A stretch of DNA of 64,000 nt from positions 6,887,315-6,951,314 of the forward strand of contig CM041199.1 of assembly GCA_023078555.1 (NCBI GenBank), in the 5' to 3' direction. Positions 1 through 64,000 of this stretch are shown in pieces. Position 1 is the stretch's first letter; each line of letters begins with the position of its first letter. A model generated the notes under the pieces. That model made no database searches. It saw only the letters and a list, made by a program, of their open reading frames with translations, and was not told the DNA's origin. Both the position numbers and the translations under genes were made by a program. The stretch is from Ulva prolifera. Taxonomy: Eukaryota > Chlorophyta > Ulvophyceae > Ulvales > Ulvaceae.

Positions 1-250
1 CGAGAGCTACTCGCACATTTAACAAACACCTAGTTCGTTACATTTGGTATCGGTGAAAGATTTCACTCCGGGAGACACGGGTTCAAACCTTGCCAGCGCC
101 TTACCAGCGCCATTCTACCTTCTTCGGGACGATGTCTCCCGGCGGGGGAACTCTGTCATGAGTTTCGTCGAAACTGGATCAAAGGTAGTCAAGCACTCAT
201 CTGTGTAGCGAGAGCTACTCGCACCTCTAACAAACACCTAGTGTGTTACA
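1..250 (+). mobile_element. TRIM-like miniature LTR retrotransposon, 5' end cut by window
   Basis: Positions 1-42 repeat the last 42 bases of 154-250 with few changes, ending ...GTTACA in both. The 154-250 block starts TG and ends CA, as LTRs do. Two bases after the left repeat comes TGGTATCGGTG (45-55), close to a primer-binding site for initiator tRNA-Met (TGGTATC...). A G-rich tract (CGGCGGGGGA, about 140-149) precedes the right repeat, as a polypurine tract would. The internal part is only about 111 bp and has no coding capacity, which fits a TRIM (terminal-repeat retrotransposon in miniature). The call is strengthened by a solo LTR of the same family at 11,592-11,689 with a 5-bp target duplication. 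Strand is inferred from the PBS and PPT order. Confidence 0.72.
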
Positions 251-653
251 ATAGCTTTATATGTCCGCGTGTGCCTTAAAGGACTGTTTCTTATTGTTGC
301 TCTTTATTTCCTATGTGTTACAGCATGTTTGCCGCCGACCCCACCACTTCGTGGCTCCATCCTGATGAAGCCACATGCATGCGCAACCTGGGCGGCCAAC
401 ACACAAAAAACCATCGCTTGTTCAAATACGGACATAAACAACGCCAGGAGGCACCAGCCACCACACCCAAATCCCACGCTCATCTCTGCAGACCCGCCGC
501 AATGCAGGGCCGTTCCTGCGCAGCTCGCAACACACCCATGCTCCCACAGCGCGACCGTGTTCAATGGCTGCCATGTTCAATGGCTATTCCTTACCGCGTC
601 AGCAGATTGCCACAGGCAGCTCGTCCCGGCGATGTAGGAACCCGCAAAGTCGT

Positions 654-769
654 TGTTCGACTGCAAGCGCGAGTGGAAGCATCATACCGTAAGTTTAGTT
701 GGGCGAAATGTTAAGTATGTGTGCGGAGTACTTAGCACATGACGCCTGAGATCTGGGATCACACCTGCC
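654..769 (+). mobile_element. Truncated copy of the ~280-bp LTR-like repeat
   Basis: It begins TGTTCGACTGCAAGCGCGAG and matches the first ~116 bases of the copy at 19,934-20,211, then breaks off after CACACCTGC. No target duplication can be assigned because the far end is missing. Orientation is given relative to the 19,934 copy. Confidence 0.75.
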
Positions 770-1703
770 TCTTCCCCACTTACACTGACGGCACGAGGGC
801 GCAAGGACGCCTCAAGATAAACGAGGCCAGGAGTCAGCTCAACGTCGAGTACTGAACATGACATAACAGACAAGTACATGTAGGGAAGAGACAAACAAGC
901 ACAGCATCGTTCGTTGCTGATCCTGCAAGAATTCTATAGGTCCAGCCTAATAAGAATCGCAGCAAGATGTTGGAAGAAACTTTGACCGAGGGAGACACAA
1001 TGGACAACACCAGCGACGATTTTGTCGCGTATACGCCAGTTTCAGAGTGCGCAAAGATCAGGTCGAACTTATCGGATTTGTGCGAGGTACTTCGTCAAGG
1101 GACCCGACAGGAAATGTGAGTTGTGCGCTATTCGTGCCCCACACAACGACAGCGCTGAACGGGCTCCACCAGAGAATCATCAACTTGCTTACTCCAATAG
1201 CTCTGCTGTTGTCACCGAGTGTAAATGGCTTCAGCAGCGGCAGGGCATACGTGGACATCGACGAATCAGAGTTCCAACAGGAGCGCAGATCTGCCTAGAC
1301 TAGAACTTATCGGCTGCATCCCAGAAGAAGACGTCGAAGCAGCGCTCGGAAAGACTAAATTGGCAAAACAGCCCCAAGGCTCGGTCAGGCTGGCGACTAA
1401 GACCGTCGACCCGCCTAGGCTGGAGACTAGATGCACTCAGAGCGATGAACCACCACAGGAGCTAGGAGGGAACCAAGAGAACAGGAACAGTGAGTTTAAT
1501 CTTCCGCCACCAGACATGTCCATCACAGCACAGACTTGAGGCTCAGAAAGCCCTCGACCTACTAGGAAAAACCGACATGGCCAATCAGCCAAGGAATGAA
1601 CACCTCGCCACAGGTCAGGCCACCACGCCACTTGCCATGCCTTCAGGCCCGAGGTTAGCCACAACACACTTAGCGCACACAGTCCTTACTAGGAAGCCTA
1701 CCG

Positions 1704-1705
<2 letters not shown>
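770..1705. other. No recognisable gene; short degenerate frames
   Basis: Several overlapping frames of 80-100 codons run through 1,022-1,768, but none shows a known motif or clear splice structure. The region may be a 5' or gag-like remnant of the retroelement that follows. I cannot support a gene call. Confidence 0.4.

Positions 1706-1767
<62 letters not shown>
1706..1767. repeat. (TA)31 microsatellite
   Basis: An uninterrupted run of 62 bases of alternating T and A. Apparent Tyr-Ile coding across it is an artefact. Confidence 0.95.
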
Positions 1768-1769
<2 letters not shown>

Positions 1770-1898
1770 TATACGACTTCCACCGATAGGTAAGAGGAGA
1801 CCGAGCAGCTGTCACCATCAGGAATGCAAGCCAAGCTGGGTAACACGCATGCATGGTCGGCTGAGTGCAGCACTAGCAGGGCGAGAGGCGCCTGCGGA

Positions 1899-2045
1899 GA
1901 AGAGCGAGGACTTGCCGAGGCAGCGAGCTAAGACCTGCCCACGTGCAGAAGAGCGAGGACCTGCCGAGGCAGCGAGCTGACACCTGCCCAGGTGCAGATG
2001 AGCGAGGACCTGCTGCGGCAGCGAGCCGAGACCTGCCCAAGTGCA
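1899..2045. repeat. 49-bp minisatellite, three units plus a degenerate fourth
   Basis: Units at 1,899-1,947, 1,948-1,996 and 1,997-2,045 share the core GAGCGAGGACCTGCCGAGGC and end near GTGCA. A decayed fourth unit continues to about 2,100. The repeat keeps frames open on both strands without obvious coding value. Confidence 0.85.
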
Positions 2046-2430
2046 AAAGAGCCAGGTGCTGCTGTGACAGAGAGCTGCGCTTGCCCGGGTGCAGAGTGCG
2101 CAGAGGCCCGACCCACAGACATCATAGTGAGTGCTGGGGGAGAACATGACCAGCTGGTCTGTCACTATCTAGATAGTGACAGAGGGTAGCCAGGGATACA
2201 CACTGCAGCAGATGGCACAGTAAAGGCATAGAATGAAGCCAGGAAGATGACTATGAAGTCAACTGTGGGTGCAGGAGCCAGACTACAAAGCCCAGCAACT
2301 GACAGCAAGCCGGCTACCAGAAGCAGTCACCACGATCTACCGCAAGAGCATCGGCGTCATGAAGAAGGCCGCCCGAGCTCGTGCTAGCTAGCGGCACGGG
2401 GAGCCTCACGCTCACAATGGGCAAAGACTT

Positions 2431-4330
2431 TTTGCAGTCGCTGAAAAATCAGAGTTGCAGAACAGCGTGGAGGACCTGGCTGAGTCCCTGAAGCCAGAGT
2501 TGCTGGCTACACAGATTTTTCCACCACGAGACACAGCTAAGGCAGTGGTCAGGTTCGCGCAGAGCCTGGGCATGGGGAATGCTGTCACTGAAGGGGGAAT
2601 GGCGGATGCCCTAGTGACAACCATCGAGACAGAGCAGAGCGGCGGCCTAGCGTTGGCATTGCTCAGGGCAATATCGACCCCCGTGAAGGCGGAGGTGAGG
2701 TAGTGGCTGAAATCAGCCAGAGCACGATCACAGAAGTACAGCATGGACAACGACCTGAAGGGAGAGAGAGGCAGGCACAGGGCCGCTGCAACAGAGCCCA
2801 AGAGGCAGAGGCTGGAAGAACCAGTGCGTGCCAAGGCCAGGGAGTAAGAGAGGTTGCTGGGCGGAAGACAGAGCGCTTGTTACGCATTTATGAGCTTAGG
2901 GCAGCACTGTCGGGGAGGCTGCCGCCGTGCACCCTGCGCCGAGGGCACAGTCCAGCTGTTTGCAGATGCAGAGAAAGCATACCAAAGGGGCAGCGGGCAC
3001 ACTTACATAAGGCGCACCGGGCCGCTGTATGAACAAGAGACCGCGCGGGCCCCACACCTTCAGGTGGGTAACATCGAGCCGCTAAGAGACCAATCAGACT
3101 TGCACGAACCCACAGCACCGCTACAATCACAATACACCAATACTTCGGATCTGAACACGGACGCTTCTTACCTTGACACATTTCTATCATGCATAGACGA
3201 TATTGACTATTCACCAGAAGTTTTCAAGCAACAGGCAAAGCAACTCGCAGCAATAACACCTTTCGCAGCTACCCTAGAGTACCGGCAACGCATGCAAACC
3301 GTCGGTACCTGCCCAGTAGTGCATCCAACAAGCACAGATCTGCAGAGCTGCAGCACGAGACTCGAAGAGTTGTGGAGAGAGCTGGAAACAGCACCCCAAC
3401 CGGATTGGAAGGATCAGCTCGCCACACACGTGAACAGAGGCATGCGACTTGAGAGCCAATTTACAGCAGGATTGCTACATACACGACTGCTAGTGTGGCA
3501 GCGTTTCCTCAGGCTGGGGGGTGTGGCCGAGGAAGAGGTACAACTAGAAGTAGACATCATCAGTGAAGGGGTTCGCCTAGTCTGGTGTGACCCTGCAGAC
3601 GAGCACAAACGTCAAGAACCACGACACGCAAAGAAGCGACAAGGAGCGAATGAGCAGCTGAATCGTGCGGGATTCAACACGATTCAAGCGGAGCAAACTC
3701 TGTCAAGCAAACAACCGCGCCCCATCTGGCTGCCCAATCTGTTGACCAACGCAGCTGACCAACGTTGGTCAGCTGCGTATCTGTTGTGGGAACAGATACA
3801 GAAAAATACTGACTGTGGCGCCCTGGTACCCTGGCCATTTGAAGGTACTACACCACACATGGTGTTGACACTGGCAGTGGTCGAGAAGTACGACGGGAAA
3901 CCAAGACTAATCGTGGACGGCATACCACTTGATCTAAAATATAGGAGACTACCGATTAAGTACGAGACAGCGTCTAACGCCATGCATATGCCCCTGCTCT
4001 TGGACCAGCAGTGGGCATGGACACTGGATGTGAAGGCTTGTTACCACCACATCATGCTGCACCTCAGCGAGTGGGCGTATGTCGGGCTTTGCTTCGAAAA
4101 CACCTTTCTGGTACATGCCGCGCTTCCTTTTGGCCTTTCAATCACTTGAGCGGTTCACTAGAATGATGCAGCTGGCCATGGAGATTTATGAGGCCTGTGT
4201 GGAAGGCCCTAGGTACAGCTGAGACGCAGCAATTAGGCCAGCAACAACACTAGTAGTTGATACCAGCGAAACAGCCAAAAGCACACACGTACCAGGATCA
4301 AGATGGAGAGCCATCTTACCGTTCAGCGCA
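2431..4330 (+). pseudogene. DIRS/Kangaroo-like gag and reverse transcriptase, broken
   Basis: One reading frame runs from about 2,431 to 4,149, interrupted by stops at 2,701-2,703 and 2,845-2,847. Early on it holds a Cys/His-rich stretch (CYAFMSLGQHCRGGCRRAPC) that resembles the zinc knuckle-like part of DIRS gag proteins. The 3' half is the N-terminal part of an RT domain: KPRLIVDGIPL, the catalytic motif A block WTLDVKACYHHIML, and motif B ALPFGLS. These are typical of DIRS-order RTs. Directly after ALPFGLS the frame shifts, and the YxDD motif C is absent, so an internal deletion is likely. RNase H sequence begins at about 4,240. The element cannot encode an active polymerase. Family assignment rests on motif pattern, not on a search. 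Confidence 0.75.
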
Positions 4331-5453
4331 GCAGAGCACAGAAACAAGTCACAGGGACGGTGGTTTAGCACGGAGGCAGAAACATTGGGGGTGATAAAGG
4401 CTCTACAGGAATGTATCAGAACATGGTGTGAAAGTGCCTCGTAGCGCACAAGGCAGGTGCACATGCGAATGCACGCACGGGGTGACACGTGGCAGACACC
4501 AGCCCGCGAATGAGAAGACACATTCCAGCTTTCTGTATAGGTCGAACAATGTCATGGCTCAAGTATCTGACTCAGATACTGACCATGCAGGTGTGATCCC
4601 AGATCTCAGGCGGCATGTGCTAAGTACTCCGCACACATACTTAACACTTCGCCCAACTAAACTTACGGTATGACGCTTCCACTCGCGCTTGCATTCGAAC
4701 AGATCCAAACAGATACCCACAGACGGTTCGGGAGCAGTCCAGGTGATCTGTGACAATCAAGGAGCGATCTCAGCTATGGCCCATATGCGCGGCAGAGGAA
4801 GAGTCTTCTTAGCAGTTGCCCAGATCTACAGACTAGCCAAGCAGCACAGCTTAGTGCTAACATTCGCATGCCAGCGCAGGACCACCAGGGCCATCACACT
4901 CGCAGACTCGTGCTCGAAGCACTCAGACCCAGGCGCCTGGAGACTGTCCAGAAGCGTGCTGGGAACGCAAATTAGGAAAACAGCAGCTGAGTGGCTCACG
5001 AAGGGATACTTCCCGCCAGAAATCGACATCATGTCTAGTAAATGGGCACACCAGGTGCCCTGCTACGTGTACGTCTCACGAGTTCTGGGACGGGAATTGC
5101 GCAGCGCTGGACGCGCTGGTTCAACCTTGGAGCAAGTGGGTTGCGGGCTCCCAGAAAAGGCCTTTTCTGCGTACGGATGGGAAACCATGCCTTTTCCTGT
5201 TCCCGCCAGCCACACTGTTGCCACAGGTGCTCATGAAATCAGGATGGAGAGACCCTGCGCATGGCTAGTGTGTTCCCAATATCTCAGAAGCATAGATCAG
5301 ACTCTGATAGCCGGCTTGCCTGTGAAGGCTCAGTTTCCATTACAATGCCGCAACGTGGCCCACATAGTGACACCGACTCCAGAAAACCCAGCCTACCACA
5401 CAGGCGAACAGTGGCACATCCTGATGCAGATAATATATGTCACATGGGACTGA
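4240..5453 (+). pseudogene. RNase H and C-terminal part of the DIRS-like polyprotein, split by an LTR
   Basis: Upstream of the LTR insertion a frame contains DTSETAKSTHVPGSRW and STEAETLGVIKALQECI, the start of an RNase H fold with its first acidic residue and an E in the following helix. After the LTR the frame resumes at 4,689 with VICDNQGAISAM (third acidic residue), ADSCSKHSDPGAWRLS and PPEIDIMSSKWAHQVPCYVY. This order (DNQ, then the SK...W block, then the ID-S segment) matches the region following RNase H in DIRS-type elements. The frame ends at 5,453. It is inactive because the LTR interrupts the domain and RT motif C is lost. Confidence 0.7.
4427..4701 (-). mobile_element. ~280-bp solo-LTR-like repeat inserted in RNase H
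   Basis: It is the reverse complement of the 19,934-20,211 copy, from TGTGAAAGTGCC to GCATTCGAACA. The 5' edge lacks three bases seen in other copies, and the flanks (CATGG and GATCC) do not form a target duplication, so one edge may have been altered after insertion. It sits between the two RNase H blocks and therefore postdates the retroelement. Confidence 0.85.
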
Positions 5454-5470
5454 TGTAACACCCAGAGCAT

Positions 5471-6196
5471 CTATCGCAAATGACGGCCGCGGACAGCATA
5501 TCTGTCAAATTTAGCAACACTCGCCATACTAGTCCTCCTCATGGTGACAGCACCAAGCCCCGCAACAGTTTGGGCAGTTTGCAAATGCCCTCTCCGGAAA
5601 CTGTGCATAGTCTCCCCGCCATCAACACCAAACCGGACGAGATTAGCCTTCACCCGGTTGCCGGCCGCTTGCGAAGACAGCCGCGGCAAACCAGGCCGCT
5701 GGGAACGAAATACAGGTCCAACAGGATGCCTGCAGGACCGAGCACGCTGCCATTTGTATAGGAGGCGGAGGCGCCGGATAGCACAGAGATCGGAGTTCTC
5801 ATGTATCGCATTCCTCTGGGTCGGGGGTCGCCGTAATTTTAAACTGCTCGGCTTTGCTACGGCAGGGTACCATGAGAAGGCAACCAATCGGCACATCCGA
5901 ATGAAGGAAGTCCCCCGCCCAGGCGTCACTGACTGTGACAACTGTACGGTCTGCGCGCTGCAAATAAAGACCCTCCCAGCCCACATATAGGGCATCCTGA
6001 CCCCTACGGCCACTGCTCCACAGGTCCTACGACACACTTGCACACCCAGGTGCGCTACATGTCGAGGTGGGCTGAACTGGGGTGAGGCAACTCGCAACTT
6101 CTCGGAAATTGCGGGTTTCGGTGATCTGAAGGCATAGTTGTGCGGTAGAGTGGTGCCAGAGCTCACCGGTGTGGATGGCATCCCTGTGACAGCCAT
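5471..6196 (-). pseudogene. Tyrosine recombinase of the DIRS-like element, degraded
   Basis: The minus-strand frame of 241 codons ends in a segment typical of tyrosine recombinases of DIRS elements. ETMHSFRRG (His-x-x-Arg, codons 195-203) is followed about 30 residues later by KFDRYA, whose Tyr (codon 233) is the expected nucleophile. The upstream half of the catalytic domain reads better in another frame (FLHSDVPIGCLLMVPCRSK, about 5,850-5,910), so at least one frameshift is present. Its 3' end faces the end of the RNase H frame. I infer that it belongs to the same element. Confidence 0.6.
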
Positions 6197-6821
6197 GGAC
6201 CGGATTTGCAGGCCAACAGGCTCCGTTCCTGCTCACCCGGTGGGTGCTCCAAGGCCTAGAATGCGCTGAATGTGGGTGCGTCAGTCTAGACACTAGAGAC
6301 ACTAGGACGGGGCCTGCGGTGGTCCCAATCCTGTTGCAATGATGCGACACAATACCGGAGTCGCTGGAGTCATTATATATAAGTTGTAATGTGGTATCAT
6401 GCTTCTTGGTGTATTGGGTCACCACGCGTAGCTGACCTAGCAGGTGCGCCTTGGTTCTGAGTGAGCAGTCTCGAGGTGTGTTTTGCGCGTACTTAGCCGA
6501 TGGATGGCTCGTCGCCGTGAGATGTCGAGTTGTTGACAGAGTATACTTCGTGGTTTATCCAGTCAGTATGTGGAGGACTTGCCATGTTGGACGTACAGAG
6601 TAAAAACGAGCTGACTCACCCTTGGAATATTGGCACTACCGCCACAACGCTGTCATAATTCCATCCGTTCACGCACGCTTGGTTTGGAGTGGCCGCCATC
6701 TTCTCAAATCAATGCGGTCGCGCTGGACGTGTCTTCCATAGTCCGTGTTGGCAAGATGATCGCCATTGTGCTTGCCGTTTCGTTAGTGTGGAGCTTGATC
6801 AGCACATGACCAACACTTGTT
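6197..6821. other. Spacer between retroelement and transposase A
   Basis: Nothing coding is recognisable here. The minus-strand frame of the recombinase may extend to about 6,425 in a degraded form. The sequence just before 6,822 could hold the promoter of the Tnp2 gene, but no motif is evident. Confidence 0.35.
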
Positions 6822-9800
6822 ATGCAAAATAAGCGATTGGCACAAGATGATTTCGTAGAACTTGCAAACGGTTGGTGGTGGTGCGCGCCCTGTGGAATCC
6901 CTATGTCTGAATGCCACGATCTCGCTGCGCACCTGCTGATGTGGTCTCACATCAAGAACGTCGACCAAGTGGCTCGCGGTAAAAGTCGTTGCGTTACACC
7001 ACCAGTGGTGCTTGTATCTGACGATGATGATACAGAAGAGTGCGATACTAAACACCCGAAGTCTCCTTCTGCCGAGGGGATCGTTGGGTCGTCAGAACGC
7101 AGGTCTACACCTCCACAGAACGACTGCATGCCGGAGAACTATCATGGCCAAAGTGGTGAAATGGATCTCTGTGGGCGACTTGTTGCCCCGCCAGAAAGTC
7201 TCTTGCGACCTCTTCCTTCCACTACCGGGGTTTCTGCTGCAGTAGCTGCTTCATTAACGCCAGAGCGTTACGTACAGCCTGATAAATCGCGTGAACTCCT
7301 GTTCTATGACAATTGTGAGGTAGGATGTGAAATACCGGTGTGGCCTTGGACCTGGTGTTTGTTGCTACGCTGAGTTCATTGTGTGGCTGCTTGTCAAAGG
7401 GCCACGTCGTGTCATGCGGCCTCATTTTGCTCTCCTGTATGCAGGAACTTGCTACTTGGCCACGCCTGGCATTGGAGGAGTTGCGCTGGCGAGGCGGACA
7501 AGACCATGACGACCACACTGCTGCAAGCTGCTGCAAGCTGCTCGGCAGCATGGAATGAGGAATGCATGCTGAAGGTAATGATGCGGAGGAAGTGGTCATT
7601 GCCGAGCTGTGGGACCGGATGATGCTTCAGAAATCCCAACAAGATGCCACAGATGCCCCTTCCTCGCGCCAATTTTCAATTAGATGGTACCAGGATAACA
7701 GAAATGAGAAGATCACTCCAAGTAGTACGGTCACGGTCTTGCAAGCGTGCTACTGTATGACGTGGCTGAAGATGAGGGACAATATGACGTCATACTGCCT
7801 TGACATGATCTGCCGGATGCTGGCTTCTGGTGGGATGCTCCCCGTGACCGACAATCTATTGCCTAGGTATGATTTGTTCATTGCACCTTTGCCCCTGCTT
7901 AGTTCGAAAATACCTATGATGTCCCTTGCCTATTTAACACCACACTTTGACCCCCCGTTGGGGCCCACGCCTTTGTTATGGCTTCAGTTGCAAATCTCTG
8001 TAGCTCAGAACACATTATACGGGGAGTGCTCTGTCTGCTAGGTACGGAAGAGTACACATACGACATGTGTGACAATGGACAATGTCCTCATGTCTACAGC
8101 AAGCAACTTCCGATGTGAGAGAGGCGCCTCAGAACTGGCGAGAGATGTCCGACGTGCGGTAACCTGAGGTACCGGACACGGAACAAACATGTGCACCTTG
8201 TTCGCAGGTGAGTCCTAAATCGATGCCTGCGTCCTCCGAGAGACAGCTATTGTAGTTGCTGGTGTAAATGCATGTCTATTGCATGTTGTGCATTTAGTAG
8301 GTGATGCATGCGATCCTGGTGTATTACGCGCAATGCATATGTATTGAACCCGAAAGATGTGATCAACCACTTGTTTGGGGGAGCCCATGTTCGCCAGATT
8401 TGCCGGGACACGTACCCATGCTATGCTTGATTCGCCTTTCTACCTGCGGATTGACCAGGCACATGGGAGGGCATTGTCGGCGCTCGACAGTCAAGAGCAG
8501 GCTGCATGTGCACAAGATGCCCATATCGACACGGAAGATGCTGATACCCCAGCCTGCGCCGGTCCCTCCAATCAGCCTGCCATCAACGAGGAGACAGCCT
8601 CGGATGGGGATCTCGTGGACCCTGACCCAACGGATGAGGTTGCGACAGGTGACGGCGAAACCCTCACTCTCTTGTTTGCCTTGTTCATCGACGGAGTGCA
8701 ACTGCACGGACATGGCCGCACCACCACGACTGTAGTGGGGCTGAAGTGTATCGATGTACCAGGTTTTCTTTGGAACACCGATCTCACTTGTTTCCCCTTG
8801 GCATACATTGGCGGAGTCAAGGAGCCAACGTGTCTCACCCATATCACACATATTATACTAAAGCAGGTCAAGGATTATGAGGTGTCCACCGACACTGATG
8901 ATAAAGGTGATGCTCTCGCCAATTTTAATCTATATGTGGTGCATTGTATGTTGGGCGGCATGTATCACAGGCGTGCATTGTCCGCAAGTGCTGCCTTTGC
9001 GGCCAACGTCCGAGCCAAGGGGACCCCGATCAGGGTCTGGGACATCCATCGCAGCAACTGGCCGTACGTGTACCCTGTCCTCGTGTTTGCCTTTGCTGAC
9101 ACACCCGCAAGACACGACTTGGCTCTTACCAATGGCCACACAGGGAAGAGTGGCTGTGATAAGTGTGGCAGTCGGGGGTTCCGTTTACTACCCAGTGGTG
9201 TCGAATTGAATTGGACAGCGTTCATGGGGTATTCATCCCTATGTCGGGTCCTCCTCTTTGATGCTCGATCGAAGGTATGCTTGCCACATGCGTCATGCGT
9301 TGTTAGTATGATGTTATGGTTCAGCAACCTGTGCGTACATATTCGGGGGCCCTTCGTAGACGCTATTGCTGAAATCATACAACATCGCCATACAATATAG
9401 AAATGGACGGCCGAGATGATCCAATTTGGTGTGGACGGTGATCCTGATCAAGCGGCTCTGGAGCGCGTGGTCATCACAGATGAGAAGCATCGCATCCGCA
9501 GCCAGGCTGCATAGGAGGACAGTCAGACCGCGATTCCTGCCCATCCCCTTCCCGCGGATGCTCGTGGTGGTGGGGCCTTGGGAGCGGATCCAAACTCCAA
9601 GGAACAGCTCCTATTGAGCAGAGGTGTGTGTAGCCTCCGCTGCACCTTGCACGATTACAACCATGTCAATTGGTGTATCCGCTGCTCTGGTTAGTGGCCA
9701 TAATATTGGTTAGTATTATCTGCGTAATGTTTGCCTTGTGTCATTGAGCAACCATGACACCATCAATACACTGCTCCGTTTGCAACACAGATTGTGCTGC

Positions 9801-10410
9801 AACGTGGCGTCGTCGCCACGATGCTGCCAACACTGCACACAAGCACCTCGGATCGAGATGAATCAATCCCTTCCAAGGATCCGGACTTCTTGGTTACGAG
9901 GCATTTTGAAGATGTGGGCGCATTTGCGGACTTGTTTTTGCAGTACCGGCCAGGTCAACACACCAGTGAGCAATTTCTCGCAGCTCAGCGTGAAATATTC
10001 CAGTTTGCCGAGTATTCAGAGAAGCATTTGGGAGGGAAGCTGGTCACTTGCTTGACTCACTGTTGTTTTGCTCACATCCCCCCCCCCCCCCCCCCCCCCC
10101 CCCCTCCCCCCCCATTCACGTGCGACTCTTCCAGGGGCTTTCTTGCGAGAGGACTTCGGCGAGCGGCTTGTGCGGTGGATGAAGCGATACATCCAGGGCC
10201 ATGCTACCGTGAGAGCACCTCAAGCGTCGGCGGCAGTGTGCTTGACCCAAAATGGGACTGCGCATCTTGAAGAACCAGAATGTCAATGTGGACGAGCCGT
10301 TGAACAGGGTTAGGCCGCCACAGGTCTGTCGCCCCCAGGACTCAGGTGACGTCTACGGCTCTGCTTTGCATCGGATGGTCAACGCCCACACATGAGAAGA
10401 CCGAGACGAG
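6822..10410 (+). pseudogene. Tnp2-type (CACTA-class) transposase, copy A
   Basis: A multi-exon transposase gene, recognised by family motifs and by its sister copy at 20.5-25.5 kb. The N-terminus has a C2H2-like finger (WCAPCGIPMSECHDLAAHL, 6,880-6,940). Exon ends can be placed at about 7,318, 7,867, 8,212, 8,881, 9,275, 9,625 and 10,410. The exon at about 8,050-8,210 has the Tnp2 zinc block MCDNGQCPHVY...CPTCGNLRYR. The exon at 8,355-8,881 carries GDGETLTLLFALFIDGVQLH and CFPLAYIGGVKEP. The next has FAFADTPAR...GHTGKSGCDKC. It is dead: an in-frame TGA follows the PHVYSKQLPM block, an extra G at 8,377-8,381 shifts the frame, a TAG follows RIRSQAA near 9,513, a poly-C run shifts the frame at 10,078, and TGA replaces an Arg codon just before 10,410. 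The C-terminal exon seen in copy B is missing. Confidence 0.8.
10078..10113 (+). repeat. Poly-C tract inside transposase copy A
   Basis: Thirty-six bases, all C except a T at 10,105. It lies between coding blocks CFAHIP and ATLPGAFLRED, which are continuous in copy B (24,355-24,415), and puts them in different frames. So it is an expansion within an exon, not an intron feature. Confidence 0.9.
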
Positions 10411-10553
10411 GTGAGTTCTCCCAATCCATGCATGCTCACATTTACGAGTATTTTTAGGTATCCATTTATGTGTATTGTTGCCTGCATGTGAATTGGGCTT
10501 TTGGTTGTGCGTGCAACCATGTGGGCTTTGGTACCTTAGGCAGTTGAATGTTT

Positions 10554-10771
10554 CACAGTGTTGTGCATACGGCAGGTGTACACAGTATCGTAGGAGTGGA
10601 AGTTGAGATTTCTTAGCATAATGGATCAACACGGGTGTACCAGCGGCATTGATATACGATGCAGTCGCTGGCCAAGAGGTATATCATTGCCACTGGCGCA
10701 CCCGTGTTGGTCCATTATGCTAAGAAATCTCTTGCGCCACAGTGTACACCTTCCGTATGCACAACACTGTG
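10554..10771. repeat. 218-bp foldback (long inverted repeat)
   Basis: The left arm 10,554-10,656 and right arm 10,680-10,771 are near-complementary, beginning CACAGTGTTGTG and ending CACAACACTGTG, with a 23-base loop. The block AGATTTCTTAGCATAATGGA (10,609 on) pairs with TCCATTATGCTAAGAAATCT. One arm carries about 11 extra bases. It sits 143 bp after the last recognisable exon of transposase A. It may be a foldback or MITE element, or a hairpin RNA source. Confidence 0.9.
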
Positions 10772-11586
10772 ATTGTGTATACATTTGTCACAGACCTCTT
10801 GATTCCCCACCTACTCACAAGGATGAATGTTATGACAGTGATGCCGACATTGTCCTCTCTATTCTGCAACAGTTGTACGAGGGACATCCCTTGTTGTTCA
10901 GCAAGGAATACCATGTTTTAGAAAAAATCAAGTGCTCACCTGAGACAGCCACTGCTTTGATCGAGGTGTCTTCATTTGGGCTGTGCCTAATCACTTGTCA
11001 CGTGTGCTCTGTTGAGTTGTACCCACTCTGTGATGCCAATCTTGCCATAACACAGGCTGCCTTTCAAACTAAGCAATGGTGTCAAATATAGGGACTAAGT
11101 TCACAACATCTCTTTGAAAGGTTCAAGATGTGTTGGAACTGTTTGATCGAGAACTTGATTCATTGTAACCCAGACTCCTTCGAGATAGCAGACTCTACCA
11201 CTTCGGGGATGTCAGAGGCCATGGCTGCGTTGAAGCTGAGACAAAATGGCTCGCGGACGTTGTATGCCGTGGAGAAAGATGTCAGACCTGTGGTATGGCA
11301 CAGTGGTGTTGGGACGTCTCGGGTGGCGGGAAACGTCTGAGGGGGCATGCACAAGAAGGCCCATGCCATGTCCCCGAGTTGAAAGCCAACCTGTTCCCAC
11401 AACGCATGTGTTGCCAGAGAAGGCGTGTTTTGGATTTCCTCGGAATTCTGACGAGTTGATGCAATGGTATCTTCAAGCTTCGCGGACAAGAAGTGCGGCA
11501 GCACAGTGTGTAAGGTTGACTTTCAAGAAGGGAGAGCGTGTGATCCGAGTTGTTGCGTGTTGTGAGACAATCACTCATTCGACCGG
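10772..11586 (+). other. Coding-like fragments of unknown origin
   Basis: A frame from the foldback to 11,091 has protein-like composition (for example DADIVLSILQQLYEGHPLLF and VLEKIKCSPETATALIEV) but no known motif. A second stretch at about 11,297-11,455 has a Cys/Arg-rich frame (KANLFPQRMCCQRRRVLDFL). They might be exons of the unknown gene at 12.1-14.7 kb. No start or stop can be assigned. Confidence 0.35.
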
Positions 11587-11694
11587 CATGTTGTCATGAA
11601 TTCCGTCGAAACTAGGTCAAAGCTAGTCAAAGCACTCAACTGTGCAGCGAGAGCTACTCGCACCTATAACAAGCACCTAGTTTGTTACACATGT
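11587..11694 (+). mobile_element. TRIM solo LTR with 5-bp target duplication
   Basis: The LTR is 11,592-11,689 (98 bp), starts TGTCATGAATTCC and ends TTTGTTACA. It matches the LTR at 154-250 along its full length. It is flanked by CATGT at 11,587-11,591 and 11,690-11,694, an exact 5-bp target-site duplication. That proves the LTR boundaries and shows loss of the internal part by LTR-LTR recombination. Confidence 0.88.
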
Positions 11695-12096
11695 ACCATG
11701 CGTGCTTGAGCTTGCAGTTGTACAAATCACGCAAGGGCACAGTATATAATGCTTAAATACATTGGCGCGACGACCAACACCGCGGGATTGCCCCCATCTC
11801 CAGCCTAAAGTACGAACAAAGGTGCAATAGAAGGCAGAAGTCTAGAATGCTAACGCGCGGCGTCACCTCCCCCGTCCGGAAGAGTACAGCAAATTTGAAT
11901 CCCATTGTTCAAGATTTTGTTTAGACAGCTGAGAAGTTGTTTGGCATGAGTAAATTATCCGAAGAAAATATGCACATGCAATTGTTGCAGCTCAACAACG
12001 TATGGCGCACCGGCAAGGCAGTCCATGGGCGGCGTGTAGGGCGGCGGATCTACAGGACGAAAATTACTTGCAGCTAGTGCCTTTGTAGAACGGCGG
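11695..12096. other. No gene seen
   Basis: AT-richer sequence without a convincing frame or repeat. Confidence 0.4.
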
Positions 12097-14690
12097 ATGG
12101 CTACTTGGACAAAAGTCTTCCTCTCTGTCAATTCAATGTATTCTTTGCCAGCCACATTCACTGGAAAACGGCGCAACTCGTCGCTAGCTCAAGCATGTTT
12201 CTCGCTACAACCACCTGCAGCCTTCTCTTCCATGGCCAACTGGACGCCACAGCCGTCCCATGGCTGTTGTGATGAGGTGGCCGTTAAGCAAGTGGTGGAC
12301 AGCATCCCATCAACGGATCCGCCAGGGTATGAGGTGGCAGGCTTGAGCAACAGATGTCTACGGGAAAATAATCCAGAAGGAGTGCTGTACATCATGAAGG
12401 ATGAAGGAGAGGTTTGAGTTCGGAGAACAACCATCGAGGACGGCAGTGTTGTTCAAGTAGAGACAGTTGAGGACCGGACTGTCATAGATGCGCTCAATTC
12501 CATACCTCCAGCCACGTTACTATGCGTCTGGATTGTTTTTGATCATGTCAGAGGAAAGCGGAGCTTCATATCTGCCAAAATTCCATCTTGTGGAGATTTG
12601 ACCACGTTAGATGATGCAACCATGATGCACGACGTCATTAAGCGAGCACATAGCCAAGGACGCAGCATCAGTTTCGATGGTGCGGACAACGCTGCACCAC
12701 ATGCAGCGCTTGCTAGAGGCATTGTTCGTAGGTTGTCAGCTCCGGAGGGACATGCATTGTTTGATGTTTTGGCTTCCCGTCTCAAAGACCTTGCAGCTAA
12801 TGAGTGCCCCAACTAGGAGAATGTGGCAGCCACACTTGTCGCACGTTTTCAGCACCCAATCAGCGTATTGTTACACATGCACCCGTTGCTTATGGAAGCG
12901 GATGGGTCTAAACTTTAGACTCTAAAGCAAAGCGTGTTGGAAAACTGGTAGCAGATCAATGGACAGTGCCATATCCGGGACTCCCCTACGCTTTCAATAT
13001 TTGTGCGATTACGGGCTAGCTGCTCGATATCTCTCTTTAGTGGCGCCACGACAATCGTTTGATGGTAAGCACTTTAAACGCGTGCTACTAAGGACAGGTG
13101 CTATGTCAGAACGTTGGGTGATGTGATTGATGCATGGTACATGATGTAGGGGAAGCACTTACGGGACAAGCTACTCAAACTACGTGTAATGGGTTTTGTT
13201 CCCGGCATAGGTCCGGCCCTCCTCACGGACTTGTTACTATTTGAGATGCTTGGTATGGCCTCCGGTCTGTCCGGTGCTTTGCTCGACATGCCCAACAGTT
13301 CCCAAAACAACAAACGATGCCAAGAGATGGCTTCAATCAAGGTATGTCACCAATACAAGGTCTAGTATGCACCAGCCCGTATGATAATGATGTGTTGATG
13401 CATTAAGTTGAATCAATACCGGGATGGATTTGCAAGTCGATGCAGGTCTGCCTGGATTTAAACAACTCCCCGGGGCCATTGGGACAGCAATCCATGTCTT
13501 CATCTCATCAGCTCACCTTGGGGCCTTTGTTGATGACACAGAGAAGCCGTCAAAATCACCAATGTCTCGCCTAGCGCTTGCTTCGATCTCTCATACATTC
13601 ATGGTGTATCAAACAATCGCTTTATCGGATGGATGGCAGAGCAAACCGCCGATGACTCAGTGCATGTATACCTTGCAAGCAAACGGCTACACTGCCCCCA
13701 CGCGACATGCAGTCTGCAATGCTGTACCGGCTCTGGCGGCATGCTTGCATACACAGGCAGTTGCGCCCTCACACGATGCCGGGGACACTGCCGCCTAGCC
13801 CTTTGTGCCCAGCACATATGGATCTCAAGAGTGCGAATCGTTCTTTGGATAAATCAGATCATCCGGTAGCCTACAAAACACAGGGGCCGTGTCTTGTGGA
13901 TCTGTTGTCCGCCACATTCCCAAAGTGATGATGACAAACATGGCAGAAGCAGACGGAGTGATCACCACAACCAAGTCAAAGCATGCCGGCAACCATGCAT
14001 TGCATGACCTCAGGCATTATGTGCAAAAGGTGAGTGACTAGGATATCACTTGTTCCATACACACAGGTGTCCTCATGGCGCAGAAACTGTTGCGGGTGTT
14101 GGGGTATGGCCCCATACTGAAGAAATTTCCTACGTTGGGTAAGGCAATGATAGAGTACTTGCACATCACGGCGCCTACCACACCCGCGGTGCGTACCAAT
14201 TGTGTGTGTATCCATTCTAGTTGCTTTAGCATCACACAGAGCGACTCCAACCATGTGGGGCATGCATTATCATTTAGCAAATCTTTCCCGAAACACACAC
14301 GCCCACTGTGCTGATATGTAGGATGCTGTCGCCAGAAACAAATGGTCCATTGTTGCGGCAAAGGCGAACAAAACACACACACCCACTACAACAGAGATGA
14401 TGAACGAATGGCCGCCAATATTGAGAACAAGGGAGACTGCACAAACTTGAGCGGTTCGCCAAACAGGGTTAACACCGAAAGGTGGCCATCAAATACATTC
14501 CATCATATGAGCAGGGGCTGGACTTGAGAACAGGAGAAACCATTCTCGCTGTTTTCCGTGCAGGTGATGCAGACGTGCCATTGTTTTATGTCGGGCAAGT
14601 CCGACAAATTATAGCAGCGATGTCCTCCACAATGATATTAGAATTCTTTAAAGAAACGACAAGTGTTCTTATCTGTACCAGCTGATGATG
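12097..14690 (+). pseudogene. Unrecognised degenerate multi-exon gene (Y), possibly a transposase
   Basis: A plus-strand series of protein-like blocks: 12,097-12,417; 12,430-12,815 (KRAHSQGRSISFDGADNAA, GHALFDVLASRLKDLA); 13,150-13,345 (KLLKLRVMGFVPGIGPALL, DLLLFEMLGMASGLSG); 13,424-13,800; 13,820-14,035 (ECESFFG then IRSSGSLQNTGAV after a stop); 14,075-14,190; and 14,325-14,690 (YEQGLDLRTGETILAVFR). Stops occur inside several blocks: after DEGEV near 12,416, after ANECPN near 12,816, and at CESFFG*. A Cys-Glu-x-Phe-Phe motif followed by an Arg-Ser turn is seen near the end of some DDE transposases, but I cannot name a family. It lies between Tnp2-A and X-A and probably entered there later. 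Confidence 0.45.
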
Positions 14691-14775
14691 CCACAGCTGT
14701 AATTATATGCTAACCCTTGGCGCCAGTGGAGGCCATCGAGGCGCAGCTGATGACATGTGAGGAGCCGTGGCTGAG

Positions 14776-15081
14776 TGTGAGGATCTCAGGTGATCAGTCT
14801 TTGCTATTGACTCTGCTCGAGATCAATACAATACAACACCTGTGCATTGCTCTGCTTAGACAAGATTTACATGTGTCGTATCTCACCTGTGAGATTCTCA
14901 GGTAATCAGTCTTTGCTATTGACTCTGCTCGAGATCAATACAATACAACACCTGCAACAACTGCTCTATAAGCACTTGTCTCACAGTGTTCTGCTCATGA
15001 TAACGACAGCACAATCAAACATACTTGAGCTGGCGTGGCTTTAGGTGCATACCTGTGCATTCCTCTGCTTAGACAAGATGT
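14776..15081. repeat. Local duplications (~60 bp, offset 112 bp; ~28 bp, offset 212 bp)
   Basis: CTCAGGTGATCAGTCTTTGC and the following 40 bases at 14,785 recur from 14,897 with one change. CTGTGCATTGCTCTGCTTAG at 14,841 recurs at about 15,053. These look like local segmental duplications in non-coding DNA. Confidence 0.8.
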
Positions 15082-16821
15082 CTCTCAGAGAATGCACTGC
15101 TATATATATAGTATCTCCACGCACACCACAGCCCACAGAAACATATTGCTCTGTGGAACTCCGTTCCACGAGAACATCCTCTCAACTCCATCACACCATT
15201 CCCTCACTATCTGGTGCTCTCTTGTGCATAGTGCCCAGCGTACAATACACTAGATGTGCACTAGACGTCCCACTGTTACCTAGTGGACAATGCACAATGT
15301 ACTCCTACAGCATGTCTCATTCATGCAGCTCAGAAGATATCTGTGCTGCCACACAGAGGCAGCACTGTCCCAGTCTGAAGCTTCACCAGATTTTGGGCCT
15401 TCTTGCATGAGTGGCCATTGCATCAAGGCATAGAAGCACAAGTTCCATCCCTGGCAGACCAGTCAACATATAGGCGAGCATGCTTCACCAATGCCCTGTG
15501 GCCCCGCGATGTGAAGCTCTTGCTTGTTTTATGCTTGGTGACTCCAGATGTTCTTGGAATGGAGCGGTGGCAGTGCATGCGCTTCTTTGGTGGATTGGCA
15601 TGCAAGAAGTTGCGGCTGCTGCGGGCCTTCAAGTGGCTTGCATACGCACTTTCATGGTTGCGGAGCAGCATGTTCAGCAACGTATAGTTGTACATGATGT
15701 TCTTGTATGTGGCCTGCTTGCCCTTACGACGTTTAGCAGAACCACTTGCACAAAGTTGAACTATCTGCGACTCGGGGGGATTTAATGTATGTGAACGCCA
15801 ACAAGAGCCTCTGCTCGACGGTGAGGCGGAAGTTGCTCCCTGCAGCAAGTTACCATCACGGAAGAATGTCACCGATCGCATACAAGTGATACAAGCCATA
15901 TCAAGGATCCACGTTCAATGGAACGCGGAACGCGCATGCTCACCTGTCATTCTAGGGCTCCAGCACCGAGGGGATTAGAACCAAGCAAGCGCAATACACG
16001 AGACACGCGAAACCGCGATCGGGCGGACACTGGTAATACGTTATATACTTGTGAGTTGTTTCGGATGGCCTGCATGACAATCCGGTTCACAAGCATGAAG
16101 GACACATGTGTACCTTCAAGCAAGTTTGATCCACAATCGCTCTCCTTGCGTCAGCACCATGCATCATTCCGCGCGCCAAAACTGAATCGAAAGCCCCTCA
16201 GCGCAATGTTACTTATAAAGACGCGAAATCAGCTACAACTGCTTTCACGGAAACGACAATTGCCTAAGTTGAATTCCGGAGGTGCACAAGGGATTTGGCG
16301 CACAACAAATGGGCTATAAGGCAGCATGCAGAGCGAGATGAAAGCTGAACTTGAGGGATGGCGGGTTTTGGAGATGCGAGGCGATATAAATCATGATCGA
16401 TAGGCTGTGAAACACATATGCTGGTGGATTTGGCAGAGGCTGCACATGGCAGCATCGACATTGCTGCAGGTCCACAACGATGTTTAATTATCATATGAGT
16501 ACAGTGTGTGCAGTGGTAGTAGCCATGGGTGTCATGTAGTTTCATTCTGAGGTTGAACATGCATTTTTGGACCTCACTCGAGGCACAAACAGCCACAACA
16601 TGCCTCAACACCATGGCACCAATCTTTCGCAGTTGCAACTCAACCGTTTTGCCTGCGGATTTCAGAGGCTAGGTGGCCTCATAACTTACAAACCATCTAT
16701 ATACACTCCCTTGAAGTCGGCCTTCGGACAGCCAATGTGAATCAAACCAACAGATATGACTGCTGACAACTACGTGTCCCGTGGTTAGCCGCGCCCAATT
16801 GGTCGTTACTATCTGACCACA
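15082..16821. other. Mostly non-coding; one coding-like minus-strand frame
   Basis: The minus strand from about 15,900 to 15,423 reads as a 158-codon frame (includes SAKRRKGKQATYKNIMYNYT and KSFTSRGHRALVKHARLYV). It has a basic composition but no recognised domain, and an overlapping plus-strand frame is equally long. Nothing else is supported in this stretch. Confidence 0.3.
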
Positions 16822-17188
16822 ATGTCACAACTTTCCGACCACGACGTTGCAACATTGCTGATTTGTCGCCTGCACGCAAAATTTGATCTAAAGTGCGCCA
16901 TAGAGATGTTCGCGCCGTACAATACTCCGGAAATGGTCGTGCACATGCTCATGTACCTGCCCGTCGAAGTTTGTTTGGACAGACCTTCCCTAATGCTTGG
17001 GTCCGTGATGTCCACGCGAGTGATGCGGCTATTGCAATCCATTGATGCATGGAGATGGGATCCATTCTTGGAGGTGCGATGTTGTGCATGTTCAGCAACG
17101 GACAAGCCCATGGATGACAGTGTATAGATCAGAATTTGCCACACAAGCATCGATCCCGTCTCTGCCATACCTGCACCAATGCATCTCC

Positions 17189-17482
17189 AATGTTGTTGTG
17201 AAAGTGCCTCGTAGCGCACAAGGCAGGTGCACATGCGAATGCACGCACGGGGTCGGGGTGACACGTGGCAGTCACCAGCCCGCGAATGAGAAGACACATT
17301 CCAGCTCTCTGTATAGGTCGAACAAGGTCATGGTTCAAGAGTCTGACTCAGATACTGACCATGCAGGTGTGATCCCAGATCTCAGGCGTCATGTGCTAAG
17401 TACTCCGCACACATACTTAACATTTCGCCCAACTTACGTTATGGTATGACGCTTCCACTCGCGCTTGCATTTGAACAAATGT
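17189..17482 (-). mobile_element. Solo LTR with 5-bp target duplication (AATGT)
   Basis: The element is 17,194-17,477 (284 bp), TGTTGTGAAAGTGCC to GCATTTGAACA on the plus strand, with AATGT at 17,189-17,193 and 17,478-17,482. TG...CA ends and an exact 5-bp duplication mark it as an LTR. An internal 17-bp palindrome (GTCTGACTCAGATAC in this copy, GTATCTGACTCAGATAC in others) is conserved in the family. Confidence 0.88.
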
Positions 17483-17972
17483 GTATCTGTAGGACATCAC
17501 TGGTATTGACCAGTTACGACACGGCACTGCAATAAAAATGCAAGATCTGAAGTAATGCAATTGACCAACACATACGTCCAGGCCCGATGCAAGAAGGAGC
17601 TCAAGCCTGCCGTGGCCACCGAAGTCCAGGCATCATTGAACAAGGTAGGTAAGTCCATGGACTCCGACAACGGCAAGAAACGCTGTACATGATGTTCCTA
17701 TCATGAGTACAGCACAAAGACCCCACCAATCAGTTGGTTGTGCAGCTTGCCAAGGAGCCATGGTCATGCATGGCTACAAAGATTGACGCCGTCGTGTCCA
17801 AGCTTGGTGCCATTTTCAAAACCCTCGGGAAATAAGCAGCCAAACTAGCTAAGAAGTTTCGCGAGAAAGTAAAAACAGAATTGTTCAAGCTGACTGAGTC
17901 CGAGGAGCTCAAAAAGGCCACCCAGTTTTCCACGCACTGTTGTAATGGCCAAATCTGTCTGCTTAGAAGCAC

Positions 17973-18798
17973 ACATATTTCAGATATGCAGGCACCAATT
18001 GTGGATACATGTGTATGTATCTCAGGCTAGTGCCTTGCAAACTTGAGTCAGCCGAAAATTTACCAAAGAACACCTCAGAATGCCAGCATGTACCACGTCA
18101 CAGCTGTGCACATGAGCTGCATGCATACAGCTACATGTGCGTAATTCCACATGCCCAAAAGTGCCACTAGCATTCCTCAATATGTATAATCTCACATACC
18201 AAGCCCATGTGTCATGCCACCTTATGCCACAGCTTTTTGGCAGTGCGAAGTTCCAGCGCAGTACATGACACGTCATGCATGCGGCGCATGCATACCCCTG
18301 GTCTGCGCTTGCGCACGCCAAGGGTGCAGCGTCAAAGACCATGCCAGCCAGTCTACGTCTGCGTATCCATGCAGCACGATGTTGCTGCATTGGATTGACG
18401 GAGGATGATACATGCCAAATCCCAATGCCCGCAGAAGATCGCCAGATCTCGCGGGATGCTGCACCTTGATCCGTACAGAGATCAACGAGCAGCGCGATTC
18501 CACAGTTCCACAGAGCTATCAGTAGCGAGGACAGCACAAAGCAGGGATGGGCCTGGGCACATATATTCCAAGTGTTTTGCTGTGATGGACACAATTAACT
18601 TGAGTCGATTGGGGCGCTTCTGTTCCAGTCATTCCATTGTGTGCTGCATTGCTACCCGTGTCGTTCTCTCCTGTCGTTTCTGTACGCTCGCTAGGGTGCC
18701 TAGCTCCCTGCGATAACCGACTAGTCAACACGCACTCAGTTGTCGTGTATTCTTTCATCATGCTGTGATGTATCCTTGTTCATCGCGGCATGCTGTAG
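17973..18798. other. Intron or spacer of X-A
   Basis: No coding block matching copy B was found here. Short frames on both strands lack protein-like composition. It most likely holds an intron enlarged by decay or insertion. Confidence 0.35.
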
Positions 18799-19928
18799 GG
18801 CCTGCGAGCTTTGTTGATCGAGTGGACAACAGAATTGAAGACTTGCGAGACATTAGGCGCAATCCAAATGAAGGAGGCCGCCATCATCGAGTCCAAGGAC
18901 ATGGACATAATTCATGAAGAGGCGTGGTGCGTGGAGCAGGGTCCATCCGGCCATCCCACTCCGGACAGTCCGTATGGACCCGCTGCAGAAGGCCGTTACG
19001 CACTCGATCCAGAGAAACAGGAGGACCGTGCACTCACGTGCGAACCCAAGACCATAACCATGTCTGACATGCTTGATCCGTGTGGTGGGAACACATTTGC
19101 AGGTCTGCAGCTCTTTCGCAATACTCATCCATTCGCAGTGTGGAGAGTCATGGTACCAGACTTCCTTGGGAGGGCGATGAAGATGCAGTGAAAATCAGTG
19201 CACCAAAGAGCGGATACCATTGCGTCATTGGAGTCCACGTGCTTTCGAGCGTGCGGAAGTATGTGATGTGGCTCATCAACACCTCCATGGAGCTGTACCT
19301 GTACTGTTTACTAGTAGCTGGCTTGTGCGCATTGCCTCGTGGCTCATGTCGCTGGCAGCTCTTTACGCCTTTGCCGCGACAGACCACGGAGTGCCGGTTG
19401 GATGCAGGAGACCTTTGCTGCTGCATCAATGAGGCCTCCCACAGAGCTGACGGAGTTTTGAGAGAGACGGTCCCGTTGCACAGGCCAGATGCCGGACTGG
19501 CTCACTAGGGTGCGGTGTCAAGACGGGTGCGCCGACTAAACATGCGCCAACTCGTAACTTTCGGAGAAATGCGCCAAATGGCGTTCTGAAGCTTGGGATA
19601 CCTTACCTAGTGCTTTCATGGTGATCCGATCTAAGTGGTTTGGCTAGCGGCGTCTTCAGGCGGCCGATTTCGTGTTTGGCCATCAACGGTCGCGCACTGT
19701 GATGGTGCGCCATGGGCCGAGGTGCGATGTGTTCAAGTGGGCCGTCGTTGTACATTGCTCGTAAACCATGTAAAAACGGGCCTGGGGTGCCGAGGACTTT
19801 GTGATTCTCGATCTTTGGCATTATCAATGCTTCAGAGATGCAGATCGATCGAAGATATCATTGTCTTGGGGCTCAAAAGTACGGCAACGGCGCATGTGTG
19901 GGGTGCGCCACTTGCAGAGGTGAGCTCA

Positions 19929-20216
19929 GATGGTGTTCGAATGCAAGCGCGAGTGGAAGCGTCATACCGTAAGTTTAGTTGGGCGAAATGTTAAGTATGT
20001 GTGCGGAGTACTTAGCACATGACGCCTGGGATCTGGGATCACACCTGCATGGTCAGTATCTGAGTCAGATACTTGAGCCATGACCTTGTTCGACCTATAT
20101 AGAGAGCTGGAATGTGTCTTCTCATTCGCGGGCTGGTGACTGCCACGTGTCACCCCGTGCGTGCATTCGCATGTGCACCTGCCTTGTGCGCTACGAGGCA
20201 CTTTCACAACAGATGG
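19929..20216 (+). mobile_element. Solo LTR with 5-bp target duplication (GATGG)
   Basis: The element is 19,934-20,211 (278 bp), TGTTCGAATGCAAGCG to CACTTTCACAACA, with GATGG at 19,929-19,933 and 20,212-20,216. It is complete and serves as the reference copy of the family in this window. Confidence 0.9.
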
Positions 20217-20530
20217 GCACGCTGCATTGCGAGATCGGCGCAAACCTCGTGCATTCTGCTGATAAAAATGAAGAGATCGAATAGTAATGAGATCATGTTT
20301 GTACACATCGGTTTCATCCGTTCTGTTTCGGTAGGATAGTTGTGCGGTAGTTCAATGGTTTTGGGGGAACTCAGCTTGTGTCAGGTCGTGCCATTCTAAT
20401 TGCAGTAAACGTTTGTATTCTACACGTGGAGCTAAATTGCGCCCACGTCCCAGACATCATGCGTTCCGCTATATTGCTGGTGTTCCCGGCCGCTGTAGGT
20501 GGGTCTTGGGGCTCAGGCGTCGCATCTGGG

Positions 20531-22709
20531 ATGCCCAAGCGTGTCAGAGCCGAACCGGGATCCCTTCAGGCAGAATTCATTTGTATTGGAAATTACCAGT
20601 GGTTTTGTGATAAATGTGGGAAAGAGTTTGCATATGGCGATAACCCTGGCCGACATCTAACGTCCGATAAGCATATTCGAAATGCGGAGCTCGTAGGCAA
20701 AGGTGAACGTAGTCTATGTATTCCGCAACATCATCTGCATGCGGTGTCCGGCGGTTGTGAGAACAATCGTGCGCCCGGAAGCAATTTCGATCGTGAACCC
20801 TCCAAGGCAGAAGTTGCGCCACATCATTCGAGCCAAGATGCACTTCCGGCGCTGGACGACCTATGACAGAGGTGTCCAGCATGCTGAAGATCAGAGTGTT
20901 CAACCTTCTATATTGTCCGTCCCTCCGGCTCACTTGGTCAAGTCATTGGAGGGCAGGACAGGAGTGGCCACTTTGGACGCCACTGAGTCCGATGAGGAAG
21001 AGAGACCCGACGAAGATCCTATCGAGGACAAGACATTTGACTTTGAGTACGACGATGAGGAGTGGGTGAGTGTACGTAGACTTACATATACCGAAACCCA
21101 CCTTCCCCCTGCCCACTGCCCTCCTTCCCCCGCCAGCTACGCCAGCCTGCAGTAGGATGCTGAAGTCCACGTCCGAGTGTTTTTGTGTTCAAGGTCTGCA
21201 AGACTTGTTACCGTTTGCGGAGCAGGAACACCTGCAGCGGGGTGGGGTTGAATCCGATGCTCGGGCCATTTTGAGGGCAGCACAAGACAAAGGTCGCCGT
21301 TGGGACAACAGTATTTCTGTTGCAGGATTCACTGAAGAATTATTAGAGAAAATGGCATGTCAGCGAGTAGCGCTGGCAAACAAAGAGGCTCCAGAACCGC
21401 GAGCAAACACCATCAGGTGGTATCAACAGCACCACAATGCTTTGGTTGCAGAAGGAAGTACTGTGACTGCATCCCAGGCAAGTTACTGCCTGGCATGGCT
21501 CAAGTTGAAGGGGAGCATGACGTGTGCATGCCTTGACTACATCTGCAAGATGCTAGCCTACGGTGGTTTCCTTAAATTCAGCAAGAATATAATGCCACGG
21601 TATGTAGCTGATGTGCTAGTGGCGAGATGTCTTCTTCTCCGCTTCGCATCGATTTAGGCTCTGGCTGTTTGTGATGATTAGCTACCGGATGTCACTGCCC
21701 GTCCATTGGGTCATTGATGTACTGTGTAGATCTGAGTACCTCATCAAGGGCATCTTATGCCTACAAACCAACGAAGACTACACATATGACATGTGTGCCA
21801 ATGGGTAGTGCCCGCATGTATATGGACGACAATTGAAGAAGAGTGCAAGACTTGCCAGATTAGGTGAAAGATGCCCTAATTGCGGCAACCTTCGGTATCG
21901 AAAGAAGAACAAGCAGGTCTATCCTGTCGGAAGGTAAGCCCTTGTGCGCTCGGCTGTGTGATGAAACTTAATGTACACATGTTGTCAATATGTGAATGCG
22001 TTGTGCCGTGCCCCTGCAGTGTTGTGCACCTATTGCACCTTCAATTAGTAGCCGCTGTGATGACAACATGCCGAGAGTTGACGCGGTACCTTACCTTAGC
22101 TCGATTGCATGCAGTGCGTACATCCTCCAGCTTACAGACGTTGTCAACCACCTGTTTGGAGAGCCTCTCTTTGCCAGGTACGCTGGCACACGCACTCAGG
22201 CCATGCTGCAGTCTCCATTGTACAAACGTTTGGACACTGCTCATGGTGGCGCCCTTTCTGCGTTGTCATCTGAAAGTGTGGGCTCTCTTGTTGCCCAACC
22301 ACCGCCTGTGGGGGACACTGGTGCGGCTGCTGACCCCGACACCATAGATGATGAAGCAAACCCGGATCCAACTGACGAGGTTATGACCGGTGATGGAGAT
22401 GAACTTGCCTTGATGTTCGCTTTGTTTGTTGACAGTGTGCAATTGCACGATCATGGTCGAGCATCAACCACTGTGGTGGGTCTTAAGTGTATGGACCTGC
22501 CAGGATTTATGTGTCACACCGATCTGGCATGCTTCCCCATGGCCTATATCGGAGGCGAGAAGGAACCCACAAACCTAAGTGAATTCACAGCTTTGCTCCT
22601 CCAACAGTTCAAGGATCATGAGGTATTTGGGGTGGTCGACAAAAGTGGTGCGGTTGCCACCTCACAGCCCCAATGAGGCTCATGTGCGGTTGATCATCGT
22701 GTGCGTCGT

Positions 22710-22747
<38 letters not shown>

Positions 22748-25473
22748 CATGCACATCTGCCTATGCATTTGATCTCTTAAACCGTCATTTCGTGCACCAC
22801 ATATCTTACTCCCCATGTAGGGCATACGAAGATCACAGGGAAGCCCATAAAGGTCTGGGACAGCTATCGAAAGAAGTTCCGCAAAGTGTACCCTATCTTT
22901 GTGTTTGCCTTCGCAGACACTCCTGCAAGACGAAGTTGGGCGTTGACCACAGGCCATAGCGGGTTTCGTGGATGTGACAAATGTGGCATCCGGGGAATTC
23001 GCTTGCTGTCCAATGGGGTCAAGCTCGAGTGGACAGCATTCTGTGGCTATATCTCTACATGCCCGGCTGTTGTCTTTGATTGCACAACCAAGGTGTGGTC
23101 TACACAACCGTATCATCTTTGCTTGATACTGACGTATTGCATTACTCAACACAACACGTGGACAGTGCTTGACAAACCCGTCGTGTCGCGTCCCTGCTGC
23201 AATTGTTTCACGCTGTTGCTGCTTTAGAAGTGGGAGCAAGTGGAGGTCTCATTCGGCTCTCAAGGGGAGCCAAACCAAGAAGCCCTAGAGTCTGTGGTCA
23301 TCTCCGACGAAAAGCATCGAATTCGCAGTGCATCTGCTGCCGCAAAGCGCCAAGCTGCCGCTGCTGCCAACCCACTTCCGGCCGAGGCTAGCAACGGCGG
23401 AGCTGTAACATCTGATCCTAACAGCAAAGATCAGATCCTTCTGAGCAGAGGTAAGCATTAGCATGCAAGTTGGTATACATCGTAGGTGACCTGCAATACT
23501 CAACACACGATGGTTGTAGATTGCCGCAAGATTTGGAGACGGCGGTACAAGGTTGCCAATGACGAGCATAAAGAGCTTGGATCTCGTGGAGTGAACCCAT
23601 TCCAGGAGTCCGGCCTCCGGAGTTATGAGTACGCTCGACATTCACCTTAACGGATGTGCCTCGTAACATTGTGGTGGACTTTAGAGTTCGTGACTGTTGA
23701 GACCCACACTGGTTACTCTCATCATCTTGCAGTTTCCAGACAACTTTCGTGGAGCCCATGTCGCATTCCATCTTGTACGCCCTATTCCGCGCCTTATGAC
23801 TCTTATATGCAGCAGCAATTCCCCGTTCAAGGTAAATAGCAAGGCATTCTGCCTTGCCCCTTCTCTGCTACACCGCATGGACATGCTCCTCTCCACCTTG
23901 AAGTATCCGTGTGCGTACAATCGGCGCCCTCCGTCGTTAAGGTGTGGAACACTGTCCTCGACGGATATGTGCCACAGTGCAGGTTGTCAAAGAGTCTGCA
24001 TCTGCATGGGGGCCACCCTTCCTCACTTAAGCTTACACTGCTCTACATTGTCAAGACTGGCAGCTGACTAGATAATTGATTGCAGGAATGTGCCCATGTC
24101 GAAATGGTTGTTTGAAGAGTGTAATGCATTCATTGAGATAGCAGGAGCGATTGCATTCTATCACTTCCGATCCGGCATTCACCCAGGAATCTTGAAGATG
24201 TGGGGCCATTTGCGCAAATACGGATTGTACTTCCTGCATTACCGTCCAGGCAGCACACAACTGCCCAAATTCAGCTAGCGCAACGGGAAATCTTTCAGTT
24301 TGGTGAGTATGCTGAGGAGAATTTGAATGCATCAATGCTCACATGCTTGGTGCACAGATGCTTTGCACACATACCCGCGCAGGTACTGGCGACATTGCCT
24401 GGTGCGTTCTTGCGTGAGGATCTTGGCGAGCGGGTTCTGAGATGGACCAAGAAGTTAATCAAAGGGCACTCAACCGTCCGTGCAGCTGGTGCATCGGCCA
24501 ATGTTTTTCTGACGCAGATGGGACTGAGAATCCATATGAACAAACATCCGGGTGTCGACGGCCCGCTAAATTGCATCAGGAGACGTCCACCGGTTAGACC
24601 CCTTGACAGTGGTGATGACTATGGCACGGCTCTCCACAATCTGACACCGGCTAACACAAGGGAAGACCAGGATGAGGTGAAGTTCTGCATGTGCCGTTCA
24701 TGGCATGCATGTTTCAAATGCTGTTTCGATCTGGACTCGTATTGTCTCATATTTTGTAGATATTGGGTGGACTGCGGGTCACGCGATTTGCGGAAGTTTT
24801 ACATGGACTGGCGGCTAAGGTTGCAAGACAATCTCATTCAGTTCGTGGCCCTCTTGCCATAGCAGGTGTGTTGACTGAGGAGCACGGCAAAGGGGAATAC
24901 AACAGCATACTCGGCCGGAGGGAATGGCCACAGGCTACACCCGCGGAGGTGATGTGTTCAGACACTGCCACAATCCAGTCTGGCGCATGGGTTGTGCGCA
25001 CCTCTGCAGGCACGGAGTCGCATGGTAGGGAGAAGACAGATAACTTCGTGTACGTGCCTTACCGATCCGCTAGAAGCCTCAACCACTGCATTCTCGAGAT
25101 CAAGCAGATTTTGTTGGTGAGACGGAAGGGCATGGAGTGGCGTGGTGATGAGGCGAGGCTGGCTGTAGGGACATTGTGGGACCACTTGGTTGGCAGGTAT
25201 GGGGCTGGCCTAGAGACAGCCTACAATGACGATCCGGCATCTGGGGCATGTTCAGTACCCAGGGCTGTCATCATGTCTGAAAAGAGGAAGGCAATGGGGT
25301 ATCCATATGCATTATTCGTGAGGCAGGTACATTGTCCGTGTGTCGTTGTCCCAGGCCCACCTGGCATGACTTTTATTACACTCAGCAAGATGGGGTACCC
25401 AGGTAGGAGAGACCTGCTACACAGTGGCACTGACGTTGCAGAGAGTGACAGTGACGATGAAGAATTCATTTGA
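20531..25473 (+). pseudogene. Tnp2-type (CACTA-class) transposase, copy B
   Basis: The more complete copy. The probable start is ATG 20,531 (MPKRVRAEPGSLQAEF), followed by a C2H2 finger WFCDKCGKEF...GRHLTSDKH. Next come an acidic block ending at about 21,065 (donor GTGAGT), the exon to 21,600 (SYCLAWLKLKGSMTCACLDY), the zinc block at 21,690-21,936 (YTYDMCANG*CPHVY...CPNCGNLRYRKKNK), the exon at about 22,140-22,624 (GEPLFARYAGTRTQAML, FALFVDSVQLHDHG, FPMAYIGGEKEP), and the exon at 22,819-23,091 (GKPIKVWDSYRKKFRK, FAFADTPAR, GHSGFRGCDKC). Later exons end at 23,450 and about 24,677. The last exon, 24,763-25,473, ends in the acidic tail SDSDDEEF. A TAG in the zinc block (21,807-21,809) and frame breaks near 24,250 indicate a pseudogene, though less decayed than copy A. 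Confidence 0.8.
22712..22746 (+). repeat. Poly-C tract (35 C) in a transposase B intron
   Basis: Thirty-five consecutive C between the donor at about 22,625 and the acceptor at about 22,818. Confidence 0.95.
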
Positions 25474-26131
25474 GCGGTATATAAACTCTGTATATATATG
25501 TATTGAGTCTGATTAGGACTTATATCAATGTTGGGGATTGGGATTCTCATATGATTTCATGTAATGTTGAGAGTCCACCATATACCTATACATGTATGCA
25601 TTATTGTGCATATGTTGAGTGGATCCAACATTCTGACCAGGAAATGGATGCATGCTTATGAAGATGATGGTGTCTGCGAGACGCGAAAAGGTGGTCAGAT
25701 AACTGCGGGAGATATCCGCTGTTGTGAGATGTCTATTTTACCTCAGCCGCACGCTGATAGATGCGCACATGCATGTTCTGACCCACAGGTGCTCTCAAGC
25801 ACGTACATGACCCAAAAAATGATAGCTATCCGGATATTGCGTCATCACATAGTTATCAGATAATAATCATTTGTCATTTCGCTTTGTCTAATACCCGCGG
25901 ACAGTGATGTAGAAAAGGCCAAATAATACGTATCATTTGGCCTTTTCTCTCGACGACGCATGCTCAGTGTCCACGAGGTCACCATGGCGACTCATACGTC
26001 ACACGTCCTGGCATGATTGAAACGGAGACAACGGCAGAGATGATCATCCTCCTGAATAGCCATGTATTATGTCTATTGATCACATTGCAATCTACCTTGC
26101 TGCTCCACCGCGATTGCGTACGTATATCAAC
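25474..26131. other. Spacer between Tnp2-B and X-B
   Basis: No gene. It holds the 36-bp palindrome at 25,912. The last 150 bases before ATG 26,132 are the likely promoter or leader of X-B. Confidence 0.5.
25912..25947. repeat. 36-bp palindrome with one central mismatch
   Basis: GAAAAGGCCAAAT is mirrored by ATTTGGCCTTTTC around ATACGTAT, with one A/C mismatch pair. It could form a cruciform. The flanking T-run is also compatible with a bidirectional termination hairpin. Confidence 0.85.
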
Positions 26132-28668
26132 ATGGCCGAGCGACAGGAGATAAAAGTCAGGAAATTGACTAGTCTGAGCATATTGATCGGCAACCAGACA
26201 ATACTTATATCGCTAGCAAAGCTTAGTACAGTCTCCAATGCACAACATATCGCGAATGTGTACGCCGAACTAGAGAGGAAAGTCAATAAGGTAACATGCA
26301 GGGCGTTCCATTCCGTGGCGGGCTACCCCGCTCTCGACGACGAAACGTTGCTGGCAATTTTCGCAGCGTTGTATGGATCGCCATACGAATTAGATGGGAT
26401 CTGGAAGTGTCCTTGGGACGTGAAAACTGCGACCGGGGCGTTTGAGCTAATAGAACCAGGCAACAACGTCGCAGCTCCGACGACCACGAAAGGAAGCAAC
26501 ACGGAAGGTAAGAAGAAGACTCGGAGCATTCCACAGGTACGAAATCGCGTCGTGCATGTAGGCTGCAATGAGCAGCGGTCGTTGTTACAGCTACGAATAC
26601 CTGAAGGCCCGCAGCAATGATTGTAACTGTCGCGGGGGACCACAGAGCGGTCAATGCAACTCATGCGATTATAGCAGATTCTGACGTCATGTGTCTCCGG
26701 CGAATGGAGTAAAATGCGTCTACAATGTTTGATCACCTTGTTGGCTTTGGACTAAAAGACGCCACTGTACGTGGCACCCATACGTATGTACAGACATTTC
26801 TCTCACTTGTTGATATCAGCATGCAGGCACTTGGATATGCAGGCAGAGATGGACTTGAAGGATGAGATGGCCTTGTTGATGCCTTATGTCACAACCGATG
26901 CTTTCATTCACTTGCTTGAGCATGTTTGCCTCACAGAGATTTTCAGTGCGCCATCGCTCTTCCTTGGAGGAGTGCCTACTCAATACATAGATGCTCCGCT
27001 AAAAACACAAGAAGCAGATGGATGGCGAGCAGATGACCCAGATGAAGTGCGTCCCTACCTGAAGATACATGTGATGTAGCTAGTTGCAAGTCAATCTCAA
27101 ATCTCGGGTCCTTGGCGATGCACTATGATTAGCTTGAGCTACACTATTTTTGTAGGAAAACATCGGGCGTGCTCAAATCCGAATCGCGCACCATATACAT
27201 CAAATGAGGAACGAGGTGGTAAGGATTGCAATGGCATGTGTGAAGGCCAGATGCAAGATGGATCACAAGTTGTCTGTTGCAGAAGACATCCGACTGGCTC
27301 TACGAGCAGCCACCAAGTCGATGGACTCTGATAATAATCGGAAGTTTCGCCCATCTGTTTATCTGTTTTTCTTGTCTTGGGCACAGGCTGCAGATGCCAA
27401 TGGTACTTTAGAGGCCAGACTTGCCCAGGAGCCCTGGTCTTTCAAGGCAGACATCATTAATCCGATTATGTCAAGCCTCCGAGCCCTGTTCACATTCTTC
27501 AAAAACCAGACCGTTGCCAAAACAGCCAAGCCTTTCCGCGAGCTCATGAAGAAAGAGATGGAGGAGTTGTGCGGCTCAGATAAGAACCGCGTGGTGCGAT
27601 GACCCAATAGCAGTGTATACGTAGCAGTGTATACGATTAGCAAAGCAGTGTTGCGTGTTCCAAGTATACAGCCACTGTAGTGATTAATCGAGTCACGAGG
27701 GCATTTGACTTCAGGGACTCCGAGCACTGTTCATCGAGTGGACCTCTGAGATGAGGCAATGTACCTCCATACCCGCTTCAAGGCGATTTGATGTGACTAT
27801 CGGGTGCATCCAAGCAGATGGGGCCAACGGAATGGCCGTTCCGGTGTGGAGGGACCAATGGGGAACAGCAGGCCGGCCAACAGCGGAGGGTCCATATGGG
27901 GCTTTGTCTGAGCGGGCGTGTCGGCCAACCAGCAAGCCTACTGAGCAGAAGGACGTCCGGCTCCGCCAGCCTTCGGATGGCCTTACAATGGCTGCTCTGT
28001 TTGATCCTGCACGAAAAAATACTCTGGCAGGATTCCAGGTCTACAGAGAATCTTTTGAGTTTGCCGTGTGGGGAGTTGCTCTGACCAAGATTATGAAATG
28101 TCTCCCGACCAGCCACAGCGGATCCCGATCCAAGCGCCACGTGCTGGCCACCATACAGTTGTGTCTGTGTTGATGCTCGACTGCATCCGCCGCTTCGTGG
28201 TGCGACTACGCTCATGCAATCCAACTCCATGTGTCATCAGAGTACGTATTTGACAATGGCTGCACGACCAGGGCTCTAAGCTGTAATTGAACGGCCTGTT
28301 CACAAGCAGTGAGTGTATGCTCAATTTTGCCCACTGCCATGAAGGATCGTGTTGACACAAGACATTGTGCAGGAAACAATGTTCAGTGTTGCTGGGCTCG
28401 ATGCACCAATAGAGTTGATTGGTTACTGCGAAGTGCTATGCAACACGGTACCGACACCGCCAGGCACCGATCCAGCATTTGACCTGGATCATGCAGAAGA
28501 CGCTGCTGTAGCAGATGACGGACACTGCCCGGACGATCAAGAAGAGGACGAGCTGCAGCTGGCCGAGCCCAATACGGTAGCTGGCCCAACGCGTCCTCAA
28601 AGACCAGGCAGGAGGAGTAGGGTGAGGACTCTTGATGATATATCGTCAGAAGAGGAGACAGACACCTC

Positions 28669-28707
<39 letters not shown>

Positions 28708-28741
28708 GGTTTTCAATGCAGTATGTGTGCGGAGTACTTAG
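26132..28741 (+). CDS. Family X gene, copy B (unknown; paired with Tnp2)
   Basis: The start at ATG 26,132 has good context (CAACATGGCC). Probable exons are 26,132-26,535 (MAERQEIKVRKLTSLSILIG; donor GTACGA), 26,827-27,046, 27,156 to at most 27,600 (KARCKMDHKLSVAEDIRLAL, FKNQTVAKTAKPFRELMKKE), 27,716 to about 28,090 (GLRALFIEWTSEM, SFEFAVWG), 28,085-28,235 (GHHTVVSVLMLDCIRRFVV), and about 28,349-28,741. The last is strongly acidic, with a run of Asp from a (GAT)n tract, and ends inside a truncated LTR that supplies its final codons and stop. No catalytic motif is visible. The middle part is Lys/Glu-rich and may be helical. It is more intact than copy A, but expression is unproven. The same break of frame after FAVW occurs in both copies. 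Confidence 0.5.
28669..28707. repeat. (GAT)n microsatellite in an acidic coding frame
   Basis: About 13 uninterrupted GAT/ATG triplets that encode an Asp run in the plus-strand frame of the X-B terminal exon. Confidence 0.9.
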
Positions 28742-28937
28742 CACATGACGCCTGAGATCTGGGATCACACCTGCATGGTCAGTATCTAAGTCAGATACTT
28801 GAGCCATGACCTTGTTCGACCTATACAGAGAGCTGGAATGTGTCTTCTCATTCGCGGGCTCGTGCCTGCCACGTGTCACCCCGTGCGTGTATCCGCATGT
28901 GCACATTCCTTGTGCGCTACGAGGCACTTTCACAACA
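28721..28937 (+). mobile_element. 5'-truncated copy of the ~280-bp LTR
   Basis: It starts at GTATGTGTGCGGAG, lacking the first ~60 bases of the reference copy, and ends CACTTTCACAACA. It carries the palindrome GTATCTAAGTCAGATAC with changes. No target duplication can be assigned. Confidence 0.85.
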
Positions 28938-30309
28938 TCACGGTTGTTTCCATAGCCTATACATCATGTTGCGTCCGACTTCCGGGCTGCCCACTCACAA
29001 CCTTCATTATCGCACTTGACACACCTCCAAGTACCTGTGTCAGTCGAAGGGTCAGCATCTGTTGCTCAGTAGGCATACAAACCACGTCTTGCCAAGATGC
29101 CAACTGGGTACAACGCACCCTGAGCTCGAGTTGAGGTAGAAGTTTTCCTGGCATGTGACAAGACGGCGGGTTCCACCGGAGAACGACCAGGCGGCCCGGG
29201 TAAAACTTCACAAGATCAAGCACGCGCAGATCGGACATAGTATCTCCCTGGATCATCTAAATTTCAACGCTTTTGACACGTGCCGAAAAGCATACCAAAC
29301 GAATGATGCCAGAGCGAGGGCAGATCGAAGACTGCGGAGCGCATCTGTGACAGTTGCTATTGCAGGCTTAACAAGGCGTCTTCTCGATATCGACAGTGTA
29401 ATTTGCGTTTGACATCAGCCTATATATTGCACGGGGGAAAAGGCATGGGCACGCGGTGCATAGCTTAAGGTTGTAGACCTTGTAGCCATACTGTCGGCCA
29501 ACGAACACGTCAAAAAAGTCCGTGAAGAATCCACGCGTCCAGTCCGTACCTGACACATGGTTCAGGCATGTACCGCAGTTTCGCTCACAGCCGTTGTTCA
29601 CGTTGTTGCAGAGCATGCGCACGGATCCTGAACACAGCATTTGCAGTAGCAGCGTCACTTCTGTATCGCGCAAGACCACAGTCTAGCCGACCATCTAGCA
29701 GACCATACCGTACGCAAGTTGGTCAACACGACGGTCGGTCAGCGGAAACACAACGAGCCTAGGTGCATTCCAGAGAACGTAGCTCCCGCAGCAGGTCACC
29801 TATGTCGACCCGGGCTGGGCTGGTCCAGCATGCTCCGTCTCTGTTCCCGGATCACAACTGGTGCGTACCGATCCGGGAAGAAAAGGCCGACTTGTTCCCG
29901 GAACGAGCTGCCCAGATCACCCGGTTATCCTGACAAGGGATCCAGCCCGTACCCGGGTCACATTCTGACATAAAGTCGTTCTTGTAGTGTGTTGAGCACA
30001 TCGCACTATGGCAGGTGTCGTACACAGGCTACCTTAGTATATAAGCAACTGGACTTTAAAGGGTAGACGACAAATCTCACACTCCATGTATCTTGACTAA
30101 CAGTCTTTACACACATAACACGGCATGCATTACCTCGCCAATGCTCCATTGCGGCGGCTTCCACATGCACTTGAAAAGGTTACTCGATGTAACTCCCACA
30201 TCGCGCACGGCGACAATGCACCGAGTCGCAAAAGTGCTGTGAAACGCTGCGATTTTTTATCACGTGCGTGGGCGTAACGCTCGGAACGTTGTTGACATAT
30301 GAGGGGGTG
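28938..30309. other. No assigned gene; one Cys-rich minus-strand frame
   Basis: A minus-strand frame at 29,679-29,368 contains NNGCERNCGTCLNHVSGTDW and VGRQYGYKVYNLKLCTACPC, with protein-like composition and four Cys pairs, but no family is recognised. A plus-strand frame at 29,155-29,412 is basic. Either could be a transposon exon flanking the KDZ element. Confidence 0.3.
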
Positions 30310-30327
30310 CGGCGGTGCATTAGGAGC

Positions 30328-31096
30328 GCCTGAGGGGGGTTTTTTTTGGGCCGTTCTGGCGAGCCGCGCACAGAGCGAGCGGCTGCTGGCCGATTCGCGA
30401 GCAACTTTGTAGTGTCATGTACGTTCCAAAATAGCTGCTCGCCAACCTTGAGTGGCTCTGTCATCGATAGGCTCATAATTCGAGAGCGAGAAGTAGCTGG
30501 CGAGGCCATGTATGGCGCGAGCCAGACGTAGCGGATCAAGTTTTAGTTTACTGACAATTTAAGCTGGATAATTGCTGCTTCGCTACAGTCGTGCAGCTGT
30601 TTGCACACCTCGGCCATGTTGAGGCGGTGCAGTGATGTCCAGCGAAAGGTAAGCGACTTCGTTTCGCGGCTGGCCAATGCAACTGTAGTTTCACTTGTAA
30701 TATCTGCGGTCTGTCGTACAGCGGCCTGTGACATGATCGGCTTTCGCCTGTCCGCCAGTTGATCGTGGTCATTGTGTCTCTGGCTCACGGAATGTGATGC
30801 CTGTTGCGCTTGGCGAATCAAGCAGCAGACATCCACTTTAATTACATGTAACTTGCCAGGCCTGCGAGGCCCATGGCTGCATGCCTGCGTACCTACAGCT
30901 TGCCAAGCCAGCATGGCCCTCTGGCCCAGCCAGCAGGCAAAGCCAGACGCCTAGCCACTCCGCATGTGTGCAGCTTGAATTCCATTTGATTCCACTGCAG
31001 GTCGCTAGCCACCTTTGGAGGACTCGCTGTGGCTGTAACGGCTGTGCTTGGTATGGGCACGACGTGTCGTGCACCACAGAGGCCTCTTTTCCGCGG
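30328..31096 (+). repeat. Left terminal inverted repeat (769 bp)
   Basis: It pairs with 41,252-42,018 along its whole length, from GCCTGAGGGGGGTTTTTTTT to GAGGCCTCTTTTCCGCG. It differs by scattered substitutions and one T in the T-run. A frame on its minus strand is shared with the right repeat but carries a TAA where the right copy has TAC. Confidence 0.92.
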
Positions 31097-31469
31097 CCCC
31101 AGGCCCGCCTGTGGTCTGAGTGAGTGCCTGTATGCGTATGTGATAGCACATGGCGTAGGTTGCTGCTAGTCACTGGGGTGCAGAGTACCTATTGTCTCAT
31201 GTATGGGCACCTGGCACATGACGCCAAGGTGCAAAGTCGCTACAGTCATGCAACTTGCTGCTCGCATGTAACAGATATAAGCAGTTGATCATCCTCAACG
31301 CTATCATGCTGATTGGGTTTCGGTGGAGGGATGACTTGTGTGACACATGAGTCGATGCCACCTCATTTAATCTAGACGCACTTTTTATCAGTGTGTCTAG
31401 ATTTACAGCACAAACACTTTACACTGAGGTTCCTTGCTTGAGTCTTCGCATTCCACAGGTGTGACAATT

Positions 31470-34400
31470 TTATACAAAATGCAATGTTGGCCCAAGGGTA
31501 GAGCACGGCTGCCATCTGGTAGCTATTGGACCAGTAGCTACAACGGTAGCCTTTTGCCGCCGGCATGATCGTACATTCAGCCAGTGCACACGGAATGCGA
31601 GGAGCAGCTTTGAAGACCAGACTCCCATCATCCGCAAGGTAGGGCTGCTCGCACGAAGCTCCTTGAATGTCTGTTCAGCAATTTCCGTGTTGACCCCAAT
31701 CACAGCTTGGATCAACTCCTCCTGTTCCTCGACTTGCGGTAGGGGCCCACCAACCGCTGCGGCTGCCCCACATTGAGTTGTTTCGCCTAGTCTTTGTATT
31801 TTCTTGGGCCGTATGAACTCTCGGATCTCAACCTGCATATGCACACATGGCTCAAACCCACAAACCCTCGTCCACTGGTTCGTTCTGCATGATGCCAGCG
31901 GAACATGCACACCAGTGGTTGAAAGATAGGCAGCAACCACTGGGGCTTGCAGTTCTAACATTTTACGGTGGTTGTGTAGGGGTGGACTTACAAGGAAGAA
32001 GAGCAGGGGGGTACTGGGCGGACCTTCGACTTGGTTGAGCCGACGGTCTCCTTTCGTACTCTGAATCCAGCACGAGATCTGCGATATCCATCGCAAGCGG
32101 TGTCTCGCTTGGAGTTTGGCTCCATGTCATGGCTGTCAAGTACATGCACAATTCCATGATTTCCCCTCGGTTCGAAAGCATTGCAATTCTCCCTACATGG
32201 TGCACGGTTCAACCAACTCTGTACACGTTCAGGGCGCGCATGTGCAATATACATGAAGCCGGAACAAACCGGCAGTGGCGATCCTGGGCAGAGTGCCCTA
32301 GAAAGTGGAAGCGATCTACCCTCCACTTCAGCCCTGCCCACCGTTCGGAAAATGTTTGCAAGCTCTTGCCGAAGCAAGCTGCTAGAAAGCAGGCTCTGTC
32401 ATAAAACAAGAAATCCGGTAGTGCATAGGGGGATTCTAGGGGGAATAACTTGGTGTCAAGGAATTCTAAATTGGATGTATAGTTCTCGGGGCACTCCTGG
32501 GGATAGTAACCTTCTATTACGCCTGCGGAGCAGAACATGCAAGAGTTGATGTTGTACATGTGCAGCCAACCATTTGGGCCTGAACCATATGTGCGACACT
32601 GGGTCTGTCGAAGCGCACCACATGGGCAAACATAGAAGAAGTAGCCGATGAGGGCATTGCGGGGCACGAATTGCTTGTCATGAATCTTTTGCCAACACAA
32701 CTCACGGACCTGTTTCTCTTTTGTGCCGTTGTCTCCGGGAAGAACGTCTTCCAGCTGTGGACGCTGCCGAAACTTGAGGAGTATCGCCTGACACAATGGG
32801 TCATCACATGCAAGCGATCCCTCTTCCGCAGGATTCGCACATCGAACTCCCACCACAGGGCTATGCGAGCCTAAACGATGGAATGCAGTGGACATCGTCG
32901 CTAGACTTGATGTTGGAGACAGGCTCTTGCATGTGTCTGGCAGCGGCCGGTATGCTGCACAAGTCTTTTCGTGCTTGCTGTGTTCGTGGCAGAATCGCTT
33001 CCCAATAGCAGGCATCTTCTTGCAGTTGTATCCATGCTGGCCCTCGGAGAAAAATGTGCACTGCTGACCAGTGTAATTCTGCACACGCATTGGCATTGTT
33101 AAAAGCGTATTTTGCAGGGAAGGGTTTTTTAGCTGCATGTTATAGAACATGTAGCACAATTCAACAACGATGGGGGGCACCTCAACACCATCCATAACTA
33201 GACACTTGCTCACTGGTGCGTCATCGTGTATACGGCCTCCACAACCAGGTACATCACACGTGTGCTGGCGGTGTTCGGTGTCCACTGGTAAATAATGTTC
33301 CACAATCTCTTTTGCTGTGGCTTCTAGCCCACATCGACGATTCCCTTGTGCATCTACTCGGCTGACGACACGAACACTGCGTCCGAGTGGCCATGTTCGA
33401 GCATTGAGCAGTGTGATGATGCAATGCAATTTGAATGCTCTTGCAAATGATCTCCCTTTGCCACATGCAATGGTCGTCGGCGTCAGCCAGCCTTTGAGAT
33501 CACATTTCCCAGCGTAGATTTCTTCAAGCCTGGCAAAGGCGGGACCACCTACCATCATCTGCGGTGCATCAGGAATAGTGGCGGTGAGGCTACAAGGGAA
33601 AACTCCACACGCAGACATTATGCAGGGAGCGCACAGGCAAGTGTATCTCAGTCTCCACAAAGTTGATATGCATCCACAAATTGTCAGTGACACGCAAAAA
33701 CGCGAATGGACACGTGCTGGGACTGTTCAAAGCTTCGATCTCTGCAGCAAAGTACTCGTGCACCGTGGTGTGCTTTCCTCCTGGCGCAGCAAGAGTACGT
33801 GTTCCCCTCTCATTGGCATCTAAGTGATCGTCCATCTCGTTCTCCGCATCGTCATATGGCAGAGATTCTACGTCTGAAGCTTCTGTGCGTGTTACCACTT
33901 CGTCAGACTTGGAGAACCCTGGATATAGGGTGACTCTGCATGGTTTGCATCTCCTCTTGATCAACACGAACCTGCATGTTGCCCCACTCAACATACTTTG
34001 ATTGTTGCATCATGGACCATACAGAAAGTATCCTTCAGAGAGCACTGCAGGTCGTTAAAAGAGCACACCAGTCTGGCCGGCCGCTCTCGGTAATTACCTG
34101 GACGAGCTTGGGTGTCATGGTGCCAGCCCGTTTGACACAATGTGGGCAAGTGGATGAGAGACACTCTAGGACGGGAAAGAGCCCGAGCCGAAACTCTGGA
34201 TGATTCGCATGTTGGCACTTCTGCACCTCGGATTGCCTCATCTCGAAAATAGCGGCACACGCTAGGTTGAGGTCGCCACTCGTGCAGGGCAAGCCAGCAC
34301 TAGCGTCCCTCAATACCCCACTATAATTGATAGTTCGTAGAGCCTCTATTATGGGCGCAATGACAGACGACAATGGCGAGGTGGGTGACTGATTCTTCTG

Positions 34401-34544
34401 CACCTCCACCATGACATCGTGCACTGCTACTTGAACATGGCTGGCGGAAACAACATTTAAGTTCACTCTGACTCTTCGTAGTGGTGCGTATAGAAGGTCT
34501 AAAATTTGAAAGAGGGCGCTTGCAAGGAGTTTCTCGTCTTCCAT
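31470..34544 (-). CDS. KDZ-type transposase with CxC cysteine clusters
   Basis: It starts at ATG 34,544 (MEDEKLLASALFQILDLLY) and is spliced. The first exon carries STCPHCVKR. The next block, 33,975-33,650, has KRRCKPCRVTLYPGF. The long exon, about 33,615 to 32,285, has KCLVMDGVEVPP, a Cys/His cluster (CTFFSEGQHGYNCKKM...KRFCHEHSKHEKTCA, later CANPAEEGSLACDDPLC), then CPCGALRQTQCRTYGSG, LPDFLFYDRACFL and RVDRFHFLGHSAQDRHC. The intron after DRHC joins precisely to ENCNAFEP. The last recognised exon, 31,845 to about 31,555, has VNTEIAEQTFKELR. Order and spacing match CxC5/CxC6 proteins of KDZ transposons. The Asp of VMDG, the Asp of FYD and the Glu of IAEQ are my candidates for the catalytic acids. 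The junction of exons 1 and 2 does not resolve cleanly in frame. Confidence 0.82.
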
Positions 34545-35123
34545 TTCGACCCGGTCCGTTTAAACGAAGCGCGAGTGCGAATGAATCTATCTTCGCTAAG
34601 GTGAAGGTCGATGATCAACACACCATCAAATATTGACATTGTTGGTGTTGTACATAGCACTTGCACATGACTCAAGGCTCGAGCGTGAGGTGCTCGACAG
34701 TAGCATCGACTGCTCCGAATATGACAAGTACATGAAGACTCCGCTGCTTTATGAAAGTAGTAAATCGTTCTACAAATTGATAGCGTGATGAAACATGCAA
34801 GAGACACGGGGCTTGAACGTACACAACCCCAGTGCGTCGTTCAAGAGAGTGGCGTGAATTTTACATGGCGTAGCGATGCACTACCGAGCGTATACTATAG
34901 CTATTACTATAGCTGATTGGCGGATTGCACGGCAAAAACAATAATGTTTGCTTTGATATCATCCTTGCAAGGTCTCTCCAGTGCAACATCTGATAGATTA
35001 CAACTGCCATCTGTCTTGCCTGTGGCAGTGATTGTGCTGCAACCAGCTATCAGATACCCAACTACCAGGTTCCAGCTACCAGGGTACCAGCTATCATGTT
35101 CGGAGGTGCTGAAGGCAATGGCA
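34545..35123. other. Spacer between transposase and protease genes
   Basis: It should hold the transposase promoter and the protease 3' end, both minus strand. No motif is evident. A short internal duplication (AGCTATYA and ACCAGCTA motifs, 35,040-35,095) is the only structure. Confidence 0.4.
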
Positions 35124-37335
35124 TCATTGCGACCACATATTGAAAGGCAGTAGGCATCCAACAGCAAGCTCGAGTGCCATTTGCTTTCGCAAATGAAACG
35201 CGGTGTCTGACCCAGTAGTGAGTCCATAGGAGAAGGGACGTTTGGCAAGTATATCCTTGATGGCGAATGCGGTGCACACACCACAGTCAGACCCATCCTT
35301 CTGTTTGGGGATAGGTCCATTCAGGTGTACCGGGTTGCAATCAACCTTCCACTTGATGCTGCGTAGCCGTGTGACCGTGTGTGGTTGCAGCAGCGTTCTT
35401 TCTCGCTCCACTTCCTCAGAAAACCATTGTTTCACCCATTCAGCATGACGTATAAGACCGTTTGTATGCTTGCAAGAATCAATATACATGATTTCTTCAG
35501 TTCCTACGTCGACGACGCATAATACCTGCACACGGGCAACTGAAGGTGTACATCACGCACATTGTATTCAACTGATGTGACCACATTGTGATGCTGGACA
35601 TACCCAATGGCTGAGGTTCAGACATGCAGGGAAGATGAATCTTGAGCATGTGTCCAAAACTGGATACTTCAGTGATTCCCCTCGGCTTGTCATGTTCGGC
35701 AGCGTAAAGTAGGTCTTGAGGATCTTTACCCCGGTGTCCACTGTTCCTTCTTGATCGATCGGTTCATGGGCTTGCCATAGGCCCCTTCCGAAGTGCGTGT
35801 TGAGAAGTACAACAGTGGCCGGGATGAAATCCTCCATGCGGTTCTGCAGGAACACCTACATGTTGTGGAACAACAACCAGTAGTACCAGCAGCCCCATGG
35901 CGGCTGAGGTCGCAACTGTGCCTCAATACAAAACAGCAAGACGTAGTATGCACCCTGATGAGCACACTGTAGCAGGATATGACGCCGTCTTCTAACCAAT
36001 CACCGTTGCACAATTCTCTCATCCCGGTGCTCTGCAGGTGACATGTCGCCATGCGTTTATCTCCGATATCGATGGACCATGCGGTTTTCAGCAGCTCAAT
36101 CACTGAAGCTTGCTCCGTAGTGAGTTGCCTGCATCCACATGTCTGCGATCGTTGGGCACGTGCGTTCACACCTTCCCCAGTACACCTGGTCATGTGGGCA
36201 TTCCTTGAGTCGCAGACGCACCATGAATGTTTTTGTACCACATTCCCGTACTCCAAGAGGGACACTGGCAATGGACCCACCACGGGACTTGAACGGAGAC
36301 GTTGGATGCGGACGGTGTACCAACGAATGTGCGAGGCCGCGCGGAAGTTGTGCTTGACGCCGTGCTGTAGGCATGCCCGCATCGTTAGGCCTAGGCAAGC
36401 AACGTGCAAGCAAGTACACGTTTCCAAGGCTACTTCAGATACTCGGCACATTCGCCAAGCAGCAAGTACACGTTGGAGGGAATGGCTGTGTGCACCTTGA
36501 TGAGCGCGATGGCTCGTTCAGCGTACCGCACGCACGGATCCTGCGCTGCACAGGCGTCCTCCAAGGCTTGAGTGTAATTATGCATGTCAATAAGTCTAAA
36601 TCCTAATCCCCCTTGGTGTACTTACTCTTGTCCAGCGTGGTGTGGCGTCTCGGAGGATCGTTTGCAGTCCACAGTCCTGGACACTCGTCCCGATCAATAG
36701 ACGGTGCACCACAGCAATAGCATTGTGACAATTTGTGCACGTTGACGCCCGCTATGCTGGATCTTCAGCAGCCTACATAACTTCAAGTCGGAGGGCGTGC
36801 ATGATGTGGCGTGAGGCAGGCCAATGCTGGAGGCGCTAGTGCCCCGAGGTACAGGCACACATGCACTATGAACATATCTGCCATTGAATGGAAGGTAACA
36901 GCCATTGTCCACATCAGCTTTTGCGTTGTGTGCATGTTGAACCACGTATATGCTGGCGTGGGAGCACGAGTAGATCGCGCGACGTCTGCTCGGACCCGCG
37001 GAATTGACTCCATAGTCTTGCACGTAGCGTTCGTGGCCTTTCTCGTCACCCGATATCGACAGCTCCGATATGAATGCGTTGCAGAGATTAATGTGTACAT
37101 TGTATTCGCTATGCACCGTCACCCGATCTTGACAACTTGAACGGCACTCGGTGGTCGTGCAGCAATCAACGAGGAGGCGCACTAAGCTTAAATTCCCCTT
37201 CATCCGCCCGGAATCGGTTCGAAATGGACTGTAGACAAGGTATATCATGTTCACTCTGCCTTCGAGCCCGGGCCGGTACCTCTGAGCTGCAGTTCGCGTG
37301 CCAAGTGCTGCGCTCTTGACACTGGCAGCCCCCAT
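35124..37335 (-). CDS. Ulp1-like C48 cysteine protease of the KDZ transposon
   Basis: Five exons can be proposed: 37,335 to about 36,700 (MGAASVKSAALGTRT); about 36,595-36,434 (MHNYTQALEDACAAQDPC); 36,364-35,954 (ending MRELCNGDWLEDGVISCYSV); 35,855-35,604; and 35,525-35,124. The intron between the last two splits the catalytic His motif: LSHW joins in phase to VLCVVDVGTEEIMYIDS. With PKQKDGSDCGVCTAF this gives the C48 set His, Asp (of YIDS), Gln and Cys. WLEDGVISCY corresponds to the family's W-L-x-D-x-x-I block. C48 enzymes normally cut SUMO-like proteins. Such domains occur in several eukaryotic DNA transposons, where their role is unclear. The N-terminal exons are not recognised. It lies head-to-head with the gene at 37,518. 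Confidence 0.78.
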
Positions 37336-37517
37336 GGTCTACAGGTACCCGTGCTAGATATCTGAGACAGAAACCGGAAAAAGGTTGGTCATTTCACCAT
37401 ACCGCGCCACAGGCAGCTGAGGCCGCACGTATGTGGGCACCACTTGACAGGACACACGGGCACGAACGCCCCAACCATTCCTCGATGCCTCCCGAGCGGC
37501 ATCAAGCTCCGGTGGTC
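37336..37517. promoter_or_regulatory. Putative bidirectional promoter inside the KDZ element
   Basis: Only 182 bp separate the proposed start codons of the protease (minus) and the plus-strand gene. No TATA-like or other motif stands out. The call rests on geometry alone. Confidence 0.4.
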
Positions 37518-40500
37518 ATGACTCCACATCAGCTTGACGTTGCAATGCAGCTGGTTCGTGTGATCAGCAATGTGGGGATCCCCAAACCAAACGCCAAGTC
37601 TTACAAGGTTGGCACCCGTGTCTGCAGAGTCATCAAGCGGACCGATCACCGGTTTCAATCAAATGCTTAACACCCACGTTTAAGCTCTGTACATCAATCT
37701 TGTCTGTGAACGTTCAGGTCGGTGATGTGCGGCAGGTATTTCAAGCTCTTGTCCACGCATGTACCCATGCGGCACTCAGCCATTTGACAGTGGCACAAGT
37801 AATCGACATGTACGTACCATGATCTCCTCTGTGTTTGCCACACCTACTCAGTCAGGCCTAGGGCGACGTATCTTGATGTGCAGGGCATTCGCTATTGTAA
37901 AGCAAGCCAAGCCATGCCCAGTCCCCTGCCCATTCACTGCAACCGTGTGTTGGTCAAAATTCTGCACTCTAGCCTTGGCCTGTGAAGCTGTGGTCGGCTC
38001 TCAGGGGGCTTCGCAGCTGACCACCGAGCACCTAGGACTCCACAGTGTCGAGTCGACCCTCAGGGCTTGGGGTGCCAAGGCCACCGTTCGGGATCCAATC
38101 AAGAAGGTGTTAACTTGGGTGAAGAGCATGCCACTGCCCTGCGCTACCTTGTGCACAGAAGCACGAAAGCCGGGGGCCCCGGACGGACCACCACAGGTGC
38201 TCATCCCATCCCCCATGCTGACCGAGCATCTCACTATCTGGCATTATTTCTCTGATTGTGTGCAGGCACACACAACCAAGAGAAAGGGACCGGCTACAAT
38301 CGAGTTGCTATGGCTGCAAGATTTTATCATGGGCGAGCCGTGGTTGAGCGATGTCCTCTCGGCGAAGGCAGGTTTGAGTCCAATGCATTCTGTATGAGGT
38401 GGCCATGCACTCAAATGATGGCTGACTATGGAGTGTGGCCCACAGCGCCAGTGAGTTTAGGCCACATGCACTTCCCGTCCACGAACCTACTTTTCAGGTG
38501 GCCCTGCAGGTGAATTTGCTGGAGGCGTCGCGCGCCTAAGGCGCCGAAGCGCCTCAATGCCACTAGGCCAAGAGTTAAGGTGGTTCTACCTCAAGACTGG
38601 GCAGGAGAAGGTAGACCTCATCTTCCGGGGGTGGGAATTCCCAGCCGCTGCCCTTGTCACGCAAGCATGTGGTTCAACAGCCCAGTCAGCATACACTGCC
38701 ATGCTGGAGCTAACACACTTGTTGAAGTGGATCGAACTCTACATAAACGAGAAGGTTGACGTGCCACGCTCACTATTTCTCCGACAAGAGGTCTTGCAGA
38801 CACAAATACAGGACGCACTCAGTTCAGACGAGGTGGCACTGATCGCTCCATTCGGATTGAATACCCCAGCTAAGTTACGTCAGTCGTTGCTTGACCACAA
38901 TCGAGCAACAAAGAAGGCACTTTCAACCGAAGAGTTCCATGCCGAACAAAATCCGCCGTTGGCAGCCCGCCCCCTTGACTTTGCTTCCCTTGACTTCATG
39001 AACAGCTTCCAGCCCCCAGCCTCCCGGCTTGCCCCCTTTGACCCTCTCCAGGGCTTGCCGGATATAAACACATTCTCCAGTCCAATCTCGGGCGGCGCCT
39101 CAATACATGATGACCCATGGGGCGATGTCTCAGCTGCGCCAAGGGCCAACGCTTTAAGCGGAGTTGAAGAACAAGGCGAGGTCTTCATCACACGCGTCGA
39201 TCAAGGCACAACATTGCCAAACGTGGACTTGAGCGGAGATGCCCCGTCTGCTGAATCTGACAAGGTGCAACAATTGCTTGCATCCTTAAGCCGCATGCAA
39301 CAACGTGAAGCCACGTACCAAGATATAACACACTTGTTTGCTACGGAGCCAAAAAGGAGTGTCGATTGGTGTGTGCCCTTGTCCCCCGTGCATATATAAT
39401 GCCGCTCGTATATGCAACAATTGGCACCAGCGGCATGTGGTCAAGCCGCGAACATGTCCCAACAGCAATTGCTACGCGTACAGGTTGTCGTGTGCTATCC
39501 TAGAAAATCTCCAAATCATCGAGTCTCATCTCGCCAATGGCAGTCACACCATGGACCAGGACATCTACCACAGCTTGGAAGACAATGTCAGTAAATTTGA
39601 AGCGAAACTTAAAGTTCTACAGATTTGGATTCACGAGCAGAGAAGTTCGCTTCGCGACCTCGCTACACGTGTCCAGAGTCGCCAAGGAGCCACGGCATCT
39701 GTAGCCGCCCCTCCAACAGCGCAACCCCTAGGGGCCGCGGCAGCTGTGGCCGCCCCTCCTACAGCACAGCCCCCAGGGGCCACGGCATCTGTAGCCGCCC
39801 CTCCAACAGCGCAACCCCTAGGGGCCGCGGCAGCTGTGGCCGCCCCTCCTACAGCACAGCCCCCAGGGGCCACGGCAGCTGTGGCCGCCCCTCCTCCAGC
39901 GCAGCCCCCAGGGGCCACGGCAGCTGTGGCCGCCCCTCCAACAGCGCAGCCCCCAGGGGCCACGGCAGCTGTGGCCGCCCCTCCTACAGCGCAGCCCCCA
40001 GGGGCCGCGGCAGCTGTGGCCGCCTCTCCCACAGCGCAGCCCCTAGGGGCCGCGGCAGCTGTGGCCGCCCCTCCTACAGCGCAGCCCCCAGGGGCCGCGG
40101 CAGCTGTGGCCGCCCCTCCAATAGCGCAGCCCCCAGGGGCCACGGCAGCTGTGGCCGCCCCTCCTACAGCGCAGCCCCCAGGGGCCGCGGCAGCTGTGGC
40201 CGCCTCTCCCACAGCGCAGCCCCTAGGGGCCGCGGCAGCTGTGGCCGCCCCTCCTCCAGCGCAGCCCCCAGGGGCCACGGCAGCTGTGGCCGCCCCTCCT
40301 ACAGCGCAGCCCCCAGGGGCCACGGCAGCTGTGGCCGCCCCTCCTACAGCGCAGCCCCCAGGGGCCACGGCAGCTGTGGCCGCCCCTCCTACAGCACAGC
40401 CCCCAGGGACCACGGCAGCTGTGGCCGCCCCTCCTACAGCGCAACCCCCAATAGCCGTAGCAGCGGTGGCATCCCCTCCGGAAGTGCTGCCCCCAGGAGC

Positions 40501-40756
40501 CACCCTCGCACTCGCCGCTGCAGCTGCCCACAGTTCGGCCGACGTGTATGACATGTTTGCCGGAAATCCAGGCACAGACCTAACTTCCAATACTGAACTT
40601 GCTGCAAATGCACTCGCAGCCATGAAAGATGATAGGACTGATGCCATAAGCGGAAGGAAGAAACGTCCCTTACCCACCCCGACTGCACGCAATGGCCCGT
40701 CACAAGAGTTGAGGCGAGGCACCAGAGAACGCAGGCGGAAGCTCCCAGGGGCATAG
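37518..40756 (+). CDS. KDZ-transposon accessory gene W with 15-residue Ala/Pro repeats
   Basis: It is spliced. Exon 1 is 37,518-37,607 (MTPHQLDVAMQLVRVISNVG) and exon 2 is 37,718-37,809 (VGDVRQVFQALVHACTHAAL, donor GTACGT). An exon after the CAG at about 37,855 continues in phase (PRATYLDVQGIRYCKASQAM), then an exon ends near 38,196 (TEARKPGAPDGPPQ, donor GTGCTC). A large block spans about 38,557-39,330 (LRWFYLKTGQEKVDLIFRGW, ELTHLLKWIELYINEKVDV). The last exon runs from about 39,500 to 40,756. That exon has a short helical stretch (VSKFEAKLKVLQIWIHEQRS), eighteen 15-residue repeats, and a basic end (RRGTRERRRKLPGA). No enzyme motif is visible. Location between the TIRs and protein-like exons argue that it is a functional transposon gene, perhaps DNA-binding or structural. 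Confidence 0.6.
39686..40495 (+). repeat. 45-bp coding minisatellite, 18 units
   Basis: Each 45-bp unit encodes a variant of GATAAVAAPPTAQPP. Seventeen units are well conserved and the eighteenth (IAVAAVASPPEVLPP) is diverged. Reading frame is kept throughout and most changes alter single residues (T/A, T/P, P/L). Length variation between copies or strains is likely. Confidence 0.95.
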
Positions 40757-41251
40757 TAGTTGCCAGGGATGTGCCCCGCCTACTCGAAGCCTCCACACGC
40801 ACATTTACTGTGGGAGAACCATGTGTGACTGCTTATATGCATGTTAACTAGGACAGCCACATTGGGCTCCAGAGAAGACGAAGGCTGCAAACACCACCGG
40901 TGTATGTATGGCACATAATTGTTGTTCTTATGAATGCATTCCACTTTCGAGGTTTACATTTGAAAATGACCCGGGCTGCCTAGACTACAACATGTCCCAT
41001 TGATCGTTCCATTGCATGTTCCCATTATGTGTTCCATTGCATGCCCACGTTATGTTAACATCATCTCCCAAACGCACAGGCGTTTGGTGTGCATGTGTGA
41101 ATGTGATGTCGATACATAGATCCAAGTTATTACAGCAGCGCAGCACGGGTCTCCATGGGTCCACAAATTTAGGCGCAGTTCTTCACTGCGGTTGCATGTA
41201 TACAGCAGCGGTATGTAATAAGCTAACCTAGGCCAATAGCGGCCCGAGAGG
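40757..41251. other. 3' region of gene W up to the right TIR
   Basis: No gene is seen. It probably contains the W 3' untranslated region. Short GTTCCATTGCATG repeats occur near 41,005-41,045. Confidence 0.4.
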
Positions 41252-42018
41252 CGCGGAAAAGAGGCCTCTGTGGTGCACGACACGTCGTGCCCATACCAAG
41301 CACAGCCGTTACAGCCACAGCGAGTCCTCCAAAGGTGGCTAGCGACCTGCAGTGGAATCAAATGGAATTCAAGCTGCACACATGCGGACTGGCTAGGCGT
41401 CTGGCTTTGCCTGCTGGCTGAGCCACATGGCCATGCTGGCTTGGCAAGCTGTAGGTACGCAGGCATGCAGCCATGGGCCTTGCAGGCCTGGCAAGTTACA
41501 TGTAATTAAATTTGATGTCTGCTGCTTGATTCGCCAAGCGCAACAGGCATCACATTCCGTGAGCCAGAGACACAATGACCACGATCAACTGGCGGACAGG
41601 CGAAAGCCGATCATGTCACAGGCCGCTGTACGACAGACCGCAGATATGACAAGTGAAACTACAGTTGCATTGGCCAGCCGCGAAACGAAGTCGCTTACCT
41701 TTCGCTGGACATCACTGCACCGCCTCAACATGGCCGAGGTGTGCAAACAGCTGCACGACTGTAGCGAAGCAGCAATTATCCAGCTTAAATTGTCAGTAAA
41801 CTACAACTTGATCCGCTACGTCTGGCTCGCGCCATACATGGCCTCGCCAGCTACTTCCCGCTCTCGAATTATGAGCCTATCGATGACAGAGCCACTCAAG
41901 GTTGGCGAGCAGCGCCTTTGGAACGTACATGACACTACAAAGTTGCTCGCGAATCGGCTAGGAGCCGCTCGCTCTGTGCGCGGCTCGCCAGAACGGCCCA
42001 AAAAAACCCCCCTCAGGC
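41252..42018 (-). repeat. Right terminal inverted repeat (767 bp)
   Basis: Inverted partner of 30,328-31,096. Its plus strand holds a 205-codon frame (41,427-42,044; includes ETTVALASRETKSLTFRWTS and RYVWLAPYMASPATSRSRIM). In the left repeat the same frame is cut by TAC to TAA. Whether this frame is translated is unknown. Confidence 0.92.
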
Positions 42019-42036
42019 ACATGTACACCGGCGGTG

Positions 42037-43212
42037 GGGCCTAAAACTCTTGCACCGGGAACGTGAGCACCTCAGGCCCAATAGCGCCGAAACAGTCTAC
42101 AGGTTAATCGCAATTTATTGCTTGGCAATCGCAATTTATTGCTTGGCATCACCCGAAGGTCGCTGGGTAAAACGCTGGAGAGCGGCCAGAAAAGGCCAAC
42201 TTTGCCGAAAGAAACCTGCCCATTCTGTCCGGAACGTCGCCAGGGACATGCACACTGTTGTTCAATGGGCTGTCAACAAAACACTATCGTATGCAACGCT
42301 GGTGTTCAGTGGTTTACCTCCCGGTGTAAGTGCTGTGCAACACCACCTCGTTGCGCGACCGCGTCGAGTGTAGGTCCTCATACCGGACATTTGCGCGGAA
42401 TGCACACGCTGGAACTCTCAAGGCGGCACTGCGAGCGTATGTCACGAAACGGGAATTTCGAAGAGCAAAACGTCATTGGTTGTTGTCGCGAAAGCACTGC
42501 GTCGGGCATTTCCACCTGCCTCCAGTGAACAAATCATCGTCCAACATTCCAGCGCAAGCTAGGTGCTCCGGGTGAAAACAAGGCATCTATGTGATTTCCC
42601 AGACAGCATCTAGATAGCTGCTCAGTCTGAAGTGTGTACCTGGCATGGTATCAAAATCGTGCACGTGCTGACAGCCATCTCATGTCTCGAGTCGTCAATA
42701 AATGAACGGCTGTGTCTAAGTGATTTGTTTGCGACAGCTCATCACAAGTCAAGCTGAAGGCTAGGTGTCGCGTAACTCTGTGGGCTTTCACAATTGCGGC
42801 TGCATAACCTCGATTGCAACGAGTTCCTGGTTCGAGGCATGCATGTGCGCAAGCTACCAGAGGCAAGCCTGTTGACACGGAGTGGCGAAGCGGTGGTTGA
42901 CTGGCTGCGCTGACCGCTTTTGGTGCATTTGCTCTTGTACATGTCAAGACGCTTTGTGAAAACGCCATGGGCGGTGAGTAAAGGATGGGGGACACGCATT
43001 AGTTGTAAGCTCTTGCACTGCTCTGCCCACAATGCCTCTCTTGTTTCCATAATTGATATCCCCATACTCTACCTCCGCATTCAATAGAAACTCTAACCTT
43101 GCATTTGGTAAAACCGCTGAATGCGGGGTCACATTTGCGATGCAGCGATGATTGCCACAGCTACACCCAACGCCCCCACGTACCCATAACGAATATTTTG
43201 CTGTAAAATGTG
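42037..43212. other. Flank of the KDZ element; Cys-rich frame and small tandem repeat
   Basis: ATCGCAATTTATTGCTTGGC is present twice in tandem at 42,106-42,147. A plus-strand frame at 42,118-42,528 has many Cys (ETCPFCPERRQGHAHCC, then MGCQQ and CKCCATPPRC) but no recognised family. On the minus strand, 43,065-42,900 reads protein-like (EALWAEQCKSLQLMRVPHPL) and could be a 3' exon of the SAM-domain gene. None of these is certain. Confidence 0.3.
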
Positions 43213-46200
43213 CTACTCCTGCCCACGTGACCGCAGCAGCTGCAACATCCGTGTGTTACCCCTCTGCAAGCGGCGCACAGCGCTACGCCACCGCTTCCCC
43301 TGGCGAATGCTGTAGGCGGATCCAGCAGATGCGGATGTGGCATCACCGTCCGCCTCCACCCGTGCCGCCTCAGCACCATCCCCATTCATGCTGTCGCCGC
43401 CAGCGGCAGCATGCGCACACAGTGACGCCCCATTCTTCCATGTGCTCAGACTCACAGTCGCGCCATCGTGACTGCCGCCGTCCGTCCTCACTGAGTCAAC
43501 GCTCACAACGCTCAGCGCAAGGTCGATCTCCCCGACCCTCTGCGGCTCCAGCGCAGCCGCGGGGGCGTGCACCGCCGCCGCGGCTGCAACCCGCGTCAAC
43601 GGCCCGGCGCCGCCCGCAGCGCCAGCACCAGCGCCGATGCTCTCGGCGCTGCTGCTGCTGCTCGTGTTCCCCCCCACCGCGGCCGGGCCGGATCGCTCGG
43701 GTGCGCACCGTCCGAACACGTGGCGCCCCTGCCGCATCAACCCGCTGTTCAGGGCACGTACGGCAGCTGCCTCCCCAACCGGCCCGCACGCGGCACCTCT
43801 TCGGGAACCATGGCCAGGCAGTGGGGATGTGTAAATCCGACGCGGTCCCGGGTGGTCAGACAACCGCTCATCTACATCGGTGCCACGAACTTCTGTCTGG
43901 GGCAGGCGAGGTCCGCCGCCTCCGGGGAGCCTTGACACCGGCAGCTCAAGAGCGCCAAATCTGCTAGGCTCCTCGCCCGCATCTGCGGGCAGCATGCCGG
44001 CCAGCGGGACGGGAACTTCCGGCAGCGCGGGAATGCTGCGGTCGCTGCCGCCGCGGCCGAGTGCCGTCACGCGGTCACCGGCGCCACCGGCACGCAAGGG
44101 CTCCGCACGATTCCGACCCCGTGGCGACAGCGCTGCAAATGCTGCAGCTGCCGCACTGCCGGCGCGCCGGGCCGCCCGCCCGCCGCTCGAGATGCGGCCG
44201 GTGCTCACCGCCGTCACCGGGGCTGCGTGCTTGCGCGAGCTGCTGTTGTCGGGAGTGCGCGGTGCCGAGGCGTCACCGCTGCTGCTGTTGTTGGGTCGAC
44301 GGCTTGATCTTGCTGGCCGGTTTCGACTGCGGCTGCTGCCACGGCTGCTGCCGCTTGCAGTGTATGCGGACGCAGAGTCCCCACCGGCCTCTGATGGATT
44401 CATGAACTCTGGCGGTCCGCCGCCGCCACTGTCGCCTCTGCCAGAGGCGGCGGGACTGCGCTGCGGCGGCTTCCCCTCCAAGCCACCTTCAGCAGCACTG
44501 TGACGGCGGTAACTGAACCAGTACCAGGACTGCAGCAGTTACACCACGGGATGAGTGAAGCCTTTCTGCTGCTGTGGTTTGGCCACAGAACCGATGTGTG
44601 CATGCATGCAGGCCATGTGTTCAAGAAACCATGTACATGACGCAGCAGATAGCATGTGCCCATATCCCATGTGCAGGCATACTGACATGGCGGTCTGTAT
44701 GTGTACTGATGCATACATGCATAGCAGTGCGTCTGGCCTCGCATAGATCATACAATGACGTGCAATGCCATGCAGAGTCGAGAACAGATTGGCGTTTGTG
44801 CCTACATGTGGACCATGCCTTTGCCATACCACGCATGTGCACGTGTCTCGCCAGCGCAGCTCAATAAAGTGACCAGCGAGTATAGTACATCAGCGCAGCA
44901 CCACATGCATCATTGATGCAGAGATACACTGAATGATATAGTTGAACATGATCAACCCCGGTATGACAGCAAATGGCACAGGAGACATGGCCGGGATGCG
45001 CACCTCCGATGCTGCCACTGCAAGCAGCACCATCAGCTTATGCCGAACTTCTGGCACCGACAGCGCGACTGCAGCCATCAGGAATGCGCCACACATGGCC
45101 ACAAGCGGAGCAGCGACACACAGGACCGTCACGGGGCCCCAGGCCTGTGCAGCATGCGCACTGGCGGTCGCCAGCGCCTGTCGCGCCATTCGTGAATCAG
45201 ACAGCATCTCTGCAGACGTATACAGAATGCGGTGGCGGTGCGCCGGACTCTGGATCTCAATCTCGTCTCGCAGCCTGCATGCATACACCATCGGTTGCAC
45301 CACGATCAGCGATGCACATGCACAGATGGAGGCAGAACACAGCTGCATCGAGCGTCAAGTTGAGAGCATCAGGCAAGAAAAAAGGAATCTGGCAGATCAC
45401 GTCAATGATAGTGTCGATTCAATGTCCCATGACATGTTGTGCACTCAGGATGTACACTTTTAATGTCGATCCAATGCTCCTTGAAAGGTTGTAGACTCAG
45501 CATGCACAAATATTGAGGTCAAGGCCCAGCAATCATGCTTTCACTGTGTGCCGAAAACTTTAACACTCCATGACATTTGGTCGCAATGTGCCAGCTCGAC
45601 TGTGGTCACAGGTCTACAGGCATGGCATCAGATGTGGACACCACGAACGTGATGCTGCTTTGTGTCCGCACGAACTTCTCTACTTGCCATGTGTGTCAGA
45701 GAGACGAATCACGGCAGCTGTTGGTCACACAGTGCAGCACGATGAGGCTCAAAGCATGTACCAGTATGCAGAGTGATAAAATGCAGCGATCGGCGAGATC
45801 TCAGCCACTGACAGATGCTGTTCCTACTTGATCAGCCTGAGATTTTCAGTCAGCTGAAAGCCCTGCTACCTGTTGACAGCTTCACTCAGTGTAGCAAGTA
45901 CGCCATAGTATCCATTGGCAGCAACTAGAGTGATTCGGTGTACATTTTTTTGGCTCAGCAGAGGCCCAGATGGAACATTAGGTCGTCACAATGAAATACA
46001 TGGGCGGCCCTCTGCTCCCGAACGGCATGACATCATCATCAGGCTGCTGGCAGTATGAGTTGAGACGTACATGTCAGAAGTCAGGTGCAGCACGTCCGCC
46101 AGACGAGTATATCCCTTGGCACAGATTGATGGAGCCAGTTTCTCGAGCTTAATATCTTTCATGAAGGCTACAAGCTCAGCATCACAGCCAGACGTGCTGC

Positions 46201-46531
46201 CTGCGGTGATTCTTGACCTTAGGCCAGCGATGACGGCCATCGCCAAAGCTCCTAGGCAAACGCAAGCGACTGCACGAGTGCTCTTATGTTCAATGGTGCT
46301 TGTGAGCCACCGGCCTGTCGTCGGAGATGGCTTTGAACGGAGAGAAGCACGTCTCTGATCACTCCCATCAAGCTCAGCTTCTGATGTTGGTTGCATGGAT
46401 GAAATATCTCGAAAATCGCTCAAGGACGGAGTGTGTGGGGACGGAGAGGCACTGCTTGATGACGCGTTCAAAGTGACGTCTTCAGCGGTAGGCTCCAAAG
46501 GCGGGTCACACCGTCCTGGCTTGAGCTCCAT
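43213..46531 (-). CDS. SAM-domain membrane protein with Ser/Gly-rich tail
   Basis: Exon 1 is 46,531-46,071, from ATG 46,531 (MELKPGRCDPPLEPTAED) with donor GTACGT. Exon 2 starts at 45,274 after TGCAG. The join completes a SAM domain: ELVAFMKDIKLEKLAPSI, GYTRLADVLHLTSDM, then LRDEIEIQSPAHRHRILYTS. Hydrophobic helices lie before it (ACVCLGALAMAVIAGL) and after it (VTVLCVAAPLVAMCGAFLMA, PFAVIPGLIMFNYII). Exon 2 can end at a stop at 44,890. Alternatively it can splice at about 44,905 (CA|GTGTAT) to an acceptor near 44,505, in phase with a long Ser/Gly/Ala/Arg-rich frame ending at 43,213. SAM domains mediate protein-protein contacts. The role here is unknown. The link to the Ser-rich part is less certain than the SAM join. 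Confidence 0.62.
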
Positions 46532-47444
46532 AGCTATCTTTCCTGCGATCGCTGCCCCCGAATAAGCACTTTGCCAACATGTGGCAGCGACTCAACCCAT
46601 TACACCGAGTCTTGCTCAGCTGCAATCTGTTCAGCGACATGCGACAGGCCTCTGCACACAGTACGAGGGAACGCAGGATGTGTTCACGCAAAGGACAGCC
46701 AGAATCCAATTGAAGCACACCTTATAATGTTCCTCCTTCGATGATATGGTGCCACCGTCTGGTACACATGTATACCGATTACCTGTCCAGCGCGGAATGT
46801 TGAAAGCTGTGGGTGTCACGAAAACCTATCTCGCATCGATCACCTCTCAAAATTCAGCAACAGAAGCGATTATTGGTAGCGTGTAGCCCTGTTGCATGCT
46901 AGCGCTGTAGGCAACAGAGCTCAACACTGCAGCCGGTAATGGGCCGTGAATTCTTCCCGGGGCCTGTGGGAGGGAGAACAGGTACCACTTCGCTAGAGGA
47001 CTCGGTCAGATATGAGAAAGTCGAGTCCGACAGAGACTGGCACCTTCAGTGACGAATGTCGCGATTAATTATATACATCATAACCACTCCCTCAGCTGTC
47101 AAACATATGGTTCCCAACGCCACAGTTTGCAAGTTCACTTGCATGTTGGATCGAAAAGTCCCAAGCAGACAAGTTGCGCTTGCGTGAGATTCCATTCGGT
47201 CTGTGAGATTCTGCCTGTGTATGTAATCTTCGATCACCTAGCCCAGTCAGGCCACTGTGTCAGCGGTGGGCCTGTATGCTGATCTGTAGAGAATACTGGG
47301 TGCGAGGGCGCAAATGCTGCTCCGTTCATGACAGGTCTCTAATCAGAAAGGCGAAAGCTGACGTTCTGTGCTCTCGATATTGGCTTCTGAAGCTAGCGCT
47401 TCGCATCGCGCCCTTCTGGATAACTGCTGTGCAATGGAGCGACC
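46532..47444. promoter_or_regulatory. Divergent intergenic region between the SAM gene and the coiled-coil gene
   Basis: The two genes are transcribed away from each other, so both promoters lie in this ~0.9 kb. No coding frame or clear core promoter motif was seen. Confidence 0.5.
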
Positions 47445-50400
47445 ATGTCCTCAGAAACCATTGCCGCCGTTGAGGCAGACCGGCAAAGAGCCACTCTGGG
47501 TCGAAAGGTAGATCAATGTGGACTTCTAAGTTCATGGTTGCTTCACACGTTACAATGCGTGCTGCCATCGGGGACGTTGAGGTCGTCTCTGCTGCTTTGT
47601 AGGCCTGCTCCAGTTGAGTTGGGGATGGACCGTGTAAGGCATCCACCAGGACAGCTGCACAATATTAAATATGGAGGACTGCCTGCCCTGATAGCGCAGA
47701 TGGATGGGGTGCAAAGCAAGGTCGACGGAATGCTGACAGCGCAAAGGGGTGCCAATGAAGCGGTGAATTGCCCCGAGTCAGTCTTCTGTTGACCCATTTA
47801 ATGTTTTATGATGGCGATGATTATCTTAATCATGTCAGTGGTTACTGCCCTTCCTGCATCTGGTGGTGTCAGGGCGTGTGTCGGTGTGCATTGACAGCTG
47901 GTGTCCTCCACCTCCACAGTTCAACTCCTTCTTGGCAAGACTGGACACAAAATATTGCTGCTGCATTATTGACGAGGCTTTGTGGTTGTTAGCCCATTCT
48001 CTCCACCATTAAACCTATGCATGAAGCATCTCCTGTCGAAGGAGTTGCCTTGTCCAGCAGCGGCCACACAGGGAGTCCATCGCTGATGCAGGGTGTTTTG
48101 GATGCATCACAGCTGGACGCATGGCGCCATGCAGTTTCGCAGTGGCCGGTTTCGAGTCTTCATTGTCCAGCTGCGTTTAATCGGGCCCCATCGTGGGAGC
48201 CACGGAGGCTATCCAGCAACGCCCTATCACCTGAGCCACACAGTGGACAGCTACATCAGGCTGGCGCAGAGCTTGGCGGCGATGCTGGCCAACGTGAACG
48301 TGCAAAGGCATGCATTAGCCCAGATCGGACTCCGGTTCCGCCTCAGACTCCACCAAGCCACGGCAGCTCAGGTGCAGCTTCTGCCCAGCACATTGATAGC
48401 CTGGCCCCCTTGAAATGCTTGCCTCCACCATGTGTGATCTGAGGGGGTACCTGCTGAAGGGCCGTCCTTTTCTGCCGCGAGACTCGTCTTGGCGAGTGCA
48501 CAGTTTTGCAGCCAGTCAAGTACATTCCTGCTCACAAAGGCCAAACACGCCGTCCACATTTCTCCAGCCAATCGCAGACAGCGCTCCTGTAGCATATGCA
48601 CCATGATTTTGTTGACATAACACGCAGACCCCACACCTGCTTCCTGGCACCCTCCACTTGACTTGCAAAGCGCACACTGCGTGGCATCTGCAGGTTCCAA
48701 ATCACCGGCACCTCCTGCACATTCTAGCCAGCGGCCAGACATGGCAGCTGTGAGAGTAGCCTGGGGAGCTACGGAAGGCGGGCGGGACAAAATGCAGTGG
48801 GTGAGGCAGCTGATTCGCTTCACGGAGACCCACCCCCTCTTTGTCCCGCCGCCAGGAGGGAGTGCTGCTGCCGGCCCCAATCCAGAGACTGTGGAGCTCG
48901 TGTCTGGGGCACCAGGTGAACGCGGCCTCAAGCAGCAGGTGTTTCCTTCGGCGAACCCGACACGCCGAGAGGACGTGCGGCTGCTGGCGCACTGGCTCAC
49001 GGAGTCATTGAAGCACCTGCGCGACAACCTTCCCCAGGTACTGCACCTCGACAAAGACCCTAGTGCAGCGTCGTACTACAGAGAGTTGAAACTGTGAAGC
49101 TGGAAGGTGCTGGAGAGTAGGTTTTCTGTGCGTACACTTCCTACTGGTCCCGACTTCTGCCAGGCTCCGTTGGCCTTGACGCTGTTGGAGTACACGTGAC
49201 TGCATGAGGTTAAATTACATGCATTCGGCTTGCACACTGTGCAGTCAACGCCAGGAGCGTGTTCTTTGGATCGTGTTGAAAGCACTCTGCCTGAGGTTTC
49301 AGTGGCAGCACAGTCGACTGGGCAGACACTGAAGCAACAGCAAGAGCGATCCTTCGTCGCCCTGTAGCTGGCTTGGCATTCTGTGGTGTTGATATGCCAT
49401 AGCTCTCACTGACCGACCCTCCATCCAAACTGCATTTGCAAGTCTAGTTGGGTAGGTCTCTCATAAATACTGGCAGTTCAGCGGTCCCGCCTTGCCAGCT
49501 TTCCTGCCTTTCCTGTCTGAGACTGGCTTGTCGCCTCCATGAATGCAATTTCTGGTGCACTTGCGCAGGACGAGGTCGCGTCTCGTGAAGCATCGCTGCA
49601 AGAAGACAGTGGTGAGGCTCTTGCCAACGGTGCTCTGTGGATTTACAGTATGGCCTTTGACGAGTTCAGGAGAGCTCTGGCAACGGAGAGCAAAGATCGC
49701 GCTGAGACACTGGCAGCGATGTGGGATCACTGCTTCACTCTGGTACAAGTACGTCAGCATGATTTGCTCCAGTCAGCCAGGTGTACCATCAATGCATCTG
49801 TATCCCGACGACTGCAGCCACAGAATGCAGAGCCAGGTGTAACCGCTAGACATACACGCAGGCACGTGCAGCGCTTTCGTATGAAGGGCTACTCAGCGAT
49901 GCTCGTCACGAGCTGGTTGCACACAGGGAGGCGGCCAGCACTGCAGCAAAGGCTGCAGAGGTCCGGGAGGAAGCTCTCGAAGCGGAGAAAGGGGATTTGC
50001 ATGGGCAGGTGCGCCTGAAGGAGGCGCAGCTCAAGTCTGTGGCGCAGGTGTGCACCCTCGCTCTCGATGGCCACCAGCCAGCCACCCTCTCGCCAATTGT
50101 TCAGTTTTTGTGCACTCTGGCGGCGTTGTGCTGGTGCTCTGCCACAATGCAGCCCTTGACTGTTCTCGTCATTTCTATCTCATTCATCAAGGCCAAAGCA
50201 TCGGGGCAACTTGACAGGACCATGCGCCAAGCCTGCAGCACCAAAGATGGCCGTGGGGATCCCTGCGGGGACAGTGGGGGCTGTTCTTCACTGGTGTGGC
50301 CGGCACCTCTGTGTTTGGGAGCGGCGTGTGCCATCACTGTGGGGGCGTCTGAGGCGGGCAACCCTCACACTCGCTGTATGCAGAGGATGATCAGGGCGGA

Positions 50401-53400
50401 GCGGGCGATGGAGCTGAGTGCGAGGGAGAAGAAGCTGCTGGAGGAGGCGCTGCAGAAGGAGATCATGGCGCGGCTCGCCGCGGAGGAGCAGGCGCTGCGC
50501 GCCGCGCGCCGCGCCGACGCCGAGGCCGCGGCAGCCGCCGCAGCGGCCACGAAGCTCGCGGCGCTCGCGCTGGCGAAGGACTCGATGATCCACACCAGCG
50601 TGCAGCAGGTCATGCCGAGCCAGGATGTCCAGGTATGCCGTTGCCCCCCCCCCCCCCCCCCACGCACGTGGCCCCCGCGCTGTCATCCGCTTATCAAAAC
50701 CAGTGGGATGCAGCCACCGTGTGTATGATTGGCTGTGCACGAAGGCATCCGTTCTCAGTCATTGAAAGAGTAAGCCACGGCTGGTGGATAGTTTCCATGT
50801 GGCCACCGGCCGACATTATTCGCGATGAGCTTGTTCGCTGGCCAGCAGCAGCGCTTGAAAGCACATGCTTGCAGGCAGAGAGGACTTGTTCTGTCGTGGC
50901 TGTCTCAGGCGTTTCTAGCTTCACTGCCACTTTAAATCGATATGTGTAGGCCATGATCCTGTATGCCATATACGGAGGCACAGGATGTTGGCCAGTCGCT
51001 GGGTGATGAGCTGCTGAGATGCCATGCAGGTGGACGTGAACCTCGTGGAGCAGGAACTCCAGGCGGCAGCGGCGGTGGAGGCGGAGCTGCGGTCCGCCCT
51101 CGCGGCACTGCAGCGCGACTTTGACACCGCGTCCGTGCTGAACGTGTCCCTGCAGGAGCAGCTGAAGGACCGCGATCAGCGGGTGCGGTCCCCGTAGAAG
51201 CGCATGTTTTCAAATCTATTGTAGCACTAGCAGGCACCGGACAATCATCTCTTCGGCGCTTGTTGCGACCTACCTGGGTGTACAGTGGCGCGCTGCCAGG
51301 TAATAGAGGCCTTTTCGCGCCAGTGTTGGCATGCGTGTGCTACGCATGTGAACATGGAGGATCCTTCAACGGAGCATCTGCGATACTGTGATGTGATCTG
51401 GGTGAAATCTCTCTGATTACATGTCAGCGTGGCTTCTTTGTGAGCGCCACACCTCATAGACCTGCGCACCTCAACTGTGGCAAGCTGCGTGCAGATCTAC
51501 TCCTTGGAGGCGAGGTGCACGGCCGCAGAGGAGCGGGCAGACGAGTCAGAGAAGACATCGTTCGACATGCAGCAGGACATGGCGCAGCTGCACGACGCGC
51601 TTGACGGCGTGCGCGCCGAGCTCTCGCAGACAACGGCCGCGCTCTCCGCGAGCCGGCAGGAGGGCGCCAAGTCCCGCGAGGACGCGGCCGCGGCCGCCGC
51701 GACCGCGGCGGAGCGGCTCGCGGCCGCCGAGGCAGCCACCGCGGCGGCTAAGGCGGAGGCCGCGGCGGCGCAGGCGCGCAGCGGGGAGGCCGCCGCGAAG
51801 GCCGTCGAGTCGATCCAGCGCGCCAAGGACCTGCAGGAGAAGCTAGACCGGGCCGACCGGGACCTCGGCGCGGTGCGGGAGTTGGCGCACGTGGTGCACA
51901 AGCAGCTGATGGAGACGGAGTGTGTGGCCGCGTTTGCCGTGGAGGAGGCGGCGGAGGGTGAATCAGGCGAGGGCTCCCCGGTGCACCAGATTCTGGACCT
52001 CGCCCACAGGCACATCGAGGTTGGCTTCTGCCCCGTGTGTACCACCCTGTGCGTGTCTTGCTGCATGAACTGCACCAACGAGCCGGGGGCGTGCCGGCGG
52101 CACCCAGCAGCCAGATGTGGCAGACCTTGGAAAGCTATCGATGCAAACACTCTGCTCGCATGATGTAGTGATCATAGAACTCATGCTCTTTGGTCCCGAT
52201 GTGGTGTGACGGTCGCCTCAACTGCTTCGACGGAATGCGCGAGCTGGCAGCTGCACGCTGCCTTGCCTGCGTCCACGGAAGTCAGGATGTTCTGTAGCCG
52301 TGCCTGAACTCTTTTGCAGCGGAGTGTGGCGGGTCGGTTCTACAGCTACACAGCGTGGGCGGCATCTCACCTCTCAGGATGTTGTGGTCCGGAAGAAGCC
52401 GCACCCTGCTTGCACCCTCCATCCGCCTCATGCCGCGTCTGCCACTGCAGACCTTGTACCTGCGATACGTGGAGACCGCCTCGAAGGTCGAATCTCTGAC
52501 GACACAGCTCGCCGACAGCCAGGCGCAGCGCGCGGCGGCAGAGCAGGCGGCCCAGGAGGCGAAGCTCGAGCGGTCGCGCGCGCTGCGCGCCGCGGAGGAG
52601 GCCGCGTTTGCGACGGCGGCGGCCGCGGACGACACGGACGCGCTGAAGCAGGAGCTCGAGGAGGAGCGGCGCGCAGCGGCGGCGCGGGAGGCGGTGGTTG
52701 CCGGCCTCGAGGCGGACCTCAAGGGCCGCGACGAGGAGATCGCGCGGCTGCAGGCGTTTGTGCACCGCGCGGAGCTCCTGCAGATGGAGTGCGACGGGCT
52801 GAAGCTCAAGGTGTGGGGTTGGACTGGGCGTGTGCGGGGTCCATTGCGTTGGTGGTCGCAAAAGCGCAGTCCACAAGAACGGCACCTGACAGTTCAGAGT
52901 CTGGACTTTATTTTCAAGACCTCCATCACAGGCGCCCTGCCACCCAGCATCTCCGAGTTCTGCCCAAGCTCACGTGCTCCGCAGGCTGTGTGGCGTGTGA
53001 CCTGAGCCGTGTATGCGCTCTACGCTGCTTTTTTATGACTCTGTGTTGGGCTACGCTGCCCCCTGTGTGCGGCTTAGGAGCTGCAGCGATGCCTTATCAG
53101 CTGATCTGACGCCAGGGAATGTTTGCATGTGTGATGCACGGTCTATGGCGTTTGTTCATCGCGTGTACATGCTGAGGCGTTGCATGTGAGCCGCAGGTGG
53201 AGATGCTGGAGGAGCGGCTTGCCAACTTGACTGAGAAGTCGGAGGCGTCAGGGACCAGGGCGCAGGAACTGGAGGCAGCACACTCAGTGCTGGTGGATAA
53301 GGTCGCTGCTCTGGAGGAGCTGAGTGCCAGCCAGCAGGCATTGATCGAGGAGCTGCGGGAGGGCGTCCGCCAGAAGGTGTGTCCTGCCATGGGCTGGCCT

Positions 53401-56400
53401 CTGACGTCGATGTCAGGCTGCCACTCTCCTGTGGCATGACATCCCTGGCCTTCTGCTGATGCCTGCTGATTTTGCTGTGATTGGAGACTTTTACGTTGTG
53501 AGGGTTGTTATTGTCCTGGATGGTACTCAGTTCGACCATGCCGTCTGGCATACCATGTGGTCTGTCATGCCATGTGCATCGCTTGCGTACTGAAGCCTGC
53601 CATTGTTGGGCAAGAGTCTGCTCAACTCATCGCAAACTGGCCCATGGCGATGGTGGCATTGGCCATTGTCCTTGGAAGGTGTAGGTTGACGCGCAGTGGC
53701 ACCAAGAATATGTGCGCCCGTCTGTGTGCGGTGATGACGGACCACAGGTCCAATCATCACTGTTAGTCATGCGTACCAGTGATGGCTCCTCTGTTGCGGC
53801 GTTATTGCGGACCACGAATAAGAACATGCGTATGTTTGCTGGCACATGTTTCTGATGTCTTGTCTACATTCTTGCGTTCCCGCGTTGTACGACAGCAGAT
53901 GCTACGGCCGCGGACTCACTCGTCCCCATCATAGATCCCGTCTGTCGCATGCGAACGTCACTGTGACAGACGACATCGATCAGCACGCCAGCATTATGCA
54001 CCAGCTCGCGCGCCCCGCACGACGCCACGCGGGCTCATGTGCCTGCAAGGTATCGTGGGTGTCCTCCCTCCTGAGCACTTGGCACTGAATGATCTCAGGA
54101 ATTTGCGCGCATCGGTGTGTGTTAGACACCGTGGTATAAAAGAGCACAGGTATACCCGAGGCAAATGGTGTGCTCGACAGTAATGCATCAGTTCAAGCAA
54201 GCTTTGAGATTGAGTCATTGAGATGCTTCTTACCGTCATCAGCATGGCGTCATTTCAACCGCCTCTGTTCTTGGAAACATCGTATGTGGATTAGTGGCAC
54301 GCGTATGTCGCTCACATCGGCGCCAGAATTCACCAGGCGCGGAGGTCAGCGACCTTTCGGTATTCGACAAGTCAGGCATGAGCAACACTCCATCGCGGCG
54401 TGCCGACTCGTGGCGCTCACAACCGCACAATTACGATCTGGTGTCCTCAAGTGACGCTGGTCGTGTGCAGGACATTCTCACCCAGCAGCTCCAGAAACTT
54501 CGCGCAGAGTACACCCAGCTGCAGCAGCACTACAAGCAGGCATCCCTGGACCTGATGCAGGCACGCCTGGTGGTAAAAAACATCGGCGATGCCTCCTCTG
54601 CAGATGCAGCGCTCCTCGCTGCCGCAGATGCCGGCGGCGCCGCGGCACACACCACAGCTCTGTCGCCGCTGACCGAGGCTGTTGCCGCTGCTGCAGCCGG
54701 TGGGGCGACGCCCGGCAGCGTGACGCCGCCGGTGCGGCCGGTGTCCGAGGCGGCGCCTTCTGCCGCCGACGCCCGCAGCTCCGCGTCGTCTTACCTCCCG
54801 GTGGGCCTCGCAGCGGCGCTCAGCGGCGGCACACAGCGCCACGGCGGCGCCGCGCTGTCGTCGACGATGCAGCTGAGCGCTCAGCTGGCAAATGCGCATG
54901 TGAAGGTGAAAATAGAGCAGCAGCGTGCGGACGCTGCGGAGGCGCAGGTGCGGCAGCTGCAGCAGCAGCTGGGTGTGGATGCCGGCGGGCCTGCTGCGGG
55001 GGGCAACGAGGCGTCTGTCCGGGACAAACCTACCGGCGTCCTCCAGGTGTGCCCTATGCCACTCTTCCGCCAACTCGGCATGCTACTTCCCCTCCGGCAT
55101 GTGTAGGTATACGGACAGGCTTTGTGGACTGGAATGATAGCAGAACAATTGAACCCTGATGTGTGCTGAGCTAGCAAACATCTGTGGCTTCGGGCGGTAG
55201 GTATCTGGCCTGCTAGGATCACTTCTGTTGTGGCTGCTCTGTCGGCCAAGAGCCCTGGGCATGCTGGGCATGTACCTGCTGCGACCAGGGGTGCTGTGGC
55301 TGTAGGGCCAGATGTCGGTCGTGGAGCGCAAGGCCAAGGCCGCGTTTGCGGAACCCGCAACGGAGCAGGCCCCCGCGCACCTCTGCGCAGCGCCGGCGGC
55401 GGAGGCCGCGGCATCTGAGTCCGCAGCTGCGGCTGCGGCGGCGCAGCAACTTCGGACGCGGAACGCTGTTCTGGAGAAGCAAGTGAGCAGCCTGCAGGCG
55501 GACGTGCGGCGGCTGTCGACGGAGCAGCCGGCTGCAGTGGCCACCTCTCGGCAGGCGTCACCGGCCGGAGGGGCGTCGATAAACACGCGCGTGGTGCGTT
55601 TATCTCGTGCAAATCCCCAATGCATCTTGAGTGCAGCTGGGCTAGCATGCGTGTGTCTAACCAAGCATCAGCAGGTCAAGCGCATCTGGCAGGCAATGCT
55701 GGGCAGAGTGAGTTGGGAAGGCTGCTCCATTGTATCGGGTGCATTCCATGGCCCCGCACCTAGGTACCTCCGCCGCCGCCACGCCTCAATCCGCGGTGGC
55801 AGATTGCGGCCGTCTGAAGTGTCGCGCTGAGGCGTGTGCGTCAACAGTCGCACACTCATGTTCCTGCCTCAGCACGTCGCAGCAGTGCTTCATCTCCGGC
55901 CACATGTTCACAATTGCTCCAAGCTGACACAGTCCCGGCCGTCAGGCAATCTTCAGGCGCCGCACGGCCATGTGTGGGCAGTTGATGCAGCGTTGTTCAC
56001 GGAGCGGTCACACGCAGTGTTACGAAACAGATGCCTGCGCAGGAGAACGGCGGCACACCACAGGCGCATGCGGAGTCACCGGCGCGGCCAGCCTCGGCTG
56101 TGGATGCGCCTGCCGCTGCAGGTGGTGGCAGTCACGTGGACGGCGGTGCCGCCGCTGTGGCTCTGCTCCGCAAGAACTCTTCACAGGTGTGCTGCTCATG
56201 CCAGGGCTGACCGTCTACCTGACAGTGCAGCTGAGCCGTGCCTAATTTGCGGTACAGTCGGCCCGAGCCCTCCGCAGGTGCATGCCCACGAGCACCTGCT
56301 TGCACATGTGTGCGATCGAGCCGCTTCTGGTTGCACAGAGGCATCCAGTCAGTGTGTGTGCGATTCCCCTGGTTGTTGCCCGCGTTGCTACCTGCCTTGC

Positions 56401-59400
56401 TCGCTTTGTCCTTGTAACACAGAGGCCTCCAGTCAGGTGGCACTGGTGTGCGACGTCTCGTGTTTCAGTCCGATCCTGCCCGTGACCTGCGTGCGCCCTG
56501 CGATGCTGCCGGCAACCACAGCTCTGCCCACACCCATGGGCAATACTCCCAGACATCGCCATTGTGGTGGTTTATCCCTGGCCCTCCCTCTGTCCTCGAC
56601 TCTGTGCGCTTTGAGTGGCCTGTATCTCGAGGCAGCAGCCCCCACATGCAGGAGGCGGGCAGCGAGATGGACGTCATGATGGCCTCCATCCAGCGCGAGG
56701 TAGCGGAGCACACCACCGCCAGCCTGCGCCTCAAGGCCGGCCTGCTGGCGTACTTCTGCAACAACATGCGCCGCCGCTGCCACTCCGAGGTTCAGCACCG
56801 GTGCGCCCCCCTGCATATACCCATGCATGCGGTGGGGGCCCCCTCCTTCCGCAGACGCCCCGGCGCAGACAGATTCCCGAGGTGCCAATGGCCGCGGTTA
56901 GGCACGTGAAGCAGCCATGTGTCGAGCAGCGGCGATGCGAGAGCCATGATAGCGTATGTTGTGCTGCAACTTTGCATGCGGCGCACTCATCGTCCGCAAA
57001 AATGGTGGCGGCAATGGCTTTGCTGCAATAGTCACCTCACCTGGAGAGTGTCCACTGGAACGTGTGAGGCTGGGCTTCTTCGCCGTGCTGGATGTTGGCG
57101 GGCTTTGGAACTGGTTCCCGGAGCAACCCGCATGTGCACCTCCGGTGGGATTGTTTGCATGTCCCTGCACCGGCAGACGCATCCGGTATTTGCCTGTGAG
57201 TCTGACGCATTCGGTCTGAGGGCTGGCTGACGGCAGGGCAATGTGTGCAGGCTGCGGGCGGAGCAGCAGATGGTGGAGCGGGAGGCAGAGCTGCTGCGCG
57301 ACGCTACGGCGCGCGAGCGCGCCCTGCTGGAGCGCCTTGAGGACCTGATGGAGGCGGTGCCGGCTGCGTTGCAGGCCATGCAGGAGGAGGTCGCGGAACT
57401 GCACGCCTGCCTGGAGGTCCGCCTATCGCTGTGATTGCTTTGTGCCATCTCCGCTGTCTGCTGTGGTGCGGGGATCATCAAACTCCGCCGGGCCATGCCT
57501 CTCGTTCATGGTGGTGTTGGTCAGTGTGGCTGCTGGTGGAGCCTTCCTCCTAGCGGACCCTGTGGACTGTATGGCACTCATGATTGACCACGCTCCTTTC
57601 GACGCCTTTGCAAGTCGTTCAACAGCAAGCCCAAGCCTGACTCAGGATTGAGCCCAAATCCATGTGTGTGAGCTGTCCGTCCGAAAAAGTGCAGGCCGGC
57701 TTTGGCCATTTGCGGGTGTGAGCTCACTGCAGGTCTGCTGCGAGATGGTGGTGTTTTGCGTGCAACAGCTGTGTGTGGCGGTGCAGGAGGCGGACGAGGC
57801 GCAGCAAGCGCTGTGCATGGAGGTGGCTGCGGTGGCTGCCGTCGCGCAGAAGGCCACGGCACGCTTCCGCAACCGCGTCGACAAGGTGCCTCTCCCACCT
57901 CACCGCTGTGTCACTAGTCTTTCTGTCGAGACCCGCCCCAAGCACGAGCCATACGCTGTACATCGTTGCACGAGCATGTACACCTCCCCGCGGCTGCATT
58001 GGCTGAGCTGTGGTCGTGTCCCACACATGCACAAGTCGTAGCGTGTGCACCAGAGGGGCATGCGTGTGTTGGAGCCGCGGTCCTGCCCGCTGTCGTGCCG
58101 CCCGCCGCGACAACGCACAGCACGACCCAGAACCAGCTGCGACACCACGACCTCCGCCTCGCCACAGCACAGAGCACCCCCATCGCCCTCCCCTCACAGA
58201 CAGGCCTCATCGGACGTTCTAAGCACGCCTGCAGGGCACGCAGTCGGCGCTCGCATCGGTCGACGGGTGGCTGGACTTTGTGCGCGGCCTGCCGGCCGAC
58301 GCGTCGCCCGGCGAGCTCATGTCGCACAGCGCGCTGCGCACGACCATCGTCCGCATCCTCGACATGCGCACCGCCGACCTCGCGGCCGCCCGCGACCCCG
58401 AGGTCGCCATCGAGTCCGACTCGGTGTTTGACTCCATCGCGGCGTACTACCGCCGCCAGTACGCCGGCGACGGCGATGAGGTCCAGGTGCGCCGTATCAC
58501 TCGCGAGGCCTACGCCTGCGATGGCTCCCGCGATGCAGGCCCTGGAATCGCCTGCAGCGTTGCGAGTCCACCGTCATTACTTCAGTGCACGCTGGGAGAT
58601 GGCGCTGCTCAATGTGTGCAGATGCATGCCAGTTGCGGCACGGCGGTGTTCCCAAAGAGATTGGGTATTGCGCCGTAAGCTCAGCAGCGTTGACGTGCAG
58701 CGATGCGTCATGCGCACGACAGAGGGATGGTGTGGGCGGCTCGGGGCTTCATCGTGATGTGGTGGTGCATGCTTGCAGGTTCCGGAGCTCATGCATGTGG
58801 ATGGGCCGGTCGCGCGCTTGATCATGTCGTGCCGGTATGCGCCTCCCAGCCTCCCTGCATGCCTTCCAGTCTATTCCCTCACATGTTTACATCAACTCTG
58901 CGTCTCTCGCGGCACTCCTCACGATTCTCCTGTTCTGTGTCCTTCGTGAGATATGCGCTCCAAGCACTCCAGTCCATGGCTGCTGTTGCAATTGTACGCG
59001 TAGGCTGGGTCTGTTGGTGCGGGATCGAGGTCGGCATTGCTGCAGGCAGTACCTGAAGGACCCGAAGGTGCGGCTGTTTGCGATGTTTGCGGGCGTCGTG
59101 CCGGAGGACTTCCTCGGCCACGAGCCCTGGCAGTTCCTCGTGAAGACCCTGTTCTGCACCCGCCTCCTCATGGACGTCAACTGGCGCCTGCTCGTGCGCG
59201 CGTGGCCGACGGAGCGCGGCGCCCCCCTGCCGGTGCCCGCCGTGATGGACCTGCTCGCCAACCTCTACAACGCGGAGAACCCGACGCAGCTGCCGGTGCG
59301 CACGCGCTCAGGCCCTCGCGCGCATGCATGCATGTCTTGCATGTATGCATCATTGGATGGCCATGTCCGTGGGGACACTGATGACTCCAAACCCGAAGGG

Positions 59401-60378
59401 CGAGCGTTGGCGCATCACATATGCACACCCACATGTGCTTTGCAAGCTGCTGCCTACCCTGTGACCACGGCTCGCTGGTGCCATGGCGGGTGTCCATTGT
59501 TCCTACATGGGGGTTTGCAGTGTTGTCCGGGCAGTTTTCCGAGATGGTGTGAGCCGGCGAAGAGAGCGCGGAGGGTGGCATGCATGGGGCTGGTACGCAG
59601 CGGGCCTTTGCGGCTGGGGGTGAACTGGCAATGGTGCCGCATATGCACATGCTTGACGGCACGCCTGCCTGTCTGTCTGTCTGTTCGAGACGTATGTGAA
59701 ATGAAGGCAATGTAGAAGTGCACATTCGGGGAAGCACGTGGTCCCTGGCAGGTGTTTACTTTGGATGGAGCCGTAGCAGCAGTTTGGCTTGCCTGCCCCA
59801 GAGATCACAGGTGGAAGTGCCGAAGCTGCCACCAGGCCCACAGCCTGGCACGGTCGTGCAGCAGCTGTACATCCCACGCTCACAGCACCTTTTGAGAAAC
59901 AGGTGAGCATGTATTCATCAGCTGCACTGTTTCGGCCTGATGTGTGTCGCGCGCGGCTCCATGGATTTCTGGATTCGATCTGAGCCCGTACCAGGAGCGC
60001 CGCGCGATTGCATGCAGATAGCAAAGACGCAGGTGGCGGGGCTGCTCAAGCAGACCAAGATTGGGCCGGCCGTCGACTTTGATGTGCTTCTGCTGTCGCT
60101 CGTGCACGAGTTCATGCTCGGGGAGTGCCCGTGCCAGCCGTGGGCGGCGCCGCGCCGCATCACCGATGGCCGCCTGCCCGCCCTCACCAACCTCGGCGGT
60201 GCCGCGCTCACCCGCACCGGCATCACCGCCTCCGGTGCGCACCCCTCAGCCACACTCACCCGCACCGGCATCACCGCCTCCGGTGCGCACCCCTCAGCCA
60301 CACTCACCCGCACCGGCATCGCCGCCTCCGGTGCGCACCCCTCAGCCACACTCACCCGCACCGGCATCACCGCCTCCG

Positions 60379-60434
<56 letters not shown>

Positions 60435-62111
60435 TTTGGCTGCTACGCCCAGTTGCTTGGGCCCTGCCCTTGCACTTGCGTGCCGCCTTCCGCAATTGGG
60501 TTTTGAATGTGATGCGCAGATGGGGTCCCTGCGTGAGGCGCCATGCAGCCCTTCTGCTTGGTGACCTCACGTTACTGCAGTCGCTCTCTGGAGTGACACC
60601 GGCCCCTGACGCTGCCTCCTTTGCCATTGACCACCATAAGGCAACTGTCGACAGTTGCCTTGTGCTAGACAATGGATCACAGCACACTGGATCCAGGCTA
60701 GTGGGCCCACAAGCACTGGCAGTCATCTGTGTTGTCAGCAATTTACATGCAGCGTGCTTGGTGAGTCGGTTGTGTTTGCGTGGGTGCTCCCTGCCCTGGT
60801 GGCCTCGAGGCAACACTATCCATGAGGCATTGGCCACGCAGGCATCCACTACTCCAACCTGATGGTGCACAACCGCAGAACAAACGATGCTCGGCGTTGA
60901 GTTGCACTCCTGCATCGGATTTACCATTTGCGCTGTCACTGACTCTGCACAGCGTGACAACTGAGGCATATTTTGCAAAGACACGGCGAGAGCACAGTGT
61001 GCAGCCAGTGAGAGTGTGCTTGAGTGCCTCGGCTGCAGACGGCATGGGTCATGCGTGTGTTGGATGGTGCATTGTGGCGGGTGACGGTTGAATAGTCCTT
61101 GGATCGGTGGTGTGGGAATCTCATAGGTCGCCTGGAGACAACGCCGCACATGCAGCCTATAGCATGTGCCTGCTGCTACGTTGTTTGATGTGTGATGAGC
61201 CGGAACTGGTGGGGATGTCCCATGATTGTGGTTGGTAAGTGCGACATGGAAGCATGCACGCTCACCGTTCGAGCTTCTCATTGCGTTGTAGGCTCCATAG
61301 GTACATGTTTCGCCATGATGGTATTGTGGCGTGGCAGGAATGGGGAACAAGCGTCAAACATGTGCACCAGGCAAGAGCAGTATTGCCATGTGATCAGTCT
61401 ATTGCATCAACTGTCTTGTGGCGCTGTGAGGTTCGATTACATCGCGCACAGCTTGACTGTCAGGCCTTTTCAGGACATCACGGATCAGCTGCTGCTCTTG
61501 GAACCATGCGAAGCCAGTCTCGCCAAGTTTCAAGGTCAGCAAGCCGAGCGCACAGTTCTGCTGGAGGGATCGAAGAGGCAGCAGCAACCCAACGGCGTGA
61601 CAAGGGGGCAATGGATGTATACGCGATTGTATCAGAATTGCAAGAAGTGGCGAGGAATGCAACTCCGCCTGATCCGTAAACTCTACTGAGCTGTGGCTTG
61701 GATGACTGCAAGCAGGACCGCAACCAGCATTAGTGGCACGGTCACAGAGCCTGACCAAAGATGCCTTCCCGCACTCAATTTGGCCGATGAAGATTCGACT
61801 GATGAACATTGGTGCTTGGAAAATGTTGCGTGTGTTGGATCGGCTCCATTTGGCTCACACTGGTTGCATATGCTTGGTGGCCCGTGCGTTGTGAAGAAGC
61901 CACTATCTCGAGATAGCTACACCCAGCAGATCTGACAAGCCGAGCACCGATTGACGGACAGATGGATACATCTGTGAACGCAAAGCTCTGGCGCACACTA
62001 TCCACTCTTGACGCAGACATGGACACTCCGGAACTTGCACCGAACCTCGTCACACAGAGAGGCTCGACACATCAGCAGGACGTGAACGACAAATACAACC
62101 AATTTTTGTGA
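47445..62111 (+). CDS. Large coiled-coil protein, probably axonemal or flagellar
   Basis: It starts at ATG 47,445 (ACCATG context, MSSETIAAVEADRQR). In-phase exons: 47,445-47,762; 48,135-48,371; 48,732-49,037; 49,569-49,748; 49,862-50,047; 50,384-50,632; 51,030-51,182; 51,495-52,019; 52,451-52,810; 53,197-53,376; 53,685-53,747; one ending 54,049; 54,471-55,046; 55,306 to about 55,590; 56,031-56,186; 56,652-56,800; 57,251-57,416; 57,733-57,885; 58,235-58,486; 58,779-58,834; 59,046-59,295; 59,777-59,902; 60,033 to about 60,230. Nearly all are multiples of three. The total is about 1,700 residues. The exon at 49,569 (GALWIYSMAFDEFRRALATE) resembles axonemal dynein light-chain (p28/AXDND1-type) domains. 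The middle is Ala/Glu-rich coiled coil. Residues from 58,235-59,295 (KDPKVRLFAMFAGVVPEDFL) form a conserved-looking globular end. The end beyond 60,230 is uncertain. The flagellar role is inferred. Confidence 0.62.
50644..50661 (+). repeat. Poly-C tract (18 C), 11 bp after a splice donor
   Basis: It lies in the intron that begins GTATGCC at 50,633. Confidence 0.95.
60208..60382 (+). repeat. 48-bp tandem repeat at an exon/intron border
   Basis: Units at 60,208-60,255, 60,256-60,303 and 60,304-60,351, then a partial unit running into poly-C. Read through, each would encode LTRTGITASGAHPSAT. Every full unit contains CCTCCG|GTGCGC, the same type of donor used by several upstream exons of this gene, so splice sites have been duplicated with the repeat. 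Confidence 0.9.
60382..60434 (+). repeat. Poly-C tract (53 C)
   Basis: The longest C-run in the window. It directly follows the 48-bp repeat and probably lies in an intron of the coiled-coil gene. Confidence 0.95.
60435..61929 (+). other. Uncertain 3' part of the coiled-coil gene
   Basis: Several short frames look coding: 60,520-60,765 (SGVTPAPDAASFAIDHHKAT) and 61,474-61,680, where two frames compete (DITDQLLLLEPCEASLAKF; AMDVYAIVSELQEVARNATP), plus 61,754-61,850. I could not chain them in phase, so they may be last exons of the upstream gene or a small separate gene. Confidence 0.35.
61930..62111 (+). CDS. Probable terminal exon (of the coiled-coil gene or a small neighbour)
   Basis: After an acceptor at CCCAGCAG, an open frame of about 60 codons (includes NAKLWRTLSTLDADMDTPEL) ends in TGA at 62,109-62,111. 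A TGTAA motif follows seven bases after the stop. The upstream exon it joins is not settled. Confidence 0.45.
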
Positions 62112-62118
62112 CAGCGAC

Positions 62119-62123
62119 TGTAA
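62119..62123 (+). terminator. TGTAA poly(A) signal
   Basis: TGTAA is the usual polyadenylation signal in chlorophyte algae. Placement just after a stop codon fits, although a 5-mer also occurs by chance. Confidence 0.4.
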
Positions 62124-62627
62124 CATATGGTTTTCAACACAGTTCTAAGGAAGGGCTGTATAATGTTTGGCCATTTGCACCTCGCGCGCAGACCGCTTAC
62201 TGAGCGCTCCTCATCAGATCCGACGGGCTGACATATCGATTAATGGCTCAGTGAGCTTAGCAAGCACATGCCCCCACTATGAAGACCACTGGCATAGCAT
62301 GTAGATGCTCGAAGAGTTGGAAATGGGGTCGCGGCCGCTGCAGGGCTTCCGTGTGCCTGTAAGCGTTGGAGCTGGAGGACAGTGGATCATGCATGCACTG
62401 AGACGGCGTCCATGACCACTTCTGTCAGCCTGTGCCCGAACTGTGGCCTTTCACATCGCAGCTTTTAGATTGTGGAGGCGCTGCGAAAGCCTTACTAGTC
62501 TTGAGGTCGCTTTAACCTACTGCTCATCTCCCCACTTGCGTGCATCACCAGAGCAAGCACGCATCCACGCAAGTAGAATTTGATCCACACCTTTCATAAC
62601 ATACATTCTGCCCAATATCTTTCTTTC
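62124..62627. other. Intergenic region
   Basis: No gene seen. It should hold the 3' end of the upstream transcript and the promoter of the gene at 62,628. No motif is distinctive. Confidence 0.45.
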
Positions 62628-63612
62628 ATGATGGGCATGGAGCTTGACACTAACGGCGAAGACGCTGCCCGTTGCGCGCATATACGGGTGCGATAAGAAT
62701 TGGCGACGCTTATGTGCTCTGAAATTTATAATAACATCTGCTTCTAGTCTGGCAGCATATCAGGCGTTTCTTGACTCGCTGTCCAGAACAGGTGGGCAAT
62801 CAAGTGCGCTGCGTGTGCAGACGCTGGCGCAGCTGTCCAGCGCTCTTCGGGACCCGCTATCACCGCTGGTGATTGATCTTGGTGGACGCTTCTTCAGTGC
62901 CAACGGAGTGGCTGCAAGGCCTCGTCAACCTGTAGCGCGGACCACACGCCAGTCTGAAGACTCCAACATGGACGGCACCGAGTCTCCCGTCGGTCACTCA
63001 GTTCACAGCGATAGTCGCTTTGCTGTTGGCGCTGGCGCTTGCACGGAGGAAGTCTCTAGCAGCGCAACGTCGTCTGCGTCAGTGCATCCCGCTGACACGA
63101 TGACCTCCCGGCCCAGCTCTGCCCTGCGCCAACCTCTCCGACGCAGGAGTGCCCGACGGACAGCAACTCGCGCCCCCACTGCGCCTCAACAGCACGCTGC
63201 GCAGGCGGATATCGAGCTGCTACCAGACGTCGACATGCAGGACGTGGCAGAGTTCGTTGCCCGGGCTGCACACGCCCACGCTGCAGATGCCCTAGCGGAT
63301 GGCTTGCAACGCCTGGGCAGCGATGCTGCTTTCTCTGCCGACACAGGTGATGATGTCGCAAGTGCTCGTGGCCACGATGAGGAGGACTCTGATGACAGCG
63401 AAGCCGGGGACGGCCTTGACTGGGGGCCGCGGCACACTCTTGGGCCGCTAAGCCTGCCTAAAGCCGAACCCCGGCCCCCCCTCCCGTCACAGTTCCTCGA
63501 CATCGTTCGCCCAGGCACGGTGCTATGCAACGGCGTTATCGAGCTCCCAGAGTGCGGCCCGTTCTCTGCGCCACATCCATGCACAGCACCTCCACCCACG
63601 CTGCATCGGTGA
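62628..63612 (+). CDS. Unrecognised Ser/Ala-rich acidic protein, two exons visible
   Basis: Exon 1 is 62,628-62,687 (MMGMELDTNGEDAARCAHIR, donor GTGCGA). Exon 2 starts at 62,764 after TATCAG and stays in phase (AFLDSLSRTGGQSSALRVQT). An N-terminal ~60-residue part looks folded (ALRDPLSPLVIDLGGRFFSA). A Ser/Thr/Ala-rich low-complexity middle follows, then an acidic block (GHDEEDSDDSEAGDGLDW), then a more ordered end (LDIVRPGTVLCNGVIELPEC). The frame closes at 63,612, but a donor-like CATCG|GTGATT lies just before that stop, so the gene may continue past the window. Function unknown. Confidence 0.5.
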
Positions 63613-64000
63613 TTGCCGTGGGCGCGGCATAATAATGTCGTCCTCATGTGGGGCCTGGGCGTTCGTAGCTGTGGGGCTGAGCTCTCGCGCCTGGCCCGTC
63701 TGTGAATGCACTGAGGTGTATCTCCCCCCCCCCCCCCCCCCCCCCAAGCATGCATGGACAGAACGGCCAGTTATTGTGTCGCAGAACGGCGAGTACGTCT
63801 GAGGCGCCCACAGCGCCCAACTCGCCACTGCCTGTGTCCATGCTGCACCATACACCATGCACTTTGCACAGCAGGCCCGGCCTTCCCACGTATTTCCTGC
63901 AGGGTCGTTTGCCCACCAGGGCTCTGCAGCAACCCATGCGCCCACCACACCCCCCTTCACGGTGCAGCGCCATGTCAACCCGTCAGCATGCCACCCCCAT
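63613..64000. other. No gene assigned; probable intron or 3' region
   Basis: Contains a 22-base C-run at 63,724-63,745. Frames on either strand are not convincing. Confidence 0.4.
63724..63745 (+). repeat. Poly-C tract (22 C)
   Basis: Uninterrupted C-run about 110 bp beyond the last visible coding block of the gene at 62,628. Confidence 0.95.

Follow-up and report, generated by a model that had tools for sequence, protein, structure and literature searches.

The closest described systems are DNA transposons of the KDZ type. In Cryptococcus neoformans, the elements KDZ1-3 are approximately 9-11 kb in size with terminal inverted repeats (TIRs) of 139-241 bp, and the available portion of that work gives target-site duplications (TSDs) of 8 bp for KDZ1 and 4-8 bp for KDZ2 and KDZ3 (PMC12810828). 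TSDs of 8 bp are likewise given for Zisupton and Dileera in the excerpts of PMC12730594, and two Kyakuja families from Laccaria are described there and in PMC9297572 with 7-bp TSDs and without TIRs. SUMO/ubiquitin proteases recur across unrelated transposons, and the accessible text of PMC2836005 suggests a role for them in transposition.

The locus described here lies within a 64,000-nucleotide stretch of the Ulva prolifera genome (the window; contig CM041199.1, positions 6,887,315 to 6,951,314), to which all coordinates refer. Like Cryptococcus KDZ1-3, it is a mobile element of comparable size with paired TIRs, an 8-bp TSD and a transposase with a putative CxC zinc cluster, here CxC6-like and below the profile cut-off. 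It differs from them in this putative cluster (CxC1 in Cryptococcus), in TIRs of ~800 bp, and in an Ulp1 protease gene and a third gene, W, both unmentioned in the available portion of PMC12810828. TSD and size fit the published KDZ elements as far as their excerpted descriptions go, while the TIRs are longer. With Zisupton, Dileera and Kyakuja, the element shares the 8-bp TSD (Zisupton and Dileera), a large multi-exon transposase and the presence of accessory genes; in the excerpts on the fungal elements, however, the latter are TET/JBP genes, whereas a SUMO-type protease and W are found here (PMC12730594, PMC9297572). Also unlike these groups, the KDZ profile finds no match. The giant KDZ elements of Ectocarpus and those of Chlamydomonas are similar in their algal host, large size, additional genes and recent activity, and compared with their partial descriptions the Ulva element stands out by three defined genes and ~0.8-kb TIRs (PMC12477816, PMC10828217). 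Finally, Ulp1-carrying Mutator elements and Ginger1 also bear an Ulp1/C48 protease domain aboard a DNA transposon, but in Ginger1 it is reported as a C-terminal part of an integrase-type transposase (PMC2836005, in excerpt), whereas the Ulva element encodes it in a spliced gene of its own, next to a transposase of another kind.

The complete DNA transposon occupies positions 30318-42028 and measures 11,711 bp. The outermost bases are CATTAGG in its left TIR (30318..31124, plus strand) and GTGTACATG in its right TIR (41223..42028, minus strand). The arms 30335-31124 and 41223-42012 form a single inverted-repeat pair of 790 nt with 96% complementarity; over the best-aligned 768 nt, identity reaches 97.9%, and the overall TIR length is ~0.8 kb. 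An exact 8-bp TSD, CGGCGGTG, flanks the element on both sides (30310..30317 and 42029..42036). The interval 30310-42036, which an earlier note on this DNA had taken for a full-length element, runs exactly from TSD to TSD, and the same note's near-identical 768-bp inverted repeats around three spliced genes are borne out by this identity and by the comparison of gene copies given below. The TSD test was applied to eight elements, with both ends matched by end patterns in five; four of these five have an exact 8-bp TSD, namely the window element (copy A), the diverged copy C (TGTTTACG) and the relatives L013 (GTAAAGTG) and L015 (TACGCTGG). The TSD of copy B is imperfect, with only 5 bases common in register. 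No empty site was found in the assembly, where a query of joined flanks matched just the two flanks themselves. Subterminal repeat arrays as candidate binding sites were not apparent, repeats being no more numerous than in 15 shuffles. An outward gene encoded by the TIR (ORF 41397-42044, plus strand) was rejected, as its frame meets a stop in the left arm of both A and B, and 21 TIRs examined in relatives have longest outward frames of 68-117 aa.

With the TIR as query, the genome gave 36 matches, the two arms of the query element counted; they include another full copy and one that is full but diverged, so the TIR pair is not due to chance. The second copy, B, is located on contig C7 and differs from A by 38 substitutions, only 10 of them outside a 45-bp tandem array, and by four indels (three of 45 bp, one of 2 bp). 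One of the substitutions outside the array removes the predicted splice acceptor of transposase exon 7 (AA instead of AG); either copy B does not make the full transposase, or the predicted border of this exon is wrong. The diverged copy C (C2) shows 66-79% DNA identity to A in matching stretches and carries the same three genes in the same order, its protease gene being broken by an insertion. The further genomic copies that the earlier note proposed to look for exist, all three long elements hold the three-gene set, and W and protease queries matched in these three elements only. No transposase was detected in fourteen other TIR-bearing loci, which are probably non-autonomous relatives. TIRs around only part of the gene set, named in the earlier note as a sign against its reading, were found just in L011-L015, with a TIR identity of ~77-79% and no detectable transposase, and not in A, B or C. 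Transposase-less relatives are ordinary for DNA transposons.

The spliced models comprise a transposase of 835 aa, a C48/Ulp1 protease of 349 aa and W with 962 aa. Splice sites were predicted from the sequence and from copy comparison; in copy A, all 14 predicted introns follow GT...AG and all three reading frames are open, so that this copy appears structurally intact as far as the gene models go. Comparing A with C, dN/dS values of 0.10-0.39 were calculated for 15 of the 16 exons with a computable value, against 0.51-3.1 in shifted-frame controls, and this difference supports three spliced genes under purifying selection. Protease exon 2 is the exception (0.76, hardly under the 0.86 of its shifted frame), and in W exon 5 the synonymous sites are saturated (pS 0.80, pN 0.20). 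Protease and W diverge from a common upstream region of ~0.85 kb (36586..37430), presumed from the gene models to be a two-way promoter, and the transposase gene follows downstream of the protease gene on the same strand.

The protease gene (minus strand) begins with the start codon in exon 1 (36496..36585; dN/dS 0.39), followed by the weakly constrained exon 2 (36222..36364), exon 3 with the WLEDGVI motif, where the C48 match begins (35954..36128; 0.21), exon 4 with the catalytic His at its end (..SHW; 35604..35843; 0.26) and exon 5, which supplies the other C48 residues (Asp, Gln and Cys) and the stop (35124..35525; 0.34, calculated for the 121 codons that follow the insertion site of C). 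Once spliced, the protein matches PF02902 (C48) with E=1.2e-8 and 35.5 bits (cut-off 20.7) over profile positions 1-189 of 217. The intact His/Asp/Gln/Cys set proposed earlier is present in full (SHW, YIDS, PKQKDGSDCG) and aligned with SENP1, and the nearest solved chains are yeast Ulp1 and SENP1/2, albeit weakly (E 0.005-0.01).

Gene W (plus strand) consists of exon 1 with the start codon (37431..37607; dN/dS 0.39), exon 2 (37718..37809; 0.33), exon 3 (37884..38371; 0.37), in which one further short intron is possible, exon 4 (38510..39368; 0.32) and exon 5 (39484..40756) with a conserved start, 15-aa repeats, a basic C-terminus and the stop. The repeats stem from the 45-bp tandem array (39685..40503, plus strand; 18.2 copies), which encodes an Ala/Pro-rich 15-aa unit and varies by 45-bp indels between A and B. 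Two separate genes, with W ending at the stop 39397-39399 and a repeat-rich ORF behind it, are possible, but this model was set aside in favor of one gene because a donor/acceptor pair common to A and C joins the parts in frame. As the earlier note had stated, W has no known family: none was matched by the 962-aa protein, PDB and PHROGs returned nothing, and no relatives appeared in viral contigs, collections that hardly sample eukaryotes. Any role for W is a guess, since the predicted structure of exon 4 reached a pLDDT of just 42.7 (two-row alignment).

The alternative that survives best is an ordinary KDZ-like transposon with passive host-gene cargo, protease and W being idle in transposition. 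Additional genes are indeed described for giant KDZ elements of algae and fungi (PMC12477816, in part), and protease exon 2 is hardly constrained. However, gene order and constraint have been kept for all three genes in two lineages as far apart as A and C, and W exon 4 as query found no further match anywhere else in the genome. We consider such idle cargo rather unlikely, yet deserving of attention.

The transposase gene (minus strand) is exon-rich, with exon 1 carrying the start codon (34069..34544; dN/dS 0.27), exon 2 (33635..33995; 0.27), whose junction with exon 1 is uncertain, exon 3 (33181..33558; 0.21), exon 4 with a CxC6-like cysteine cluster (32571..33078; 0.10), exon 5 with the FLFYDRAC and VDRFH motifs (32270..32522; 0.17), exon 6 (32024..32192; 0.17) and exon 7 with the NTEIAEQ motif, holding a candidate catalytic Glu, and the stop (31470..31832; 0.19 versus C). 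The acceptor AG of exon 6 is present in A and the relative D. In copy C, AG is absent there and at the site of the exon 2 acceptor of A; since this splice junction fails in C, exon 1 could be a separate gene instead. A single long exon (32209-33726) was rejected, as the relatives C and E lose the frame unless the introns 33180-33079 and 32570-32523 are removed.

With regard to its class, the motifs YDRAC, VDRFH and TEIAEQ are conserved in A, C and D, and we take the order FLFYDRAC - VDRFH..H..C - NTEIAEQ..L..M..N to be KDZ-like. The CxC-type KDZ transposase of the earlier note stands in part. Exon 4, isolated and with introns removed, matched CxC6 with E=3.2e-4 in A and 1.5e-4 in C (21-22 bits, below the cut-off of 27.5), and none of eight shuffles did so; on longer models, E rose to 0.38 (unspliced ORF) and to 6.4 and 2.4 for two whole-protein models, the latter being the 835-aa protein. 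CxC5 was absent from the Pfam scan, and PF18758 (KDZ) was unlisted at E<=10 for the spliced A protein, for pieces of the core from A and C, and for four short cores. These scans used single sequences, and most hits with E above ~0.1 are removed by their filters, so a distant member could be lost. Six-frame searches of the genome with the KDZ and CxC6 profiles gave no match, but control genomes gave none either, so this negative carries no weight. The transposase profile matched nothing in the PDB, and no relatives were confirmed in viral or GTDB contigs, which hardly sample eukaryotes. Judged from sequence features, the KDZ label is plausible.

Mutator-like elements (MULEs) have long TIRs, TSDs of ~8-11 bp and captured Ulp1 proteases, and the architecture alone would fit such a non-KDZ superfamily. 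However, CxC6 is the sole transposon-linked Pfam match of the transposase, no transposase model of MULE, hAT, CACTA or any other group came up at E<=10, and the motif order resembles that of KDZ. We find a non-KDZ superfamily of this sort improbable, even if Mutator and Ginger1 elements with Ulp1 domains have been described (PMC2836005, in excerpt) and ~0.8-kb TIRs exceed the 139-241 bp of the Cryptococcus elements in the available text (PMC12810828). A new superfamily, common to KDZ only in the CxC6-like zinc cluster, would explain why CxC6 matches weakly while PF18758 does not (single sequences, four short cores), but it seems no less improbable, as KDZ groups are described in part of PMC12730594 as too diverged for untrimmed alignment, single-sequence scans miss distant members, and TSD length, size and the exon-rich gene agree with KDZ.

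In our assessment, the locus is probably a complete DNA transposon of the cut-and-paste kind that was copied recently, and its transposase belongs most likely to the KDZ type. Paired TIRs, an 8-bp TSD, near-identical copies on two contigs, coding constraint and the recurrence of all three genes in a diverged copy are observed. Set against this explanation are the unmatched KDZ profile, the sub-cut-off CxC6 score, the splice-site failures in B and C, the imperfect TSD of B and the lack of an empty site. In the proposed mechanism, the 835-aa transposase would bind the TIRs, cut with a D-D-E core and insert the element where the target is cut with an 8-bp stagger. Transposase, W, or host chromatin and repair proteins at the site may be stripped of SUMO, or of a modifier related to it, by the Ulp1-like protease, and W, with its repeats and basic tail, may be a nuclear accessory protein acting as scaffold or in DNA binding. 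Transposase-less relatives would probably be mobilized in trans by A-type or related enzymes. A more far-reaching reading, namely a KDZ-related lineage beyond the reach of the KDZ profile with a conserved three-gene module in which SUMO protease and W are working parts of transposition, is tentative, and we would not expect it to hold.

In the literature searched, no paper mentioned a KDZ transposase together with Ulp1, or Zisupton together with Ulp, and the excerpts examined linked no protease to KDZ. As the Ulva element has its Ulp1 gene apart from the transposase, exists in a recent copy and probably has non-autonomous relatives, it makes it possible to ask whether the protease is needed for movement.

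Between window positions 29000 and 43500, one inverted-repeat pair stood out, 790 nt long and 96% complementary. From the aligned copies, the borders of the window's transposon (copy A) were set at 30318 (CATTAGG) and 42028 (GTACAC), corresponding to 11,711 bp, with one 8-bp target-site duplication (TSD), CGGCGGTG, on either side. The complete element that the earlier note had placed at 30310-42036 is real and exact to the base, this interval being the element plus its 8-bp TSD per side. Copy A is bounded by terminal inverted repeats (TIRs) and 8-bp duplications, was recently copied, and carries three genes under coding constraint.

The searched genome, where the window occupies C4:6887315-6951314, comprised 88.9 Mb on 44 contigs, in which the TIR query matched at least 36 places, its own two arms counted. 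The search for further copies proposed earlier was productive: copy B (contig C7) matched A over its whole length, and the diverged copy C (G000 C2:894900-908700, read as L019 and L020) matched by stretch at 66-79% (79% over 30318-34581, 66% in the third gene, W) and is bounded by an exact 8-bp TSD. Transposase fragments were found at three more loci, D (C3), E (C1), and F (C8). B differs from A by 38 substitutions, 10 of them outside the tandem array and 28 within it, a count that may be inflated by alignment around 45-bp indels. Outside the array, two coding changes fell in the transposase, three in W, and none in the protease; all were non-synonymous, in numbers too low to support any inference. 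The flanks of B have only TAAGC in common in register. As a further change, the predicted acceptor of transposase exon 7 reads AA in B instead of AG, so that B may be unable to produce a complete transposase, unless the predicted exon border is wrong.

Splice sites were chosen by comparison with C (plus D and E where present), after which synonymous and non-synonymous changes were counted. In A, all 14 predicted introns are GT...AG, and all three reading frames are open. The transposase has seven exons and 835 aa (80% identity to C), with dN/dS values between A and C, in the order listed, of 0.27, 0.27, 0.21, 0.10, 0.17, 0.17, and 0.19 (shifted frames 0.74-2.4). Its exon 6 acceptor is AG in A and D, with no AG in C; the exon 1-2 junction fails in C, so that exon 1 may belong to a gene of its own. 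The protease (five exons, 349 aa) gave 0.39, 0.76, 0.21, 0.26, and 0.34 in the order listed (shifted frames 0.79-3.1), with hardly any constraint on exon 2 (0.76) and exon 5 restricted to the part downstream of an insertion that breaks the last exon in C. With direct terminal repeats of ~0.3 kb, TG...CA ends, and a duplicated short GATAT, this insertion resembles a small, TRIM-like LTR element. W has five exons and 962 aa; exons 1-4 reached 0.39, 0.33, 0.37, and 0.32 (shifted frames 0.51-3.1), and the part of exon 5 before the repeats showed a pS of 0.80 and a pN of 0.20. In C, the first four exons of W and the start of the fifth are free of stops. One more short intron may lie inside W exon 3.

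The transposase had no significant family match. CxC6 gave E=0.38 on the unspliced ORF, and 6.4 (two introns still in) and 2.4 on whole-protein models. Isolated exon 4 reached 3.2e-4 (A) and 1.5e-4 (C), both below the curated cut-off and, as homologous sequences, not independent; none of eight shuffled versions of exon 4 matched. VDRFH..H..C..C followed by NTEIAEQ..L..M..N is presumably the KDZ motif order. As for the KDZ class named in the earlier note, PF18758 (KDZ) was absent from every Pfam scan of the transposase, and for this reason we stop short of counting the element among proven KDZ transposons. Judged by its anatomy, it functions as they do and most likely is one of them.

As had been proposed, the protease belongs to the C48/Ulp1 family, and its active-site set is present. 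W likewise remained without a known family, given no Pfam match at a meaningful E-value (best 0.068, for C), no PHROG match, and no solved-chain match. It carries Ala/Pro-rich 15-aa repeats and a basic tail; the structure model of its exon 4 was not usable. An unspliced genome search yielded 19 C48 matches, with the present element's protease exons below threshold. For eleven of the 19, the ORF is either 162 aa (C1:9451411, C1:10283960, C3:2095036, C7:6279909, C35:9042) or 154 aa long (six, on C1, C2, C6, and C7); these ORFs probably represent other repeat families with Ulp1-like proteases.

Besides A-D, 15 stretches were read at TIR matches (L011-L018, L021-L026, L028), equivalent to 14 loci as L016 and L017 share the same TIR. 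At E<=1e-5, none resembled A in DNA sequence within 31130-40270, several being covered on one side only, and a query of the whole genome with the transposase ORF (32209-33726) hit none of them. L011-L015 span about 7 kb each, and L011, L012, L014, and L015 align to L013 at about 91-93% along most of the sequence compared. Both their ends have some 1.4-1.8 kb in common with A's right end, including the W tail (the second end of L012 partially). We read these loci as probable non-autonomous relatives. Further TIR relatives, at 65-73% identity, occur at C9:9747-20660, C9:216932-227845, and C9:1281623-1291268, possibly a further long lineage; the transposase query had no match on C9. In the first two places, plus and minus TIR matches lie ~10.9 kb apart with identical scores, perhaps a duplicated segment.

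Elsewhere in the window, a ~60-280-bp sequence recurs in the left half in several direct and inverted copies, mostly 92-100% alike (4424-4701, 17194-17480, 19934-20211, 28720-28940, 654-768); this is another repeat family, perhaps the ends of another transposon. A plus-strand ORF at 4674-5450 contains VICDNQGAISAM, which we take to resemble a retroelement RNase H motif, and had no Pfam match at E<=0.1. At 60207-60434, a 48-bp tandem repeat (3.8 copies) runs into a run of 53 C. With each exon counted separately, the genome also holds 38 chlorophyll a/b-binding matches, and its host is accordingly probably a photosynthetic alga or relative. One of these matches is closely related to LHC proteins of solved structure (best chain 9vfj; also high is 6kac, from Chlamydomonas).

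With regards to function, the element would move by cut and paste through a D-D-E enzyme, while the protease would remove SUMO and W would serve as an accessory protein. That protease and W are cargo with no part in movement appears rather unlikely to us. The strength given to this and to the other readings rests on copy A and the A-C comparison and is therefore unchanged by the splice-site defect of B.

In the available text of earlier work, Cryptococcus KDZ elements measure ~9-11 kb with TIRs of 139-241 bp (PMC12810828); A matches them in size and TSD, whereas its TIRs reach ~0.8 kb. Its TSD also matches those of Zisupton and Dileera (PMC12730594). Brown algae are reported to carry large KDZ elements that include additional genes (PMC12477816), and Chlamydomonas to carry active ones (PMC10828217); Ulp1 domains are already known from the transposons Mutator and Ginger1 (PMC2836005). 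As far as the literature searched shows, the novelty lies in combining a KDZ-like transposase and TIRs of ~0.8 kb with two further genes, W and one coding separately for Ulp1.
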